Source of the DNA: Aestuariimicrobium kwangyangense DSM 21549
Lineage (GTDB): Bacteria; Actinomycetota; Actinomycetes; Propionibacteriales; Propionibacteriaceae
Assembly: GCF_000421525.1 (NCBI RefSeq)
Contig: NZ_ATXE01000004.1
Span: 1-64,000, forward strand
Length of the DNA stretch: 64,000 nt
Direction: 5' to 3'
Positions 1-64,000 of the stretch are shown here, in pieces (within the stretch, counting starts at the first letter, position 1; each line of letters begins with the position of its first letter). The notes under the pieces are model-generated. The model worked only from the letters and a program-made list of their open reading frames with translations, did not search any database and was not told the origin of the DNA. A program made the position numbers and the translations under genes.

Positions 1-1
1 T

Positions 2-610
2 GCCTTCGGTCGTACGGTGACCGGCGGCTGGGGCAGCGCGGACGTCGGAGGGCCGTGGACACTGAACGGTGGCAGCGCCGCCTTCTCGGTGTCGAGCGGC
101 ACCGGGGTCATCACCCTTGCTCCGTCGCAGAACCGGGTGGCACTGGTCAACTCGGTCTCGACGACGGCCACGCTGAGTCAGGTCGACCTCGTCGCCGACC
201 CGTCGACGACGGGGGGCGCCAACCCCCACGTGACGGTGATCGGACGCCAAGTGGGTTCGTCGTACTACGGCGGCCGGGTTCGCTTCGAGGCGACGGGCGC
301 GCTCAGGCTCTACGCCCTGCGGGACGAGACGGCGCTCGGGAGCAGCTACCTGCTGCCCAACGTCACCTACCAGGCTGGCGACGTCGTGCACGTCAAGGTT
401 GAGGTGAGCGGCACCAATCCCACCACGGTGAAGGTGAAGGCGTGGCTGAACGCCGGCACCGAACCCACCGCATGGCAGATCACATCGACCGACTCGACCA
501 GCACCATGCAGGTGGCCGGCTCGGTGGGGGTCAAGGCGACAGTGGGTTCGACGTCGACCAATCCCAGCACCCGGTTCATCTTCGACAACTACAAGGTGAC
601 AGCGATCTGA
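2..610 (+). CDS. C-terminal part of a secreted beta-rich surface protein (5' end outside window)
   Basis: The reading frame is open from the window edge to the TGA at 608-610 (about 202 residues), so the start lies upstream and is not visible. The visible part begins AFGRT...WGSAD and closely parallels the last ~200 residues of the beta-helix protein encoded at 1403-3763: both have a (D)AFxRT start, WGSxDxGxxW, AFSV, VTVIGRQV, LRDET, VSGxxPTTV, a DST segment and VGxKA. This is a lectin-like/LamG-like C-terminal domain of the kind I associate with actinobacterial surface proteins. The N-terminal catalytic or structural part is unknown. It converges on the LMW phosphatase gene with a strong hairpin in between. 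The domain equivalence is seen directly; a carbohydrate-binding role is inference. Confidence 0.8.
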   Translation, partial: AFGRTVTGGWGSADVGGPWTLNGGSAAFSVSSGTGVITLAPSQNRVALVNSVSTTATLSQVDLVADPSTTGGANPHVTVIGRQVGSSYYGGRVRFEATGALRLYALRDETALGSSYLLPNVTYQAGDVVHVKVEVSGTNPTTVKVKAWLNAGTEPTAWQITSTDSTSTMQVAGSVGVKATVGSTSTNPSTRFIFDNYKVTAI

Positions 611-634
611 TCGATCGGTGGCGACACCTGCACG

Positions 635-668
635 GGGCCCCGGGCAGCTGCCCGGGGCCCTTGTGTGT
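635..668. terminator. Palindromic terminator between convergent genes
   Basis: A perfect 26-bp palindrome at 635-660 (12-bp GC-rich arms) is followed by a T-rich run TTGTGTGTT at 661-669. It lies 25 bp after the plus-strand stop at 610 and before the end of the minus-strand phosphatase gene at 695, so it could stop transcription from both sides. Confidence 0.75.
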
Positions 669-694
669 TCGCATGTCGGGAGGGCGGCGCCCCG

Positions 695-1285
695 TCAGCG
701 AGCAGCCCCGAGGAGATCGGCCAGGGTCTCCAGCGCTTCACCGATCTGCCTGTGCGAGGCGCGATACACAGCCCGCCGCCTCATGTAGGGATCGGGAAGG
801 TCCATGGGGAGATCCGGCAACAGGAGCAGGTTTCGGTGGGCAGCGGCTTGGTCACGGAGCCACAAGAGCCGATCAGGGCCCTTCGGCAAGGATCCGCACG
901 CCAAGTTCGCAGCGAGCGTCGTGAACTCCAGCAGGGTGAATGTCCTGCCCAGGACCCTGGGCACCCGCTGGACCACAGACGATCGGTGTTGCCTCGTGGC
1001 GGTCAGGATCAGGTCGGCGCTCATCACGTCATCATCCTCGAGCCGCCGGGAGGCGAAACCAGTCACGTCGATCCCGTCCCCCGCAAGGAGGGATGCGACG
1101 GTCGAGTCGAGCCTTTGACCATCCGTGGCCGCGACGCCCGCGCTGGTGATGCTGACGGGGCCGATCCCCCGCTCGTCCAACAATCGCCTGAACGTCATCT
1201 CCGCCGTCGGCGACCTGCAGATGTTCGCCGTGCAGACGAAGAGCACCTGCGCAGGTCGCTGGTCTGAAGTCCGAGCGTCCGTCAC
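695..1285 (-). CDS. Low-molecular-weight protein-tyrosine phosphatase (Wzb-like)
   Basis: The 196-residue product has the LMW-PTP phosphate-binding loop VCTANICRS near the N-terminus (nucleophile Cys18, Arg24; CX5R) and a late DP pair (Asp165-Pro166) in the place of the family's general acid. The family dephosphorylates phosphotyrosine; in polysaccharide clusters the member called Wzb reverses autophosphorylation of the Wzc tyrosine kinase. A Wzc-type protein is encoded in the same orientation at 6441-7823, which supports that role. The start is GTG at 1285 with only a weak ribosome site. At 196 residues it is longer than the usual ~150, mainly through extra sequence in its second half. The family call is firm; the pairing with Wzc is inferred from position. 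Confidence 0.88.
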   Translation of the reverse strand: MTDARTSDQRPAQVLFVCTANICRSPTAEMTFRRLLDERGIGPVSITSAGVAATDGQRLDSTVASLLAGDGIDVTGFASRRLEDDDVMSADLILTATRQHRSSVVQRVPRVLGRTFTLLEFTTLAANLACGSLPKGPDRLLWLRDQAAAHRNLLLLPDLPMDLPDPYMRRRAVYRASHRQIGEALETLADLLGAAR

Positions 1286-1353
1286 CCGATCAGCATAGGG
1301 TCGCCAGCCCGACGCGACTCGCCTGCCGGGGGCCTCAACTCTCCTGAAACGCA

Positions 1354-1384
1354 GAACTGGGACGCCTTGTGGGCGCCCCAGTTC
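1354..1384 (-). terminator. Terminator after the beta-helix gene
   Basis: The arms GAACTGGGACGCC (1354-1366) and GGCGCCCCAGTTC (1372-1384) pair with one mismatch around a 5-base loop. The hairpin lies 18 bp downstream of the minus-strand stop at 1403, with a short T-containing tail on that strand. Confidence 0.65.
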
Positions 1385-1402
1385 GCTACGTACTACGTGC
1401 CG

Positions 1403-3763
1403 TCAGGGCTTGACCACCGTGAAACTGGCGACCCGCACCTTCACGTTCGAGGACGCGGTGCCTGAAAGGTAGGCCTTGATGCCCACTGTGCCTGCCGACT
1501 GGAGAACGGCGGTGGAGTCCTGAGCGGTGAGCGTCCAGGCGGAAGGTTCCGACTGGCCGGCGGCCCAGATCTTCGCCCTGACCGTGGTCGGCGCGGCGCC
1601 GGACACCTGCAGCTTGACGTTGAGCTGTTGGCCCGCCACGTACTTCTGAGCCAGGCCGTACGCTGCACCGAGCTGCGTCTCGTCCCTCAGCAGCAGGAGT
1701 CGGGCAGATCCGTCGGCACCGACCCGCACTCGAGCCGAGTAGACCGACCCACTCACCTGGCGTCCGATCACGGTCACACTCGCCGCGCCCGCGGTGGGCA
1801 GCGAGCCGACTGCCACCGTGGTGGTGGTGGAGGTCGAGGTGGTGGCGATCTTCGGGAGTGTTGCCACCCGATTGTCGGCCGGGTTGAGGCTGACCATTCC
1901 GTAGCCGCCGGTCACCGAGAAAGCCGACGAACCTCCGGAAAGGCTCCACGGGTTGCCGCCGTCGGACGATCCCCAGGTGCCGGACAGGGTGCGGTTGAAC
2001 GCGTCCGAGTCGAGCACACCCGAGGTGGTGGTCGGCGGTGCCACGGTGGTGACGGGAGCGGTGGTCGTGTTGACGAGACCGATCTTCTTGGTACCAGCCG
2101 ACACCCCGATAAGCGAGGCCACGTCGGAGGGGATGGCCATGGCGGCAGTGGTCTGCGTTGACAAGTCCACCGAGCTCTCGGGGTTGGTGACACAAGCGCT
2201 GCTCTGCAGGTTCGTCCAGCCGGAGCCCTTCTTCGCCAGGGCCGCGGTGCTCTGCAGGAACTCCGTGCCGCCTGACACCGGGGCCCCCCAGCCGACCATG
2301 TTCAGCTCGGGACTCTGCCGGTACTGGCTGAAGAGGTTCCCGGTGATCGTGGAGTCGAAGTCGGCCATCGGGATCCCGGTGTGGTCATCCTTGCCGAAGA
2401 TCTGGAAGCGGGCACCACAAGCAAGGACGTTGTTGGCCACCGTGTTGTTCTTCACCAGGAGGCTGTGGGTGGCCGGCGCATTGCTGGGGCGGTTCGTCCA
2501 GCGGTCGTCCTGCGCCAGGTACACCCCGAACAGGGTGTAGCCACGGACGTGGTTGTTCATGACCTTGACCGTGTCGGTGTCTCGCAGCTCAATACCCTTG
2601 CGGCTGCCGATGACGTCGTTGTTCGCCACAATCCCGCGGGTGGCGGCCTCGAGATTGATGCCCTGCTCCCCGTTATTGACCATCGAGTTGTTGGCGATCA
2701 GGACGTCGGAGCTGTAGTTGTCGAACCACAGACCGGCGGAGAGGTAGTTGGCACTGAACAGGTTGTTCGTGATCCTGGCCTTCGCGGCCTTGGTGATCTT
2801 CACGCCCGCTGCGACCGGGAGGGTGGGGAACCGTTCGAAGTTGTTCTGGCCGAAGATCGAGTTGGTCACCACCACGTTGTCGGCACGATCCATGCCGAGG
2901 CCCATAAGACCGTTGCGCTCCACCGTGAGGTTGCGGATGGTCTTGTTGGACCCACTCAGCGCCAGACCGATGTAGGCGTTGTCGGAAACCACCAGGCGCT
3001 CAAAGGTGCCGCCGTCGGGGTCCATCAGAATCGCGGCGCGAGAGGCGGCCGTGACCGCGTAGCGCCTGACACCGAAGCCCTTCAGGTTGACGTTGGTGGT
3101 CATGATGCCGATGGCACGGGTGAGATCGCTGGAGACGACTCGCTTGCTGGTGGGGTCGCTTCCGATGACGAGGCGCTTGTTGGCTGAATCAGCGAAGAAG
3201 GTGCCGACCTTGACCTCCGCCAACGAGCCGACCTGTGCGAGCGCCGCCCCGTCGATGAAGACCTGGGCGGGGTAAGGAGCGTACGGATAGCCGGGCCGCG
3301 TTGCTCCCCCGCTGGAGGCGAAGAACGTCGACCAGGGGGCCACCCAGACCGTTCCGGACTTCGTCCAGTTGGAGACGGCGCGCGAGCCGTCGAACCAGAC
3401 GACTTCGCGGGGGTAGTTCTGAATGGTCACCTGCTTGGTGACAGTCACGGACTCGTGGTAGGTGCCCGCACGGAGCACCACGGTTCCGCCAGACGGAGCC
3501 AGGGCCAGTGCCCGGGCAACGGTCTTCACGGGGCTGGACAAGGACCCGGGGTTGGTGTCAGAGCCGGCATTGCTTGCATAGACGGCACCGGCTGGAGGTG
3601 TGTACGAAGCGCTGCCGAGCGACGTGCCTCGGGTGCCGATCACGGCACCGACGTAGGTGTCCGCCGCGACAGCGGGGGTCTTGGGAAGGGCGACCAGGGC
3701 GGCGGTGGTGCCGAGGATGAGCACCAGGGCGCGCGAAGTCAGCCTGGAAAGTGGACGAGCCAT
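1403..3763 (-). CDS. Secreted right-handed beta-helix protein with C-terminal lectin-like domain
   Basis: The chosen start at 3763 (MARPLSRL..., 786 residues) gives a clear signal peptide: basic N-terminus, hydrophobic LVLILGTTAALVAL core and an AVA-A cleavage region near residue 34. AAGGA lies just upstream; a longer ATG-initiated frame to 3844 lacks a signal peptide. After a segment reading YASNAGSDTNPGSLSSPVKT, typical of DUF1565/NosD-like pectate-lyase folds, come repeated short beta-helix coils rich in Asn (NNLFSANYLS, ANNSMVNNGEQG, NNDVIGSRKG). A Thr/Pro linker (TTTAPVTTVAPPTTT) then leads to a ~200-residue C-terminal domain that matches the protein ending at 610. It sits directly after the Wzy-like gene, suggesting a polysaccharide lyase, epimerase or structural role outside the cell; no catalytic residues could be assigned. 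Confidence 0.82.
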   Translation of the reverse strand: MARPLSRLTSRALVLILGTTAALVALPKTPAVAADTYVGAVIGTRGTSLGSASYTPPAGAVYASNAGSDTNPGSLSSPVKTVARALALAPSGGTVVLRAGTYHESVTVTKQVTIQNYPREVVWFDGSRAVSNWTKSGTVWVAPWSTFFASSGGATRPGYPYAPYPAQVFIDGAALAQVGSLAEVKVGTFFADSANKRLVIGSDPTSKRVVSSDLTRAIGIMTTNVNLKGFGVRRYAVTAASRAAILMDPDGGTFERLVVSDNAYIGLALSGSNKTIRNLTVERNGLMGLGMDRADNVVVTNSIFGQNNFERFPTLPVAAGVKITKAAKARITNNLFSANYLSAGLWFDNYSSDVLIANNSMVNNGEQGINLEAATRGIVANNDVIGSRKGIELRDTDTVKVMNNHVRGYTLFGVYLAQDDRWTNRPSNAPATHSLLVKNNTVANNVLACGARFQIFGKDDHTGIPMADFDSTITGNLFSQYRQSPELNMVGWGAPVSGGTEFLQSTAALAKKGSGWTNLQSSACVTNPESSVDLSTQTTAAMAIPSDVASLIGVSAGTKKIGLVNTTTAPVTTVAPPTTTSGVLDSDAFNRTLSGTWGSSDGGNPWSLSGGSSAFSVTGGYGMVSLNPADNRVATLPKIATTSTSTTTTVAVGSLPTAGAASVTVIGRQVSGSVYSARVRVGADGSARLLLLRDETQLGAAYGLAQKYVAGQQLNVKLQVSGAAPTTVRAKIWAAGQSEPSAWTLTAQDSTAVLQSAGTVGIKAYLSGTASSNVKVRVASFTVVKP

Positions 3764-3876
3764 GGGGGGGTTCCTTGGGGGGAGGAGGTGTTCGGGGGAC
3801 CCGTCCCATGGTGGGAGGGACCCCCTTGCGGGGCACCTTAGCATTCGCTCTCAGACTCGCCGAAACCGCTCAGGCT

Positions 3877-5139
3877 CTATTCAGGAACGCCGGCCGCGTC
3901 GTCCCTTGCCCTGGTGGGGAGCCGGACCAGCAGACCAACAGCCACCGTGAGCGCGAGCGCCGCCGTGGTGTAGAACGGGCTGAAGAACGCATCCCAGACC
4001 ACCTGGATGGCCAGGAAGGTGGTCAGCGCCCGGCCGCGACCCTCCGCCAGTCGGGCCGCGCTGTTGCGAAGGACCAGCACGAGCATGGCAAGCAGGAACG
4101 CGAGTCCCATGGGTCCGCACCGAAGCCACAGATCGCCCATCACGGAGTGGACCTCAAAGGCGCCACCGAACATGTAGCGCTCGACGTAGCCATTGTTGGC
4201 GTCGTAGTTGAGCCGCTCCATCCCCGACTTCGCGGTGTAGATGTCGGCGAAATTGGGTACGACTCCCAGCCCGTAGCCACCGGGCGAGGCCCTGAGCAGG
4301 GCCAAAGTGGCACCGATCTCGGGGCGCCCACCCAGGAGCAGCGACCCTGATGAGCGGATCTGGGCCTCACTGCGCAGCTGGGCACCCTCGCCGAGGAAGC
4401 CTTGCAGGATGAACGACTGCATCACGAAGTAGGTCATCAACCCCAGGAGCACGATGCTGACGCCCACTCGCAGGGCGGTCGACCGGAGCTGGAGCGCAGC
4501 CCTGGCCCGCTGCCAGGACAGGATGAGGAAGGCGGTGGCGAGGATCGAGGCGGCAGAGCGCGAGTCGTTCAAGGCAGACACGAGTGCGAGCAGGACGAGC
4601 GCGACCAATTCCCCCGTTCGTGCCTTGACCAGCCAGGCAGCGGCCAGCAGGCAGATCGTGACCGGCAGCGACAGGCTGAACTTCCAGGGGTTGTCGGCGC
4701 TCAACCGTGGCAGCACCGACAGCAGCATTCCGGACCCGAACAGGAGCCCCATCCACCCCGACCCCACGACAGATCTGACCCACACGAGAGCACCGGAACC
4801 CAGGAGCAACTCGAGGATCAGGACGATCTGAGCCTCAGTGAGTGGGACCGAGATGTGATGTGTCGACGCGTTGACCGAATTGAGCAGTAGGCCATTCAGG
4901 ATGGCGCCCAGACCTGTCAGGGCCACGACCCCGGATTGGTGCCGGGCAAGGTGCGGCAGCCACACCGGCAGTAGGGCGACCGAGAGTACGAGCGTCAAGG
5001 TCAGTGGCCCCGGGAGGGGCAGATGAGCTCCGATTCCCAGTGCCGTGACGGCAGCAACCAGCGAGTCGAGGTGGACCCTGCGAGCCCCGCCCGCGTTGAC
5101 GCCAGATGCCCGGACGGAGCGATGCGCAATGACTGCCAT
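3877..5139 (-). CDS. Wzy-like O-antigen/exopolysaccharide polymerase (ligase family)
   Basis: The 420-residue product is almost entirely hydrophobic, with about ten to twelve predicted membrane segments and one long polar loop in the second half (roughly residues 250-340, containing LGGRPEIG...YGLGVVP and MERLNYDANNGYVE). That layout is typical of O-antigen ligase/Wzy polymerases, which join lipid-linked repeat units at the outer face of the membrane. The ATG at 5139 lies 3 bp after the stop of the flippase gene, so the two are probably co-transcribed. Sequence identity in this family is low, so ligase versus polymerase cannot be separated; the cluster with Wzx and Wzc argues for polymerase. 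Confidence 0.75.
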   Translation of the reverse strand: MAVIAHRSVRASGVNAGGARRVHLDSLVAAVTALGIGAHLPLPGPLTLTLVLSVALLPVWLPHLARHQSGVVALTGLGAILNGLLLNSVNASTHHISVPLTEAQIVLILELLLGSGALVWVRSVVGSGWMGLLFGSGMLLSVLPRLSADNPWKFSLSLPVTICLLAAAWLVKARTGELVALVLLALVSALNDSRSAASILATAFLILSWQRARAALQLRSTALRVGVSIVLLGLMTYFVMQSFILQGFLGEGAQLRSEAQIRSSGSLLLGGRPEIGATLALLRASPGGYGLGVVPNFADIYTAKSGMERLNYDANNGYVERYMFGGAFEVHSVMGDLWLRCGPMGLAFLLAMLVLVLRNSAARLAEGRGRALTTFLAIQVVWDAFFSPFYTTAALALTVAVGLLVRLPTRARDDAAGVPE

Positions 5140-5142
5140 GGC

Positions 5143-6432
5143 TCAGGCCGCCTGCCACAGTCGGGCACGGTGGCGGTGGATGTAGAGGGTGAAGGGCACG
5201 AGCTGGAAGACCAGGACGCACAGGCAGTTGCTCAGGATGGGCCCGACCACCCCCAGACGTGGTGTCACCACAATGGCCAACAGGAGAGACATTACGGCCA
5301 TCGCAGCGGTGGGGAGCGCCTGGAAACGAATACCGGGCTTGTCCATGATGAACATGCCCAACGGGTAGAGGCAGGCCTGGATCACGATCATCACACTGAA
5401 GGCCATGACGGTGTTGAGATGGACGGGCACCTGACCATTGGTGGTGAAGGCGAACACGGGGCCACGGAGGAGCCCCACCACGACCATGACGGCCAGACTG
5501 GCAGCGCCCAGAAGGGCACTGAGCAGGAATGGGCCACTGGTCAATTGCCCGGCTGCCCGGCGGCGGGCATAGCTGGGCCACAGGGCTATCCCGGCGGCGC
5601 TGATCATTCCCAAAAAGGCTAGGTAGACCTGCGCGGAGGCGGTGTATTCGGCCAGCTCACCCGTCGTCCCGGATCGGGCCAACACATACCGCTGTGCGGT
5701 GATGGACAGTGGCGCCGACAGCAGTTGCGCCATCATCGGCCAACCCACGTCCATGACCCGCACACCGGGATGGTGAGCGGGCTTGAAGACTTGGCGGCAG
5801 GCCCTTCCGACCGCTCGTCCCAGGTGCCGGACCGAAGCCGCCATGCCGACAGTGGCAATCACGAAGGCGCCGACATACGACGCCAAGGAGAGGAAAGGGA
5901 ATGCTCCCGATCCCGAACCGATCAGCACCCACACCAGCAGGAAGTTGATGGGCGCCATCAGCCCCTGGATCAGAATGGTCAGGTGGTTCTTGCGGAGGCC
6001 AAGAAGAATGCGCTGCCAGATGCCCAGCGGGACAGCGACGGCCCACACCGACAGACACGTGAACACGACCAACGACGCTCGTGGAAGGAGCCCGGGCTCG
6101 CCGAGCAGCCACATCCAACCGCCCGACACCAACAGGACGACATTCAACGCCGTCAGCACGACGGCGAACTTCAGCATGATCCGCCACACCGATGTCAGTG
6201 TGTCGGTGACGTGACTGTCATCGTCGGGGGCATCAGCAGTGGCGATGGTGTTGACCAGCGCAGCCCCAGTGCCCAAGTCCTGGAATTGCACCAAGGACGG
6301 GAGAACCGTCACCAACGCATACAGCGCGAAGTACTCGACCCCAGCATGACCGAGGATGAGCCGCGCGGTCAGGATGCCGAAGATGGCTGAGGTGAGGGTG
6401 GTGAGCCCGCGCGCCGAGAGAGCCTTGAACAC
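5143..6432 (-). CDS. Polysaccharide repeat-unit flippase, Wzx/MOP superfamily
   Basis: The product has 429 residues and about twelve to fourteen membrane segments. The N-terminal pattern (RGLTTLTSAIFGILTARLILG...YFALYALVTVLPSLVQFQDLGTGAALVN) is typical of polysaccharide-biosynthesis exporters of the MOP superfamily, which flip undecaprenyl-linked oligosaccharide across the membrane. The start is GTG at 6432 with AGGGAC upstream, 8 bp after the Wzc-like stop codon. With the Wzc-type and Wzy-like neighbours it completes a Wzx/Wzy-dependent export pathway. The substrate sugar unit is unknown, since no repeat-unit glycosyltransferases are seen in the window. Confidence 0.83.
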   Translation of the reverse strand: MFKALSARGLTTLTSAIFGILTARLILGHAGVEYFALYALVTVLPSLVQFQDLGTGAALVNTIATADAPDDDSHVTDTLTSVWRIMLKFAVVLTALNVVLLVSGGWMWLLGEPGLLPRASLVVFTCLSVWAVAVPLGIWQRILLGLRKNHLTILIQGLMAPINFLLVWVLIGSGSGAFPFLSLASYVGAFVIATVGMAASVRHLGRAVGRACRQVFKPAHHPGVRVMDVGWPMMAQLLSAPLSITAQRYVLARSGTTGELAEYTASAQVYLAFLGMISAAGIALWPSYARRRAAGQLTSGPFLLSALLGAASLAVMVVVGLLRGPVFAFTTNGQVPVHLNTVMAFSVMIVIQACLYPLGMFIMDKPGIRFQALPTAAMAVMSLLLAIVVTPRLGVVGPILSNCLCVLVFQLVPFTLYIHRHRARLWQAA

Positions 6433-6440
6433 CGCCGTCC

Positions 6441-7823
6441 CTAGTCCACTCTGGCGTCTTGTAGCTCCCGATGTCGGGCGGTCGCGCCGTACTCCCTGCT
6501 GTGGTACTTGCTGTCCCGCTGGATGCGCACCCCGTTGACCACCAGACCGAGCACCCTGGCGTGGGTCGAGGTGACCGTGTCAATGGCCGCGAGGAGTGCC
6601 CTGGTGGGGGTCTTCTTGGCTCGCGTGACCAGGATCATCCCGTCCGTGTGCGGGGCCAGCCACAGGGCATCACTGACGGCGAGCACCGGCGCAGTGTCGA
6701 TGATCACGACATCGAACTGTTCCCTCGCCAGCGCCAATGTCTCGTTCAACTGGCCCGACGAGATCAACTGACCGGGATTGGGGGACAGGACCCCTCCGGG
6801 CAGGATGCTGAGGTTCTTGTGCCCCCAGGGCTGCACCGCTTCGTCGAATTCACAGTCGTGCACCAGCACGGTCGTCAGGCCGACACCACCCTCGACCCCG
6901 GTCAGGTCGGCGATGGAGGGATTGCGCAGGTCGGCGTCGATCACCAACGTGCGTCGCCCCGCCTCGGCAAACGCGACGCCCAGTGCGACCGAGATGCTGG
7001 ACTTGCCGTCGAACGGTCGCGCCGAGGTGAGGATCATCATCCGCGCGGGCTGGTCGACTGACACGAATCTCAGGCTGGCCGCCACCGCGCGCAGGGCTTC
7101 GGCAGCGTGGCCCCGGGGTGCCATGAGAACGCTCTTCGCGAGGTTGGCCTTACGCGCCAATTGGGGCACCTCGCCCAGCACCGGGAGATCCGTCAGGGCC
7201 TTGACGTCGTCGGCATTGCGGGGCCGGGAGCGCAGGAGTTCTCGTGTCAGCGCGATGCCCACTGCGAGCACCAATCCGGCCAGGGCGCCGACCATGCCAT
7301 AGGTCTTGCTGTTGGGCGAGACATACCCCTGCGGCAACGTGGCGGGCGAGATGACCTCCAGACGCACCGCAGGTTCGCTACCGATTTTGGGCGAGAGTTC
7401 GTTCACTGCCGCGATCAGCGAATCCGAGGTGGCACCGGCGATGCTCTGCGCTCGCTGGGGCGACGAATCGGTGACAGCGAGCTGGATCACCACGGTGTTG
7501 AGCGGGGTCACCACGTTCACCTGCCGCGCCAACTGCCCGGGCGACACCCCCAGGTCAAGCTTGTCGACCACGGGTTGCAGCACGTACGGGGTGGTGGCCA
7601 ACAGCGCGTACGACTGCACGATGTTCTCGACGTAGTTGGCGCCCTGCACGACCTCACTGGTGTTCTCGCCACGCACGGGCACCACCATCACGGACGCGTA
7701 GGAGCGATACTGCTTCGGCAGCGTGTGGGAGTAGAAATACGCGCCGGTGCCCCCGACCACGGCCAAGAGAATGATCAGCAGAAGGTTGCGACGCAGAACA
7801 TGGACGTACTGGGCAACGGTCAT
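6441..7823 (-). CDS. Wzc-type polysaccharide copolymerase / BY-kinase
   Basis: From the ATG at 7823 the protein has 460 residues. It contains an N-terminal Wzz domain (MTVAQYVHVLRRNLLLIILL first membrane segment, a periplasm-like loop, then a second segment near residues 175-195 around YGMVGALAGLVLAVGIAL). A cytoplasmic ATPase domain follows, with a Walker A region FDGKSS, Walker A' VIDADLRNPS and Walker B VVIIDTAP. These are the features of bacterial tyrosine kinases that set polymer length. The C-terminal tail holds only two Tyr (KYHSREY), a poorer cluster than in E. coli Wzc. A longer ATG frame to 7946 would add a non-conserved Arg-rich leader and is not preferred. Tyr phosphorylation and reversal by the phosphatase at 695-1285 are inferred. 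Confidence 0.87.
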   Translation of the reverse strand: MTVAQYVHVLRRNLLLIILLAVVGGTGAYFYSHTLPKQYRSYASVMVVPVRGENTSEVVQGANYVENIVQSYALLATTPYVLQPVVDKLDLGVSPGQLARQVNVVTPLNTVVIQLAVTDSSPQRAQSIAGATSDSLIAAVNELSPKIGSEPAVRLEVISPATLPQGYVSPNSKTYGMVGALAGLVLAVGIALTRELLRSRPRNADDVKALTDLPVLGEVPQLARKANLAKSVLMAPRGHAAEALRAVAASLRFVSVDQPARMMILTSARPFDGKSSISVALGVAFAEAGRRTLVIDADLRNPSIADLTGVEGGVGLTTVLVHDCEFDEAVQPWGHKNLSILPGGVLSPNPGQLISSGQLNETLALAREQFDVVIIDTAPVLAVSDALWLAPHTDGMILVTRAKKTPTRALLAAIDTVTSTHARVLGLVVNGVRIQRDSKYHSREYGATARHRELQDARVD

Positions 7824-8140
7824 CGGCGTTGTCCCCGGCGGCGCTTGACAGTGTCTCCGCGGACGACTGAACGCTCCATTCAGCACCTTCTGTTCGTGCC
7901 ATGCGGGATGGCGCCGTGCCGAGCCCGTGCGGAGGTGGTCACCCACAGCCGCGCCGCGAGCCTACACCGCGAGCAATCACAGACCTCACCTTCTCCCCGC
8001 CCGCCCCCAGTTGTTACGTGAATGTGAGTTTTGCCAAGCCAACCCACGAACCGGCCCGCCTGACCAGGCCCGAACAAGGAGGATCGTCCGGGCCCCCCGA
8101 CCCGGACGATCCCCGTCGCAGAATCCCTGACGGGACTCCC
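7824..8140. other. Gene-free interval within the exopolysaccharide locus
   Basis: This 317-bp stretch separates the glycosyltransferase stop from the Wzc-like start. I see no convincing gene. It holds the hairpin at 8081-8112, and the rest is presumably the promoter and leader region for the Wzc-Wzx-Wzy genes, although no clear -10/-35 pair stands out. Confidence 0.6.
8081..8112 (-). terminator. Hairpin terminator after the initiating glycosyltransferase gene
   Basis: A perfect 12-bp stem GGATCGTCCGGG (8081-8092) / CCCGGACGATCC (8101-8112) encloses an 8-base loop, 28 bp downstream of the stop at 8141. On the minus strand it is followed by TCCTTGTTC. Confidence 0.7.
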
Positions 8141-9625
8141 TCAGTAGGCACCCTGTGGCAGCAGCACGTGGCGCACGGTCTTGAGGATGATGGACACGTC
8201 CTCGCCCAGCGTCCAGTTCTCGACATAGCGCAGGTCGAGACGGATGGCGTCGTCCAGCGAGAGGTCGGAGCGTCCACCGACCTGCCACAGACCGGTGATG
8301 CCCGGTTTGATCAGCAACCTGCGCAGGGCGTGTTGCGGGAACGCGTCCAGTTCGCTGGCCAGGTGCGGTCGCGGTCCCACGACGCTCATCCCGCTGCGCA
8401 GCACCGTCCAGAACTGCGGCAACTCGTCGAGCGAGTGCTTGCGCAGGAAGGCACCAGTGCGGGTGATGCGCGGGTCGTGCTCCATCTTGAACAACGGCCC
8501 TGCTCCGACGGAGAACGCCCTCAGCTCGGCCAGGCGCTTGTCGGCGTCCAGGTGCATGCTGCGGAACTTGTGGATGGTGAAGGTCTCACCGCGCAGCCCG
8601 ACCCGGGTCTGGCGGTAGATGACCGGGCCACCGTCCTCGAGCTTGATGAGCAGCGCGATCACCCCGAACACCGGCAGGAGCGCCAACAACGCAGCGCCGG
8701 CGAAGAGCACGTCGAAGCTGCGCTTCACCACGTACCTGAAGCCCTCGAACTGGGGAAGGGTGACGCGCACGAGGTTGAGTCCCGCCGCCTGCATGAACGA
8801 CATCCGCTGCCCCGGGACGTCCAGCAGTCTGGGAACCAGCATCACCTCGACCGGGCTGCCCTCCAGCGCGCCGGTGATGCGTGCCACCTCCGGGTCGGAG
8901 ACCCCACCGGCGACCACCACGGCTGCGCGCGGCATGGGTCGAAGCATCCCGGCCAGCACCTCGACCGGGATCCGCGGCAGCCCAGCCACCGTCAGGCCTG
9001 ATCCTCCCCCACTGGGAAGGCAGACCCCGATGGGACGGTAACCCGCCGCCGGATTCGACTCCAGCTGCTTCAGCATGGGGGCGACGTCGTCCTGACCGCC
9101 GACCACCACGGTGGGCACCATGTTCTCGCCCCGCGCCCTCGACCGCGCGAGCCTGCCTCGCAACAGCCACCTCTCGGTGAGCAGCAACCCGCCGCCGACG
9201 AGGAACGAGTTGAGCAGGAAGAGCCTCGAGACGTCCAGGTCGAGCACCCAGCCCGTGATCGCGACGGCTCCCAGCGCCCGCACCGACGCGACCATGACAA
9301 GTCGGTACTCGCGGGGGCCCGCCCCCATCACCGTGAGCCGACGGCTGTCGACCAGCCCGAGCGCCAGCAGCCAGACCAGTCCCGTGAAGACGGCAACCAT
9401 GGTCGGCGTCAGGCTGGAATGAGCGAGATGGAGTCCGTCCCGGCCCCTCGTCCACACCAGCGTGGCCAGGGTCATGGTGAAAGCCAACGCACCCGCGTCT
9501 GCCGCCAGAGCGGCCAGGTGCAGGCGACGTGGCCACGACAACGGTGTGGCCCAGGCCCGAAGCTTCGCCGGGCGCGACAAACGCCCGACTTCGAAAAGTG
9601 CACTCGCACTGTTGATCGTTGTCAT
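8141..9625 (-). CDS. Exopolysaccharide initiating polyprenyl glycosylphosphotransferase (WbaP/CpsE family)
   Basis: From the ATG at 9625 the protein has 494 residues. Several N-terminal membrane segments and a nucleotide-binding-like middle region precede a C-terminal bacterial sugar transferase domain that starts with the membrane hairpin KRSFDVLFAGAALLALLPV. Visible family motifs are the KFRSM segment, DPRITRTGAFLRKHSLDELPQ, VGPRPH and KPGITGLWQV. The family transfers a sugar-1-phosphate from a nucleotide sugar to undecaprenyl phosphate, the first step of Wzx/Wzy polymer synthesis. It is followed by a terminator, then the Wzc-like gene, so it may be a separate transcript. An in-frame ATG at 9709 would add a leader that resembles nothing in the family. 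Confidence 0.9.
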   Translation of the reverse strand: MTTINSASALFEVGRLSRPAKLRAWATPLSWPRRLHLAALAADAGALAFTMTLATLVWTRGRDGLHLAHSSLTPTMVAVFTGLVWLLALGLVDSRRLTVMGAGPREYRLVMVASVRALGAVAITGWVLDLDVSRLFLLNSFLVGGGLLLTERWLLRGRLARSRARGENMVPTVVVGGQDDVAPMLKQLESNPAAGYRPIGVCLPSGGGSGLTVAGLPRIPVEVLAGMLRPMPRAAVVVAGGVSDPEVARITGALEGSPVEVMLVPRLLDVPGQRMSFMQAAGLNLVRVTLPQFEGFRYVVKRSFDVLFAGAALLALLPVFGVIALLIKLEDGGPVIYRQTRVGLRGETFTIHKFRSMHLDADKRLAELRAFSVGAGPLFKMEHDPRITRTGAFLRKHSLDELPQFWTVLRSGMSVVGPRPHLASELDAFPQHALRRLLIKPGITGLWQVGGRSDLSLDDAIRLDLRYVENWTLGEDVSIILKTVRHVLLPQGAY

Positions 9626-9912
9626 TGCGCCGCCCCCGCGACACAACGACAGAATTGTCCCCACATGTGGCGTTCCCCCCGGATCACCTTCATGCCGCCC
9701 ACGGATCAAGATCCCGGCAGCGTGTGCCTCACGGCACCCCCCTGAGTCACGAAGCGTACACCGACCCGAGGGTCACGCGAACCCAACGCGCGCAGATTGC
9801 TCAAAATCTCACGCCTTGACCGTCAGCGCTTGTCAGCTCGACTACCTAGCCAGCTCGTGGGCCGCAGCCGTGCCCGCCGCCAGCGACGACGACCTGTTGG
9901 TGCGCCCGGGGT

Positions 9913-11043
9913 TCAGGGCAGGGGAAAAGGGAATTCCTCGAACAGCCGCTCGTACTCGGCAAGGTCCTTCTTGGTGAGCCGTCCAAACGGCGCCAGCTCA
10001 AGGGTTCGCTTCCCAGGACGACCGGAGCGCGCCCAGGTTCCCACCACCCGTCCGCCGCCCACCAGAGACTTCTTGAACACCCCGTTGTTACCGGGCACGA
10101 GCAGGTGGTGCTCGCTCGAAGACATCGCGAACAATCGGTCCTGGTAGCCCAGCACGAACTCGTCGAAGCCCGGCAGCAGCAGTCGCGTTCCGGTGCTCTC
10201 CGGGTGGTCGGAGCTGTCGGGGCCGCCGAGCCGTTCGGCCAGTTCGTCGGCCAGTCCCGGGCGCGCAAAGCGGACCTCGCCGTCCTGCTCGGGCCCAGCC
10301 CCAGTGAACCTCTCGACCTCGTGTTCGATGAGGGTGAAGGCGGGTCTGATGTCGCGCTGCGGCAGCTTCGTCCACCACGCGAAGTCGCGCAGGGTCGCCG
10401 GACCGTGGCTGGTGAGGTAGCGCCTCAGCAGTTCGGCCGTCGCAGCTGTGCGGTCGCCGTTGAATCGACTCTCGAGGTCGCCACCCGCTGGCAGCTTGTC
10501 GCGCCCCACCACGTTCTGGTCGACACCGTTCCAGGGGCCGTAGACGACCTCACCACGCCCGATCAGATGTGACAGCACGTGGTAACCGCGCCCCGCGTCA
10601 GTGGGCACGCCCACCTCGTCCCAGTGCTGCATCAGGCCAGCCCGCGGTAGGCCACGTTCATGTGCGGTGAGCACCTTGGCGGTGAGTGCGGAGGCCACCT
10701 CGACGTGGTCCTCGTGCAGGTCGAGCTGGCCGCGGCGAGCGGCCTGTGCCCGAAGCATCGGTGCGTTGCACAACTGTGAGACCCAGGCAACGTCGTCGGC
10801 CGCCATCAGGAAGACGGTGCCCCGCATGGGGTAACCCCGCACCAAGCGGCCGGCGTCCAGGTCGGCGATCACCTGCTCGGCGGTGCCATCTCGGGTGCGC
10901 AGGGCAGCTGACGCGATGGCGCCGGGCAGATCCTGCCCCTGCATCGCGCCATGGGCCCGCACGGCCTCGGTCGGCGTGGCGTACGGACGGGTGACCAGCC
11001 CCTGGGCCAGCAGGCGGGCTCGTCCGAGGTGGGTGTCGACCAT
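9913..11043 (-). CDS. Winged-helix DNA-binding domain protein (HTH_42 / YcaQ-AlkX-like)
   Basis: The product has 376 residues from the ATG at 11043. It begins with the family pattern LGRARLLAQGL...GAMQGQDLPGAIASAALRT and continues with RGTVFLMAADDVAWV, SHGPATLRDFAWWTKLP and LLPGFDEFVLGYQDR, all of which I recognise from winged-helix DNA-binding domain (DUF1006) proteins. Members such as E. coli YcaQ act on DNA crosslinks, but most actinobacterial members are uncharacterised, so the repair role is only suggestive. No good ribosome site precedes the start and the message could be leaderless. It stands alone between the exopolysaccharide genes and rplA. Confidence 0.78.
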   Translation of the reverse strand: MVDTHLGRARLLAQGLVTRPYATPTEAVRAHGAMQGQDLPGAIASAALRTRDGTAEQVIADLDAGRLVRGYPMRGTVFLMAADDVAWVSQLCNAPMLRAQAARRGQLDLHEDHVEVASALTAKVLTAHERGLPRAGLMQHWDEVGVPTDAGRGYHVLSHLIGRGEVVYGPWNGVDQNVVGRDKLPAGGDLESRFNGDRTAATAELLRRYLTSHGPATLRDFAWWTKLPQRDIRPAFTLIEHEVERFTGAGPEQDGEVRFARPGLADELAERLGGPDSSDHPESTGTRLLLPGFDEFVLGYQDRLFAMSSSEHHLLVPGNNGVFKKSLVGGGRVVGTWARSGRPGKRTLELAPFGRLTKKDLAEYERLFEEFPFPLP

Positions 11044-11098
11044 GATGGGAAGGCTAACTGGCTCCCCTGACAACCCGTGGCCCGGTGGGACGAACAAC

Positions 11099-11124
11099 GG
11101 GCCGCCACCCGGAGGAGGCGACCC
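11099..11124 (-). terminator. Terminator after rplA
   Basis: GGGCCGCC (11099-11106) pairs with GGCGACCC (11117-11124), including one G-T pair, and is followed on the minus strand by GTTGTTCGT. It lies 43 bp after the rplA stop and would end the secE-nusG-rplK-rplA transcript. Confidence 0.55.
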
Positions 11125-11167
11125 GCTGGTCAGGATGCTGAGTTGTCACATGGTCACGAGGAGAGGC

Positions 11168-11875
11168 TCAGGCCTCAGCGTCCTCGGCCTTGATCTTCGA
11201 CGGATCCAGGTTGACCCCGGGGCCCATCGTCGACGAGATGGTGATCCGCCTGATGTAGCGACCCTTCGAGGTCGACGGCTTCAGACGCAGCACCTCGTCG
11301 AGCGCCGAGAAGTAGTTCTCGGTCAGCTGCTCCGCGGTGAACGAGGCCTTGCCGATCAGGAAGTGCAGGTTGGCGTGGCGATCGACACGGAACTCGATCT
11401 TGCCGCCCTTGATGTCGCTGACGGCCTTGGCCACGTCCATGGTGACGGTGCCGGTCTTGGGGTTCGGCATCAGGCCACGGGGGCCGAGCACGCGACCCAG
11501 ACGACCAACCTTGCCCATCATGTCGGGGGTCGCCACGACGGAGTCGAAGTCGAGGTAGCCGCCAGCCACCTTCTCGATCAACTCGTCAGCGCCAACCTCG
11601 TCGGCGCCCGCGGCGCGAGCGTCCTCGGCCTTCTCGCCGGTGGCAAACACGAGGACCCGTGCCGTCTTGCCGGTTCCGTGCGGAAGGTTGACCGTGCCGC
11701 GGACCATCTGGTCGGCCTTGCGGGGGTCGACACCGAGTCGCATGGCGACGTCGATGGTCTCGTCGAACTTCGCCGCAGCGCCCTGCTTGACGAGATCAAC
11801 AGCCTGCTCCGCGGAGTACAGCTGGTCTTCGTCAATCTTCTCGGCAGCGGCGTTGTAAGCCTTGCTTCGCTTCAT
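11168..11875 (-). CDS. rplA: 50S ribosomal protein L1
   Basis: The product has 235 residues from [15 protein letters not shown], the usual L1 start, with AAAGGA 7-8 bases upstream (an in-frame ATG at 11890 lies before that site). The L1 signatures [45 protein letters not shown] and [18 protein letters not shown] are intact. L1 forms the stalk at the ribosomal E site and in many bacteria represses translation of its own rplK-rplA message. It follows rplK after a 125-bp gap, long enough to hold a leader or regulatory site, though I could not identify an L1-binding fold there. Confidence 0.98.
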
Positions 11876-12000
11876 GCTGGTTCCTTTCATGTCAGCCTCG
11901 TGGGCTGATCCACCAGTTCTGGTGCGGGCGCGAGGCCCTCCCAGGGGGATGTGGGGTGCACCCGGGACTCGTCCAAGGTGCGGGTGGGTTGAGCGAGTGC

Positions 12001-12432
12001 TCAGCCCTCGACGGTCACGCCCATCGAACGAGCGGTGCCGGCGACGACCTTCATGGCGGCCTCAACGTTGTTGGCGTTCAGGTCGGGCATCTTGGTCTCG
12101 GCGATCTCGCGCACCTGGGCCTGGGTCAGCTTGCCGACCTTGGTCTTGTGCGGGGTGGGCGAGCCCTTGTCGAGTCCGGCGGCCTTCTTGATCAGCTCGG
12201 CGGCCGGCGGGGTCTTCAGCACGAAGGTGAACGTGCGGTCCTCGTAGATGGTGATCTCGACGGGGATGACGTTGCCGCGCTGGGCCTCGGTCTGGGCGTT
12301 GTAGGCCTTGCAGAACTCCATGATGTTGACACCGTGCGGACCGAGGGCGGTACCGACCGGAGGAGCAGGAGTGGCTGCGCCAGCCTTGAGTGCGACCTTG
12401 ACGAGGGCCGCAACCTTCTTCTTGGGAGGCAT
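12001..12432 (-). CDS. rplK: 50S ribosomal protein L11
   Basis: The 143-residue product starts [18 protein letters not shown] with AAAAGGA upstream at good spacing; an ATG at 12477 would add an unconserved leader. It carries the thiostrepton-region Pro motif [25 protein letters not shown] and ends in the RNA-binding domain [21 protein letters not shown]...[11 protein letters not shown]11 binds 23S rRNA at the GTPase centre and is needed for the stringent response. It lies between nusG (142-bp gap) and rplA, the standard bacterial order. Confidence 0.98.
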
Positions 12433-12574
12433 GGTTGTGGGTCCTTTTCTTGCTTGCCGGCGTGGACGGGTGCCCACACCGTGATGACTCGGACGAGAGC
12501 CCGGGTCGGGTGGTGGTCGGATCCCCGAAGGGTTGGCGGTCCGACCGGCGTGAACTCAGTTTCTTCCGAAACCC

Positions 12575-13450
12575 TCAGATCTTCTGGATCTGGGGGAAGG
12601 TCAGGTCGACCGGAGTCTCCCGACCCAGAATCTCCACCAGAGCCTTCAGGCGCTGGGTGTTCACGTTGATCTCGGTGATGGTGGCCTGGACGCCGGCGAA
12701 CGGTCCGTCCACGACCTCGACGGAGTCACCGACGGTGTAGTCGACGACCTCGATCTTGCGCTTCTGCTTGCGTGAGGGCTTGCCCGACTGCTCGGCATTC
12801 ACGCGAGCGATGACCGACGGGGTGAGCATGCGCTCGACCTCGTCGAGGCTGAGCGGCACCGGCTGGGTGGCGTGGCCGACGAAACCGGTCACCGAAGGGG
12901 TGTGGCGGACGACGCCCCAGGCCTCGTCGGTCATGTCCATGCGCACCAGCACGTAGCCGGGCAGCACGCAGCGGGTGACCGTCTTCTTGGTGCCGTTGCG
13001 CATCTCGACGACCTCTTCGGTCGGCACGACGCTCTCGTAGATGTAGTCCTCGACCTCGAGGGAGGTGACGCGGGCGTCGAGGTTCTGCTTCACCCGGTTC
13101 TCCATACCCGAGTAGGTGTGGATGACGTACCACTCCCCCACCTTGGTGCGCAGTTCCTCGCGGAGTTCGGCGAGGGCGGCCACGGTGGCGGCGTCCTCGT
13201 CGTCGTCATCGTCGTCCTGGGTCTCCTCGGCCGACGGTTCGGCGTCCTCACCGAAGTTCAGGTCGATGCCGCTGTCGGTCTCCTCGGCGTCGTCACCGAA
13301 GTCGAGGTTGAGTTCGGTGTCGTCGGACGCGGCCTCCTCGGATGCGTCGGCGTCGAACTGGTCCAGGTCGATCTCGAAGTCAGGGGTTGACTCCTCAGCA
13401 GCCTCGGGCTGGTGGGAGTCGGCGTTCGCGAAATCAGGGTCGTTGGTCAT
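12575..13450 (-). CDS. nusG: Transcription termination/antitermination factor NusG with acidic N-terminal extension
   Basis: From the ATG at 13450 (GGAAGA upstream) the protein has 291 residues against about 180 in E. coli. Roughly the first 110 are Asp/Glu-rich ([14 protein letters not shown]..., [15 protein letters not shown]), an extension common in actinobacterial NusG. The NGN domain begins at [20 protein letters not shown] and includes GYVLVRMDM and VTGFVG. The KOW domain follows at [14 protein letters not shown] and ends LTFPQIQKI. NusG binds RNA polymerase and connects it with Rho and the ribosome. It is 26 bp downstream of secE, so the two are co-transcribed. Confidence 0.97.
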
Positions 13451-13476
13451 CTCGTCTTCTTCCGTTGTCAGCCGAT

Positions 13477-13935
13477 TCAGGGTTTGCCAGCGCCGAAGAG
13501 CTTCAGCACGACCCACCCGAAGGCGAAGTCCAGCAGACCCACGTAGGCGATGATGATGAGCACGAACACCAGCACCACGGCGAAGTACTGACGCAACTGG
13601 TCGCCGGTCGGCCACAGCACCTTGCGCAGCTCGGCCACCGACTGGTTGACGAACACGCCGGGAGTGGTGCGGGCTGACTTCTCGGCCGCGGCCACGTCAC
13701 GCCTGCGGGTCGAGGTGCCCTTCTTGGCGGTCACGGCCGACTCGGGCTGCTTGCGAACCGGACGAGAACTGCGGGCGGCCGCAGCAGGAGTCGAGGTCAG
13801 CTGCTCCGCGTCGTCGGCCACAGTCAGCTCCTGGGCCTCGTGGGAGGCATCGGGGCCGTGCTGCTCAGCCGCCTCGGGTGCACCGGTGTCGACGGGCTCG
13901 CGCTCGTCCGGTGACGAGGGGGTGTCGTCGGCCAC
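13477..13935 (-). CDS. secE: Preprotein translocase subunit SecE
   Basis: A GTG at 13935 preceded by GAAGGA at the proper distance gives 152 residues; the longer ATG-initiated frame to 14031 would run into the tRNA-Trp gene, which makes GTG the better start. The last 60 residues hold the SecE core: an amphipathic helix [16 protein letters not shown] and a single membrane segment [21 protein letters not shown]. The first ~90 residues are a low-complexity Ala/Glu/Ser/Arg extension, as in other actinobacteria. SecE holds the SecY channel together. It lies between tRNA-Trp and nusG, as in most bacteria. Confidence 0.95.
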
Positions 13936-14004
13936 GATGTTCCTTCGGTAGTGCCTTTCGGCTTGGTGCTGACTGGTCAGCAGGATCATCTCGATCCTGC
14001 CTCG

Positions 14005-14077
<73 letters not shown>

Positions 14078-14173
14078 TCGGTGACGACGCTGACCGACGG
14101 GTCGGACCGGCGGAGCCACCAAGGGATCAGTGTAGGCGAATTGGTGCGGGCCGTCGAACCGACGCAGTGGCGG

Positions 14174-15232
14174 TCAGCTGCCGTACTTGGCTGCGTACTG
14201 GTCCATGGTGTCGGTCTGCATGGCCTTCGCCAGTTCCGCCAGCCCCACCTTGTCGACCACATCGATCGACTGGCCGTCCTTGGAGGTGCCGAAGCCGTCG
14301 ATGGGCGCCTGCAGCGAGTGGATGCCCGTCTCGGGGTTGACCCGCAACTGCGTGGCGACGGAGCGGATGGTCTTGGAGTCGAGGTCCTCGCTGACCGTCA
14401 TGCAGGCCGCGAAGGTGTCGACCGTCTTTCCGAACTTCACGGGGTTGGCGATCGTCTCGGGGGTCATCGTCTTCTTGAGGATCGCCTGGACGACATCTCG
14501 CTGCCGCTGCGCACGGTCGAGGTCACCGCGCTGCAGGTCGTGGCGCTCCCGCACGTAGGCCAGTGCCTGCTTGCCCTGGATCGTGATCTGCCCCTCGGGG
14601 AAGGTGAAGCCGTCGGACTTCGAGGCCTGCTTGTTGTAGACACTCACCCCTCCGAGCACGTCGGTGAGCTTGATGAAACCCTCGAAGTCGATCACGGCTG
14701 CGTGCTGCATGCGCACGGCCAGCATCGACTCGAGCGTGGCGATGGTCAACGGCGGACCTCCCCACGCGTAGGCAGCGTTGATCTTGGCCTGCCCCTTCCC
14801 CGGGACGGTGACCCACATGTCACGGGGGAAGGAGACCAGGTAGACGTCCTTGCGGTCACCCGACAGGTAGGCCACCATCAGCGAGTCGGAGCGTCCCTGG
14901 TCGGATCCCCGCGAGTCGGAGCCCATCAGCACGAAGGTCATCGGCTGGCCCGAGGCGGTCCTGTTCGTCGGATCGGCGGGACGCGGCGTCCCGTCCACCC
15001 CCTGCTCGGACGGCATGATCGATGGGTTGCGGCTCACGTGGTCGATCGCGCGGCTGACCCGGGTCAGGTAGTAGGCGAAGACCGCCCCGCCGGCCAGCAA
15101 CAGCACCAGCAACACGGAGAAGAAGACGGTCGCGAACCGGCGCCCCTTGCGCCGCTGGTGTCGCGCCGCGGATCGTTCTTCGGCGGTGCCGTCGTCCGCG
15201 AGTCGCGCTCGTTCGTCGTCGGGGCTGGTCAT
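14174..15232 (-). CDS. LytR-CpsA-Psr (LCP) family cell-wall glycopolymer transferase
   Basis: The 352-residue product has a basic cytoplasmic N-terminus, one membrane anchor at about residues 35-55 (ATVFFSVLLVLLLAGGAVFAYY) and an extracellular LCP domain. Visible LCP features are LMGSDSRGSDQGRSDSLMVAY, VYLVSFPRDMWVTVPG, KINAAYAWGG, FIKLTDVLGGV and YVRERHDLQRGDLDRAQRQRDVV, with the Arg and Asp residues that bind the pyrophosphate of the lipid-linked substrate. LCP enzymes attach wall glycopolymers such as teichoic acid, arabinogalactan or capsule to peptidoglycan. AAGGACTGAG precedes the ATG. The acceptor polymer here is unknown; the exopolysaccharide locus nearby is one candidate. Confidence 0.93.
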   Translation of the reverse strand: MTSPDDERARLADDGTAEERSAARHQRRKGRRFATVFFSVLLVLLLAGGAVFAYYLTRVSRAIDHVSRNPSIMPSEQGVDGTPRPADPTNRTASGQPMTFVLMGSDSRGSDQGRSDSLMVAYLSGDRKDVYLVSFPRDMWVTVPGKGQAKINAAYAWGGPPLTIATLESMLAVRMQHAAVIDFEGFIKLTDVLGGVSVYNKQASKSDGFTFPEGQITIQGKQALAYVRERHDLQRGDLDRAQRQRDVVQAILKKTMTPETIANPVKFGKTVDTFAACMTVSEDLDSKTIRSVATQLRVNPETGIHSLQAPIDGFGTSKDGQSIDVVDKVGLAELAKAMQTDTMDQYAAKYGS

Positions 15233-15254
15233 CTCAGTCCTTAGGGTTCGGGGC

Positions 15255-16568
15255 CTACTGGCTGGGGGCGGCCTCGTGGGTTGCTGCTTGATGCGTGGGG
15301 TCCTGCTCGAGAGCAGCCACCAACACGCAGGTGGCCAGTCCGTCCATGGCTTCGGTCAACTCGCCCAGCGAGGGGAAGGTCGGCGCGATCCGGATGGTGC
15401 GATCGTACGGGTCGTGCCCAAGAGGGTGGGAGGCACCCGCCGGAGTGAGGGCGATGCCCGCTTCCTTGGCGAGGGCGACGACGCGGGTGGCGGTGCCGGG
15501 CACCACGTCGAGGGTGACGAAATAGCCACCAGCCGGCTTGGTCCAGGTGGCGACCCCGTACTTGCCGAGTCGGCGTTGCAGGGTCTCGAGCACGAGCGCG
15601 AACTTGGGCTCGATCAGCGCGCGGTGCTTGCGCATCAGCGCGCGCACGCCATCGGCGTTCCTGAACCAGGTGGCGTGGCGCAGCTGGTTGACCTTGTCGG
15701 GCCCGATCGCGCGCTTGCCGTAGTGGCTGAGGTACCAGTCGAGGTTGGCCCTCGAACCGCCCATGAAGGCGACCCCGTCGCCGGCGAAGGTGACCTTCGA
15801 GGTCGAGGCGTAGGTGAAGACCCGGTCGGGATGGCCCTCCTCGGCGGCCAGGGAGATCACGTCCAGCGGCACGGGCTCGTCCGCGGTGAGGTGGTGCAGG
15901 GCATAGGCGTTGTCCCACATGATGCGGAAGTCGTCGGCAGCCGGCATCGACAACAGCGCCCGCGTGGTGGCCTCGTCGAAGGTGACGCCCGTGGGGTTGG
16001 CGTACATGGGTACCGCCCACATGCCCTTGACCGACGGGTCGGCGGCGAGCTCACGCACCTCGTCGAGGTCGGGTCCGTGGTCACCCAGGTTGACCGGGAT
16101 CATCTCGATGCCCAGGTCCTGGCAGATCGCGAAGTGGCGGTCGTAGCCGGGTACGGGGCAGATGAACTTGACCTTTTGGCGGGCCCACGGCTCACCGCCA
16201 GCCAGCCCGTGCAGCATCGCGAAGGCGATGGTGTCGTGCATCAGCGACAGGCTGGAGTTGTCGCCGGCCAGCAGCAGGTCAGGGGTGGTGTTGAGCAGTT
16301 CGGCGAAGATCTGGCGCAGTTCGATCAACCCGTTCAGGCCGCCGTAGTTGCGCACATCGGTGCCGTCGGCCGACTTGGGCGAGATGGGCGTGGTGAGCAG
16401 GGCGTTCGAGAGGTCGAGTTGCGAGGACGAGGGCTTGCCGCGCGTGATGTCGAGCTTCAGCCCGCGAGCCTTCAGCTCCTCGTACAGCGACAACTGCTGC
16501 TCGGCGAGGTCGGCCCGCTGGTCTGCGGAAAGATCTGCGAATGCGCTCATGCGCCCATTGTCGGTCAT
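15255..16568 (-). CDS. PLP-dependent aspartate aminotransferase, type Ic (MocR-like fold)
   Basis: The product has about 437 residues. It contains TRGKPSSSQLD, the substrate/PLP segment VPGYDRHFAICQDLGIEMIPV, YANPTGVTF, MWDNAYALHHL and the Schiff-base lysine in TYASTSKVTFAGDG. This matches the aspartate aminotransferase group first recognised in Corynebacterium (PF12897), which makes aspartate from oxaloacetate and glutamate. Starts at 16568 (MTDNGRM) and 16550 (MSAFADL) are both possible, and neither has a strong ribosome site. The stop at 15255 is 22 bp before the LCP start, so the two may share a transcript. Confidence 0.9.
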   Translation of the reverse strand: MTDNGRMSAFADLSADQRADLAEQQLSLYEELKARGLKLDITRGKPSSSQLDLSNALLTTPISPKSADGTDVRNYGGLNGLIELRQIFAELLNTTPDLLLAGDNSSLSLMHDTIAFAMLHGLAGGEPWARQKVKFICPVPGYDRHFAICQDLGIEMIPVNLGDHGPDLDEVRELAADPSVKGMWAVPMYANPTGVTFDEATTRALLSMPAADDFRIMWDNAYALHHLTADEPVPLDVISLAAEEGHPDRVFTYASTSKVTFAGDGVAFMGGSRANLDWYLSHYGKRAIGPDKVNQLRHATWFRNADGVRALMRKHRALIEPKFALVLETLQRRLGKYGVATWTKPAGGYFVTLDVVPGTATRVVALAKEAGIALTPAGASHPLGHDPYDRTIRIAPTFPSLGELTEAMDGLATCVLVAALEQDPTHQAATHEAAPSQ

Positions 16569-16691
16569 GGCGTCAGTGTCGCAGAAGTGCGCACCGGCGA
16601 CGGGACGAAGCCGTGGCCGTGGAAGGCGCACCCGGGTGGGGGGTACCGGGACCCGGACGATCGCCATTCGCTGGTCGCCCGGGTCACCAAC

Positions 16692-17873
16692 TCACAGGCT
16701 GCAGCCGACCAGCACCGGTTCGGGTACGAGCACGACCCCGAACGCCTGACTGACTCCGTCACGCACCGTGCGGGCGAGGGTGAGCACGTCGGCAGCGGTG
16801 GCATCGGAGTGGTTGGTCAGGGCCAAGGTGTGTTTGGACGACAACCTGGCTCTGCCCGAACCCAGGTCGGCACCGAAGCCCTTGTCGAACCCGGCGTGCT
16901 GGATCAGCCAGGCGGCCGAGGTCTTGACGAGGCCGTCGAGCTGGGGGTAGCGGGGTGCGTCCTCGGGCAGATCGGCGGCCTGCTCGGGTGAGAGCAGGGG
17001 GTTGGTGAAGAAGGAGCCGGCACTCCACGAGTCGCGGTCATCGGGGTCGACGACCATGCCCTTCGAGCGGCGGATGGCGAGCACGGCCTCGCGCACCCGG
17101 GTCAGTGGGGCCCGATGGCCGACGTCCACCCCCAGGGCACGGGCGAGTTCGGGGTAGCGGATGGGCATCGACAGGTCGCCCAGTTCGAACTGGAAGCTCA
17201 CCTGCAGCACCACGTACCGCTCCGGCTCGCGCTTGAAACGGCTGGTGCGGTAGCCGAAGTCGCAGTCGGAGGCAGCAAAGCTCGCCACCTTGTTCTGCTG
17301 GCGGTCCCACGTGCGCACCCGAGCGATCGTCTGGCTCACCTCGGTTCCGTAGGCGCCGACGTTCTGGATGGGTGTCGATCCGACCAGCCCGGGGATGCCC
17401 GAGAGCGCCTCGACGCCGATCCACTGCTTGGCCACGGCGAACGCGACCAGGTCGTCCCAGCTCTCACCGGCGTTGACGGTGACGAAGGCCCCTCCACAGT
17501 CACTCACCTGGGCCGTGATGCCCCGCCACGCGATCTTGACGACGGTGCCCGGGAAGCCCTCGTCGGCCACCAGCAGGTTGGAGCCGCCCGAGAGCACCAT
17601 CACCGGCACCCCGTCACGATCGGCCGCGCTGACCGTCTCGATGATCTGCGCCTCGGTGGTGGCGCGCACGAACGTCCGCGCCGGGCCCCCGACCCGGAAG
17701 GTGGTGTGGTCGGCCAACCGTGGGCTCGACGAGGTGTCGGTGGCCGGCCCCTGCGTGTCGACCTGGTCGGTGATCCGGCAGCTGTCGGCCTGCATCGAGG
17801 TCTCGAGGGTGTCGTCCCGGAACTCGTCCGTGGTGGACGACGCGGGAGTGACTGTGATGGGTCCATCGTTCAT
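16692..17873 (-). CDS. murB: UDP-N-acetylenolpyruvoylglucosamine reductase
   Basis: The 393-residue product has the FAD-binding segment TTFRVGGPA, SGGSNLLVAD, IPGLVGSTPIQNVGAYGTE, the type I FGYRTSRFK loop, the catalytic-Ser region DSWSAGSFFTNPLL and the C-terminal Glu in VPEPV. MurB reduces the enolpyruvyl group to lactyl in UDP-MurNAc synthesis, a committed peptidoglycan step. About 50 residues before the first motif are a low-complexity Thr/Ser/Asp extension. The start codon overlaps the stop of the dehydratase gene upstream as ATGA, so the two are translationally coupled. That keeps the annotated start despite the unusual N-terminus; an internal start is possible. Confidence 0.95.
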   Translation of the reverse strand: MNDGPITVTPASSTTDEFRDDTLETSMQADSCRITDQVDTQGPATDTSSSPRLADHTTFRVGGPARTFVRATTEAQIIETVSAADRDGVPVMVLSGGSNLLVADEGFPGTVVKIAWRGITAQVSDCGGAFVTVNAGESWDDLVAFAVAKQWIGVEALSGIPGLVGSTPIQNVGAYGTEVSQTIARVRTWDRQQNKVASFAASDCDFGYRTSRFKREPERYVVLQVSFQFELGDLSMPIRYPELARALGVDVGHRAPLTRVREAVLAIRRSKGMVVDPDDRDSWSAGSFFTNPLLSPEQAADLPEDAPRYPQLDGLVKTSAAWLIQHAGFDKGFGADLGSGRARLSSKHTLALTNHSDATAADVLTLARTVRDGVSQAFGVVLVPEPVLVGCSL

Positions 17874-18292
17874 GCGCGCACCTCAACCTTCGCGTTGCCG
17901 AGAACTGTCTGGTCGTCCAGCGAGACCTCGAGCTGGACGACGGCCAGGTCGTCGACCACCGTGACCACCCGGCCCGCGATGGTGATCGCGGTGCCCTCGG
18001 CCGTGTCGGGGACGGGGACGGGGCGGGTGAATCGGACGAAGTAGCCGGCAAGGTCGTCGGGGGTACGTCCGGTGCTCTCCAGCCAGGCGCTGACCTCGCT
18101 GAGGGCCCGGCCCATCGTCCACATGCCGTGGGCGATGGGGGTGTCCAGACCGAGCTCACGAGCGGCACGGTCGGAGTGGTGGATCGGGTTGAAGTCGCCC
18201 GACGCACCCGCATAGCGCACGAGGTCGGTGCGGGTGACGCGGACCTCGACGGGTCCGAAACCGTCACCCTCGGTCAGGGGCGTACGTGCCAT
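17870..18292 (-). CDS. MaoC-family (HadB-like) hydratase/dehydratase subunit
   Basis: The 140-residue hot-dog protein carries the hydratase-2 motif YAGASGDFNPIHHS with the catalytic pair Asp33 and His38, followed by PIAHGMWTMG. The family hydrates or dehydrates 2-enoyl/3-hydroxyacyl thioesters. Position immediately after a HadA-like gene and near rpmG, tRNA-Trp and secE matches mycobacterial hadA-hadB, whose products form a 3-hydroxyacyl-ACP dehydratase. The partner gene ends 1 bp upstream and murB overlaps downstream. Nothing else in the window points to mycolic acids, so the substrate is uncertain. Confidence 0.88.
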   Translation of the reverse strand: MARTPLTEGDGFGPVEVRVTRTDLVRYAGASGDFNPIHHSDRAARELGLDTPIAHGMWTMGRALSEVSAWLESTGRTPDDLAGYFVRFTRPVPVPDTAEGTAITIAGRVVTVVDDLAVVQLEVSLDDQTVLGNAKVEVRA

Positions 18293-18293
18293 C

Positions 18294-18701
18294 TCAGGCC
18301 TCCTCGCGGGTGTGGATCAGGGTGGAGGTGGCGGTGCAGACCTGTTCCCCATCGGTTGTGCTGAGCTCGACCGTGACCGTGATCATGTCGACGTTGCCGC
18401 GGTTGCGCACCTTGTCGACGACGAGCACCGCATTGATCTCGTCGCCGGCTCGCAGTTGCCGGCTCCAGGCGAAGCGCTGGTCGGCGTGCATGGTGCGGTG
18501 CAGCCCCAGACCCAACTCGGCGTCGGCGAACAGGCCGTCCCACGCGAGCGCCCCGATCACCATCGCGAAGGTCCCGGGGGCCTGCGGACCCGTGGTGCGA
18601 TCGCCCACGGCCATTCGGAACTCGTCGATCTTGGCCTGGCTGACGAGGTAGGGCTTCGTCACCGGATAGCGGCGACCGACATGTTCGGGCGTGATCGGCA
18701 T
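18294..18701 (-). CDS. HadA-like hot-dog dehydratase subunit (FAS1-type MaoC N-terminal domain)
   Basis: The 135-residue product begins PEHVGRRYPVTKPYLVSQAKIDEF and contains PGTFAMVI and HADQRFAWSRQLRAGDEI, the pattern of FAS1-like dehydratase domains. It lacks the Asp-x4-His hydratase motif, as expected for the non-catalytic HadA-type partner that binds the acyl chain. It lies 1 bp before the catalytic HadB-like gene, so a heterodimer is likely. The pairing is established for mycobacterial HadAB; here it is inferred from order and sequence. Confidence 0.85.
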   Translation of the reverse strand: MPITPEHVGRRYPVTKPYLVSQAKIDEFRMAVGDRTTGPQAPGTFAMVIGALAWDGLFADAELGLGLHRTMHADQRFAWSRQLRAGDEINAVLVVDKVRNRGNVDMITVTVELSTTDGEQVCTATSTLIHTREEA

Positions 18702-18790
18702 GGCCCCAAGGCTAGTGCCCCGACGTCGGGCGGGGCGGGGTCGTGGGCGGGTCGTCGATGGGCGCTTCTAGGGTGCCCAGACATGCAACA

Positions 18791-18815
18791 ACCCCGCTGG
18801 CTGGGCCAGCGGGGT
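18791..18815 (-). terminator. Terminator after rpmG
   Basis: ACCCCGCTGG (18791-18800) pairs perfectly with CCAGCGGGGT (18806-18815) around a 5-base loop, and the minus-strand sequence continues TGTTGC. It sits 18 bp after the rpmG stop and separates rpmG from the dehydratase genes. Confidence 0.8.
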
Positions 18816-18833
18816 GGTGCGGAGCAACGAGGG

Positions 18834-19004
18834 TCAGCGGGTCTCGCGGTGAAGCGTGTGCGCGTTGCAGCGCGAGCAGTACTTCTTCAGATCGAGACGA
18901 TCGGGGTCGTTGCGGCGGTTCTTCATCGAGATGTAGTTGCGCTCCTTGCACTCGGTGCAAGCAAGCGTGATCTTCGGACGAACCTGGGAAGACTTCTTGG
19001 CCAT
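18834..19004 (-). CDS. rpmG: 50S ribosomal protein L33 (zinc-ribbon form)
   Basis: The 56-residue protein starts [12 protein letters not shown] with GAGGACC upstream. Two CxxC pairs (Cys16/Cys19 and Cys43/Cys46) make this the zinc-binding version of L33. The neighbours tRNA-Met and tRNA-Thr upstream and a HadA-like gene downstream match the mycobacterial rpmG2 locus. Confidence 0.97.
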
Positions 19005-19044
19005 GATGGTCCTCGTTCTCAAAAGGGTGGTGCTGGGAGCTTGT

Positions 19045-19119
19045 TGGTAGCGAGGACGGGATTTGAACCCGTGACACAGCGATTATGAGCCGCTTGCTCT
19101 ACCCCTGAGCTACCCCGCC
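19045..19119 (-). tRNA. tRNA-Met (elongator type, anticodon CAT, CCA encoded)
   Basis: The minus-strand gene has acceptor arms GGCGGGG / CCTCGCT, anticodon loop CTCATAA and T-loop GGTTCAAATCC. The anticodon stem lacks the three G-C pairs of initiator tRNA, so it is elongator Met; a lysidine-modified Ile tRNA is a less likely alternative. The CCA tail is encoded (19045-19047), unlike the other three tRNAs in the window. Confidence 0.92.
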
Positions 19120-19167
19120 ACTGGTGGGTCCGGGTCTCGCAGCAAGCCACGAGACCCGGTTCCATCG

Positions 19168-19240
19168 AGCCCCCATGCGGAATCGAACCGCAGACCTTCT
19201 CCTTACCATGGAGACGCTCTGCCTACTGAGCTATAGGGGC
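19168..19240 (-). tRNA. tRNA-Thr (anticodon GGT)
   Basis: The 73-base gene has acceptor arms GCCCCTA / TGGGGGC, discriminator T, D-arm AGCTCAGTAGGCAGAGC, anticodon loop ATGGTAA and T-loop GGTTCGATTCC. It lies 48 bp upstream of tRNA-Met on the same strand, so the two and rpmG are probably one transcript. Confidence 0.95.
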
Positions 19241-19393
19241 CAGCCGAAGAAGAAACTTACAGGACGAGACGCGGGTCGCGCAAAACGAGCCACGGGCACC
19301 CCGGGTCACACCTCGGCTGACCTCGGTGGATGAGGGCTCAACGTCGGCCGGCAAGCGTTTGTTCCCGTGGCCTTGGGCAAGCCAACGGTTCCT

Positions 19394-19432
19394 GGCGGCG
19401 TCGCGGGCGCGCCATCTGTTCCCGACGCCGCC
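19394..19432. repeat. Inverted repeat, 10-bp perfect arms
   Basis: GGCGGCGTCG (19394-19403) is exactly mirrored by CGACGCCGCC (19423-19432) across 19 bases. Its purpose is unknown; it could fold in RNA or DNA. Confidence 0.7.
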
Positions 19433-19471
19433 CGGGCGCTGGTTGTCGGTGGCGTAGAGGTCACCGCGGCT

Positions 19472-19556
19472 CAATCGTGCCGATCGTGTGCTGTGGTGGC
19501 AAAACTCGCGCCCCAGCCGCAACAATCGCTGTCAGGGCACACGATCGGCACGATTG
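19472..19556. repeat. Inverted repeat, 20-bp perfect arms 45 bp apart, upstream of deoD
   Basis: The arm CAATCGTGCCGATCGTGTGC (19472-19491) is perfectly complementary to 19537-19556. Each arm holds two ATCGTG hexamers whose starts are 9 bp apart, so the element carries four half-sites. The right arm ends 141 bp before the deoD start. It could be a paired operator, a large stem-loop, or the termini of a very small mobile element; the sequence does not decide. Confidence 0.85.
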
Positions 19557-19697
19557 CCCGCCGTCACCCACCGCCCCACTCCCGGCCGACGCTGCTGCTG
19601 GCAGACTGGCAGCGCCCACGGGCGGCCCAGCGCCCTCCCTGCCTGCACACGGGGGGCCTCACCGCTCGCCCACCGCCACCTCGACCCAGGAGACCCC

Positions 19698-20420
19698 ATG
19701 CCCACTCCTCACATCTCCGCCCAGCCTGGGGAGATCGCTCCCCTGCTGCTCATGCCCGGGGACCCGCGTCGCGCCGCCCGCATCGCCGAGACCTTCCTGA
19801 CCGACGCGAAACTGGTCAGCGAGGTGCGCGGGAACGGATGTTTCACCGGCACCTACCAGGGCACCCCGATGTCCGTGATGGCCTCGGGCATGGGCATCCC
19901 GACGCTGTCGATCTACGCCACCGAGCTCTACCGCGACTACGGGGTGCAGCGCATCTGCCGGGTCGGCACCTGCGGTGGCATCTCGTCGAAGGTCAGGGTG
20001 CGCGACGTGGTCATCGGTTCGTCCGCGCACACCAATTCGCCCGTGGCAACGATCGATGCCCCCGGGCTGACGCTCAGCCTGGCGGCGAGCTTCGACATGC
20101 TGCGCGCGGCCGTGGACGCGGCCAGGTCGGCCGACGACCTGGCAGGTGCCTCGGTGCACGTGGGACCGGTGTACTCCTCCGACCTGTTCTACTCGGGGCG
20201 CACCGACATCATCCGGGCTCTCGACAGGCTGGGCACCCTCGGGGTCGAGATGGAGGCGGCGGGACTCTACAAGTGCGCGCTCGAGCACGACCGCGAAGCC
20301 CTCACCGTGCTGACCGTCTCCGACCACCTCAAGGACGGCTCCGGAGACATGTCCCCCGAGGAGCGGGAGACCCGGTTCGGGAGCGCCCTGGCGATCGCCG
20401 CCGCCGGACTCCTGGCCTGA
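19698..20420 (+). CDS. deoD: Purine-nucleoside phosphorylase, DeoD type
   Basis: The 240-residue product starts MPTPHISAQPGEIAPLLLMPGDPRRA with AGGAG 6-7 bases upstream. Family motifs are MPGDPRRA (phosphate loop), MASGMGIPTLSIYATEL, RVGTCGGIS, the purine site GVEMEAAGLY and the catalytic Asp in VSDHLKDGS. DeoD reversibly splits purine (deoxy)nucleosides with phosphate for salvage. It is a single-gene transcript ending in a strong hairpin at 20463-20501. The inverted repeat upstream may be its control site. Confidence 0.95.
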   Translation: MPTPHISAQPGEIAPLLLMPGDPRRAARIAETFLTDAKLVSEVRGNGCFTGTYQGTPMSVMASGMGIPTLSIYATELYRDYGVQRICRVGTCGGISSKVRVRDVVIGSSAHTNSPVATIDAPGLTLSLAASFDMLRAAVDAARSADDLAGASVHVGPVYSSDLFYSGRTDIIRALDRLGTLGVEMEAAGLYKCALEHDREALTVLTVSDHLKDGSGDMSPEERETRFGSALAIAAAGLLA

Positions 20421-20462
20421 ACACGGGCCCTCGGCTCACCCGCCGAAACCCGCCATGACAAG

Positions 20463-20501
20463 CACAAAGCCCCGGAATCCATCCGATTCCGGGGCTTTGT
20501 G
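20463..20501. terminator. Strong bidirectional terminator between deoD and tRNA-Tyr
   Basis: A 16-bp perfect stem (CACAAAGCCCCGGAAT with its complement) and a 7-base loop span 20463-20501, with A-rich and T-rich outer ends. It begins 42 bp after the deoD stop and touches the 3' end of the convergent tRNA-Tyr gene. Confidence 0.88.
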
Positions 20502-20582
20502 GCAGGTGTAGGGTTCGAACCTACGTAGGACGACGCCGACGGTTTTACAGACCGCTCCCTTTGGCCACTCGGGCAACCTGCC
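20500..20582 (-). tRNA. tRNA-Tyr (anticodon GTA)
   Basis: This 83-base class II tRNA has a long variable arm, acceptor arms GGCAGGT / ACCTGCC, discriminator A, anticodon loop CTGTAAA and T-loop GGTTCGAACCC. The CCA end is not encoded. It is divergent from yajQ. Confidence 0.95.
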
Positions 20583-20721
20583 GTGCTGGTTTCCCAGCGA
20601 TCGGCAACGATAGCAAACCCTCACGCTCCATCACCAACTGGATGGGCGGCCCACTCGATAGGTTGGGTCTGACCGGTGGACGAGCAGGTCGTCCGCCCCC
20701 ACCGCTTCCCAGGAGGCAGCC

Positions 20722-21216
20722 ATGGCTTCGGACAGCTCGTTCGACATCGTCTCGAAGATCGACCGCCAAGAGGTCGACAACGCCCTCGGACAGGCCGCCC
20801 GCGAGGTGGGCCAGCGGTTCGACTTCAAGAACACCGACTCGTCGATCAAGTGGTCCGGTGAGACCACCATCGAGATGGAGTCCAACGGCGAGGACCGGGT
20901 GAAGGCCGTCTGGGACGTGTTCCAGTCGAAGTTGATCAAGCGTGGCGTGAGCCTCAAGGCCGTGAAGGCCGACGACCCTCGCCTGTCGGGGAAGATGTGG
21001 AAGATGACCGCCTCGACCGAGGAGGGCATCACCCAGGAGAACGCCAAGAAGATCTCCAAGCTCGTGCGCGACGAGGGGCCCAAGGGCGTGAAGTGCCTGA
21101 TCCAGGGGGACGAACTCCGGGTCTCGTCCAAGAGCAGGGACGACCTGCAGGTCGTCCAGAAGATGATCAAGGAAGCCGACTACGACTTCGCGGTGCAGTT
21201 CACCAACTATCGCTGA
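20722..21216 (+). CDS. YajQ family nucleotide-binding protein
   Basis: The 164-residue protein starts [22 protein letters not shown] with CCAGGAGG upstream. The family pattern is complete: [13 protein letters not shown], the duplicated alpha/beta fold, and the ending [29 protein letters not shown]. Some family members bind cyclic di-GMP and act with transcription factors; others have been linked to RNA or nucleotide binding, so the exact role in this organism is open. Confidence 0.93.
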
Positions 21217-21280
21217 CGCACCGCCCACAGGGTTCACACGCTCCCCGACGGAGCGCTCGGCCCACGCGTAGCATGCGTTC

Positions 21281-22807
21281 ATGGTGAAGCCGATCCCTGC
21301 TGACCGTGAATCCATGTGGTGGGCAATGCGTGAGCAGCCAGCTCCTACCCCCACCTCTGGGCCCTCCTCCGCCCTGCCCTCAGCCGTTGACGTGCTCGTC
21401 ATCGGCGCGGGGGTCACGGGGCTGAGCGCCGCCGTCGAACTGGCCCGGGGAGGACGCCATCCCGTGGTCGTCGAGGCGTGGCGGGCCGGCGCCGGAGCCA
21501 CTGGCCACACCACCGCGAAGGTGAGCCTGCTCCAAGGGGACAGGCTGCAGCGGATCAGGCAGCACGCCAGCGCCGAGGCGGTGCGCTCCTACGTCGAGGT
21601 GAACCGCATCGGCCAGGGCTGGCTGCTCGACCTGATGCGAGCCCACGGCGAACCGGTCCAGGCGCGCCTGGCCGTGACCTATGCCGTCTCCGACGAGGGC
21701 GCCCAGCGTGTGCACCGCGAGGCGGAGGTGGCACGCGAGGCCGGTCTGGCGGTCCTGGACGAGCCCGCCCACGGGCTGCCCTTCACGACGACCGCTGCGA
21801 TCTCACTGGCCGACCAGGCACAGGTCGACCCCATGGGGGCCGTCGACGCCCTGCGGGCAGAACTCGAGGCGCACGAGGGGGAACTGATCGAGGGGGTCCG
21901 CGTCACTGGCCTGTCCGGCGGGAACCCGTGGACGGTGCACACCTCGGCGGGGGACCTGCGCGCCGATGCCGTGATCATGGCCACCCAGACACCGGTTGGC
22001 TTCCGCGGGGCTGCACAGAATGCGGTGTCACAGGCGAAACGGTCCTACGCGATCGCCTACCCGTTGCCGTCGGGGACCGACCCCGAGTCCTTCCCGATGT
22101 CGCTGTCGCTCGATGCCTCGGCACGCTCGTTGCGCACGGCCGTGGGATCCGACGGCCCGGTCCTCCTGGTCGGCGGCGCCGGTCACCTGGTCGGCGAGGG
22201 GGGCTCCACCATGGCCCACGTCGCGGAACTGGATGCCTGGGCCCGTGAGCACTTCGACGTCGGCGAACCGCTGTGGTCGTGGTCGGCGCAGGACTACCTG
22301 CTGGCCACCGCCATGCCGTTCATCGGTGCCCTGCCGGTGAGTCACGGCACCTTGCTGACCGCCACCGGCTACGACAAGTGGGGCATGGCCCTGGGTGCGG
22401 GAGCCGGGTTGATCATCGCCGCCGACCTGCTCGGCGACAGCCCCGGCCATGCGACGGCCATGCGTCGTCACGTGACCGGGTGGCATGACGCTGCCTCGAT
22501 CGGCGCACAGGTCGCCAAGACCCTGGAGAGGATCGTCCGCGACCGGGTCGGGTCGACCAAGGCGGACGAGGGCGCCCTCGCCGAGGGACAGGGTCGGGTC
22601 GAGCAGGGACCGATCGGCCCGCGGGCCGTGTCGACGGTCGACGGCCGCACCTGCAGCGTGAGTGCGGTCTGCACGCACCTGGGTGGAGTCCTGGCCTGGA
22701 ACGACGTGGAGCGCTCCTGGGACTGTCCCCTGCACGGGTCGCGGTTCGCCTCCGACGGCACCCGGTTGGAGGGTCCCGCCACTGCGGACCTGTCGCCCGT
22801 CGACTGA
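21281..22807 (+). CDS. FAD-dependent oxidoreductase fused to a C-terminal Rieske [2Fe-2S] domain
   Basis: The 508-residue product has a Rossmann FAD-binding motif VLVIGAGVTGLSAAVELARGG near residue 38 and a DAO-type body (GHTTAKVSLLQGDRL, LLTATGYDKWGMALGAGAG). A Rieske domain at the extreme C-terminus has CTH (Cys464, His466) and CPLHG (Cys482, His485). This architecture is widespread in actinobacteria and bacilli as 'FAD-dependent oxidoreductase with Rieske domain', with no settled substrate. The ATG at 21281 has no clear ribosome site. It stands alone between yajQ and the exonuclease gene, so neighbours give no hint of function. Confidence 0.88.
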   Translation: MVKPIPADRESMWWAMREQPAPTPTSGPSSALPSAVDVLVIGAGVTGLSAAVELARGGRHPVVVEAWRAGAGATGHTTAKVSLLQGDRLQRIRQHASAEAVRSYVEVNRIGQGWLLDLMRAHGEPVQARLAVTYAVSDEGAQRVHREAEVAREAGLAVLDEPAHGLPFTTTAAISLADQAQVDPMGAVDALRAELEAHEGELIEGVRVTGLSGGNPWTVHTSAGDLRADAVIMATQTPVGFRGAAQNAVSQAKRSYAIAYPLPSGTDPESFPMSLSLDASARSLRTAVGSDGPVLLVGGAGHLVGEGGSTMAHVAELDAWAREHFDVGEPLWSWSAQDYLLATAMPFIGALPVSHGTLLTATGYDKWGMALGAGAGLIIAADLLGDSPGHATAMRRHVTGWHDAASIGAQVAKTLERIVRDRVGSTKADEGALAEGQGRVEQGPIGPRAVSTVDGRTCSVSAVCTHLGGVLAWNDVERSWDCPLHGSRFASDGTRLEGPATADLSPVD

Positions 22808-22853
22808 CAGAGGTCACCGAGGGAATGTCAGGGGCCGCCCCTAGGGTGAGGCC

Positions 22854-23744
22854 GTGCTCAGAATCTCCACGTTCAACGTCAACGGCATCCGCGCCGCGCA
22901 GCGCCGCGGCTTCACCGGGTGGCTGACCGAACGCGACCCCGATGTCGTCGCCCTGCAGGAGATGCGGTGCCCCCTCACCGAGTTGCCCCGCGACGCCTTC
23001 GGCGAGCACCACCTCAGCTACCACCCGGGCACGATCCCCGGACGCAACGGGGTGGCGGTCCTGACCCGGGAGGCCCCGGGTGCGGTGCGGGCGTGGGGCG
23101 AAGGATCACTGGTGGCCCATCTGGACTCCGACCATCCGCTCACGGTCGAGGTCGACCACTCCACCCTGGCCCGTGAGCTCAGGCACTTCGCCGACGAAGG
23201 GCGGTACATCGAGGTCGACCTGGCGGATCGACCGCTCACCGTTGCCTCGCTCTACCTGCCCAAGGGGGGAACACCCTTCTCCGACGAGGCGTCGTTGGCC
23301 AAGTACCAGCGCAAGATGAGGTTCCTGGCCGGACTCGCCCGTCAACTCGGACGATCCCGCCGGGCCGCGCTCGCCGCGGGTCGGGAGTTCATCGTGCTCG
23401 GCGACTTCAACGTGGCCCACACCCGGCACGACCTCAAGACCTGGCGCACCAGTCAGCGCTCCGAGGGATTCCTGCCCGAGGAACGCGAGTGGTTCGGCTC
23501 CATCACCTCCCCGCGCACCCTGGTCGACGTCGTCCGCCGCTTGCATCCCGACACCGACGGACCGTACTCGTGGTGGTCGTGGCGCGGGCAGTCGTGGACG
23601 AACGATTCCGGCTGGCGGATCGACTACCACCTGGCGACCCCTCGTCTGGCGAAGGCAGGGGTCAGCGGCGGCACGGATCGCAGCGTCAGTTACGAGGCGC
23701 GGATCTCCGACCACTCCCCCGTCACAGTGGACTATCAGATCTGA
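22854..23744 (+). CDS. Exodeoxyribonuclease III / AP endonuclease family
   Basis: From a GTG at 22854 (GGTGAGG upstream) the product has 296 residues. The EEP-fold catalytic motifs are all visible: FNVNGIR (Asn8), LQEMR (Glu36), VLGDFNVAH (Asp and Asn) and the closing SDHSPV (Asp-His). The family removes 3' blocks and cuts at abasic sites in base-excision repair. It starts 46 bp after the Rieske-oxidoreductase stop. The paralogous XthA and ExoA groups cannot be told apart safely by eye. Confidence 0.93.
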   Translation: MLRISTFNVNGIRAAQRRGFTGWLTERDPDVVALQEMRCPLTELPRDAFGEHHLSYHPGTIPGRNGVAVLTREAPGAVRAWGEGSLVAHLDSDHPLTVEVDHSTLARELRHFADEGRYIEVDLADRPLTVASLYLPKGGTPFSDEASLAKYQRKMRFLAGLARQLGRSRRAALAAGREFIVLGDFNVAHTRHDLKTWRTSQRSEGFLPEEREWFGSITSPRTLVDVVRRLHPDTDGPYSWWSWRGQSWTNDSGWRIDYHLATPRLAKAGVSGGTDRSVSYEARISDHSPVTVDYQI

Positions 23745-23754
23745 CCCCGTGGGC

Positions 23755-24606
23755 TCAGGCGTCCGCCTGCGGGAGGTCGGGGTTGCGCCAGATGAGGTTC
23801 CGCCGCGGGTAGGCATCCCGAAAGCCTGCCCGGCGCATGTTGGCCAAGGAGGAGTTGTGTTCGCCCTTGCCTTCGGCTCCGGTCTCGGCGACGCAGACGC
23901 GCGCCCCAGCCTGGCGGGCCAGTTCGATGCGGTGGGCGAACATGGCCGCTTGGGCACCTCGTCCGCGATGGGAGGGGAGGGTGCCGGCGCCGCAGAAGCC
24001 GGCTCGTCCGTCCTTGAGGTGCAGCACGCCGATCGACACCAATCGGCCACCGTCGAACCCGCCCAGGAAGTGGAAGTTCTCTCCCTGGCCCATGCCGGCC
24101 CACATCTTCTTCATGTCGGGTGGCATCTCGAGCGTCTGGCACCCGACCTCGTAGGCCCGCTCACGCTCAGCGGGCTTGATCTCTCTGATCTCGAGGTCGG
24201 TGACGGGGCAACCATCGGCGCGCGGGGGGAGGGGTTCCATGCCGCGCAGCAGTTTGATCCAGGTGGCCCCAGGGGTCAGCCCCGCGCTCTGGAACATCTC
24301 GCCCCATGGCCGGGGCTCCGCGGGAGGAGCGACCTGCACCAGCGCGACCGCGGTCCTGTTGTCGCGGAACACCGTGACGATGTCGTCGAGCACGGCTGGG
24401 GTGATCGGCTCCGTGATGCCGAAACCCAGGGCTCGGCTGCACCAGCCGAACGCTGGGTCGTTGCGGAGCGAAATGACGACACCACCGTGGATCTGGGCCG
24501 TGACGATGCCGAACTCCTCGCGATGAGGCGCCGGTACGTGTTCGGTCATGTCAAGGAGCCAGCCAGCTTCCGTGAGCTCTGCATCGGCGAGGCTGTGGAT
24601 GTCCAT
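23755..24606 (-). CDS. GNAT-family N-acetyltransferase
   Basis: From the ATG at 24606 the product has 283 residues. The C-terminal half has the GNAT acetyl-CoA pattern: LVSIGVLHLKDGRAGFCGAGTLPSHRGRGAQAAMFAHRIELARQAG, with an RGRGAQ pyrophosphate loop, then a late hydrophobic strand. The N-terminal half (LAVVDDIV-like segments without clear motifs) may be a degenerate second GNAT domain. Substrate is unknown. No strong ribosome site precedes the start, and an in-frame ATG runs to 24804. It converges on the exonuclease gene with only 10 bp between. Confidence 0.8.
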   Translation of the reverse strand: MDIHSLADAELTEAGWLLDMTEHVPAPHREEFGIVTAQIHGGVVISLRNDPAFGWCSRALGFGITEPITPAVLDDIVTVFRDNRTAVALVQVAPPAEPRPWGEMFQSAGLTPGATWIKLLRGMEPLPPRADGCPVTDLEIREIKPAERERAYEVGCQTLEMPPDMKKMWAGMGQGENFHFLGGFDGGRLVSIGVLHLKDGRAGFCGAGTLPSHRGRGAQAAMFAHRIELARQAGARVCVAETGAEGKGEHNSSLANMRRAGFRDAYPRRNLIWRNPDLPQADA

Positions 24607-24852
24607 GGCTGCATCAGACACCCGTGACGCCCGGCCCACAAGAGTGCATTCCCACGACTTCCGCGGACCCCCATGGAACCGGGCCGTCACTGGGCACAGA
24701 ACCCGGAATGCGGTCGCCAGGTGACCCAACCACGTCGCTGGCGGGCAGTTGACCCGAACTGGCGACGAGTGACCGGGAGTCGCTCGTGTGAAGCCAGGCC
24801 TCAACGCTCCCGACGGGGCTGTGGTGGTCCCAGACGCGTCGAGGACTCCCGA

Positions 24853-25800
24853 TCAGGCCTCGAAGTAGCGGAGCACCTCGTCGGCACCCACCGACCCGAC
24901 CCCGCCGACGGCGTGCTTCCAGACGGGCGCGCGGTCCTTGTCGACCAACTGGGCCCGGACCCCCTCGACGAAGTCGGAATCACGCATGAAGTTCCTGGCC
25001 AGCGTCAGGTCCTGGGCCAGCACCTCGCCCACGGTGCCCATCCCGCGGGCCCGCCGGAGCGCCTCGAGTGAGACCGCCACCGACAGCGGCGACTTGGTCG
25101 AGATCAGTTCGGCGGCCGCTCGGGCGTCGGGTTCGTCCGACGAGGTCAGGGCTTCGAGCACGTCGGCGACGGTGTCTGCAGCGAAGCAGTCATCGATCCA
25201 GCCACGCGCCCTCGCCAACCATGACGAGTCGGGGTGGACGGTCAGTTCGTCCACCTCGGTGAGCAGCCCCGCCCACAGTGCTGAGGAACAGTCGACGGAG
25301 GCGCCGGTCAGCGCCATCCACTCACCGGTCCGCCCGGGCATGCGCGAGAGCGGGAACAGCACGCCCACGTCGGGGAACAGCCCGATGGTCGTCTCGGGCA
25401 TGGCCAACTGGGTGCTGGCGTCCCCCTCCCGCTGGGTGCAGTGGGCAGCCAACCCCATGCCCCCACCCATGCAGACACCCGACATCACCGCGTGGGTGGG
25501 CTTGGGGTGGTCGGCGACCAGGGCGTTGACGCGGTACTCGTCCGCGAAGAACTGGACGGCGCCGTCACCGCCCGCCAGCACGTCCTCGCGCAGCGCCCGG
25601 ACGTCGGCCCCGGAACAGAACCCGCGCTCACCGGCACCCTCGAAGCGGATCCTGCGCACCTGGTCGTCCTCGGCCCACTCCGTCAGGGCCCGCTCGATCC
25701 GCAGGATCATCGCGTGGGTCAGGGCGTTGATGGCCCGTGGACGGTTGAGCGTGATCACTCCCACCCCGTCCCGTACCTCGACCAGCACCTCGTCAGACAT
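24853..25800 (-). CDS. Enoyl-CoA hydratase/isomerase family, likely 3-hydroxyisobutyryl-CoA hydrolase
   Basis: The 315-residue product starts MSDEVLVEVRDGVGVITLNRP with GAAGGAGA upstream. It has the crotonase oxyanion-hole motifs FCSGADVRALRED and GVCMGGGMGLAAHC, then MPETTIGLFPDVG with the Glu and Asp positions typical of 3-hydroxyisobutyryl-CoA hydrolases (ECH_2 family), which act in valine breakdown. A plain enoyl-CoA hydratase is the alternative. Its first codons overlap the end of the mannosyltransferase gene by 8 bases, making it the last member of a coupled five-gene run from 28765. Confidence 0.85.
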   Translation of the reverse strand: MSDEVLVEVRDGVGVITLNRPRAINALTHAMILRIERALTEWAEDDQVRRIRFEGAGERGFCSGADVRALREDVLAGGDGAVQFFADEYRVNALVADHPKPTHAVMSGVCMGGGMGLAAHCTQREGDASTQLAMPETTIGLFPDVGVLFPLSRMPGRTGEWMALTGASVDCSSALWAGLLTEVDELTVHPDSSWLARARGWIDDCFAADTVADVLEALTSSDEPDARAAAELISTKSPLSVAVSLEALRRARGMGTVGEVLAQDLTLARNFMRDSDFVEGVRAQLVDKDRAPVWKHAVGGVGSVGADEVLRYFEA

Positions 25801-27286
25801 CGGCAGTCTCCTTCGCGACCTCCGCGTTGGCCTGGCGCTCGTGCGCCCAGACCTGGAACCCGTAGGCGGCCAGCGCCGCGACACCGAGGGCGATGGCGCC
25901 GTTGCGCATCGACAGGTTCACGGCGGCATAGCTCAGCAACACGATGGTGGCCACGATCGCCGCCCGCACCACCTTGGCGCTGGGCCGCGCCAGCGGCAGC
26001 AACAGCCCACCCCAGAGCACGTACCAGGAGTGCAGCGCGGGAGCGAAGAGCGCGACCGCCAGGTATGACCACGCCAAGTAGGTGATCGGACGACGCCGAG
26101 CCACGGTGACGGCGCCGACGGCCAGGACCACCACGGAGGCCACCAGTCCGACGGCGCGCGAGTAGCGCACCGAGACCTCCGCCGCCTGGCGCCAGCCCAC
26201 CGATTCGAAGAGCAGCTGCAGTCCCTGACCGAGCACGGTGAACGGTGACACCGTGACCACGAGGCCCGGCACGTTGACGGCGTTGTACCAGCCGAAGTAC
26301 AGCCCGGTCACCACCGAGATGAGGGCGAACACACCCGTGGCCAGCCCCAGCGCGACGACCGCCCGGAAGATCACGATGGCACCGTCCGAGGGTGCGAAGG
26401 TTCGCCAGGGACGACGCACCAGCGGCAGTACGTAGGCCGCCAACAGAGCGGGCTGTTTGATGGTGGCGGCGATCGCCACCACCACGGCCGCGGGCAACCA
26501 GCCCCAGCGCACCTTGTGGGCGACGTAGAGGGCGAAGACCACCAGCCCCATCATCAGCGAATCGTTGTGGGCACCACCGATGAAGTCGATCACCAGCACC
26601 GGGTTGAGGGTGGCGAACCAGGCCGCGAACGCCGGGTCGACGCGCATCAGGGTCGCCAGGCGAGGGATGCACAGACCGATCAGTCCGACGCCGACGAGCG
26701 CGGGGATTCGCATGAGCAGGGCGGCGATGTAGGGATCGTAGCCAGAGACGTCGACCAGCAGGTGGCTCAGCTGCAGCGCGAACGGGCCGTAGGGCGCCGG
26801 GGTGAAGCGCCACACCCAGGCCACCTGGTCGGCGAAGCCGCCGGGCAGCACGCCGGGGCCCTGCTGGTAGGGGTCGACGCCGTTGTGCAGCATCCAGCCC
26901 TGGGCCGCGTAGGAATAGGCGTCGTGACTGAAGATGGGCGGGGCGAAGAAGAACGGTGCCCCCCAGATCGCCAGCACGGCCCAGTGCCGCAGGTCGTGCC
27001 ACGTCTCGGCGATGCCGTGCCCCGCTCCTCCCAGCGGACGGAGTCGGAACCAGGCCTGCACCAGCAGCGCCACTCCCGCCAGCACGAGGATGTTGAACGC
27101 GACCTTGGCGACAGGATTGTCCAGGTGGGCCCAGCGCATGATCGGCCACCACGGCGAATTGCGCGGCAGGTACGCGGGCGTGAGCGAGCCGACGGCGATC
27201 AGCAGCGTGCCGTACATGCCCCGGCGTACGTCGGTGACCCGCCAGGCCTCGAGCAACTGCCGCCAGCGTTCGCCCCAGAAGGTCAT
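25793..27286 (-). CDS. MptB-like polyprenol-phosphomannose-dependent alpha-1,6-mannosyltransferase (GT-C)
   Basis: The 497-residue integral membrane protein has about twelve to thirteen predicted segments. The GT-C acidic loop motif FSHDAYSYAAQGWMLHNGVDPYQQGP follows an early helix. WRFTPAPYGPFALQLSHL, NPVLVIDFIGGAHNDSLMMGLV and AATIKQPALL match the MptA/MptB family, which extends mannan cores using decaprenyl-phosphomannose. The start ATG overlaps the ferredoxin gene stop as ATGA. A lipoglycan mannosyltransferase inside an electron-transfer operon is odd. The family call is good; the lipoglycan acceptor is inferred. Confidence 0.87.
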   Translation of the reverse strand: MTFWGERWRQLLEAWRVTDVRRGMYGTLLIAVGSLTPAYLPRNSPWWPIMRWAHLDNPVAKVAFNILVLAGVALLVQAWFRLRPLGGAGHGIAETWHDLRHWAVLAIWGAPFFFAPPIFSHDAYSYAAQGWMLHNGVDPYQQGPGVLPGGFADQVAWVWRFTPAPYGPFALQLSHLLVDVSGYDPYIAALLMRIPALVGVGLIGLCIPRLATLMRVDPAFAAWFATLNPVLVIDFIGGAHNDSLMMGLVVFALYVAHKVRWGWLPAAVVVAIAATIKQPALLAAYVLPLVRRPWRTFAPSDGAIVIFRAVVALGLATGVFALISVVTGLYFGWYNAVNVPGLVVTVSPFTVLGQGLQLLFESVGWRQAAEVSVRYSRAVGLVASVVVLAVGAVTVARRRPITYLAWSYLAVALFAPALHSWYVLWGGLLLPLARPSAKVVRAAIVATIVLLSYAAVNLSMRNGAIALGVAALAAYGFQVWAHERQANAEVAKETADV

Positions 27287-27666
27287 GGGGCGGGGGTCCC
27301 GTCCGCCTCGTCGGCAGCCGAGGTCGCCATGGGGGCCAGCGCATCCCGACCGTGCACCAAGGCCTCGCGCGAGTCACCTGCAGCCACGTGAGAGCCCGCC
27401 CACTGCAGGGCGTCGAAGGGGCACTCCTCGATGCAGATGCCGCAGTACATGCACAGGGTGAAGTCGATGTCGAAGCTGTCGAGCACGTTGGCGGTGCGTT
27501 CGCGCCGTCGCCCCGGAGGACGGGCGCCCGCCGGTTCCTGGTCCGCGATCACCACGGAGTGGGAGTCGATCGAGATGCACCACGTGGGGCACTCGCGCAC
27601 GCAGATCATGCACGAGGTGCAGCGGTCCTCGAGCAGTTCGATGCGGCCGTGGCCGGTTCCGGTCAT
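27283..27666 (-). CDS. Small 2[4Fe-4S] ferredoxin, NuoI-like, of an orphan complex I-like trio
   Basis: The 127-residue protein has two complete CxxCxxCxxxC clusters: Cys16/19/22/26 (CTSCMICVRECP) and Cys72/75/78/82 (CMYCGICIEECP). It has the NuoI order with a 45-residue insert between the clusters and a low-complexity tail after residue 90. GGAGGCG precedes the ATG at 27666, which overlaps the NuoC-like stop (ATGA). The true complex I NuoI is encoded separately at 42883-43527. The most likely role is passing electrons between soluble carriers and the NuoB-like partner. Confidence 0.85.
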   Translation of the reverse strand: MTGTGHGRIELLEDRCTSCMICVRECPTWCISIDSHSVVIADQEPAGARPPGRRRERTANVLDSFDIDFTLCMYCGICIEECPFDALQWAGSHVAAGDSREALVHGRDALAPMATSAADEADGTPAP

Positions 27667-28352
27667 CGGCGCCTCCGCACGCGGCCGCCGGAGACGGTGG
27701 CGGCGACCTCCGCAGGGTCGACGTCGGCGGCGGCCAGGGGTCCCCAGGTCTCGGGGTCCGGTACCCCCACGGGCAGGGTGCGCCGGCGGGAGGCCTGGGA
27801 TCGTCCGTCGGTCTCGGGGTCCTTGGCACCGGGCCACGGGAGGCCTGCCCGCGAGACCAGCACGGAGTCCTTCAGCAGCGGGCGCAGCACCTGGGTCTCG
27901 CCCTCCGCCTGAATGGCGCCGGACGGTGTCTCGGCGCCAGGCGGTGCGTCGACCCCGGAGGGGTGCCACAACAGCGGGCGATCGTCGCCGCCGACGAACC
28001 GCACCCCGAAGAAGTCATGCACCTCACGCTCGTGCCACACCGCCCCGGGCAGCACCTCGGCCAAGGAGTCCAGGACCCCACCGACCCGGTCGACGCGGGT
28101 CTGCAGCTGCAGGCTGTCGCGTCGCAGGCCTCCCCCGCCCGACAGACCCTCGCTCGAGAGGCCGTCGGAAACCCGCCACAACCGGACGACCACGCGCACC
28201 TGCTCGGGGCCACCGGGGGTCTCCGGTCGTCCGATCTCGTCGACCGCGTGCAGGGAGTCGAGCCAGTCGAAGCCCTCGGCGACCGCGGCCCGCACCTCGT
28301 CCAGCCAGGCTGCCGGGGCGACTCGTCCGGGTCCAGCCGCCGACGCGCTCAT
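27663..28352 (-). CDS. NuoC-like (30-kDa subunit) protein of the orphan trio
   Basis: The 229-residue product begins at the ATG at 28352, which overlaps the NuoB-like stop. The diagnostic complex I 30-kDa segment is VLPGAVWHEREVHDFFGVRFVGGDDRPLLWHP, comparable with [24 protein letters not shown] in the canonical NuoC at 51033-51863. The rest is divergent, with an Arg/Pro-rich tail. In complex I and membrane hydrogenases this subunit helps dock the large catalytic subunit, yet no large subunit is encoded here. The call rests on this one motif plus context. Confidence 0.75.
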   Translation of the reverse strand: MSASAAGPGRVAPAAWLDEVRAAVAEGFDWLDSLHAVDEIGRPETPGGPEQVRVVVRLWRVSDGLSSEGLSGGGGLRRDSLQLQTRVDRVGGVLDSLAEVLPGAVWHEREVHDFFGVRFVGGDDRPLLWHPSGVDAPPGAETPSGAIQAEGETQVLRPLLKDSVLVSRAGLPWPGAKDPETDGRSQASRRRTLPVGVPDPETWGPLAAADVDPAEVAATVSGGRVRRRR

Positions 28353-28765
28353 GCCACGCCCCCGACCAGGGAGGACACGTATTCGGCCAGGGCTGACGGC
28401 GCAGGCGGGCAACCCGGGATGTAGTGGTCGACGGCGACCAGTTGGTCGACCCCCTTGGTCACCGAATAGGAGTCCCAGTACGGGCCGCCCGCGCAGGCGC
28501 AGGCGCCGAACGCGACGACTCGTCTCGACTCGGGGAGCACCTCGACCCGGTCGGCGACCAGGCGGGCCACCGGATCGGTGAGCGTCCCGGAGACGACGGC
28601 GACCACCTGCGCGCCCTCCGGGATCCTGTCAAGCCTGGGAGCGCCCACCGGAACCGCGAACTCCGACTCGACGGCACAGCACGCCAAGGAGAGGTCGACC
28701 ACGGCCACCCGACCGTCGCCGAACCAGTCGATCACCGGGGTCTGGACTGCTGACGTCACCAGCAC
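28349..28765 (-). CDS. NuoB-like (hydrogenase small-subunit-like) Fe-S protein of the orphan trio
   Basis: The 138-residue protein keeps the NuoB/PSST cluster ligands: the Cys29-Cys30 pair in SLACCAVESE, GACACAGGPYWDSY (Cys89/Cys91) and YIPGCPPAP (Cys119). The middle reads more like hydrogenase-related small subunits (GPYWDSYSVTKGVDQLVAVDHYIPGCPP) than the canonical NuoB at 51860-52417. It begins with GTG at 28765, or a second GTG 6 bases on, without a clear ribosome site. It is divergent from korA with ~228 bp between the starts, so shared regulation is possible. Confidence 0.8.
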   Translation of the reverse strand: MLVTSAVQTPVIDWFGDGRVAVVDLSLACCAVESEFAVPVGAPRLDRIPEGAQVVAVVSGTLTDPVARLVADRVEVLPESRRVVAFGACACAGGPYWDSYSVTKGVDQLVAVDHYIPGCPPAPSALAEYVSSLVGGVA

Positions 28766-28993
28766 AGACTAACGACATCTCAGATGTCGGAACCCTTCCG
28801 CGGTGCGGGAACAACTCCGGAGCGCGCACGGTTGCGGAGTAAGGTTGAGCGGCAGTGCGGAGTCTGCGCGGGAGGGCGTTTCGGCGACCCCCGGCAGGCG
28901 GCGCACCACCCACCAGCTCGACGGTCAGCGTCGCACACCGCGGCGGACCACAGGTCAAGGGCTCCCCCGAGCCCGGGAAAGCAAGAGGCAAGC
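28766..28993. promoter_or_regulatory. Divergent intergenic region between the NuoB-like gene and korA
   Basis: This 228-bp interval must contain the promoters for both divergent operons. The korA frame stays open upstream to 28784 (first ATG), but that part is Arg/Gly/Ser-rich and unlike the family, so I treat it as untranslated. No operator or sigma-factor box could be assigned with confidence. Confidence 0.4.
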
Positions 28994-30865
28994 GTGACGA
29001 AGGTCCAGACCCTCGACCGCGTCGTGATCCGGTTCGCCGGAGACTCCGGTGACGGCATGCAGCTGACCGGTGACCGATTCACCGCCGAGGCAGCAACCTT
29101 CGGCAACGACATCTCGACGCTGCCCAACTTCCCCGCCGAGATCCGAGCACCCCAGGGCACCCTGCCGGGTGTGTCGAGCTTCCAGCTGCACTTCGCCAAC
29201 TACGACATCGTCACCCCGGGCGACCGCCCCGACGTGTTGGTGGCGATGAACCCGGCGGCACTCAAGGCGAACATCGGCGACCTGGCCCACGGTGGCCTGG
29301 TGATCGTCGACACCGCCGACTTCACCAAGCGCAACCTGACCAAGGTGGGCTACGACGAGAACCCGCTCGAGAACGACTCCCTGCAGAACTACCAGGTGGT
29401 CACCCTCGACCTGACGGGCATGACCATCGGTGCCGTCGAACAGTTCGGACTCGGCCGCAAGGACTCCTCCCGCGCCAAGAACATGTTCGCCCTCGGGCTG
29501 CTGAGCTGGCTCTACAGCCGTGAGGACGGCGGCACCGAGCGCTTCCTGGCCGAGAAGTTCGCCAAGAAGCCCGCGATCCGTGACGCCAACATCGCCGCCT
29601 ACAAGGCCGGGTACGCATTCGGCGAGACCACCGAGGTGTTCGCCCACCGCTACGAGGTCTCCCCCGCGACCATGCCCCCCGGTCGTTACCGGCAGATCTC
29701 GGGCAACGCCGCGACCGCCTACGGCCTGATCACCGGGGCCCAGAAGGCCGGACTGAAGCTGTTCCTGGGCACGTACCCGATCACCCCGGCCAGTGACGTG
29801 CTGCACGAGCTGAGCAAGCGCAAGAACTTCGGCGTCTACACCTTCCAGGCCGAGGACGAGATCGCGGCCGTCGGTGCCGCCCTCGGTGCCTCCTTCGCCG
29901 GGGCGCTGGGGGTCACCTCGACCTCGGGGCCGGGCATGGCACTCAAGGCCGAGACGATCGGCCTTGCCCTGATGACCGAATTGCCCTTGGTGGTGGTCGA
30001 CGTGCAGCGCGCCGGGCCGTCCACCGGGATGCCCACCAAGACCGAACAGGCCGACCTGCTGCAGGTCATCCACGGACGAAACGGCGAGTCCCCCGTGCCC
30101 GTGGTCGCGGCGGCTTCACCGGCCGACTGCTTCGACACGGCCGTGGAGGCGGTACGGATCGCCGTCAAGTACCGCACCCCGGTGATCATGTTGTCCGACG
30201 GATACCTCGGGAACGGTGCCGAACCATGGCGCATCCCCACGATCGCGAGCATCCCGCCCATCGATCCGGGTTTCGCCACCGGCACCAACGCGGTCGACGG
30301 CTCGGGCAAGCAGGTGTTCCAGCCGTACAAGCGTGACCCCGAGACCCTGGCGCGCCCGTGGGCGGTCCCCGGCACCGTCGGGCTCGAACACCGCATCGGC
30401 GGCATCGAGAAGGCCGTCGACACCGGCAACGTCAGCTACGACCCCGCCAACCACGAACTGATGGTGCGAACCCGGCAGGCCAAGGTCGACGGCATCGTCC
30501 GCGACATCCCGGACCTTGTCGTCGACGACCCGTCGGGCGAGGCCAAGGTGCTCGTGGTCGGGTGGGGGTCGACCTATGGGCCGATCACCGCAGCCGCCCG
30601 CCGCGTTCGTGCCACTGACCGAAGGATCGCGCAGATCCACCTGCGCCACCTGAACCCGATGCCCGCCAACCTGGGCGACATCCTCAAGCGCTACGACACG
30701 GTGATCGTGCCCGAGATGAACCTGGGTCAGCTCACCATGCTGCTGCGCGCCAAGTTCCTGGTCGACGCACAGTGCTTCTCGCGTGTGCGCGGCCTGCCCA
30801 TCTCGCCGAGTGAGCTCGCCGGCGAACTGACCGAGGCCATCGACGGCCTCGCAACCGAGAAGTGA
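28994..30865 (+). CDS. korA: 2-oxoacid (2-oxoglutarate) ferredoxin oxidoreductase, fused gamma-alpha subunit
   Basis: A GTG at 28994 with GAGG upstream gives 623 residues and places the family start VTKVQTLDRVVIRFAGDSGDGMQLTG at the N-terminus. The gamma domain comes first (residues ~1-190), followed by the pyrimidine-binding alpha domain with GTYPITPASDVLHELS, FQAEDEIAAVGAALGASFAG and TSTSGPGMALKAE. Together with KorB it oxidatively decarboxylates 2-oxoglutarate to succinyl-CoA and reduces ferredoxin. The korB ATG is 5 bp after its stop. 2-Oxoglutarate as substrate is the usual assignment for this fused form; related 2-oxoacids are possible. Confidence 0.92.
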   Translation: MTKVQTLDRVVIRFAGDSGDGMQLTGDRFTAEAATFGNDISTLPNFPAEIRAPQGTLPGVSSFQLHFANYDIVTPGDRPDVLVAMNPAALKANIGDLAHGGLVIVDTADFTKRNLTKVGYDENPLENDSLQNYQVVTLDLTGMTIGAVEQFGLGRKDSSRAKNMFALGLLSWLYSREDGGTERFLAEKFAKKPAIRDANIAAYKAGYAFGETTEVFAHRYEVSPATMPPGRYRQISGNAATAYGLITGAQKAGLKLFLGTYPITPASDVLHELSKRKNFGVYTFQAEDEIAAVGAALGASFAGALGVTSTSGPGMALKAETIGLALMTELPLVVVDVQRAGPSTGMPTKTEQADLLQVIHGRNGESPVPVVAAASPADCFDTAVEAVRIAVKYRTPVIMLSDGYLGNGAEPWRIPTIASIPPIDPGFATGTNAVDGSGKQVFQPYKRDPETLARPWAVPGTVGLEHRIGGIEKAVDTGNVSYDPANHELMVRTRQAKVDGIVRDIPDLVVDDPSGEAKVLVVGWGSTYGPITAAARRVRATDRRIAQIHLRHLNPMPANLGDILKRYDTVIVPEMNLGQLTMLLRAKFLVDAQCFSRVRGLPISPSELAGELTEAIDGLATEK

Positions 30866-30870
30866 GAGCC

Positions 30871-31965
30871 ATGAGCACCGACACGACGCAACCCACCACG
30901 GGCCACCCCGCAAGCCCCGCCTACCGCGGGCTGGCGGGAGTGCCCCTGTCGCTGGAGCCACTGAACCGCAAGGACTTCACCTCCGACCAGGAGGTGCGCT
31001 GGTGCCCGGGTTGTGGGGACTACGCGATCCTGGCCGCGTTCCAGGGGCTGATGCCCGAATTCGGCATCACCCGCGAGAACACGGTGATCATCTCCGGCAT
31101 CGGCTGCTCCTCGCGATTCCCCTACTACGTCGACTCCTACGGCATGCACTCCATCCACGGACGAGCACCCGCCATCGCGACCGGGGTGGCCACCACTCGT
31201 CCCGATCTGGGGGTGTGGGTCGTGACCGGTGACGGCGACGCCCTCTCGATCGGCGGCAACCACCTGATTCACGCGATGCGGCGCAACGTCAACATGACGA
31301 TCATGCTGTTCAACAACCGGATCTACGGGCTCACCAAGGGGCAGTACTCGCCCACCTCCGAGATCGGCAAGGTCACCAAGTCCACCCCGTTGGGGTCGCT
31401 CGACCAGCCGTTCAACCCGGTTTCGCTGGCGCTGGGTGCCGAGGCGAGTTTCGTCGCCCGCACCATCGACTCAGACCGCAAGCACCTGACCGAGGTGATG
31501 AAGGCTGCGGCGAACCACCGCGGCACCTCCCTGATCGAGATCTACCAGAACTGCCCCATCTTCAACGACGGTGCGTTCGAGGAACTCAAGGGCCCGTCGG
31601 CCGCCGACGCCCTGATCCCGTTGGTGCACGGCGAGAAGCTCGTCTTCGGGCGAGACGGCCAGCAGTGCATCGTGCGTGGCCCGTCCGGTTCGCTCACCGT
31701 GGCCGCCACCGCCGAGGTGGACGAGGACCAGATCCTCGTGCACGACGCGCACCGCGCCGACCCGGCATTCGCGTTCGAACTGAGCAGGCTGACCGACTCG
31801 GGCGTGATGCACCAGTCGCCGATCGGTGTCTTCCGCGATGTCGAGCGCCCCGCCTACGACGACCTCGCCCGCGAGCAGGTCGAACTGGCCCAGCAGGGCA
31901 CCGACGATCCCGAGGACGCGCTGCAGACCCTGCTCGACGGCAAGGACGTCTGGGTCGTCGCCTGA
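30871..31965 (+). CDS. korB: 2-oxoacid (2-oxoglutarate) ferredoxin oxidoreductase, beta subunit
   Basis: From MSTDTTQPTT at 30871 the protein has 364 residues. Cluster and TPP motifs are clear: WCPGCGDYAIL, GIGCSSRFPYYVDSYGMHSIHGRAPA, the TPP-Mg site VTGDGDALSIGGNHLIHAMRRN and LFNNRIYGLTKGQYSPTS. This subunit carries thiamine pyrophosphate and a [4Fe-4S] cluster and hands electrons to ferredoxin. It is coupled to korA and ends 40 bp before the hypothetical membrane-protein gene. The divergent ferredoxin-like trio is a candidate electron acceptor. Confidence 0.95.
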   Translation: MSTDTTQPTTGHPASPAYRGLAGVPLSLEPLNRKDFTSDQEVRWCPGCGDYAILAAFQGLMPEFGITRENTVIISGIGCSSRFPYYVDSYGMHSIHGRAPAIATGVATTRPDLGVWVVTGDGDALSIGGNHLIHAMRRNVNMTIMLFNNRIYGLTKGQYSPTSEIGKVTKSTPLGSLDQPFNPVSLALGAEASFVARTIDSDRKHLTEVMKAAANHRGTSLIEIYQNCPIFNDGAFEELKGPSAADALIPLVHGEKLVFGRDGQQCIVRGPSGSLTVAATAEVDEDQILVHDAHRADPAFAFELSRLTDSGVMHQSPIGVFRDVERPAYDDLAREQVELAQQGTDDPEDALQTLLDGKDVWVVA

Positions 31966-32005
31966 GGGCGGCGGCACTGGTCCGCTCGTGGGCCAAGGTT
32001 GGACC

Positions 32006-33367
32006 ATGAACGACGAACCCGGCGCCACCGGTCGTCCCTCGCCCGAGGGGGACGACACGGACCGGACCGTGCTGCGCCCGGAGGCGACCTCCGGGGGCGA
32101 CGGGACGCGGACGACGTACCGGCCCCGGGCCACCCCGCCCCTGGCCTCTGACGAGGAGGGCGCGACCCACCTCGCGGGTCGTCCCACGGGCACATCACCG
32201 GCTGGGTCACCTGCCTCACTGCCCCAGGTGGTGCGCGTCGACGACGTCCCCCGCGCCCGCCCCGGCATGCCTGCCGAGGGCGGACGCCCCCGCTTCCACA
32301 CACCCGAGCAACGGTTCGTCGCCCCCGACCCGCAGACCCCCCGACAGCGCGGCGGCGTGCCGGTGCGCGCCATCCTCGCCTGGGCGATGGCCGTCATCCT
32401 CGTCGGGGTGGGCGCCGGTTTCGTCTACGTGCGCTGGTTCCGCCAGACCCAGGACGACCTCGCCACCAAGGTGCCCGAGAACTCGGCCTCGGCGAAGGTG
32501 AAGGTGCTGCGGGGTGACGAGGTCGTGCGCCAGTACCTGACCGCCCTGGCAGCGGGCGATCCCGACACGGCGCTCGCACTGGCCCAGTCCAGCGGCACCG
32601 GGTCGCAGCGGGTGGTCACCAGGCGTGCCTACGCGGTGTCGCTGCGACAGGCGCCGATCACCGACATCGACGTGCCCCGGGCCGGCGACAACGCGACCGA
32701 GATCCCCGCCAGCTACTCGCTCGGCGGCACGCGGGTCACCACCAACTATCGGGTGGCCAAGCAGGACAACGGCTCCTGGCTGCTGACGAAGGCCACGGTC
32801 ACCTTCCGCCCCGTCGGCACCGCGGTCGACCACCTGCCCCTGCTGGTGAACGGTGTCTCGGTCAACTGGGAGAACGCCCTGGAGTTGCTGCCCGGTCGCT
32901 ACGTGATGTCGACGGGGCTGACCTATCTGGCCTACCCGGCCAGCAACACCCTGACGGTGCCCCACCTCAACTATCCCGACAGCTCCGACCACCAGATCAC
33001 TCCCTCGCTCACCCCGGCGGGCAGGTCGGCGTTCATCGAGGCAGCCCGAAGGTCGTTGGACGTCTGCGTCAGTCGACGCGAACTGAGCCCCGCGAACTGC
33101 CCCTTCTCGGTCGAGAGCGCCCCCGGGCTGGTTCCCGGGTCACCGCGCTGGAGCATCGACTCCGACACCATCGGCGCCGCCAACCCTGCCCTCTCGGCGA
33201 GCGACCAGAGCGTGGCCCAGGTGACGGTGAACCTGAACCTTCGCCTGCGCACCGAGTACCGCGGTGGCGGCACCTCGAACCAACCCGTGAACGTCAACAC
33301 GACGGTCTCGGGCGCCATGACCGGCTCCAGCAGCACCGGGATCAGGCTGGAGTGGCGGATCAACTGA
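32006..33367 (+). CDS. Hypothetical membrane-anchored extracytoplasmic protein
   Basis: The 453-residue product begins at the ATG at 32006 with CCAAGG upstream. The first ~110 residues are low-complexity Pro/Thr/Gly/Arg (cytoplasmic), followed by one membrane segment near residues 113-132 (AILAWAMAVILVGVGAGFVYV). An outside domain then begins with DEVVRQYLTALAAGDPDTALALAQ, reminiscent of NTF2-like DUF4878 folds, and contains a possible Cys pair (LDVCVSRRELSPANCPF). I do not recognise a family for the whole protein. It follows korB and precedes an M13 peptidase, which gives no strong hint of function. Confidence 0.75.
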   Translation: MNDEPGATGRPSPEGDDTDRTVLRPEATSGGDGTRTTYRPRATPPLASDEEGATHLAGRPTGTSPAGSPASLPQVVRVDDVPRARPGMPAEGGRPRFHTPEQRFVAPDPQTPRQRGGVPVRAILAWAMAVILVGVGAGFVYVRWFRQTQDDLATKVPENSASAKVKVLRGDEVVRQYLTALAAGDPDTALALAQSSGTGSQRVVTRRAYAVSLRQAPITDIDVPRAGDNATEIPASYSLGGTRVTTNYRVAKQDNGSWLLTKATVTFRPVGTAVDHLPLLVNGVSVNWENALELLPGRYVMSTGLTYLAYPASNTLTVPHLNYPDSSDHQITPSLTPAGRSAFIEAARRSLDVCVSRRELSPANCPFSVESAPGLVPGSPRWSIDSDTIGAANPALSASDQSVAQVTVNLNLRLRTEYRGGGTSNQPVNVNTTVSGAMTGSSSTGIRLEWRIN

Positions 33368-33430
33368 GTGGGCCGCCCACCGGTCCCCTGCCTCGGCACG
33401 ACGGGAGCTCCCCGCGCTAGGCTCGCCGGC

Positions 33431-35392
33431 ATGACAGCCGCGCTGAACGTCGCCGAGTTCGATCCCACCATCCGCCCCCAGGACGACCTGTTCCGCCACG
33501 TGAACGGCAGTTGGCTGCGGCGGGCGACGATCGATGCCGACAAGCACTCGGCGGGCGCCTTCACCTCGCTGCGCGACGAGTCCGAGGAGGCCGTGCGCGA
33601 CATCGTCACCGGGCTGGACGACGGCAGCCTGGTCGAGGGCAGCGAGGCCTGGAAGATCGCCACCCTGCACTCCACCTTCATGGACGAGAACACCATCGAA
33701 GGGATCGGCGCGGCGCCACTCACCCCGATCCTGGCCCGGATCGACGCCATCTCGACCGCCGATGACCTGCTGCGTCACTGGGGATGGAGCCTGCGGACCG
33801 GCATGTCGGGTGCGGTCGGCTTCGGGGTCGAGTCAGATCCCGGCAACCCTGATCGTCCGGTCGTGTTCTGCTGGCAGGGCGGCCTCGGGCTCCCCGACGA
33901 GGAGTACTACCGCGCCGACGAGCACGCGGGGGTGCGCGAGCAGTACCGCGCCTACGTGCTGCGCTGCTTCGAGCTGGCCGGGGTCACCGACGCCGAGGCG
34001 CAGACCGACTTGGTGGTCGATCTCGAGACCCGGATCGCGAAGCTGCACTGGGACAAGGTGCGCACCCGAGACCTCAAGCAGGCCTACAACCTGCAGACCT
34101 GGGACGAGTTCACCGCCAGCTCTGCGCTGCCCTGGAACTCCTTCCTGGATGCTGCCGCCATCAGCGCCGAGCTGGTCGCGGAGATGGTCAACGAGCAGCC
34201 GAGCTTCTTCGCCGAGTTGCCCGCGCTCGTGACGGAGGGCGACCTGCCTGCCTGGCGCGCCTGGGCACGCCGCAAGGCCATCAGCTCGTTGTCTCCCTAC
34301 CTGTCCCGCGCCTTCGTCGACTCGCACTTCGACTTCTACTCCACGGCGCTGATGGGCATCCCCGAACAGCGTCCACGCTGGAAGCGCAGCGTCGGACTGA
34401 TCGAGGGTGTGCTCGGGGAGGCCATCGGTCGGATCTACGTCGAGCGGCACTTCCCGCCCGCCGCCAAGGAACGCATGGACGAACTGGTCGCCAACCTGCT
34501 GGAGGCCTACCGGCTCTCGATCGGCACGCTGGACTGGATGGGCGAGGACACCCGGGCCGAGGCACTGTCGAAGTTGTCGAAGTTCACCCCCAAGATCGGA
34601 TACCCCACCAAGTGGCGTGACTACTCGGCGTTGGAGGTCACCCCGGGCGACCTGGTGGCCAACGTGGCGGCGGCCTCGTCCTTCGAGCTCGACCACGAAC
34701 TCGCCAAGATCGGCAAGCCCGTCGATCGCGAGGAGTGGCTGATGACCCCCCAGACCGTGAACGCCTACTACCACCCGCTGCGCAACGAGATCGTCTTCCC
34801 CGCCGCCATCCTGCAGCCCCCGTTCTTCAACGTCGACGCCGACGACGCCGTGAACTACGGCGGCATCGGTGCGGTGATCGGCCACGAGATCGGGCACGGT
34901 TTCGACGACCAGGGATCGACCTGCGACGGCGATGGTCGGCTGCGTGACTGGTGGACCGATGACGACCGGACGGCCTTCGAGCAGCTGACGGGCTCACTGA
35001 AGGCCCAGTACGACGCGCTGGTGTGCGAGCAGCTGGCCGACGAGGAGAACCCCCCGCACGTCAACGGTTCCCTGACCATCGGCGAGAACATCGGCGACCT
35101 GGGCGGGGTCTCGATCGCGCTGAAGGCATGGAGGTTGGCCCACCCCGAGGGCGTGGACGACATCGACGGGCTCACCGGCGAACAGCGCTTCTTCCTCAGC
35201 TACGCCACCATCTGGCAGCAGAAGACCCGCGACGAGGCGCTGAAGCAGCGGCTGGCCACCGACCCCCACTCCCCCGCGGAGTTCAGGTGCAACCAGATCG
35301 TGCGCAACGTCGACGCGTTCTACGAGGCGTTCGGCACCTCCGAGGCGGACGCGCTGTGGCTGCCCGAGGACCAGCGGGTCTCGATCTGGTGA
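33431..35392 (+). CDS. M13-family (neprilysin/PepO-like) zinc metallopeptidase
   Basis: From MTAALNVAEFDPTIRPQDDLFRHVNGSWL at 33431 the protein has 653 residues, the normal length for soluble bacterial M13 enzymes. The zinc site is HEIGH starting at His485 (IGAVIGHEIGHGFDDQG), with the third ligand Glu552 in ENIGDLGG. NAYYHPLRNEIVFPAAILQPPFF precedes it as in the family. There is no signal peptide or membrane anchor, so it should be cytoplasmic and act on small peptides. An in-frame ATG at 33368 would add 21 unconserved residues. Confidence 0.95.
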   Translation: MTAALNVAEFDPTIRPQDDLFRHVNGSWLRRATIDADKHSAGAFTSLRDESEEAVRDIVTGLDDGSLVEGSEAWKIATLHSTFMDENTIEGIGAAPLTPILARIDAISTADDLLRHWGWSLRTGMSGAVGFGVESDPGNPDRPVVFCWQGGLGLPDEEYYRADEHAGVREQYRAYVLRCFELAGVTDAEAQTDLVVDLETRIAKLHWDKVRTRDLKQAYNLQTWDEFTASSALPWNSFLDAAAISAELVAEMVNEQPSFFAELPALVTEGDLPAWRAWARRKAISSLSPYLSRAFVDSHFDFYSTALMGIPEQRPRWKRSVGLIEGVLGEAIGRIYVERHFPPAAKERMDELVANLLEAYRLSIGTLDWMGEDTRAEALSKLSKFTPKIGYPTKWRDYSALEVTPGDLVANVAAASSFELDHELAKIGKPVDREEWLMTPQTVNAYYHPLRNEIVFPAAILQPPFFNVDADDAVNYGGIGAVIGHEIGHGFDDQGSTCDGDGRLRDWWTDDDRTAFEQLTGSLKAQYDALVCEQLADEENPPHVNGSLTIGENIGDLGGVSIALKAWRLAHPEGVDDIDGLTGEQRFFLSYATIWQQKTRDEALKQRLATDPHSPAEFRCNQIVRNVDAFYEAFGTSEADALWLPEDQRVSIW

Positions 35393-35410
35393 GCCGTGTC
35401 CGGCCCAGCC

Positions 35411-35450
35411 CCGTCCGGCTCGGCACCGTCCGGCTCGGCACCGTCCACGG
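35411..35450. repeat. Short tandem repeat before the polyprenyl synthase start
   Basis: The 15-bp unit CCGTCCGGCTCGGCA occurs at 35411-35425 and 35426-35440, followed by a partial third copy. It lies between the M13 stop and the chosen GTG start; if translation began at the GTG at 35396 it would encode PSGSA repeats. Confidence 0.8.
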
Positions 35451-35539
35451 CAGCACCCTCGGCGATTCGGGTGGGTGGCGGGCCAACCGATAGGCTGGGG
35501 CTGCCGCACGGTGCGGCCCCTGCAGACCTGGGAGAGCGT

Positions 35540-36526
35540 GTGAGCGAGCCGTCGCGTGAGGAGTCCGCCGAGGCGTTCCGCGGACAGATCAACGAGTGGC
35601 TCGAGGTTGTCGAGGAGCGACTGGCCGAGCTCGCGATCGCCGGCAATCCCTACGTCACCGAGGCCAGCCAGCACATCATCGCGGCGGGCGGCAAGCGATT
35701 CCGTCCCCAACTGGTGATCCTGGCCAGCCAGTTCGGCGGCCCGGTCGAGGACGAGGCGCTGGTGAAGGCCGCCTGCGTGGTCGAGTTGACCCATGTGGCC
35801 TCGCTCTACCACGACGACGTCATGGACGCCGCGGACAAGCGCCGGGGTGCGGCCAGCGCCAACGCCCTCTACGGCAACTCGATCGCCATCCTGGTCGGGG
35901 ACTACCTGTTCGCCCGGGCCTCGTCGACCGTCGCCACCCTCGGCACCGACTACGTGCTGCTGCAGGCAGCCACCTTCGCCCGACTGGTGCACGGACAGAT
36001 TGCGGAGACCCGCGGTCCGCAGCCCGGTGACGACCCCGTGCAGCACCACCTGCAGGTGGTGGCCGACAAGACCGGCTCGCTGATCGCCGCAGCCGCCCGG
36101 TTCGGCGGCATGGTCTCGGGCGCCGAACCCGCGACCCTCGACCTGCTGGAGCAGTTCGGCGAGGAGATCGGTGTGATCTTCCAGCTCTCGGACGACCTGA
36201 TCGACATCACCTCGGAGGTGACCGGGAAGACCCCCGGCACCGACCTGCGCGAAGGCGTCCCCACCCTCACCACACTCTTGCTGCGGCAACGCAACGACCC
36301 GGCCGATGCCGAGTTGCTGGCGCTGATCGATGGCGACCTCGACACCGACGAGGCCCTCACCGATGCCCTCGACCGGTTGCGGGCCCACCCGGTGCTGGAC
36401 GAGGCCAAGGCCGAGGTGAGGAGGCGCGCCGAGGTGGCACGTGCCCTCGTCCGGCAGTTGCCCGCCGGGATCGCCCGTGACGCCCTCGACCAGCTCTGCG
36501 ACAGCGTGGTCGAGCGGGTCAGCTGA
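35540..36526 (+). CDS. Polyprenyl (long-chain) diphosphate synthase, probably for menaquinone side chain
   Basis: The GTG at 35540 with GGGAGAG upstream gives 328 residues starting VSEPSREES. The two Asp-rich motifs of trans-prenyltransferases are DDVMD (92-96) and DDLID (218-222). GGKRFRPQL and LVHGQIAE are also present. Ala-Ser-Leu-Tyr before the first motif and overall similarity point to a heptaprenyl/nonaprenyl-type synthase. The enzyme condenses isopentenyl diphosphate to make the isoprenoid tail. The convergent nuo operon and the nearby men genes support a menaquinone role. An earlier GTG at 35396 would add a Pro/Ser/Ala-rich repeat leader. Confidence 0.9.
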   Translation: MSEPSREESAEAFRGQINEWLEVVEERLAELAIAGNPYVTEASQHIIAAGGKRFRPQLVILASQFGGPVEDEALVKAACVVELTHVASLYHDDVMDAADKRRGAASANALYGNSIAILVGDYLFARASSTVATLGTDYVLLQAATFARLVHGQIAETRGPQPGDDPVQHHLQVVADKTGSLIAAAARFGGMVSGAEPATLDLLEQFGEEIGVIFQLSDDLIDITSEVTGKTPGTDLREGVPTLTTLLLRQRNDPADAELLALIDGDLDTDEALTDALDRLRAHPVLDEAKAEVRRRAEVARALVRQLPAGIARDALDQLCDSVVERVS

Positions 36527-36530
36527 ACGA

Positions 36531-36604
36531 CGCAAACTCTCACCGTCTGGTCAAACACTGCCGCGTTGCAGCGCGTGAGTCTGTCCTGAAAGCGAGAATT
36601 TGCG
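36531..36604. repeat. Imperfect inverted repeat downstream of the polyprenyl synthase
   Basis: CGCAAACTCTC (36531-36541) is mirrored at 36594-36604 with one mismatch. The enclosed DNA contains CTGC-CGCGTT-GCAG and further CACTG/GCGTG pairing. It may be a small extragenic palindromic element; function unknown. Confidence 0.5.
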
Positions 36605-36642
36605 GTTGAGGGCTCGACGACCGGCCGCCACACCCGGACGCA

Positions 36643-36675
36643 ACAGCGCCCCCGCCACAGAGGCGGGGGCGCTGT
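36643..36675. terminator. Bidirectional terminator between the polyprenyl synthase gene and nuoN
   Basis: A perfect 14-bp GC-rich stem ACAGCGCCCCCGCC / GGCGGGGGCGCTGT has a 5-base loop at 36657-36661. It lies 39 bp downstream of the nuoN stop (36715) and 116 bp after the polyprenyl synthase stop, so it can serve the nuo operon and the convergent kor operon. Confidence 0.82.
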
Positions 36676-36714
36676 CACGATTCCGGGGACCTGTCAGGTC
36701 TCACCGACGCCGAG

Positions 36715-38334
36715 TCACCGCAGGAACACCGACATCCGGGCAGCCAGGTCGGCCAGCGGACCGCTCCAGAGCCCCAGCAGCAGGGTGCCGATCACCCCGA
36801 CGACCACGGCGACCCAGGTCAACCACGACGCCTTCTCGACGGTGACGCCCTCGGCGGCCTCACCGGGCTCGCGGAAGAACATCACCACGACGACCTTGAG
36901 GTAGAAGAAGGCCGCGACGAGGCTCATCAGCACCGCCACCAGCACCAGCCAGGCGTAGCCGCCCGACCAACCGGCGAGGAAGATCATCAGCTTGCCCATG
37001 AAGCCACCGGTCAACGGGATGCCTGCGAACGACAACAGGAACAGCACCATGCAGGCACCGAAGACGGGGTGGCGTCGTCCGACACCGGCCCACGAGGCCA
37101 GCGAGGTCGACTCGCCGCCGGCCTTGCGCACCATCGTGATCAGCGCGAACGCGCCGAGCGTGGCGAAGCCGTAGGCCGACAGGTAGAACAGGATCGACCC
37201 CACCGAGCTGGTCAGCGCGCCACTGGTGGCGGTCTGCACCGTCACCGCTGCGGCCATCGGCACCAACAGGAAGCCGGCGTGGGCGATCGAGGAGTACGCA
37301 AGCAGTCGCTTCATGTCGGACTGGGTCAGCGCGATCACCGAGCCGACCAGCATGGTGAGCACCGAGAGGGCGGCGAGCAGCGGGGCCCACTCCCACCTCA
37401 TGGCACCCAGACCGACGTAGAGGATGCGCAGCAGCGCCACCACAGCGGCCGCCTTGGTGGCGATCGCCATGAACCCCGTGATCGGGGTCGGGGCGCCGGT
37501 GTAGACATCGGGCGTCCAGGAGTGGAACGGGACGACACCGACCTTGAACAACAGCCCGACGGCCACCAGCCCGAGCCCCGCCAGCAACAGCAGCGAGCTG
37601 GGCCCCTTGGCGCCGACAGCGGCGTCGATGGTGCGCAGTTCGAAGCCCCCGGCGAAGCCGTAGAGCAGAGCCGTGCCGTAGAGGAAGAAGGCGGACGACA
37701 GCGACCCGAGCAGGAAGTACTTCAGTGCCGCTTCCTGGCTCAGCAGGCGGCGGCGACGCGCCAGCCCACTCAGCAGGTAGAGGGGCAGCGAGAAGACCTC
37801 GAGCGCCACGAACATCGTGATCAGGTCGTTCGACGAGGCGAACAGCATCATGCCGAAGATGGCAAACATCGTCAGCGGGTAGATCTCGGTGTGCTCGACC
37901 TTCAGTTCGATGGCGCGCCTCTCGATCGGCGACCCGGGAACAGCGGCGGCCATCGGGGCGAAGCCCATCGCACCACCGTTGAGGGTGCGCTCGCTCATCA
38001 TCAGCACCACCAGCAGTCCGACCACCAGCAGCAGGCCCCACACGAAGTAGGAGGGCCCGTCGATGGCGACCGACCCCATGGCGTGGATGCCCTGCTTGCC
38101 GGTCGTCCAGCCCTGCACCGTGAAGACCAGCGCACCGATCAGTCCCAGCCCGGCCACGATCAGCTGGGCCTCGTCGCGGATGCGGCGACGCAGCACGCCC
38201 TCGACCACGACCCCGAGACATGCCGCCACGAAGACGACGATCAGCGGGGCCAGAGCCGTGTAGTCCAGCTTCGGGGGCGTGATGGCGCCCTCGAAGGGGA
38301 GCAGTCCCTGAAGGGGAGCCAGAGTCTGCAACAT
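36715..38334 (-). CDS. nuoN: NADH-quinone oxidoreductase subunit N
   Basis: The 539-residue antiporter-like membrane subunit has about fourteen segments. It includes EHTEIYPLTMFAIFGMMLFASSNDLITMFVALEVFSLPLYLLSG and the proton-channel Lys/Glu region KVGVVPFHSWTPDVYTGAPTPITGFMAI. I place the start at the ATG at 38334, 6 bases after GGAGG; a GTG one codon earlier overlaps the nuoM stop. NuoN is the proximal proton-pumping module of complex I and the last gene of the operon. A bidirectional terminator follows. Confidence 0.96.
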   Translation of the reverse strand: MLQTLAPLQGLLPFEGAITPPKLDYTALAPLIVVFVAACLGVVVEGVLRRRIRDEAQLIVAGLGLIGALVFTVQGWTTGKQGIHAMGSVAIDGPSYFVWGLLLVVGLLVVLMMSERTLNGGAMGFAPMAAAVPGSPIERRAIELKVEHTEIYPLTMFAIFGMMLFASSNDLITMFVALEVFSLPLYLLSGLARRRRLLSQEAALKYFLLGSLSSAFFLYGTALLYGFAGGFELRTIDAAVGAKGPSSLLLLAGLGLVAVGLLFKVGVVPFHSWTPDVYTGAPTPITGFMAIATKAAAVVALLRILYVGLGAMRWEWAPLLAALSVLTMLVGSVIALTQSDMKRLLAYSSIAHAGFLLVPMAAAVTVQTATSGALTSSVGSILFYLSAYGFATLGAFALITMVRKAGGESTSLASWAGVGRRHPVFGACMVLFLLSFAGIPLTGGFMGKLMIFLAGWSGGYAWLVLVAVLMSLVAAFFYLKVVVVMFFREPGEAAEGVTVEKASWLTWVAVVVGVIGTLLLGLWSGPLADLAARMSVFLR

Positions 38335-39848
38335 CACTTGCCTCCCTCGACGGCCGGGGCCGGGTCAGTCATCTTGACGGCAGACATGGTGTCCTTCACA
38401 GCTTGGTCAAGGCCGGAGATGATCGGCTTCGGGAAGAATCCGAACACCAACAGCAGTGCGATCAGAGGGGCCATCACGGCCTTCTCGCGCAGGTTGAGGT
38501 CAGTGGTGACATGGGTGGCCACCTGGTCGGTGACGGGGCCGGTCATCGTCCGCTGGTAGGCGAGCAGCACGTACAGCGCCGACAGCACCATGCCGATGCA
38601 GGCGATGGCGGCGTACACGGGGTGCCGCGACCACGAGCCGGCCAGCACCATGAACTCGCCCAGGAAGCTCGACGTTCCGGGCAGCGACAGGGCCGACAGG
38701 CCAGCCACCAGGAAGGTACCGGCCAACACCGGTGCCACCTTCTGCACGCCCCCGAAGTCGGCGACCAGCGCCGACCCACGACGCTTCACCAGGAAGCCGA
38801 TCACCAGGAACATCGCGGCGGTCGAGAATCCGTGGTTGAGCATGTAGAAGATCGATCCCTGGATCGAGGTCGAGGTGAAGGCGAAGATGCCGAGCACCAT
38901 GAACCCGAAGTGGCTGATCGAGGTGTAGCTGATCAACCGCAGCAGGTCGCGGGCGGTGATCGCCATCAGCGCGCCGTAGATGATCGAGACCAGGGCCAGC
39001 ACCAGCACGACGGGAGTGGCCCACTTCGACGAGTCGGGGAAGATCTCGAGGCAGAGGCGGATCATCCCGAAGGTGCCGATCTTGTCGAGGATGCCGACCA
39101 GCAGGGTGGACGATCCGGCGGTCGCCTGTTCGGCGGTGTCCGGCAGCCACGTGTGCACCGGCACCATGGGGGCCTTGATCGCGAACGCGATGAAGAAGGC
39201 GAGGAACATCAGCCGTCCCATCGTGCCCGTGTCGATCCCGGCAGCAGCCAGGTCGCTGATCAGGAAGCTGGCCTTGCCGGCCGAGGCGCCCTGGGCTCCG
39301 GCACCGATGACGCCGAAGAGCATCACCAGACCGCCGGCCAGCGAGTACAGCAGGAACTTCATCGCGGCAGGCCCGCGACGGGGTCCGCCCCAGCCGCCGA
39401 TCAGGAAGTACATCGGGATCAGGGTGGCCTCGAAGAAGATGTAGAACAGCAGCACGTCGCTGGCCATGAAGCACAGCAGCGCGAAGCTCTCGAGCATCAA
39501 CGCCAGCGCGAAGAACAGTCCGGTCGAGGATCGTCCGCTGTCGGTGGAGTCACCCACCTTCCACTCGGCGAGCAGCACGATCGGCACCACGATCACGGTG
39601 AGCAGCACCATCACCATGGCCAGACCACCGGAACTGAGCGCCCAGTGGGCACCGATCGTCCTCATCCAGACGACGTCCTCGGACAGGTCGGTGCCACGCG
39701 AGACGATGTAGACCACCACGCCGAGCACCAGGGTCGCCAGCGAGAAGGCGAAACCGACCAGCTTGGCGAGGTGTCCCCTCAGCACGAAGGTGACGAGCGC
39801 ACCGACCAGCGGCAGCAGGCCCAGCAGGCTGAGCACGGGGAGATTCAT
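38334..39848 (-). CDS. nuoM: NADH-quinone oxidoreductase subunit M
   Basis: The 504-residue antiporter-like subunit contains IFFEATLIPMYFLIGGWGG, the channel segment IKAPMVPVHTWLPDTAEQATAGSS and SYTSISHFGFMVLGIFAF with the conserved Glu/Lys/His residues. CAGGAGTT precedes the ATG. It is the middle of the three proton-pumping subunits in the membrane arm, follows nuoL after 14 bp, and shares the overlap with nuoN. Confidence 0.97.
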   Translation of the reverse strand: MNLPVLSLLGLLPLVGALVTFVLRGHLAKLVGFAFSLATLVLGVVVYIVSRGTDLSEDVVWMRTIGAHWALSSGGLAMVMVLLTVIVVPIVLLAEWKVGDSTDSGRSSTGLFFALALMLESFALLCFMASDVLLFYIFFEATLIPMYFLIGGWGGPRRGPAAMKFLLYSLAGGLVMLFGVIGAGAQGASAGKASFLISDLAAAGIDTGTMGRLMFLAFFIAFAIKAPMVPVHTWLPDTAEQATAGSSTLLVGILDKIGTFGMIRLCLEIFPDSSKWATPVVLVLALVSIIYGALMAITARDLLRLISYTSISHFGFMVLGIFAFTSTSIQGSIFYMLNHGFSTAAMFLVIGFLVKRRGSALVADFGGVQKVAPVLAGTFLVAGLSALSLPGTSSFLGEFMVLAGSWSRHPVYAAIACIGMVLSALYVLLAYQRTMTGPVTDQVATHVTTDLNLREKAVMAPLIALLLVFGFFPKPIISGLDQAVKDTMSAVKMTDPAPAVEGGK

Positions 39849-39862
39849 TCCAACTCCTGTCT

Positions 39863-41773
39863 TCAGGCCAGCTGGCCGAGGATCAAGACGACACCGACCA
39901 GCACCACGCCGACGACCATGGTCAGCCCGTAGGAGCGGACGAAACCGTTCTGCAGGCGACGCACGGCGCTCGACAGGCCGCCGAACACCCCGGCGGAGCC
40001 CATCACGGCGCCGTCGACGACACCGCGGTCGAAGCTGTCGAGCCCGGCGACCAGGTGCTGGCCGGGGCGCATCAGCAGTGCTTCGTTGAGGGCGTCGCCA
40101 TAGAGGTCACGACGACCGGCGATGACGAGCGGGTTGCGGGTGGCGGGTGCCGTGTCGGGAACGTCGCGGCGGTGCAGCCACCAGCCGATCACGACCCCGA
40201 CGGCCACGACGGCCATGGTCAGCAGTCCGATGCCGGAGAAGTGGACGAGGCTGAGGTGCTCCTCCTCGCCGCCCGTGGCGGGAGCCAACCAGCCCGTGAT
40301 CCAACCCAGCATCAAGGCGCCACCGATCACGCTGAACACAGCCAGCACCATCAGCGGGATGGTCATCACCAGCGGGGACTCGTGCGGGTGCACGCCCTGG
40401 CGCCAGCGCTTCTGCGAGAAGTAGGTCATCATCATCAGTCGCGTCATGTAGTACGCGGTCACACCGGCGCCCAGCAGGGCCAGTACTCCGAGCACCGTGT
40501 TCTTCTCGAACGCAGCCTCGATGATGTGGTCCTTGGAGTAGAAGCCCGAGGTGAACGGGAACCCGATGATGGCCAGGTAGCCCATCGCGAAGGTGATGAA
40601 GGTGATCGGCATGGCCTTGGCGAGGGCGCCGTAGTGGCGCATGTCGACGTCGTCGTCCATGCCGTGCATCACCGAGCCGGCCCCGAGGAACATGTTGGCC
40701 TTGAAGAAGCCGTGGGTGATCAGGTGGAAGATCGCGAAGGCTGCACCGATCGGTCCCAGCCCGGCGGCCAGCATCATGTAGCCGATCTGGCTCATGGTGG
40801 AGCCGGCCAGCACCTTCTTGATGTCGTCCTTGCTGGTACCGATCCAGGCACCGACCAGCAGGGTCACGGTGCCGACGATGGCGACGGCGAGCGAGGCTGC
40901 CTCGGTCTGGGCGTAGAGCGCGTGGGAGCGGACGACCAGGTAGACACCCGCGGTGACCATGGTGGCGGCGTGGATGAGGGCCGACACGGGGGTCGGGCCC
41001 TCCATGGCGTCGAGCAGCCAGGACTGCAGCGGCACCTGCGCCGACTTGCCGCAGGCCCCGAGCAGGAACAGGAAGCCGATCAGGGTCGCCCAGAAGGGGC
41101 TGAGCCCGGCGGCCCGCTCGTTGACCTGGGTGAAGTTGACGGTGCCGAGCTGGGCCAGCAGGGCGAAGATGCCCATCGTCATGCCCAGGTCACCGACACG
41201 GTTCACCACGAAGGCCTTCTTGGCTGCGACGGCGGCCGAGTTGCGGTGCTGCCAGAAGCCGATCAGCAGGTACGAGGCCAGACCCACGCCCTCCCAGCCG
41301 AAGAACAGCAGCAGGTAGTTGTCGGCCAGCACCAGCGTCAGCATGGCGGCGATGAACAGGTTGAGGTAGGCGAAGAAGCGGCGGCGGCGCTCGTCGTGGG
41401 CCATGTAGCCGATCGAGTAGACGTGGATCAGCGACCCGACACCGGTGATCAGCAGCACGAACAGGATCGACAACTGGTCGATCTGCAGGGCGACGTCGAA
41501 CTTCCATCGCCCCACCGAGAACAGCTCGTAGAGCGAGTTCGAGACCGAGCGCTGCGAGGCGTCCCGTCCGAGCAGGTCGATGAACAGCACGAGGCCGATC
41601 AGGAACGATGCGATCACCGCCAGCGTGGCCAGCAGGTGGCCCCACGCGTCGGTGAGTCTGCCGGCCACCAGCAGGAACCCGGCGACGACCAGCGGAATCG
41701 CGATCATCAGCCAGGCGAGGCTGAACAGCCCGCTTGCCGCCACGGGAGCGGCTCCCGTTTCGAGAAGAGTCAC
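39863..41773 (-). CDS. nuoL: NADH-quinone oxidoreductase subunit L
   Basis: The 636-residue protein starts at GTG 41773. It holds the antiporter signature [32 protein letters not shown] and [35 protein letters not shown] long C-terminal part corresponds to the lateral helix that braces the membrane arm. It is the distal proton-pumping subunit and lies 10 bp after nuoK. Confidence 0.97.
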
Positions 41774-41783
41774 GTCCTACCCC

Positions 41784-42083
41784 TCAGAACTTCAGCAGGT
41801 TCGCGTCGTCGACCGAGGCCGACCGGCGCGTCTTGTAGATGGTCACGATGATGGCCAGACCGACCACGACTTCTGCCGCGGCGACGATCATCACGAAGAA
41901 GGCCGCGATCTGTCCGTCGAGTCCGCCGTGCACGTGGGCGAAGTTGACCATGGCCAGGTTCGAGGCGTTGAGCATCATCTCGATGCTCATGAAGGCCACG
42001 ATCGCGTTGCGGCGCAGCAGGAAGCCGAGCACGCCGATGCAGAACAGGATGGCCGACAGCACCAGGTAGTAGTTGGGGTTCAT
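41784..42083 (-). CDS. nuoK: NADH-quinone oxidoreductase subunit K
   Basis: The 99-residue, three-helix subunit begins [43 protein letters not shown], containing the conserved membrane Glu residues needed for proton transfer. Its ATG overlaps the nuoJ stop (ATGA). Confidence 0.97.
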
Positions 42084-42886
42084 TCCAGTTCTCCAGCGTT
42101 GTCGGTGACCTTGCTGATCTCGGCGAAGGCGGCGTCGGTGGGCGCACGCAGCTCACCGGCATCGATGTAGGCGCCGCGGCTCGACAGGGTCTGCGAGAGC
42201 GAACTCTCGGCGACCGAGCCGTCGGGGAGCAGCGCCGGCACATGGATGGCGTTGTGGCGGGCGAATACACCCGAGTTCGGACGAGGACCGATGTGCTGCC
42301 CGGTCTCGGCGTAGGCACGCATCTTGCGAGCCGCTGTCAGCTTCTGGCCGATCTTGGGGAACACCTGCTCGCCGTGGGCCAACACCATGGCGCCGACGGC
42401 GGCGGTGATCAGCAGGGCCGAGGTGGCCTCGAACACGAACACGTAGCGGACGAAGATCAACTCCGCGACGCTGGGCACGTTGCCACCGCCCGCGGCGTTC
42501 GCCTGCTCGAGCCCGGCGGCCGGACCCTTGATGGCGTTGCCGATGCCGAACAGCAGCAGCCCGGCGAAGCCGAGCACGGCCAGCACCGAGGCGAGCCGGT
42601 GGCCCTTGATGGTCTCGACCACCGAGTCGGACGAGTCCACGCCCACCAGCATCATCACGAACAGGAACAGCATCATGATGGCGCCGGTGTAGACGATGAT
42701 CTGCACCACGAACAGGAAGGGTGCGTCGAGCGCGGCGTACTGCACGGCCAGCATCACCATCATCCCGGCGAGGAAGACCGCCGAGTGCACGGGCTTGCGG
42801 CTCACCACCATGCCGATGGCGCACAGCACCATCAGCGGGGCCAGTGCCCAGAAGGCCACCTGGGCGGCCGTCACGAGGGCGATCAT
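42080..42886 (-). CDS. nuoJ: NADH-quinone oxidoreductase subunit J
   Basis: From the ATG at 42886 (GAGGGGAC upstream, overlapping the nuoI stop) the protein has 268 residues. Five membrane segments include [57 protein letters not shown], the typical NuoJ core. A polar C-terminal tail of about 90 residues extends beyond the E. coli length, as is frequent in actinobacteria. The longer frame up to 43609 is only the open shadow of nuoI. Confidence 0.96.
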
Positions 42887-43527
42887 CGCTTCGTCCCCTC
42901 TGTCGTCGTCGTCCGGACCGCAGTCCGGGAGCTCGGGGTGTTCATGGCTGGTGCCGCCGTGGCCTGTCCGGGACGGCTGGCTTCCTGGGAGTAGGAGGCG
43001 GTACGGGTGTCGGGCTGACCAGTGGCGGGAAGCCCGAGGAAGTAGGCCTCCTCGTCGTCGCCGAGGCGGCGGGCGTGGGGGGGTTCCTCCATGCCCGACA
43101 GCAGCGGCGCCAGCAGTTCCTGCTTCTCGTAGATGAGGTCGGCGCGGGTGAAGTCTGCCAGCTTGAACTCGTTGGTCATCGTCAGGGCCCGGGTGGGGCA
43201 CGCCTCGATGCACAGCCCGCACAGGATGCAGCGCAGGTAGTTGATCTGGTAGACGCGGCCGTAGCGCTCGCCGGGCGAGAAGCGTTCCTCGTCGGTGTTG
43301 TCGGCGCCCTCGACGTAGATGGCGTCGGCGGGGCAGGCCCAGGCGCACAACTCGCACCCGACGCACTTCTCGAGGCCATCTGGCCAGCGGTTCAGCTGGT
43401 GACGCCCGTGGAAGCGGGGCATCGTGACCTTCTCGGAATCCTTGTGCGGGTAGTCCTGGGTGAAGGTCTTGCGGAACATCGTCTTGAACGTGATGCCGAA
43501 GCCCGCCCATGCATCGAGCACACCCAT
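42883..43527 (-). CDS. nuoI: NADH-quinone oxidoreductase subunit I (8Fe ferredoxin-like)
   Basis: The 214-residue peripheral subunit has two [4Fe-4S] motifs, [16 protein letters not shown] and [16 protein letters not shown], which carry clusters N6a and N6b between NuoG and NuoB. The segment before them ([23 protein letters not shown]) is typical of the family. The C-terminal ~50 residues are an extra Ala/Thr/Arg-rich tail. It overlaps nuoH by one base (TGATG) and nuoJ by ATGA. Confidence 0.97.
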
Positions 43528-44885
43528 CAGGAATCAGCTCCATTCGTGGTGGCGGCTCGTTCGTCCGCCGGGTTGTCATCGGGGTAGGCGAGGGTCGAGG
43601 GGACCACACTCACCAGTTCGGGCAGCTGCTGCCCGGGCATCGGAGGCACCGGGTAGCCACCGGCGAAGGCGTCGAAGTCACCCTCGGTGACCTCACTGAC
43701 ACCCTCGGGTTCGTCGTCCTTGCGGCCGCCGAACAGGATGAACGCCAACAACCCGACGATGATCACCCCGAGCACCACGAAGAAGACCGGTCCCCGGAAC
43801 CAACCCTCGTTCTGGCCGGCGCGCAACAGCGAGATCGCGACGATCCACACCAGCGAGATCGGGATGAGCCACTTCCACCCGAGGTGCATGAACTGGTCGT
43901 AGCGGAAGCGGGGCAGGGTGCCTCGCAGCCACACGAAGACCGTGATCAGCAACTGCACCTTGATCACGAACCAGAGGACGCCGAACCAGCCCGAGTCGAG
44001 GAAGGCGATCTGGTTGAACGGCCAGGGGGCGCGGTAGCCACCCAGGAACAAGGTGGTGGCGACAGCCGAGACGGTGGCCATGTTGATGTACTCCGCCAGG
44101 AAGTACATGGCGTAGCGGAAGCCCGAGTACTCGGTGAGGTAACCGGAGACCAGTTCGGACTCACACTCGGGGAGGTCGAACGGCGCCCGGTTCGTCTCGC
44201 CCACCATCGAGATGGCGTAGATGATGAAGCTCGGGAACAGCAGCAGGGCGTACCAGCCGGGGATGCCGGTGTTGAAGTCACCCAGCCGGATCGGCAGCGC
44301 CTGCGCCTCGACGATCTGTGAGGTCGACATCGACGACGAGAACATGAAGACCGCGACCAGGGCCAGGCCCATGGCGACCTCGTAGGAGATCATCTGCGCG
44401 GTCGAGCGGATCGAACCCAGCAGCGAGTAGGTCGAGTTCGACGCCCAGCCGGCCAGCACGATTCCGTAGATGCCGATCGACGCGATCGCGAGCACGAACA
44501 GAACCGCCACCGGCAGGTCGGTGAGCTGCAGTCGGGTGGTGTGCCCGAACATCCGCACCTCACCGCCGAAGGGGATCACGGCCCATGCCGTGAAGGCCGC
44601 CGTGCCCGTGAGCAGCGGGGCCAGGTTGAAGATCCACCGGTCGGTCTTGGTCGGACGGAAGTCCTCCTTGAGGATCAGCTTCGCGCCGTCGGCGAGCGCC
44701 TGCCCCAGACCGAAGGGTCCGTTCATGATCGGGCCGAGGCGGTGCTGCATCTTGGCAACCACGCGTCGCTCGTACCAGACGTTGAAGATCGTCCACACCA
44801 ACAGCAGGACGAAGATCATCACGACCTTGATGAGCACGATCCACCACGGATCGGCCCCGAAGATCTGGTTCTCCAGGATGTTCAT
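43527..44885 (-). CDS. nuoH: NADH-quinone oxidoreductase subunit H
   Basis: The 452-residue protein has eight to nine membrane segments. It carries the family blocks [38 protein letters not shown] and [26 protein letters not shown], the Glu/Asp-rich loop that lines the quinone chamber. [24 protein letters not shown] closes the core. About 60 extra polar residues follow, longer than in E. coli. The ATG overlaps the nuoG stop. NuoH connects the quinone site to the proton path. Confidence 0.97.
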
Positions 44886-47293
44886 GCCGCTGCTCCCTTG
44901 GTCACGGTCACCCGGTCACCGGCCAGGACGCCCAGGGCGGTCACGGGGGTGCCGGAGTTGGCGGGCACCCAGACCACCTGGTCGACCATGTCGGCGACGA
45001 TCTCGGTCGGGAGGCTGAGGGCTCCCGAGGGGCCGCTGACCGTGAGAGTCTCGCCGTGGGCGATCCCCAGGTCGGCAGCGGTCTTGACGGACAGCCTGGC
45101 GACGGCCACCGGTGCGGTCGCCTGCAGGTCGGGTTCGTGGTCGACACCGGCGGAGTCGTCCAGCAGCTGGCGCCAGGTGGCGAGGGTGAGACCCTCGCTG
45201 GCGGGCCGCTCGACGTGGGGCTCGTGGGTGAAGCGCGGACGAGCGCCCTCCCACACCCCGAGGTCGGCCAGCGACTCGGCGGCACCCTTGGCGCCGCGGA
45301 AGCCGAGGTCGGCACCCATGGCGTCGGCCAGCGCGGCCAGCACCCTCAGGTCGGTCATGGGGGCCGTCGACTGACGGATCACGGTGTTGACCCGTCCCGA
45401 GCGGTGCTCCCAGTTCAGGAACGAACCGGCGTGCTCCTCGATCAGGGCGACCGGGAAGACGACGTCTGCGTGTTCCGCGACCTCGGAGAGGCGGGTCTCG
45501 ATCGAGACGAGGAAGTCAACCTTCTCGAGCGCCTCGACCATCACGGCAGGATCGCTGAAGTCGCGGGGTTCGATACCCGCGGTGACCAGCGCGCCCAGTC
45601 GTCCCTCACCGGCTGCCGCGAGCATGGCCGAGGCATCGAGCCCGACCTCCTCGGGCAGGGACTGGACACCCCAGGCGGCTGCGACGTCGACCCGTGCCGA
45701 CGCGTCGCCGACCCCGCGTCCACCCGGCAGCAGGTTGGGCAGACAGCCCGCCTCGACCGCGCCCATGTCCCCGGCGCGGCGCGGGATCCAGGCAAGCCTG
45801 GCCCCGGACGTGGCGGCGAGTTCGGCCACCGCGGCGAGGGTTCCGGACGACAGGGCCGCCCGCTCCCCCACCAGGATCACCGAACCGGAGTCGAGGCCCT
45901 GCAGTCCGGCGACCGCCTGGGCCTGCAGGCCGGGGGCGGTGGCGACCAGGGTCGCGTCGAGCTTGGCCGACCCGCGGCTGCGGAACGGTGCGATCGTGAC
46001 GACCTTCAGCTTCCTCTTGCGGACGGCCTTGCGCAGTCGCAGGAAGACGATCGGCGACTCGTCCTCGGGTTCGAAGTCGACCAGCACGACGGTGTTGGCC
46101 GTCTCGAGGTCGGCGTAGGTCACCGAGTCCGAAAGAGTGCGACCGGCCACGTGGGCGGCCAGGAAGTCGGCCTCACCGGCCCCATAGGGGCGGGAGCGGA
46201 AGTCGATGTTGTTGGTGCCCAGCACGGCCCGGGCGAAGCGGGAGTAGCCGTAGGCCGCCTCGGTGGTCAGGCGACCTCCGGGGAGCACCCCCACCCGACC
46301 ATCGGCCGCCCTCAGTCCGGCGACCGCGGCGTCGATGGCCTCGTGCCAACCGGCGGGCTCGAGCACCCCGTTGCGGCGGACGAGCGGCGTGGTGAGGCGA
46401 TCAGCGCCTCGTCCACTCATGAATCCGAAGCGACCCTTGTCGCAGTTCCACTCCTCGTTGACCTCGGGAGTGTTGCCCGCGAGCCGGCGCTTCACCTGGA
46501 AGTGACGGTGGTCGCTGCGCAGCTGGCAGCCGGAGGCGCAGTGCTCGCACGTGGTCGCGGTGCTGACCAGGTCGAACGGGCGCGACTGGAAGCGGTAGGC
46601 CACGCTGGTGAGTGCACCCACGGGACAGATCTGGATGACATTGCCCGAGAAGTACGAGTCGTAGGGCTTGTCCTCGTAGATGCCCACCTGCTGCAACGCG
46701 CCGCGCTCCACCAGTGCGATGAACGGGTCGCCCGAGATCTGCTCCGAGAAGCGCGTGCAACGCGCGCAGAGCACGCAGCGCTCGCGGTCGAGGAGCACCT
46801 CTGCGGAGATGTTGACGGGCTTCGGGAAGGTGCGCTTGAGACCTTCGTAGCGGGACTCGCCGTAGCCATTGGCCAACGACTGGTTCTGCAGGGGGCACTC
46901 GCCGCCCTTGTCGCAGATCGGGCAGTCGAGGGGGTGGTTGATCAGCAGGAACTCGAGCATGCCCGCCTGGGCCTTCTCGGCCACCGGCGAACTGACCTGG
47001 GTCGAGACCTTCATGCCGGGCATCGCCTCGAGCGTGCACGAGGCCTGCGGCTTGGGCATGCCCCGTCCGTTGCCCATGTCGGGGATCTCGACCATGCACT
47101 GGCGGCAGGCACCCACCGGGTCGAGCAGGGGGTGGTCACAGAACCTGGGGATGGCCACACCGATCTTCTCGGCGGCCCGGATGACCAGGGTGCCCTTGGG
47201 AACGCTGACCTCGATGCCGTCGATGGTGAGGGTGACTTCCTCGGGCTTGGTCTCGACCTTGGCGCCGGTGTCGTTCTTCGTGTCTACGCTCAT
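44882..47293 (-). CDS. nuoG: NADH-quinone oxidoreductase subunit G
   Basis: The 803-residue protein has an N-terminal [2Fe-2S] domain (CDHPLLDPVGACRQCMVEI), a His-Cys cluster site (HPLDCPICDKGGECPLQ) and two [4Fe-4S] sites (CVLCARCTRFSEQISG). The N7-type cluster is visible as CEHCASGCQLRSD. A molybdopterin-like domain without obvious cofactor residues and a C-terminal extension follow. NuoG carries electrons from NuoF towards NuoI. The start overlaps the nuoF stop as ATGA. Confidence 0.96.
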   Translation of the reverse strand: MSVDTKNDTGAKVETKPEEVTLTIDGIEVSVPKGTLVIRAAEKIGVAIPRFCDHPLLDPVGACRQCMVEIPDMGNGRGMPKPQASCTLEAMPGMKVSTQVSSPVAEKAQAGMLEFLLINHPLDCPICDKGGECPLQNQSLANGYGESRYEGLKRTFPKPVNISAEVLLDRERCVLCARCTRFSEQISGDPFIALVERGALQQVGIYEDKPYDSYFSGNVIQICPVGALTSVAYRFQSRPFDLVSTATTCEHCASGCQLRSDHRHFQVKRRLAGNTPEVNEEWNCDKGRFGFMSGRGADRLTTPLVRRNGVLEPAGWHEAIDAAVAGLRAADGRVGVLPGGRLTTEAAYGYSRFARAVLGTNNIDFRSRPYGAGEADFLAAHVAGRTLSDSVTYADLETANTVVLVDFEPEDESPIVFLRLRKAVRKRKLKVVTIAPFRSRGSAKLDATLVATAPGLQAQAVAGLQGLDSGSVILVGERAALSSGTLAAVAELAATSGARLAWIPRRAGDMGAVEAGCLPNLLPGGRGVGDASARVDVAAAWGVQSLPEEVGLDASAMLAAAGEGRLGALVTAGIEPRDFSDPAVMVEALEKVDFLVSIETRLSEVAEHADVVFPVALIEEHAGSFLNWEHRSGRVNTVIRQSTAPMTDLRVLAALADAMGADLGFRGAKGAAESLADLGVWEGARPRFTHEPHVERPASEGLTLATWRQLLDDSAGVDHEPDLQATAPVAVARLSVKTAADLGIAHGETLTVSGPSGALSLPTEIVADMVDQVVWVPANSGTPVTALGVLAGDRVTVTKGAAA

Positions 47294-48648
47294 GCGTGCA
47301 CTCCCGCGGTGTCGGAGGTGGTCGTGGTGGTCCGGGAGTCATCCTCCGCGGAGCCGAAAAGCGCGGACTTCTCGTAGGGGAACAGTTCGCGCGCGGGCGT
47401 GGTGTAGCCGGCCTCGAACTCGCTGCGGAAGTACTTGATGGCGCTGGTCACGGCAGCGACGGCACCATCCGCGAGGGCGCAGAACGAGCGGCCACCGATG
47501 TTGTCGCAGACGTCGAGCAACTTCTCGACGTCACCCTCGGAACCGTGACCGGCCTCGAGGTTCCGCAGCGTCTGCACCAGCCACCACGTGCCCTCACGGC
47601 AGGGGGTGCACTTGCCACAGGACTCGTGCTTGTAGAACTCGACCCAACGCAGCGTCGTGCGCACCACCGAGGTGGTCTCGTCGAAGATCTGCAGGGCCCG
47701 GGTGCCGAGCATCGATCCCGCCGCCGCCATGCCCTCGAAGTCGAGCGGTGTGTCGAGGTGCTCGGCGGTCAGGATGGGGGTGGACGAGCCGCCCGGGGTG
47801 AAGAACTTCAGCTCATGGCCCTCACGCATGCCACCACCCAGGTCGATCAGTTCCCGCAGGGTGATGCCCAGGGGGGCCTCGAACTGGCCGGGGGTACGCA
47901 CGTGGCCCGACAGGGAGAAGATCCCGTGGCCCTTCGACTTCTCGGTGCCCATCGCCTGGAACCAGGCCGCACCGTTGCCGATGATGCCGGGCACCGAGGC
48001 GATCGACTCGACATTGTTGATCACGGTCGGCGAGGCGTACAGACCCGCGACGGCGGGGAACGGCGGACGAAGCCGGGGCTGGCCACGGCGTCCCTCGAGG
48101 GAGTCGAGCAGAGCCGTCTCCTCACCGCAGATGTAGGCGCCGGCGCCGGCGTGGACCGTCACCTCGACGTCATAGCCGGAACCGAGCACGTTCTTGCCCG
48201 CGTAGCCGGCGGAGTAGGCCTCACGGACGGCCTGCTGCAGGCGACGGATGACGTGCAGCACCTCGCCGCGGCAGTAGATGAACGCGTGGTGGGAGTTGCA
48301 GGCGTAGGCAGAGATCAGCACCCCCTCCACCAGGGTGTGGGGCGAGGCCATCATCAGTGGGATGTCCTTGCAGGTGCCCGGCTCGGACTCGTCCGCGTTC
48401 ACGACCAGGTAGACCGGGTTCGGGTTGTCCTTGGGCAGGAAGCTCCACTTCATGCCGGTGGGGAAGCCGGCGCCTCCGCGTCCGCGGAGGTTGGCGTCCT
48501 TGACCTGGGAGATGATCTCGCTCGGCTGCATGCCCAACGCCTTGCGCAGGGCCTTGTACCCGCCACGGCGTTCGTAGTTGGTCAGCTTCCAGGCGCGCTC
48601 GTCGCCCCAGTTGGAGGTGAGGACCGGGGTCAGCGTGTCGATGCTCAC
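47290..48648 (-). CDS. nuoF: NADH-quinone oxidoreductase subunit F (NADH/FMN-binding)
   Basis: A GTG at 48648, overlapping the nuoE stop as GTGA, gives 452 residues (VSIDTLTPVLTSNWG). NADH/FMN motifs are GRGGAGFPTGMKWSF, NADESEPGTCKD and GAGAYICGEETALLDSLEGRRGQPR; the [4Fe-4S] N3 ligands are in ESCGKCTPCREG and the downstream SFCALADGA. NuoF takes hydride from NADH and passes electrons to NuoE/NuoG. The open frame to 49074 is antisense-like shadow of nuoE and is not used. Confidence 0.97.
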   Translation of the reverse strand: MSIDTLTPVLTSNWGDERAWKLTNYERRGGYKALRKALGMQPSEIISQVKDANLRGRGGAGFPTGMKWSFLPKDNPNPVYLVVNADESEPGTCKDIPLMMASPHTLVEGVLISAYACNSHHAFIYCRGEVLHVIRRLQQAVREAYSAGYAGKNVLGSGYDVEVTVHAGAGAYICGEETALLDSLEGRRGQPRLRPPFPAVAGLYASPTVINNVESIASVPGIIGNGAAWFQAMGTEKSKGHGIFSLSGHVRTPGQFEAPLGITLRELIDLGGGMREGHELKFFTPGGSSTPILTAEHLDTPLDFEGMAAAGSMLGTRALQIFDETTSVVRTTLRWVEFYKHESCGKCTPCREGTWWLVQTLRNLEAGHGSEGDVEKLLDVCDNIGGRSFCALADGAVAAVTSAIKYFRSEFEAGYTTPARELFPYEKSALFGSAEDDSRTTTTTSDTAGVHA

Positions 48649-49394
48649 TTCTTCTCCCCTTCCGACTGCGCGGGTTCCGGCAGGTTGTTGGGATCGGGTG
48701 CGTGCCAGCCGCGCTCGTTGGCGATCTCGAGACCGACCAGTGACGCACCGGCGGCCGTCGGGCCCTCGTCGGCCAGACCGTCGGGGAAACCGGCGAGCAC
48801 ACGCTCGGCCTGCCGCCATGAGGTGATCCGGGCGCCGCGGGTGGAGTGCACCTCGTCGCCGGCGGCCAGCTTGTCGAGCAGGTCGTCGGCCTTGGCCGGG
48901 GTCATGTTGTCCATGAACTCCCAGTTGACCATCATCACCGGGGCGAAGTCGCAGGCGGCATTGCACTCGATGCGCTCGAGCGAGATCTTGCCGTCGGGGG
49001 TGGTCTGGTTCTCCTTGATGCCGAGCTTCTGCTCGGCCCGCTCCAGCAGCAGGTCGCCGCCCATCACCGCGCACAGGGCCGTGGTGCAGACACCGACGTG
49101 GTGCTCACCTGCGGGACGCCGCTTGTACATGGTGTAGAAGGTGGCCACTCCCGAGACCTGCGCCTCGCTGATCTCGAGGATCTCCGCGCAGGCGGTCAAC
49201 CCGGCGGGGCTGATCCGTCCGTCGACCGACTGCACCAGGTGCAGCATCGGCAGCAGGGCCGACCGCTTCTGGGGATAGCGGGCCGCGATCTGGGCGAGCT
49301 CGTCGAGGGTCGACTGGTCGATGTTGGTCGAGGTGTCGTCCATGTCGATGGAACCCGACGTCTCGAAGTGGGACTGGAACTCGTGACCGCTCAC
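48645..49394 (-). CDS. nuoE: NADH-quinone oxidoreductase subunit E
   Basis: The 249-residue protein starts at GTG 49394 with AAAGG about ten bases upstream. The thioredoxin-like [2Fe-2S] domain has CTTALCAVMGG and ECNAACDFAPVMMVN (four Cys, N1a). The helical part before it (YPQKRSALLPMLHLVQ) is typical. About 60 residues after the cluster domain are longer than in E. coli. Upstream, the nuoD/nuoE junction is interrupted by a 260-bp repeat insertion, and this GTG overlaps the stop of the reading frame inside that insertion. Confidence 0.96.
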   Translation of the reverse strand: MSGHEFQSHFETSGSIDMDDTSTNIDQSTLDELAQIAARYPQKRSALLPMLHLVQSVDGRISPAGLTACAEILEISEAQVSGVATFYTMYKRRPAGEHHVGVCTTALCAVMGGDLLLERAEQKLGIKENQTTPDGKISLERIECNAACDFAPVMMVNWEFMDNMTPAKADDLLDKLAAGDEVHSTRGARITSWRQAERVLAGFPDGLADEGPTAAGASLVGLEIANERGWHAPDPNNLPEPAQSEGEKK

Positions 49395-49650
49395 CGGTCA
49401 ACACCTTTCATCTCTGGCAGGGAGGGACAGCCCCCCTGCACCCCCCGGACACCTCGCGCACCACTCGCTCCGCTCGTTGCGAGCTGTCGAAGGCCGGAGG
49501 AACAGCCCCCCTGCACCCCCCGAACACCTCGCGCACCACTCGCTCCGCTCGTTGCGAGCTGTCGAAGGCCGGAGGGACATCCCCCCTGCACCCCCCGGAC
49601 ACCTCGCGCACCACTCGCTCCGCTCGTTGCGAGCTGTCGACCGAAGTCGT

Positions 49651-49654
<4 letters not shown>
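49391..49654 (-). CDS. Repeat-derived 87-codon reading frame coupled between nuoD and nuoE
   Basis: This ATG frame overlaps the nuoD stop (ATGA at 49651-49654), and its TGA overlaps the nuoE GTG (49391-49394), so ribosomes could pass through it from nuoD to nuoE. It translates almost wholly from three 75-bp repeats ([17 protein letters not shown] repeated) and ends GVDR, the same residues that end NuoD. The other two frames of this strand are also open across most of the repeats. I doubt that the peptide has its own function; the frame may persist to maintain coupling. Confidence 0.3.
49421..49639. repeat. Three tandem 75-bp repeats between nuoD and nuoE
   Basis: Units begin at 49421, 49496 and 49571 with GGAGG(G/A)ACA and are nearly identical, the third ending near 49639. 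Each contains a small palindrome GCTCG-CAA-CGAGC (minus-strand reading). The period is a multiple of three. Two C/T-type changes and a G/A change are the only differences I see between copies. Confidence 0.9.
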
Positions 49655-51032
<1,378 letters not shown>

Positions 51033-51033
<1 letters not shown>

Positions 51034-51863
51034 CAGTAGCTCCTCCGATCGTCCGGGGGCGGCACGACCGCGCCCTTGTACTCCACCGGGACGCCGCCCA
51101 GCGGGTAGTCCTTGCGCTGGGGGTGGCCCTGCCAGTCGTCCGGCATCAGGATGCGGGTGAGGGCGGGGTGACCGTCGAAGATCACGCCGAACATGTCCCA
51201 GGTCTCGCGCTCGTGCCAGTCGGTGTGGGGGTAGACCGCCACGGCGCTGGGCAGGTGCGGGTTCTCGTCGGTGCAGGTCAGCTCGATGCGGATGCGCCGG
51301 TTGTGGGTGATCGAGAGGAACTCGTAGACCACGTGCAGTTCCTCACCGACCGATCCCGGGTAGTGCACACCGGAGACCGAGACACAGACCTCGAAGCGCA
51401 GTTGGGCGTCGTCCCGCAGCACCTTCAGCACCTCGACGAAACGGTCGGGCCGCACGAAGAAGGTGATCTCGTCGCGGTGCACGTACACCCGGCCGGTACC
51501 GAAACCGGGCACGAGTTCCTCGATGCGGTCGGCGACCTCGTCGAACCAGCCACCGTAGGGACGATCGGTCAGTCCCGGCATCTGCTTGGTGCGTGAGATG
51601 CCGCCGTAGCCCGAGGTGTCACCCGAGCCTCCCTTGCTGCCCCACATGCCCGTGCGGATACCGAGCACCTGGGTCTGCGCGGTGGTGACACCGCCGGGGG
51701 TGGTGGGGGTGAGTTCCGCCTCGCTGGCGGTCAGCTCGTCGGGCACCTGCTGGACCGGGTTCTGCTGGCCCGTGTTCAGGTTTCCCCCGTTCTGGCCTGA
51801 GGGGTTCTGTGCTGAGGGGTTCTGGGAGGGGGGGTTCTGGGAGGGGGGGTTCTGGTCGGTCAT
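51033..51863 (-). CDS. nuoC: NADH-quinone oxidoreductase subunit C
   Basis: The 276-residue protein has a repeat-built N-terminus (SQNPP repeats, residues 3-24) and a linker. The 30-kDa domain follows with [58 protein letters not shown] and a short tail. It stabilises the peripheral arm next to NuoD. The ATG overlaps the nuoB stop. C and D are separate genes here, unlike the fused E. coli nuoCD. Confidence 0.97.
51786..51855. repeat. 15-bp tandem repeat inside the 5' end of nuoC
   Basis: Units starting at 51786 (degenerate), 51801, 51816, 51831 and 51846 (partial) follow GGGGTTCTGGGAGGG. Read on the minus strand they encode SQNPP/SAQNP repeats. Slippage in such repeats would change protein length in steps of five residues without a frameshift. 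Confidence 0.85.
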
Positions 51864-52417
51864 CGCATGAGGCCCTTCATCTCATGGGTGGCGGGTGCCA
51901 CGAGGGCCGCCTGCTCGCGGTCGTCGATGGCCTGCTGCATGTCGGCGCCGATCGGCAGCTTCGAGACCCGCTGCTCCCTGAGCTTGAAGACCGCGTCGAT
52001 CAACATGTCGGGACGAGGCGGGCAGCCGGGCAGGTAGATGTCGACGGGAAGGAAATGGTCGCAACCCTGCACGATGGCGTAGTTGTTGAACATGCCACCC
52101 GAACTGGCGCACACGCCCATCGCGATCACCCACTTGGGGTTGGGCATCTGGTCGTAGACCTGACGGATGACAGGTGCCATCTTCTGCGAGACACGTCCCG
52201 AGACGATCAGCAGGTCGGCCTGGCGGGGTGAGGCGCGGAAGACCTCCTGGCCCCAGCGGCCGGAGTCGAATCGGGGGGTGCCGAAGGCCATCATCTCGAT
52301 GGCACAACAGGCGAGACCCATCGTGGCGGGCCAGAACGAGGCCTGGCGCATCCAGCCGGCGATCGCCTCGACCGAGGTCAACAGCACTCCGCTGGGAAGC
52401 TTCTCTTCAATACCCAT
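51860..52417 (-). CDS. nuoB: NADH-quinone oxidoreductase subunit B
   Basis: The 185-residue protein has the N2 cluster ligands in [33 protein letters not shown] and [13 protein letters not shown]. It passes electrons from NuoI to menaquinone at the NuoD interface. AGAGGAA precedes the ATG. It lies 27 bp after nuoA. It differs clearly from the shorter NuoB-like protein at 28349-28765. Confidence 0.98.
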
Positions 52418-52444
52418 GACTCAGTTCCTCTCTTGCCCGCCCGC

Positions 52445-52804
52445 TCAGTCCCAGTCCAGGCCGCCGCGGCGGAGGACGTAGAAGTAGGCGACGAACACGG
52501 TCACGATGAACAGCACCATCTCGACGACCGCGAACAGGCCGAGACGGTTGAACGAGACGGCCCACGGGTAGAGGAACACGATCTCGATGTCGAAGACGAT
52601 GAACAACATGGCGGTGATGTAGTACTTCACCGGGAAGCGTCCGCCGCCGACGGGCTGGGGGGTGGGCTGGATGCCGCACTCGTAGGAGTCGTACTTGGCC
52701 CGGTTGTAGCGCTGGGGACCCACGTTGATCGACAGGATGATCGACACGATGATGAACAGCGCCGCCAGGGCGGCAAGTCCGATGATCGGGATGTAGGCGT
52801 TCAC
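52445..52804 (-). CDS. nuoA: NADH-quinone oxidoreductase subunit A
   Basis: The 119-residue, three-helix membrane subunit contains KYDSYECGIQPTPQPVGGGRFPVKYYITAMLFIVFDIEIVFLYPWAV, including the loop Cys and the Glu/Asp pair of the family. It starts with GTG at 52804 after a strong AGGAGGGG. It is the first nuo gene and follows the menaquinone reductase-like gene by 52 bp in the same direction, so one transcript may cover both. Confidence 0.97.
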   Translation of the reverse strand: MNAYIPIIGLAALAALFIIVSIILSINVGPQRYNRAKYDSYECGIQPTPQPVGGGRFPVKYYITAMLFIVFDIEIVFLYPWAVSFNRLGLFAVVEMVLFIVTVFVAYFYVLRRGGLDWD

Positions 52805-52856
52805 GAGTCCCCTCCTGGGCCGAACGGGTGTTGGTCAACTGAGCTGGTGGGCGCGA

Positions 52857-54215
52857 TCATGCCGATGGCGCCATTCTGCGCAGGGCGTTGATGGTCTTGT
52901 CCATCACATCGCCGTCGTGTTCGTCGGTGAGGTTGGCGAGCAGTTTGTGCACCAACCTCATCAGGTTCTTGCGGGGCAGCCCGTGGCGCACGCACAGCTT
53001 CATGATCTCGGGGTGGCCGATCAGCTTGGCGAAGATCGTCCCGAGCCGGAAGTAGCCGCCCATGTCGGACTTGAGGTGGGTGACGTAGCCACGCAGTGCC
53101 AGTTCGGCGTTCGGTGTGCCGAAACCGCGGGAGCGGGCCTCGCTGATCGCCTCGGCCGCCAGTGCCGCCGCCTCCAGCGCGTAGTCGATGCCCTCACCGT
53201 TGAACGGGTTCACCATGCCGCCGGAGTCGCCGACCAGCAGCAGGCCGCGGTCATAGGCGGGCTGGCGGTTGAACCCCATCGGCAGGGCCGCACCTCGGAT
53301 CGGTCCGCGCAGGTTCTCGTCGGTGAAGCCCCACTCGGGCGGGCAGGCGGACAGCCAGGTGCGCATCAGTTCGCGGTAGTCGGTCTTGGCGAACGCGGGC
53401 GAGGTGTCGAGCATGCCGAGGCCGACGTTCGCGATCCCCTCCCCCGTCGGGAAGGCCCAGCCGTAGCCGGGCAGCAGGTTCGAGGAGTGGGGCTTCCCGT
53501 CCCACAGTTCGAGCCACGACTCCATCCAGTCGCCGTTGCCGCGCTCGCACTCGAAGTAGGCACGCACCGCGACGCCCATGGGCCGGTCCTCGCGCTTGGT
53601 GATGCCCATGGCCACGGACAGGCGGCTCGAGACCCCGTCAGCGGCGACCACGACCGGGGCGCGGAACTCTCGGCCGTCCTTGGTGGTGACGCCGACGATG
53701 CGGTTGCTGGTCTCGTCGATGATCGGGGCGGTCACCTGGGCACCCGTGAACAGGTGTGCGCCCAGCGCGACGGCGTGCGCCGCCAGCAGTGCGTCGAAGT
53801 CCTCCCGGCGGCGGACGAGTCCGTAGTTGGGGAAGTCCTTCAGTTCGGGCCAGGGCATGTCGAAGGGTTCGACCCGACCGCCGTAGACCCGCAGGCCACG
53901 GTTGCGGTGCCAGCCGTTCTCCTCGGAGGTGTCGATGCCCAGGTTGACGAGTTGCTTGACCGCGCGAGGGGTGAGGCCGTCGCCGCAGATCTTGTCGCGG
54001 GGGTAGCTGGCCTTCTCGAGCAGCACCACGTCGAGGCCCCGACGGGCCAGGTGGGCGGCGGTGGCCGCTCCGGCGGGCCCTCCCCCGACGACGATGGCAT
54101 CGCAGGACCGCGGCTTGCGCGAGCTGGCCGAGGTGGAGTCTGGTGACTGGCTGGGGGTTTCGGGGAGGGAGGTGGGTGCAGGGGCTGCCGGGCTGGCGGC
54201 CTGTGCGTCACTCAT
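52857..54215 (-). CDS. Geranylgeranyl reductase family protein, MenJ-like menaquinone reductase
   Basis: From the ATG at 54215 (GGGAGAAG upstream) the protein has 452 residues. After a ~40-residue Pro/Ser-rich leader come the FAD motif AIVVGGGPAGAATAAHLARRG, SYPRDKICGDGLTPRAV, VVAADGVSSRLS and GLLLVGDSGGMVNPFNGEGIDYALEAA. These are the features of geranylgeranyl/archaeol-type reductases. The mycobacterial member MenJ saturates one isoprene bond of menaquinone. Its position directly before nuoA, next to menF and menG, supports that role. Confidence 0.88.
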   Translation of the reverse strand: MSDAQAASPAAPAPTSLPETPSQSPDSTSASSRKPRSCDAIVVGGGPAGAATAAHLARRGLDVVLLEKASYPRDKICGDGLTPRAVKQLVNLGIDTSEENGWHRNRGLRVYGGRVEPFDMPWPELKDFPNYGLVRRREDFDALLAAHAVALGAHLFTGAQVTAPIIDETSNRIVGVTTKDGREFRAPVVVAADGVSSRLSVAMGITKREDRPMGVAVRAYFECERGNGDWMESWLELWDGKPHSSNLLPGYGWAFPTGEGIANVGLGMLDTSPAFAKTDYRELMRTWLSACPPEWGFTDENLRGPIRGAALPMGFNRQPAYDRGLLLVGDSGGMVNPFNGEGIDYALEAAALAAEAISEARSRGFGTPNAELALRGYVTHLKSDMGGYFRLGTIFAKLIGHPEIMKLCVRHGLPRKNLMRLVHKLLANLTDEHDGDVMDKTINALRRMAPSA

Positions 54216-54551
54216 CGCTTCTCCCACGGGTGCCTCGCAGCACCCACTCAGCAGTGCGAGCGACCCCTGGGCCGCCCGGTTCGAGCCTTACTCTAGGCCG
54301 AATTGCCGAACCGCGCTAAACCAGCGTTCACCCCCATGAGACTGCGGGCTGACAAGCCACGACGGTTCTGATTTAGGCAATCGCAGGGTTGCGTTAATGA
54401 GCGCTTGAGGGCCGGCCCACACGGCCCCGACCCGCAATGAGGCTCGTGCGTGGACCTTGGGAGGCGTCGCTGGATGACGCGTTGGTCAGGCGACTGCCTC
54501 ACACCACAGGCCCGCCGTCAGCCGGCGGACGCGACCGCGAGCGCCGTGGCT
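54216..54551. other. Gene-free interval before the menJ-like/nuo transcript
   Basis: This 336-bp stretch separates two minus-strand genes and is relatively AT-rich around 54290-54400. No coding frame is convincing. It should hold the promoter of the menaquinone reductase/nuo operon and the terminator of the DinB-like gene. Confidence 0.6.
54370..54397 (-). promoter_or_regulatory. Possible promoter for the menJ-like/nuo operon
   Basis: On the minus strand TTAACG (54392-54397) and TAAATC (54370-54375) are 16 bp apart, inside the only AT-rich part of the interval. The boxes are imperfect and the distance to the start (155 bp) is long, so this is a weak prediction. Confidence 0.25.
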
Positions 54552-55208
54552 TCAGCGGGCGCGGATGCCCGCGAACACCGAGTAGCCCTCGGGCAGGCTC
54601 CCCCGCCCCGACAGTGCCCGCGCCAAGCTGGCCCCGTGGCCGTCGAGCAGCACCAGTTCCGAGAGCACCTGGATGGTCTGGCGCATCGGGTCGACCGGAA
54701 CCATCAGGTCGCAACCCAGCGCGCGGGCCAGGTCGAGGCAGTGCAGCACGAGTTCGAGGGTGCGCGTGGGCAGGTAGGCCGACAGGTGCATCGAGCCCCC
54801 GCGGGTGACGATCACCGGGTCGACGCGATGGTCGCCGTCACCTTCGTCGGTCAACGCCTCGAGCCGGTCGAGAACACGCTCCAGCAGGTCGCGCACGAAG
54901 ACCGCAGGCTGGTCCCCCAGCGCCTGGCCGGCCTCGCGTCCGCGTTCGGCGATGGAGGCGTTGTCGATCGTCTGGATCGCCTGGTGGTAGTACCCGCTGG
55001 GCGTGTGGTGGTCGGGGTGATCGGCCCGCTCGTCCAGGTAGGCATCGACGGTCGTGAGGGCCCGGGTGGTGTGGCCCACCAGGTCGCGCACCGTCCACTC
55101 GTCGGTGGCTGGCCGAGCCAGCTGATCCTCGTCGAGGTCCTCGATCAGGTCGGCGAACATGCGCCCCGCCTCTTCGAAGATCGCCAGGTTGGCGTCCAGC
55201 TGCGTCAT
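54552..55208 (-). CDS. DinB-like / maleylpyruvate isomerase N-terminal domain protein (mycothiol-linked family)
   Basis: The 218-residue protein follows a strong AAGGAGG site. It begins as a four-helix DinB fold (FADLIEDLDEDQLARPATDEWTVRDLVGHTTRALTTVDAYL) with a His in GHTTRA and a later His in LELVLHCLDLARALG that fit the metal-binding triad of the family. This actinobacterial group (TIGR03083-type) is thought to use mycothiol; the substrate is unknown. A longer ATG frame to 55244 has no ribosome site. It is divergent from menF. Confidence 0.78.
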   Translation of the reverse strand: MTQLDANLAIFEEAGRMFADLIEDLDEDQLARPATDEWTVRDLVGHTTRALTTVDAYLDERADHPDHHTPSGYYHQAIQTIDNASIAERGREAGQALGDQPAVFVRDLLERVLDRLEALTDEGDGDHRVDPVIVTRGGSMHLSAYLPTRTLELVLHCLDLARALGCDLMVPVDPMRQTIQVLSELVLLDGHGASLARALSGRGSLPEGYSVFAGIRAR

Positions 55209-55420
55209 CACGGCCTCCTTGTCGCGTTGGTCCCAGCGTGTCATGGCAGCCCGCCGCAGGCGAAGCCGGGACGGCCATTCCGCTGCCCTCCGGGCGGCTG
55301 CCGGATGGCTCGTCCACCGTCGTCCAAGGGGGGGTTCATCACGGCGCCCTGTGTCAATCCAGCCGGGTCAATCCAGCCGGTCGTCCCTACCTCCCGAGGC
55401 CTGTTGGCTAGGCTGCGAGG

Positions 55421-56665
55421 GTGATCCTCAATCCCGGTTCCGCGCGGCTGCGGGCCCGTACCGTGGCCATCCCCGACCCGGGACCGCTCGAGACCTACCT
55501 GCCCCGGGACGGCGCGTCCGCCTTCCTGCGCAAGGGCGACGGGATCGTGGGCATCGGCGAGGTGGCGAGGTTCGCCACCGATTCCCTCGACGCAGCCGAC
55601 ATCTGGTGGACGGAGTTCTCAGCCACCATCGAGCACGAGACCGAGCTGTACGGCCAGTACGGCACCGGACCGGTCGCGCTCGGGTCATTCGCCTTCGATC
55701 CCGACCACTCGAACGAGCCCTCCGTGCTGGTCGTTCCCGAGGTGGTCATCGGCCGCCGGGACGGCCAGAGTTGGTACACACGGCTGGGCTACGGGCGCCT
55801 GGTGGACGATCCACCCGAGCGGCAGCCGGCCCCCGAGGCCCCAGGCGAGCTGTCGTGGTCGGACGGGGCGATGTCGGGCGTCGACTGGGAACTGATGGTC
55901 GGCGAGGCCGTCAAGATGCTCAACCGGGGCGAACTCGAGAAGATCGTGCTCGCCCGAGACCTGATCGCCCGGGCGAGTGGCCCCATCGACCCTCGCTGGG
56001 TCGTCGAGCGACTCACCATCAGCTACGCCAACACCTGGACCTTCCTGCTGGACGGCCTGCTGGGAGCCACCCCCGAGATGCTGGTGCGCCGCCGGGGTGG
56101 GCTGGCGACCTCACGGGTGCTCGCCGGCACCATCCGACGGGGCACCGACGACGAGGCCTCACGGTTGGCGGAGGCACTGCGCTCGTCCAGCAAGAACCTG
56201 CGCGAGCACGAGTACGCGGTGCGCTCGGTGGCAGAGCGACTCGCCCCGTTCTGCTCGGGAATGAACGTGCCCGAGGCCCCCTCGATCCTCGAGTTGCCGA
56301 ACGTGCTGCACCTGGCGACCGACATCACGGGCGCGGTGGTCGACAACGTGACGGCCCTGGCGCTGGCGGCGGCGGTGCACCCCTCGGCTGCGGTCTGCGG
56401 GTCGCCCACCCACGTGGCCCTCGACCTGATCAACGAACTCGAGACCCTCGATCGTGGACGCTACGCCGGCCCGGTCGGCTGGATCGACACCGCCGGCGAC
56501 GGTGAGTGGGCGTTGGCGCTGCGTTCGGGGCAGATCCACCAGGCCACGCCCAACGAGATCCAGATCTATGCCGGGGCGGGCATCATGAGCGACTCCAACC
56601 CGGCCGAGGAACTCGCCGAGACGATCGCCAAGTTCCGCCCGATGCGCGACGCCCTCTCCGGCTGA
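55421..56665 (+). CDS. menF: Isochorismate synthase
   Basis: The 414-residue product starts at GTG 55421. Its C-terminal chorismate-binding domain holds LARDLIARASGPIDP, LAGTIRRGTDDEA, LREHEYAVRSVAERL, HLATDITG and HPSAAVCGSPTHVALDLINELE. GPVGWIDTAGDGEWALALRSGQI and IYAGAGIMSDSNPAEE complete it. The pattern fits MenF/EntC enzymes, which convert chorismate to isochorismate. A menaquinone role rather than siderophore or salicylate is favoured by menD, menG and the polyprenyl synthase close by. Confidence 0.9.
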   Translation: MILNPGSARLRARTVAIPDPGPLETYLPRDGASAFLRKGDGIVGIGEVARFATDSLDAADIWWTEFSATIEHETELYGQYGTGPVALGSFAFDPDHSNEPSVLVVPEVVIGRRDGQSWYTRLGYGRLVDDPPERQPAPEAPGELSWSDGAMSGVDWELMVGEAVKMLNRGELEKIVLARDLIARASGPIDPRWVVERLTISYANTWTFLLDGLLGATPEMLVRRRGGLATSRVLAGTIRRGTDDEASRLAEALRSSSKNLREHEYAVRSVAERLAPFCSGMNVPEAPSILELPNVLHLATDITGAVVDNVTALALAAAVHPSAAVCGSPTHVALDLINELETLDRGRYAGPVGWIDTAGDGEWALALRSGQIHQATPNEIQIYAGAGIMSDSNPAEELAETIAKFRPMRDALSG

Positions 56666-56681
56666 CCGGAAGCAGTCAGCC

Positions 56682-58496
56682 TCACTCCCCGCGCTTGATC
56701 CTGATCTTCTGACCGGCGGGTGTCGTGGCCTTGCCAGCCGGCTTGGACGATGCGCCCTTGCCGGGCGCCGGGTTGCCTGCGGCCTGACCCAGCCGGGACT
56801 CGTTCAACTGCTTCTTCTGCTGTTCCTGCAGTTCACGCATCTCTTCGGGGTCGATACCGCCCACGCGCAGGAAGCTGAAGATGATGATGCCCAGCACCAC
56901 CGAGATCCACGGCGTCCAGCCGAACACGGCCGGCACGCTCATCAGCGCCACCATGTCGAATCCGCGCACCAGGTTGAACATCAGTCCGGGCGGCATGGCC
57001 CCCATGCTGGTGGCCACCATCGGTGCCTGGTAGTTCGCCGACTTGGCCGACTGCCAGCGCATCGCGGCGAGCATGCCGGCGAAACCGGTGACGAGGGCCC
57101 ACATGGCGGCGTCGACGGGGGTCTTGCCGACCATGGACGTGCCGCCAACACCCACGAATGCAGGGGTCACCGCGATCCCCCACACCAGGGCCAGCACGCC
57201 CGGCACCACACAGGTGGCGGTGCGGATCTGGGCCGTGGTGAACGGGAACGCGCGGGCCAGACCCTTGGTGCGCGACAGGATGCGAAGTGAGGTGAAGAAG
57301 GGGATGAGCGCAGCCATCAACACGATGGCGGCGATCGGGACGACCAGTCGTCCCAGCCCCAGCGCCTGCACGGAATAGGGGACGACCACCGAGGCCGCGA
57401 GCAGCACCCAGGGCTTCGGGAAGCGGATGATCCGCTGCACGTCGCGCAGCACCAGGGCGGTGAGCCCGGTGCCTCGTCCGCGGGTGGGTCGGACGTGCCC
57501 CCGGTCGACGGCTTCACGCTCGACCAGGATGTCGCGCATCAGCCCGAAGTCCATGGCGAACATGGCCCCCTGCATACCGCTGATCAGCGAACCACCGGAC
57601 GTGAGTCGGGAGCGGCGGATGCGGTCGAGACGAGTGCGGGCGATGATGCCCGCGCCGACCGCCAGCAGCAGCCCTGCGGCGGCGACGATCGCGGCGAGTT
57701 CGACGGCGAGGTTGTCGGTGAGGCCCAGGTCGATCCACCCCGAGGCGGTCGCCACCACCAGCAGCAACGCGGTCAGGCCGACCAGCGACACGATGGCCTG
57801 GATTGTCTTCACGATCCAGGTGCGTTCGGCGCCCTGCTCGGCCGCGGCCATGGCGGTCAGACCTGCTGCGCCCAACCCGGTGGCCACCGTCCAGGCGATC
57901 ACGGCGTCACCGGACGAACCGGTCAGCGTGCTGGTGAGGGCACCCACGGCGGCTCCGCCGACCAGGGCCAGCAGGATGGCGGCGAGCAGGCGTGCGGCCA
58001 GCAGTTTCGAGCGGCGCAGCGGCGCCTCCATCAGCCAGAATCCCTCGGCGGCAGAGGCCAGGACCGGGCCGAACATGCGGGCCGCACCCAGGGCCAGACC
58101 CAGCACCCCGGCCAGGGCAGCCCACGGGAGCAGGCCGCGGGCGGCACCGCACGAGTCGGCGGAGCAGTCGGCGGCCAAGGACTGGGCCCGGATCAGCGAG
58201 CTGATCATCATCGCCGCGATGACGGCGACGGAGAAGAGGGCGACGTAGGCGTCCGAGAGCATCTGGCCGACGCTGCGGGTGGCTCGTCCGCGGCGCCAGT
58301 CCTTGATCAGCAGTTGGAGTTGTCGCTCGTCGACCTGGTGCTGGTGCAGGGAGTTCACGTCCTGCTGCACCACCAGGCGAGCGGGTTCGGGCAGGGCTTC
58401 CGGCTGCTCCGCGAGCACCACCACGGGTTCGCTGGCCTGACCCGCCTTGGGGGCGGTGGCCTTGGGCCCGGACTTCTTGCGACTGAGGCGGCTCAT
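56682..58496 (-). CDS. Large membrane protein, permease partner of an ABC ATPase
   Basis: The 604-residue protein has a Lys/Pro-rich cytoplasmic start, about twelve to fourteen membrane segments between residues ~85 and 550, and a charged Gln/Lys-rich tail (LQEQQKKQLNESRLG). I cannot name a well-characterised family; DUF6297 is a possible match that I could not test. Its ATG overlaps the stop of the ATPase gene, so the two form one transporter-like unit. The substrate is unknown. Confidence 0.75.
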   Translation of the reverse strand: MSRLSRKKSGPKATAPKAGQASEPVVVLAEQPEALPEPARLVVQQDVNSLHQHQVDERQLQLLIKDWRRGRATRSVGQMLSDAYVALFSVAVIAAMMISSLIRAQSLAADCSADSCGAARGLLPWAALAGVLGLALGAARMFGPVLASAAEGFWLMEAPLRRSKLLAARLLAAILLALVGGAAVGALTSTLTGSSGDAVIAWTVATGLGAAGLTAMAAAEQGAERTWIVKTIQAIVSLVGLTALLLVVATASGWIDLGLTDNLAVELAAIVAAAGLLLAVGAGIIARTRLDRIRRSRLTSGGSLISGMQGAMFAMDFGLMRDILVEREAVDRGHVRPTRGRGTGLTALVLRDVQRIIRFPKPWVLLAASVVVPYSVQALGLGRLVVPIAAIVLMAALIPFFTSLRILSRTKGLARAFPFTTAQIRTATCVVPGVLALVWGIAVTPAFVGVGGTSMVGKTPVDAAMWALVTGFAGMLAAMRWQSAKSANYQAPMVATSMGAMPPGLMFNLVRGFDMVALMSVPAVFGWTPWISVVLGIIIFSFLRVGGIDPEEMRELQEQQKKQLNESRLGQAAGNPAPGKGASSKPAGKATTPAGQKIRIKRGE

Positions 58497-59146
58497 CCGC
58501 GGGCACCTCCGAGCTGGACGATGCGGCAGCCGAGGGCCTCGACCAGCGACGGTTCGTGTGAGGCCAGCACGATGGCCAGTCCGCGCTCCTTCTCGGCGCG
58601 CAGTCGCTCACCCAGCCAACGGATGCCCTCGACGTCGAGTCGCTGCTCGGGCTCGTCGAGCACCAGCAGCTTGCGGGGGCGAACCATGGCGGTGGCCAGT
58701 GCGAGGCGGCGGCGCTGCCCGGACGACAGGGTGCCCGGGAGCTGGCCCGACTGCGGCACCAACTGCACCTCCTCGAGCACCTCGTCGACCAACGCATCGG
58801 CGTCGTCGAGCCCGTGGGCTCGCGCCAACAGGTCGAGGTGTTCGACCACTGACAGGTCGGGGAAGAAGTCGAGGTCGTCGATGACGGTGGCGACGTTGCG
58901 GCGGATGTCGACGTTGGACTCACTCACCTTCTCGCCGAGCACCTCGACGGTGCCCTCGGTGGGGCGGTCGGCGCCCACCAGACAGCGCAGCACGGTCGAC
59001 TTGCCCGCGCCGTTTCGTCCGGTGAGGGCCACCGCCTCACCCTCACGTACTTCGAGGGAGAAGTTCTCGACGATGACGCTGGGTCCGTAGGACTTGGAGA
59101 GGTTCGTCACCTTGAGGACGACGGTGCGGGCTGCCATGGCATCCAT
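58493..59146 (-). CDS. ABC transporter ATP-binding protein
   Basis: The 217-residue single-domain ATPase has Walker A GRNGAGKST, signature LSSGQRRRLALA, Walker B LLVLDEPEQRLD and switch His in LASHEPSLVEA. The catalytic Glu of the Walker B is present (DEPEQ), and Gln replaces the more usual Ser/Thr after it. Starts at 59146 and 59137 are equally plausible; neither has a clear ribosome site. It is coupled to the membrane protein gene and divergent from menG. Export is more likely than import because no binding protein is encoded. Confidence 0.9.
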   Translation of the reverse strand: MDAMAARTVVLKVTNLSKSYGPSVIVENFSLEVREGEAVALTGRNGAGKSTVLRCLVGADRPTEGTVEVLGEKVSESNVDIRRNVATVIDDLDFFPDLSVVEHLDLLARAHGLDDADALVDEVLEEVQLVPQSGQLPGTLSSGQRRRLALATAMVRPRKLLVLDEPEQRLDVEGIRWLGERLRAEKERGLAIVLASHEPSLVEALGCRIVQLGGARG

Positions 59147-59278
59147 CGTAGAAGGGTTTTGTCGGGCCCCCGACCCAGGCCCGGCCAGCCTGTGGACGAC
59201 GGACCGCCTCCGGCTCGCCACGACGCACGGCGCGATCTGACGCCACCGGGTCGAATCCTGTCGTAGGGGTGTGCCACA

Positions 59279-59983
59279 GTGGTGGCCGTGGTGGAGATTC
59301 GAGCTGACCTGTCCAAACGGCGCGCCGACGTGAGCGCGATGTTCGACGGGGTGGCGCAGCGATATGACCTGCTCAACCGCATGTTGACCATGGGGGTCGA
59401 CACCAACTGGCGCCACGAGGTCGTCGAGGCCCTCGAACCTCGTGCGGGTGAGCGTGTCCTCGACCTGGCGGCGGGCACCGGGGCGTCGTCCGCGCCGATC
59501 GCCGACCGCGGGGCTGGCGTCTACTGCACCGACCTCTCGCTCGGCATGCTCGCGGAGGGCCACCGCCGTCACCCCGAGCTCACGTTCGTCGCCGGGGATG
59601 CACTGCAACTGCCCTGGGCTGACGACTCCTTCGACGCCGTCACCATCAGCTTCGGCCTGCGCAATGTCGAGGACACGGTCGGTGCCCTGCGGGAGATGAA
59701 GCGGGTGACCCGGCCGGGTGGGCGTCTGCTGATCTGCGAGTTCTCGACCCCGGTCAACCGCGGTTTCCGCCGGCTGTACGAGACCTATCTGTCGACGGTC
59801 TTCCCGATCGGGCGAAGGTTCGCCAGCAACCCGGCCGCCTACGACTACCTGGCCGAGTCCATCCGCGCCTGGCCGGACCAGCAGGGGCTGGCCGACCTGA
59901 TCGACGAGGCGGGGTGGCGGGCACCGGGATGGATGAACCTCTCAGGGGGCATCGTCGCCCTGCATCGCGCCTGGGCCGACTGA
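59279..59983 (+). CDS. menG: Demethylmenaquinone methyltransferase (UbiE/MenG)
   Basis: The 234-residue product has the family start [25 protein letters not shown] and the SAM-binding motif [42 protein letters not shown] and LLICEFSTP follow. It methylates demethylmenaquinone in the last step of menaquinone synthesis. Four GTG codons near 59279-59291 could start translation; AGGGGTG lies eight bases before the first. It is followed 13 bp later by the nuclease gene. Confidence 0.93.
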
Positions 59984-59996
59984 ACGTGGGCCGCCG

Positions 59997-61667
59997 ATGA
60001 TCCTGCTGGGGCCGTACGCGGCGCAGAGTTGCCCGGTCAAGACGCAGCACGAGTACGACCCGCTGTCCCCTGACGCGCCAGTCGACGACGCCTCCGCGCA
60101 GGAGCGTTTCGCGGGGGCCAACCTGTTCAAGGACGAGATCCACCCGATTCTGGCAGGGGTGCCGGGAGCGGTCGACCTGCGCGACCACCCCGATGCCCTG
60201 CAGCTGACCCGTGAGGCGGTGGCGGCAGGCGCTCCCGTCATCCTGGGACCCCGGCTCCCCTGGTCGTTGGAGGGGCACCGCAAGGGAAGCCCCGAGGCCT
60301 TGGTGCGTGACGCCGACCGCGAGGACGGTCGTCCCGGGTACCTTCCGCTGCGGATCAAGAAACACCTGGTGCTCGAACGCCAGAAGATGGCGGAGCCGTG
60401 GGTGTGGGTCTCTCGGCTGGGCGACCCTGCCCGCACCTCTGCCGTGGTGCCCGAACTCAGCTTCCGTAGTGGTCGTGAGTCCGATGCCCTGCAGTTGGCC
60501 CACTTCTGGCGCCTGCTCGAGGAGATCGAATGGGTCTCCCCCGGGCCGCCGGTCGGGGCCCTGATCGGCACGGATCGACTCGACCTGTTCGACGACGACC
60601 GGGGCGTGGTCTGGCTGAGCCTGATCCACAAGGCCTTCCGCACGTTCTCGCGCACCGCCCAGACGGGCTGGAAGCGTCGCTCGGCCATCGAACGCTACGA
60701 CCACGAGTTCGGCTTCCGCCTGAAGGTCGCCCAGATGGCCAGCGAGCACACCTCGCCGGCGAGCCGGCTGATGGTGCAACCGATCGTGACCCGCGAGTGC
60801 AACTCGTGTCAGTGGTGGTCGGTGTGTGCGCCCGCCCTCGACGACGACGACCTCAGCGCGCAGATCCTCAAGTCGCCCCTTGACGTGCGCGAGATCGGTG
60901 CCCTGCGCAAGCTCGGCGTGGCCACGGTGCAGGACTTGGTCAGCATCGATCTGGACGACCTGATGCCCCGCTACCTGCCCGAGGTGCAGCATCGTCCGGG
61001 CGGGGCGGGACGACTGGAACTGGCCAAGCGCCGGGCACGGTTGATCGCCGACGGGGTCACCCTCGATCGGATCAACGACATCCCCGTGCGGTTGCCCGAG
61101 CACGAGTTGGAGGTCGACTTCGACATCGAGACCAGCCGCGACGACCGGATCTACCTGTGGGGATTCCTGGTGCACGACCGGGCCAGCGGTGAGGTGTACT
61201 ACCAGGCCTTCGCCGAGTTCGCAATGCTCGAGGACCAGACCGAAGGCGACCTCGCCAAGCAGGCGGCGGCGTGGCTGGTCGACCTCTGCGCCGGCCGGGA
61301 CGCCATGGTCTACCACTACTCCGACTACGAACTGGTGCACCTCGCCAAGGTTGGGGGCATGACCAAGGACGCCGGTGTCTTGTCGCTGGCCGCCAACCAC
61401 GCCCTGTTCACCGACCTGTTCACCACCGTGCGTGACCACTGGTTCGGTGCGCAGGGGCTGGGACTGAAGGTGGTCGCCGCCGAGGGACCCGGGTTCTCGT
61501 GGCGCGATGTCGATCCCTCTGGCCTCGCCTCGCAGACATGGTTCGACGAGGCCGTCAACGGTGCGACGGAGGCCGTCCGGAGTGCCGCGGCCACCCGACT
61601 GCTCGAGTACAACGAGGACGACGTGCGCGCCACCTTCGCCGTCCGGGAGTGGTTGCGGCGGAACTGA
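59997..61667 (+). CDS. TM0106-type RecB-like nuclease with C-terminal RNase H-like domain
   Basis: The 556-residue protein combines an N-terminal RecB-like PD-(D/E)XK region (Cys in AQSCPVKTQ, GALIGTDRLDLF and a Cys triad RECNSCQWWSVC). These four Cys could hold a [4Fe-4S] cluster. The C-terminal DEDD exonuclease-like domain shows VDFDIETSRDD, YHYSDYE and LLEYNEDDVRAT. I know this architecture as the TM0106/RNase_H_2 family of putative nucleases; its biological role is not settled. It may be co-transcribed with menG. Confidence 0.83.
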   Translation: MILLGPYAAQSCPVKTQHEYDPLSPDAPVDDASAQERFAGANLFKDEIHPILAGVPGAVDLRDHPDALQLTREAVAAGAPVILGPRLPWSLEGHRKGSPEALVRDADREDGRPGYLPLRIKKHLVLERQKMAEPWVWVSRLGDPARTSAVVPELSFRSGRESDALQLAHFWRLLEEIEWVSPGPPVGALIGTDRLDLFDDDRGVVWLSLIHKAFRTFSRTAQTGWKRRSAIERYDHEFGFRLKVAQMASEHTSPASRLMVQPIVTRECNSCQWWSVCAPALDDDDLSAQILKSPLDVREIGALRKLGVATVQDLVSIDLDDLMPRYLPEVQHRPGGAGRLELAKRRARLIADGVTLDRINDIPVRLPEHELEVDFDIETSRDDRIYLWGFLVHDRASGEVYYQAFAEFAMLEDQTEGDLAKQAAAWLVDLCAGRDAMVYHYSDYELVHLAKVGGMTKDAGVLSLAANHALFTDLFTTVRDHWFGAQGLGLKVVAAEGPGFSWRDVDPSGLASQTWFDEAVNGATEAVRSAAATRLLEYNEDDVRATFAVREWLRRN

Positions 61668-61737
61668 CGCTCCCTCGGGTCGCAGCCTGGAACAGATGGT
61701 CCGCGCGCGGCCCGACGAGGTGCTGGGGCAGAGCCCG

Positions 61738-62484
61738 TCAGAACTGGCTGAGAAAGAAGGAGAGGATGAAACCGAGCGCCGTGAGCAGACCGCTTGTCGC
61801 TCCCCCGCGCTCGAAGGCCTCCGGCATCATGGTGTCCGCGAGCATGGTGATGACCGCCCCGGCCGCGAACGCCTCGACGGCGCCGACGACGACGTCAGGA
61901 GCCTGGGCGAGGAGCACGAAGCCCAGGAGTGCCGAGATGGCTGAAGCCACGGTGACCGCGAGCCAGAGGAGCAAGATGTAGCGCACCGAGCGCCCGTTCT
62001 TGCGCATGCCGGCCGACGACGACCAGCCCTCGGGAATGTTCGACAGGAATACGGCGGCGACCACGGGAACGCCAACGGAACCACCGCCGAGCAGGCTGAT
62101 GCCTATCGCTGCGGATTCAGGGATGCCGTCGAGAAGCGCTCCCAGCGCCAGCATCATTCCCTTGTTGTCGCTCGCGCCCTTCTGGCGGACGCCTCGCTGC
62201 CCTCCGGAGCGTTTGCGATCGTGGGCGCCGTGCCGCTCCAGGATGACGCTTCCCAGGAAGAAGGCCCCCGCCCCGAGCGCCAGTCCGATCGTCACGGCGA
62301 GGTAGCCGCCTTTGTCGAACGCCTCAGCAGTCAGGGAGAAGGCCAGGGCACTGATCAGCACGCCGGAGCCGAAGGCCATCACGCCTCCGATGAGGCGTGG
62401 CGATCCCTTCACGTACACCCCCAGCACTGCACCGAGCAGCACGGCTCCGCCGGCGACCGCTCCCCAGAACAACGCCCACCACAT
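61738..62484 (-). CDS. ZIP-family divalent metal transporter
   Basis: The 248-residue protein has about eight membrane segments. The ZIP core helices contain LGALLDGIPESAAIG (helix IV region, Asp-Gly where other members have His-Asn) and FLSNIPEGWSSSAGM (helix V). A charged loop HDRKRSGGQRG lies between segments three and four. GGGAGG precedes the ATG. ZIP proteins move Zn, Fe or Mn into the cytoplasm; the metal cannot be told here, and the changed helix IV residues make the transport role worth testing. Confidence 0.87.
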   Translation of the reverse strand: MWWALFWGAVAGGAVLLGAVLGVYVKGSPRLIGGVMAFGSGVLISALAFSLTAEAFDKGGYLAVTIGLALGAGAFFLGSVILERHGAHDRKRSGGQRGVRQKGASDNKGMMLALGALLDGIPESAAIGISLLGGGSVGVPVVAAVFLSNIPEGWSSSAGMRKNGRSVRYILLLWLAVTVASAISALLGFVLLAQAPDVVVGAVEAFAAGAVITMLADTMMPEAFERGGATSGLLTALGFILSFFLSQF

Positions 62485-62604
62485 GATGCCTCCCGGAAAT
62501 TCCCGCTCGTCCTGTGCGCGACCGCTCGGTGGCCGGCTCCTCGCTCCACGCAGGCTTGCCCTCGCCCTCCTTGACCTCGTCGTTGAGATCCAGCACGAGG
62601 CTAC

Positions 62605-64000
62605 CTACTCGACCGGCGCGGTACCCGTGAGTCGGGCGACGATGACCTGCCAGCCGTGCTCGGGGTGGGGGGAGGCGAGCGCCTCGTCCAGTTCGCCGAG
62701 CGAACGAACCGCGCGAGCATCGGCGCCCAACCCGCTCGCCGCGGCGACCAGGTCGACCCGCTGGGGGGTGCCGAAGACCCGAGCGAAGTGGCGGCCGTAG
62801 ACCTCTGCTCCCTGTTCGAGACCGGCGAAGATCGCTCCTCCGTGGTCATCGACGACCACCACCCGAATGCCCGGCTCCTGCTCGAGGTCGCCGCCCACCA
62901 CCGCCGTCAGGTCATGGACCGTCGTCAGGTCACCGAGCAGCACGGTGGTGCGCAGACCGGTGACCAAGCGGGTGCCGAGCGCGGTCGACAGGGTGCCGTC
63001 AATGCCCGCCAGACCCCGGTTGGCGAACACGATGGGCCCTTCGTTGGGCACGGGAGCGCCGTCAGCCCAACGGATGGGAGCCGAGGAACCCAGCACGAGC
63101 GCCTCCCCCGGGGTGACCGACAACAGCACCCGCTCCGTCACCGACCTCGACGTCCACCCGTCATCGGGCGCCTCGACGTCGGCGGGGTGGTCGAGCCACC
63201 GCCGCAGCCAGGCTGAATCAGCGGTGCCCCCGGCGATCACCGCGTCGACCACCGAGGTCGCGGCCCAGCCCGGGTCGACCCAGCTGGCCCGGTCGGAGAC
63301 CATGATCACTTCGCAGTCCGAGCGGCCCAACAGCCGCGTCATGGGGCGCGACAGGGTGGGATGGCCGAACACGATGACCCGTTCGATGTCGCCGACCAGG
63401 TCGCTCGTCAACAGGTCGGCCACCCGACCGACGGCGAACCCCCCGCTGCGCGCATTGGACGAAGGCTCGGCCAGCAGCGGCACCCCCAGTTGCTCGGCGA
63501 AGGCGCGGGCGGCCCGTCCGTGCTGGGGGGTGGCGTCGCCGGCCACCACGACGGTGCGAGGTCCGGGATTGATCATGGTCGGCTCGGCTGGGCGCGCCGC
63601 TGCCACCGATCGTGGTGCGGGCGTCTCGTCCAGCCACCGGGACTCCATCAGGGAGGGATCGACCAACGGGGTGGCCAGGCCAAGGTTGACGTGCACCGGC
63701 CGGGGCTCGCGGGTGCGGGTCCCCGCCGCCAGGGTGAGCGCACGGACGAGTTGCCCCCGCCAGGTCTGCGGGCGGCCCGACTCGTCGGCCAGGTCGACGC
63801 TGTCGAGCACGTGGGGCCCGAAGAGGCCCACCTGCCGGGTCGTCTGGTTCGACCCCGAATCACGCAACGACAAGGGACGATCGGCTGACATGACGACCAG
63901 GGACAGCCCCGAGTGGTGGGCCTCGGCGACCGCAGGGTGCAGGTTGGCCACGGCAGTGCCCGAGGTGGTGACCACACCCACCAGCCCCCCGCTGGCCTTG
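62605..64000 (-). CDS. menD: SEPHCHC synthase, C-terminal part (5' end outside window)
   Basis: The frame is open to the window edge (KASGGLVGVVTTSGTAVANLHPAV), so the first ~100 residues are missing. Visible features are VVTTSGTAVANLHPAVAEAHHSG, MSADRPLSLRDSGSNQTTRQVGLFG, FANRGLAGIDGTLSTALG and the TPP-Mg region LLGDLTTVHDLTAV. VVVVDDHGGAIFAGLE follows. MenD is a thiamine-pyrophosphate enzyme that joins isochorismate and 2-oxoglutarate. It shares the neighbourhood with menF and menG and is read on the opposite strand to both. Confidence 0.94.
   Translation of the reverse strand, partial: KASGGLVGVVTTSGTAVANLHPAVAEAHHSGLSLVVMSADRPLSLRDSGSNQTTRQVGLFGPHVLDSVDLADESGRPQTWRGQLVRALTLAAGTRTREPRPVHVNLGLATPLVDPSLMESRWLDETPAPRSVAAARPAEPTMINPGPRTVVVAGDATPQHGRAARAFAEQLGVPLLAEPSSNARSGGFAVGRVADLLTSDLVGDIERVIVFGHPTLSRPMTRLLGRSDCEVIMVSDRASWVDPGWAATSVVDAVIAGGTADSAWLRRWLDHPADVEAPDDGWTSRSVTERVLLSVTPGEALVLGSSAPIRWADGAPVPNEGPIVFANRGLAGIDGTLSTALGTRLVTGLRTTVLLGDLTTVHDLTAVVGGDLEQEPGIRVVVVDDHGGAIFAGLEQGAEVYGRHFARVFGTPQRVDLVAAASGLGADARAVRSLGELDEALASPHPEHGWQVIVARLTGTAPVE

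Follow-up and report, generated by a model that had tools for sequence, protein, structure and literature searches.

Why would an actinobacterium with a main complex I keep a second, shorter set of complex I-like genes next to a 2-oxoacid oxidoreductase? The window, a 64,000-nucleotide stretch of the Aestuariimicrobium kwangyangense genome, contains three such genes on the reverse strand: NuoB' (NuoB2-type small subunit; 28349-28765, 138 aa, GTG start), NuoC' (30-kDa family; 27663-28352, 229 aa), and NuoI' (2[4Fe-4S] protein; 27283-27666, 127 aa, with 15 residues ahead of the first cysteine). They are joined by ATGA overlaps. Divergent from them on the forward strand lie KorA, the alpha subunit of a 2-oxoacid:acceptor oxidoreductase (open reading frame 28784-30865; NCBIfam OAFO_sf, 659.6), and the beta subunit KorB (30862-31965). 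The true KorA start is probably nearer 28991, judging by eye from the reading frame. The ATGA overlaps run on from NuoI' into an MptB-like mannosyltransferase gene (25793-27286, reverse strand), which by layout belongs to the trio operon; no functional link between the two is known. An MptB-like gene is the next recognised gene past NuoI in 24 of 62 trio-labelled rows (duplicates counted). The 3-hydroxyisobutyryl-CoA hydrolase-like gene (ECH_2; 24853-25806, reverse strand) at the end of the span singled out in the preliminary description lies outside the system.

All three proteins pass Pfam cut-offs (NuoB' PF01058, 62.5 bits; NuoC' PF00329, 54.6 bits; NuoI' through Fer4 only, 47.5 bits). Their best NCBIfam matches are the NuoB, NuoC, and NuoI models, all under the curated cut-off (87.1 against 116, 31.5 against 122.45, and 56.3 against 113.05, respectively). 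NuoB' has the N2-type cysteines C29, C30, C89, and C119, invariant in 23 aligned rows, and NuoI' has all eight NuoI-type cysteines, so the trio carries the ligands for the N2 and 2[4Fe-4S] clusters of a complex I Q-module. Open reading frames, profiles, and cysteine counts thus agree with the preliminary description of the locus as an ATGA-joined NuoB/C/I-like trio, divergent from korAB, with intact cluster ligands. The complete 14-gene main complex I reported there corresponds to an operon at about 36.7-52.4 kb, most of whose subunits were inspected.

A PF00346 profile search of the genome detected a divergent large subunit, NuoD' (contig C4:290172-291332, forward strand, 386 aa), which also passes the Pfam cut-off. 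It stands alone, 262 kb from the trio and outside the window, and is 27% identical to the main NuoD (49651-51033, reverse strand). The genome search found one NuoH and no second copy. Antiporter-type matches outside the main operon were limited to two frames on contig C1, taken by their layout for putative Mrp subunits. The earlier statement that no NuoD, NuoH, or membrane gene accompanies the trio is therefore right about NuoH and wrong about NuoD, for which a second family member exists at 290.2 kb. Likewise, the full second set of large and membrane subunits that was named as a possible refutation is half real: the large subunit was found, the membrane subunits were not. The predicted NuoD' model has a pLDDT of 90.2 and aligns with complex I and NDH chains at TMq 0.80-0.84, and each of the 50 PDB matches listed belongs to complex I or chloroplast NDH. 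The small subunit of membrane-bound group 4 [NiFe] hydrogenases is homologous to NuoB', but formate hydrogenlyase subunit 7 and MbhJ were the weakest matches in the homologue search. In the large subunit of these hydrogenases two CxxC motifs bind nickel. NuoD', in contrast, has one cysteine, so the nickel-binding CxxC pairs are absent and the protein does not classify as a hydrogenase large subunit; the genome also has no second NuoH-type subunit.

Phylogenetically, the 60 trio rows (54 of them distinct, six pairs being identical) come from several families and fall into a single clade with an SH-aLRT support of 99. The tree came from a quick search without bootstrap, with warnings of long branches for L145, L194, L197, and some other rows. 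The underlying scan covered 140 NuoB loci, with a layout assigned to 124 and the other 16 running off contig or locus ends; names were given to the best 80 among 520 relatives. Two loci were left out of the trio rows: L055, in which 3.7 kb separate C2 from I2 close to the end of a contig and no NuoH2 was found, and L212, with NuoH2 remnants between C2 and I2. The clade is related to the actinobacterial nuo2 operon. According to the excerpted text of PMC8388888, the Streptomyces nuo2 operon keeps NuoA2, H2, L2, M2, and others and has an unlinked nuoD2, which is thus already known. In the loci compared here, nuo2 often adjoins kor; the preliminary description was right about a second, incomplete streptomycete nuo locus near kor. 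The B2/C2/I2/D2 lineage is the same. Unlike the system of A. kwangyangense, however, the Streptomyces one retains membrane subunits, the NuoB loop, the NuoI N-terminal segment, and the NuoD histidine. A Streptomyces-type nuo2 set comprises a B2-C2-H2-I2-..-N2 operon close to kor and an unlinked nuoD2. The genome studied here falls short of this type: it has B2, C2, I2, and an unlinked D2, and profile searches for H2 and the antiporter subunits found neither.

Although encoded at two distant loci, NuoB' and NuoD' occur together. Among 147 genomes drawn from the host's family, NuoB' is present in 64, NuoD' in 68, both in 63, and neither in 78 (thresholds set by eye in the score gap: 100 bits for NuoD', 94 bits for NuoB' plus the G110 fragment, a partial match of 69.5 bits and 53% identity). 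In a class-wide draw of 394 genomes, both genes are found in 147, NuoD2 only in 7, NuoB2 only in 5, and neither in 235, with thresholds again set by eye in the score gap (NuoD2 E<1e-70, NuoB2 E<1e-27; G503, at 3e-26, is borderline). Both sets of tallies were copied by hand from the search tables. Where both genes lie on one contig, 27-3383 kb separate them in 25 measured genomes, and 355 kb in G011, which is not among the 25. On a tree of 81 genomes (80 of the other 146 family genomes, hand-picked and weighted to genera with a variable quartet, with a completeness of 95% or more in nearly all and of 80% in G057), there are 12 independent pairs with a NuoB' contrast. NuoD' is concordant in all 12 (sign test p 0.0005) when G035 and G116, which carry NuoD' fragments, are counted as lacking it. 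With these fragments scored present, 10 of 12 pairs agree and two are ties (p 0.002). The G035 fragment, at 102.7 bits, is close to main NuoD matches at 99.4 and below. If the NuoD' of G103, split across two frames, is scored absent, 10-12 pairs agree and at most one is opposed.

Such conservation and joint gain and loss from two distant loci suggest a free-standing electron-transfer complex. They also bear on the reading that the genes are a functionless, decaying remnant of a nuo2 operon. A reduced gene set, shortened proteins, the 14 changes on the tree of 81, and a NuoD' truncated where NuoB' is gone (G035) would all fit decay. Decay does not predict a single clade uniting 54 distinct loci from different families, NuoB ligands in 62 of 62 trio-labelled rows, a double cluster motif kept by all 60 NuoI, unlinked genes lost together, or purifying selection (dN/dS 0.07-0.45 among the pairs reported, at most the eight most similar in each group). 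The remnant reading, already unlikely, is the least probable of those weighed here. The retained ligands also count against a role as an assembly or regulatory factor, in which Q-module paralogues, as scaffold or decoy, would take part in building or controlling the main complex I or Kor with no net electron transfer, since such a role would need no cluster ligands. That some NuoH is nearly always in the same genome and that the trio lies near nuo and kor genes speak for it, and it is regarded as improbable.

The preliminary description had proposed an input arm that swaps into the main complex I, that is, NuoB'C'D'I' docking on the main NuoAHJKLMN in place of the NADH-type arm to give a ferredoxin:menaquinone complex I. 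At least one NuoH is present in all quartet genomes but G206 (78% complete). In the family draw 54 of 63 have exactly one, and 51 class genomes combine both genes with a single NuoH. Three of these 51, G265, G274, and G306, are probably not reduced forms, because their NuoH matches near 1e-100 resemble nuo2-type NuoH. The near-constant presence of NuoH could also mean that the quartet depends on the main enzyme. Related complex I-like enzymes of 11 subunits without NuoEFG count for the swap too, ferredoxin being proposed as their electron donor in the excerpted text of PMC11238625. They share with the quartet a Q-module and the lack of an NADH module, but have a membrane arm of their own according to that excerpt, whereas the genome studied here is without a second one.

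The proteins themselves argue against docking. The SPRQAD-type loop of NuoB, part of the interface to the membrane, is found in none of the 60 trio loci, but in 34 of 34 nuo2 loci with NuoH after NuoC and 28 of 28 with NuoD in the operon. Between the upstream stop and the first NuoI cysteine lie 11-37 codons in the 60 trio loci (54 distinct), all of which lack the NuoI N-terminal segment, versus 47-75 in 46 measured NuoH loci (eleven full and five D-in-operon loci were not measurable, and L021 has two measurements, one of them probably from its main operon). According to an excerpted account of the E. coli enzyme, some stretches of NuoB and NuoI could be built only when the membrane arm was there. 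As these stretches are missing in the trio loci, there is little support for a swap into the main complex I. In addition, the quinone-site histidine of NuoD' is replaced by A, T, S, V, or P, and the tyrosine by tryptophan, in all 31 genomes examined from the host's family. Every nuo2-type NuoD examined has the tryptophan, also in full operons, and it was rejected as a sign of membrane loss. Neither does the histidine loss mark all trio lineages: it was seen only in the host's family, and the residue is kept in 27 of 27 outside it. His-keeping NuoD' from trio genomes outside the family include L158 and L180 (one NuoH each) and L160 and L175 (genomes with 5 and 2 NuoH, respectively). As some trio genomes retain the histidine, quinone reduction may occur there. 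Overall, input-arm swapping is considered unlikely.

Linkage to Kor held in other genomes, where its loss had been named as a refutation. KorA is present in each of the 64 NuoB' genomes of the family draw and lies within 11 kb of NuoB' in all 62 with both on one contig, and none of the 24 family genomes lacking KorA has NuoB'. The earlier idea of a Kor-linked module with a partner encoded elsewhere thus gains support, the partner being the unlinked NuoD'. The module probably works at the ferredoxin level. The main nuo operon is also near kor in this genome, so the closeness of the trio to kor may be old synteny. Kor is found without NuoB' and NuoD' in 56 family genomes, and hence does not require the quartet. 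This weakens the view that NuoI' alone fills the place of a KorD-like 2[4Fe-4S] subunit in an enlarged KorAB enzyme, which would have NuoB', NuoC', and NuoD' for partners. NuoI' resembles KorD/PorD delta subunits in being a 2[4Fe-4S] protein near Kor and reaches 35.1 bits (E 1e-8; cut-off 60.05) against TIGR02179, the PorD_KorD profile, and no delta-like gene was noted by eye beside korAB. However, NuoI' scores higher to NuoI, which remains its best NCBIfam match, and unlike a delta subunit it is accompanied by NuoB', NuoC', and NuoD'. An enlarged Kor is given only a small chance. That Kor might be the only 2-oxoglutarate oxidase was rejected as a reason for the quartet: OGDH (PF16870) occurs in 79 of 80 genomes, quartet or not.

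The preferred reading, with a probability of roughly 0.6, is that NuoB'C'D'I' is a soluble, complex I-derived electron-transfer quartet which serves KorAB and has lost its own membrane arm. From sequence we infer that the four proteins form one soluble complex, and likewise its link to Kor and the direction of electron flow. The trio would be three quarters of a detached Q-module completed by NuoD', with a single origin, most simply by loss of membrane subunits, after which the surfaces meeting NuoH and the membrane would have been trimmed away. KorAB, or the ferredoxin it reduces, would exchange low-potential electrons with the pair of [4Fe-4S] clusters in NuoI'; from there electrons would move on to the N2-type cluster in NuoB' and exit at the NuoB'/NuoD' face, the former quinone site, to a putative soluble partner. 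That the quartet represents an ancient, soluble, quinone-independent enzyme class exchanging electrons between KorAB and such an acceptor is a tentative extension, judged slightly less probable than not.

Many actinobacteria keep this membrane-less, four-protein complex I remnant beside a ferredoxin-linked metabolic enzyme, and no description of the membrane-less form was found among the literature matches listed. Complex I is usually treated as a set of modules, with the Q-module working against NuoH and quinone. If confirmed, a long-lived lineage with Q-module clusters, no membrane arm and, in one family, no quinone-site residues would be a natural test of a pump-free Q-module. The quartet is also a candidate redox partner for KorAB of actinobacteria. 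Across 41 NuoD' loci compared by naive open reading frame clusters, no neighbour had an evident link as an extra partner. In about 30 of these 41 loci NuoD' faces a putative folate operon (names assigned by eye).

The preliminary description placed a trio of NuoB-, NuoC- and NuoI-like genes, joined by ATGA overlaps, divergent from korAB, and all of this is seen in the window. The genes for NuoB' (28349-28765), NuoC' (27663-28352) and NuoI' (27283-27666) lie on the minus strand, while KorA and KorB, the alpha and beta subunits of a 2-oxoacid:acceptor oxidoreductase, are encoded on the plus strand. The trio proteins match complex I families, yet score below the NCBIfam cut-offs of genuine subunits. 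Identity to the main complex I counterparts in the window is 31% for NuoB' (142 columns) and 35% for NuoI'. The same run of genes continues downstream with an MptB-like mannosyltransferase (25793-27286, ATGA overlap with NuoI') and then a crotonase-family gene. In 24 of 62 trio-labelled rows (duplicates counted) such a mannosyltransferase is also the first gene recognised after NuoI.

The trio was said to have no NuoD or large subunit. Profile searches of the assembly (2.99 Mb, five contigs, 100% complete) found one outside the window: the NuoD family has two members, the main NuoD and a lone NuoD' (contig C4:290172-291332, 386 aa, 27% identity to the main one). PF01058 matches two genes, main NuoB and NuoB', PF00146 only the main NuoH, and PF00361 five, which are main NuoL, M and N and two frames on another contig that are probably Mrp. 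A full second set elsewhere in the genome is thus half present: the large subunit exists and completes a quartet, but there is a single NuoH, and the PF00146 and PF00361 searches of the whole assembly turned up no membrane arm specific to this quartet. The AlphaFold model of NuoD' has a pLDDT of 90.2, and all 50 structure rows shown for this predicted fold are complex I or chloroplast NDH chains. The large subunit of [NiFe] hydrogenase carries CxxC pairs; NuoD', with a single Cys, lacks them.

Of 147 genomes from this family, 68 carry NuoD' and 64 NuoB'; 63 have both and 78 neither. The six mismatches are three genomes 79-90% complete (G037, G042, G089), one 72% complete (G137), one with a NuoD' fragment close to a contig end (G116) and one whose NuoD' match spans 163 residues only (G035). 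Where both genes sit on one contig, the distance between them ranges from 27 to 3383 kb in the 25 genomes measured, and is 355 kb in a further one (G011). On a tree of main NuoG, H, I and L from 81 chosen genomes, NuoB' changed state 14 times. In 12 NuoB'-differing pairs on independent, supported paths, NuoD' differed in the same direction in all 12 (p 0.0005) with the G035 and G116 fragments scored as absent, and in 10 with two ties (p 0.002) with both scored as present. When the split NuoD' of G103 was also scored as absent, 11-12 pairs agreed and none opposed; with only that one absent, 10 agreed and at most one opposed. In G103 (C23:398265-399318) NuoD' runs over two overlapping frames, NuoB' being matched full length; the split reflects either a faulty assembly or the beginning of decay. 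Of 394 genomes at class level, 147 have both, 7 NuoD2 only, 5 NuoB2 only and 235 neither. The dN/dS values (NG86) are 0.07-0.45 in the within-genus pairs printed. Judged by these sequence comparisons, the quartet is a unit.

KorA is present in 123 of the 147 family genomes, including all 64 with NuoB'; none of the 24 genomes without KorA has NuoB', and 56 have KorA with both NuoB' and NuoD' absent. The linkage of trio and korAB holds in other genomes: NuoB' and KorA share a contig in 62 of 64, with a gap below 1 kb in 37 of these 62 and of at most 10.7 kb in all. Old synteny may contribute to this closeness, since the main nuo operon of this genome is also nearby. According to excerpts of PMC2773412, Kor of M. 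tuberculosis is a 2-oxoglutarate:ferredoxin oxidoreductase, stable aerobically. A want of OGDH does not account for the quartet in this family, as OGDH occurs in 79 of 80 genomes.

In the E. coli complex I, as described in parts of PMC8357420, NuoB 43-53, 71-76 and 86-90 and NuoI 23-38 could be built only in the entire complex, the quinone wedge comprises NuoB 58-69 and the NuoD 220-225 loop, and NuoD His224 and Tyr273 lie near bound quinone. The SPRQAD-type motif ending the NuoB loop is found in 28/28 loci with D in the operon and in 34/34 full operons of nuo2, a related actinobacterial second complex-I-like operon, but in 0/60 trio loci; the ligands of the NuoB cluster are intact in each of the 62 trio-labelled rows. 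The stretch between the stop of the preceding gene and the first NuoI Cys measures 47-75 codons in 46 measurable loci with NuoH versus 11-37 in the 60 trio loci. Trp replaces the NuoD Tyr in every nuo2-type protein examined, those from full operons among them. The His is kept in 27/27 NuoD2 loci outside the family, some with a trio, and is A, T, S, V or P in 31/31 family genomes examined (L156 repeats L114 in this comparison). The missing motif, short NuoI N-terminus and NuoD changes make it less likely, for this family at any rate, that a quinone site is shared with any NuoH, and also less likely that the quartet docks on the main membrane arm. A swap of the quartet into the main complex I remains a candidate because every quartet genome except one incomplete genome has some NuoH, but it is unlikely, as the swap would do without the usual contacts. 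Most likely, we infer, the quartet forms a soluble NuoB'C'D'I' complex exchanging electrons with KorAB. KorAB and NuoI' would exchange electrons directly or by ferredoxin; these would pass from NuoI' to NuoB' and leave at the former quinone face to some acceptor. No description of a membrane-less form was found among the matches listed in the literature searched, which covered few subscription journals.

NuoB loci were scanned at 140 sites (80 named, 60 from genome searches), and a layout was assigned to 124. Three layouts exist: B-C-D-H-I-.., mostly in acidimicrobial loci; B-C-H-I-.. without D, in Streptomyces, Micromonosporaceae, Intrasporangiaceae and others; and B-C-I only. The second, incomplete streptomycete nuo locus of the preliminary description is borne out by excerpts of PMC8388888, which give a nuo2 operon with separate nuoD2; no D gene lies between C2 and H2 in three full operons read. 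An unlinked NuoD is common to Streptomyces nuo2 and the trio, whereas H is missing from the latter. In L091, NuoD' is flanked by an Lsr2-like gene and a folate-synthesis/FtsH cluster (9081-9470 and 12056-16546), a placement kept across families. About 30 of 41 loci, including 10 from other families, have NuoD' beside the folate operon (gene names by eye throughout); its separation from the trio therefore looks old. A quick-search tree of NuoB+NuoC (125 rows, no bootstrap) groups 60 trio rows, 54 of them distinct, in a single clade (SH-aLRT 99), whose members include Propionibacteriaceae, Pseudonocardiaceae, a Nocardioidaceae MAG, and MAGs of Frankiales and Nanopelagicales. The other two trio-labelled rows, L055 and L212, are special cases placed outside it. 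The Microbispora locus L055 has the order KorAB, NuoB2, NuoC2, a 3.7 kb gap in which no NuoH2 was found, and NuoI2. G274 (class draw, 100% complete) gives a single match each to NuoB, NuoD and NuoH, every one scoring within the nuo2 range, and perhaps possesses a nuo2-type complex I only, the main one being absent. L212 (genome G176) retains NuoH2 pieces between NuoC2 and NuoI2 (three tblastn fragments, ~300 bases), as though NuoH were disappearing from a full nuo2 operon in an event separate from the trio clade.
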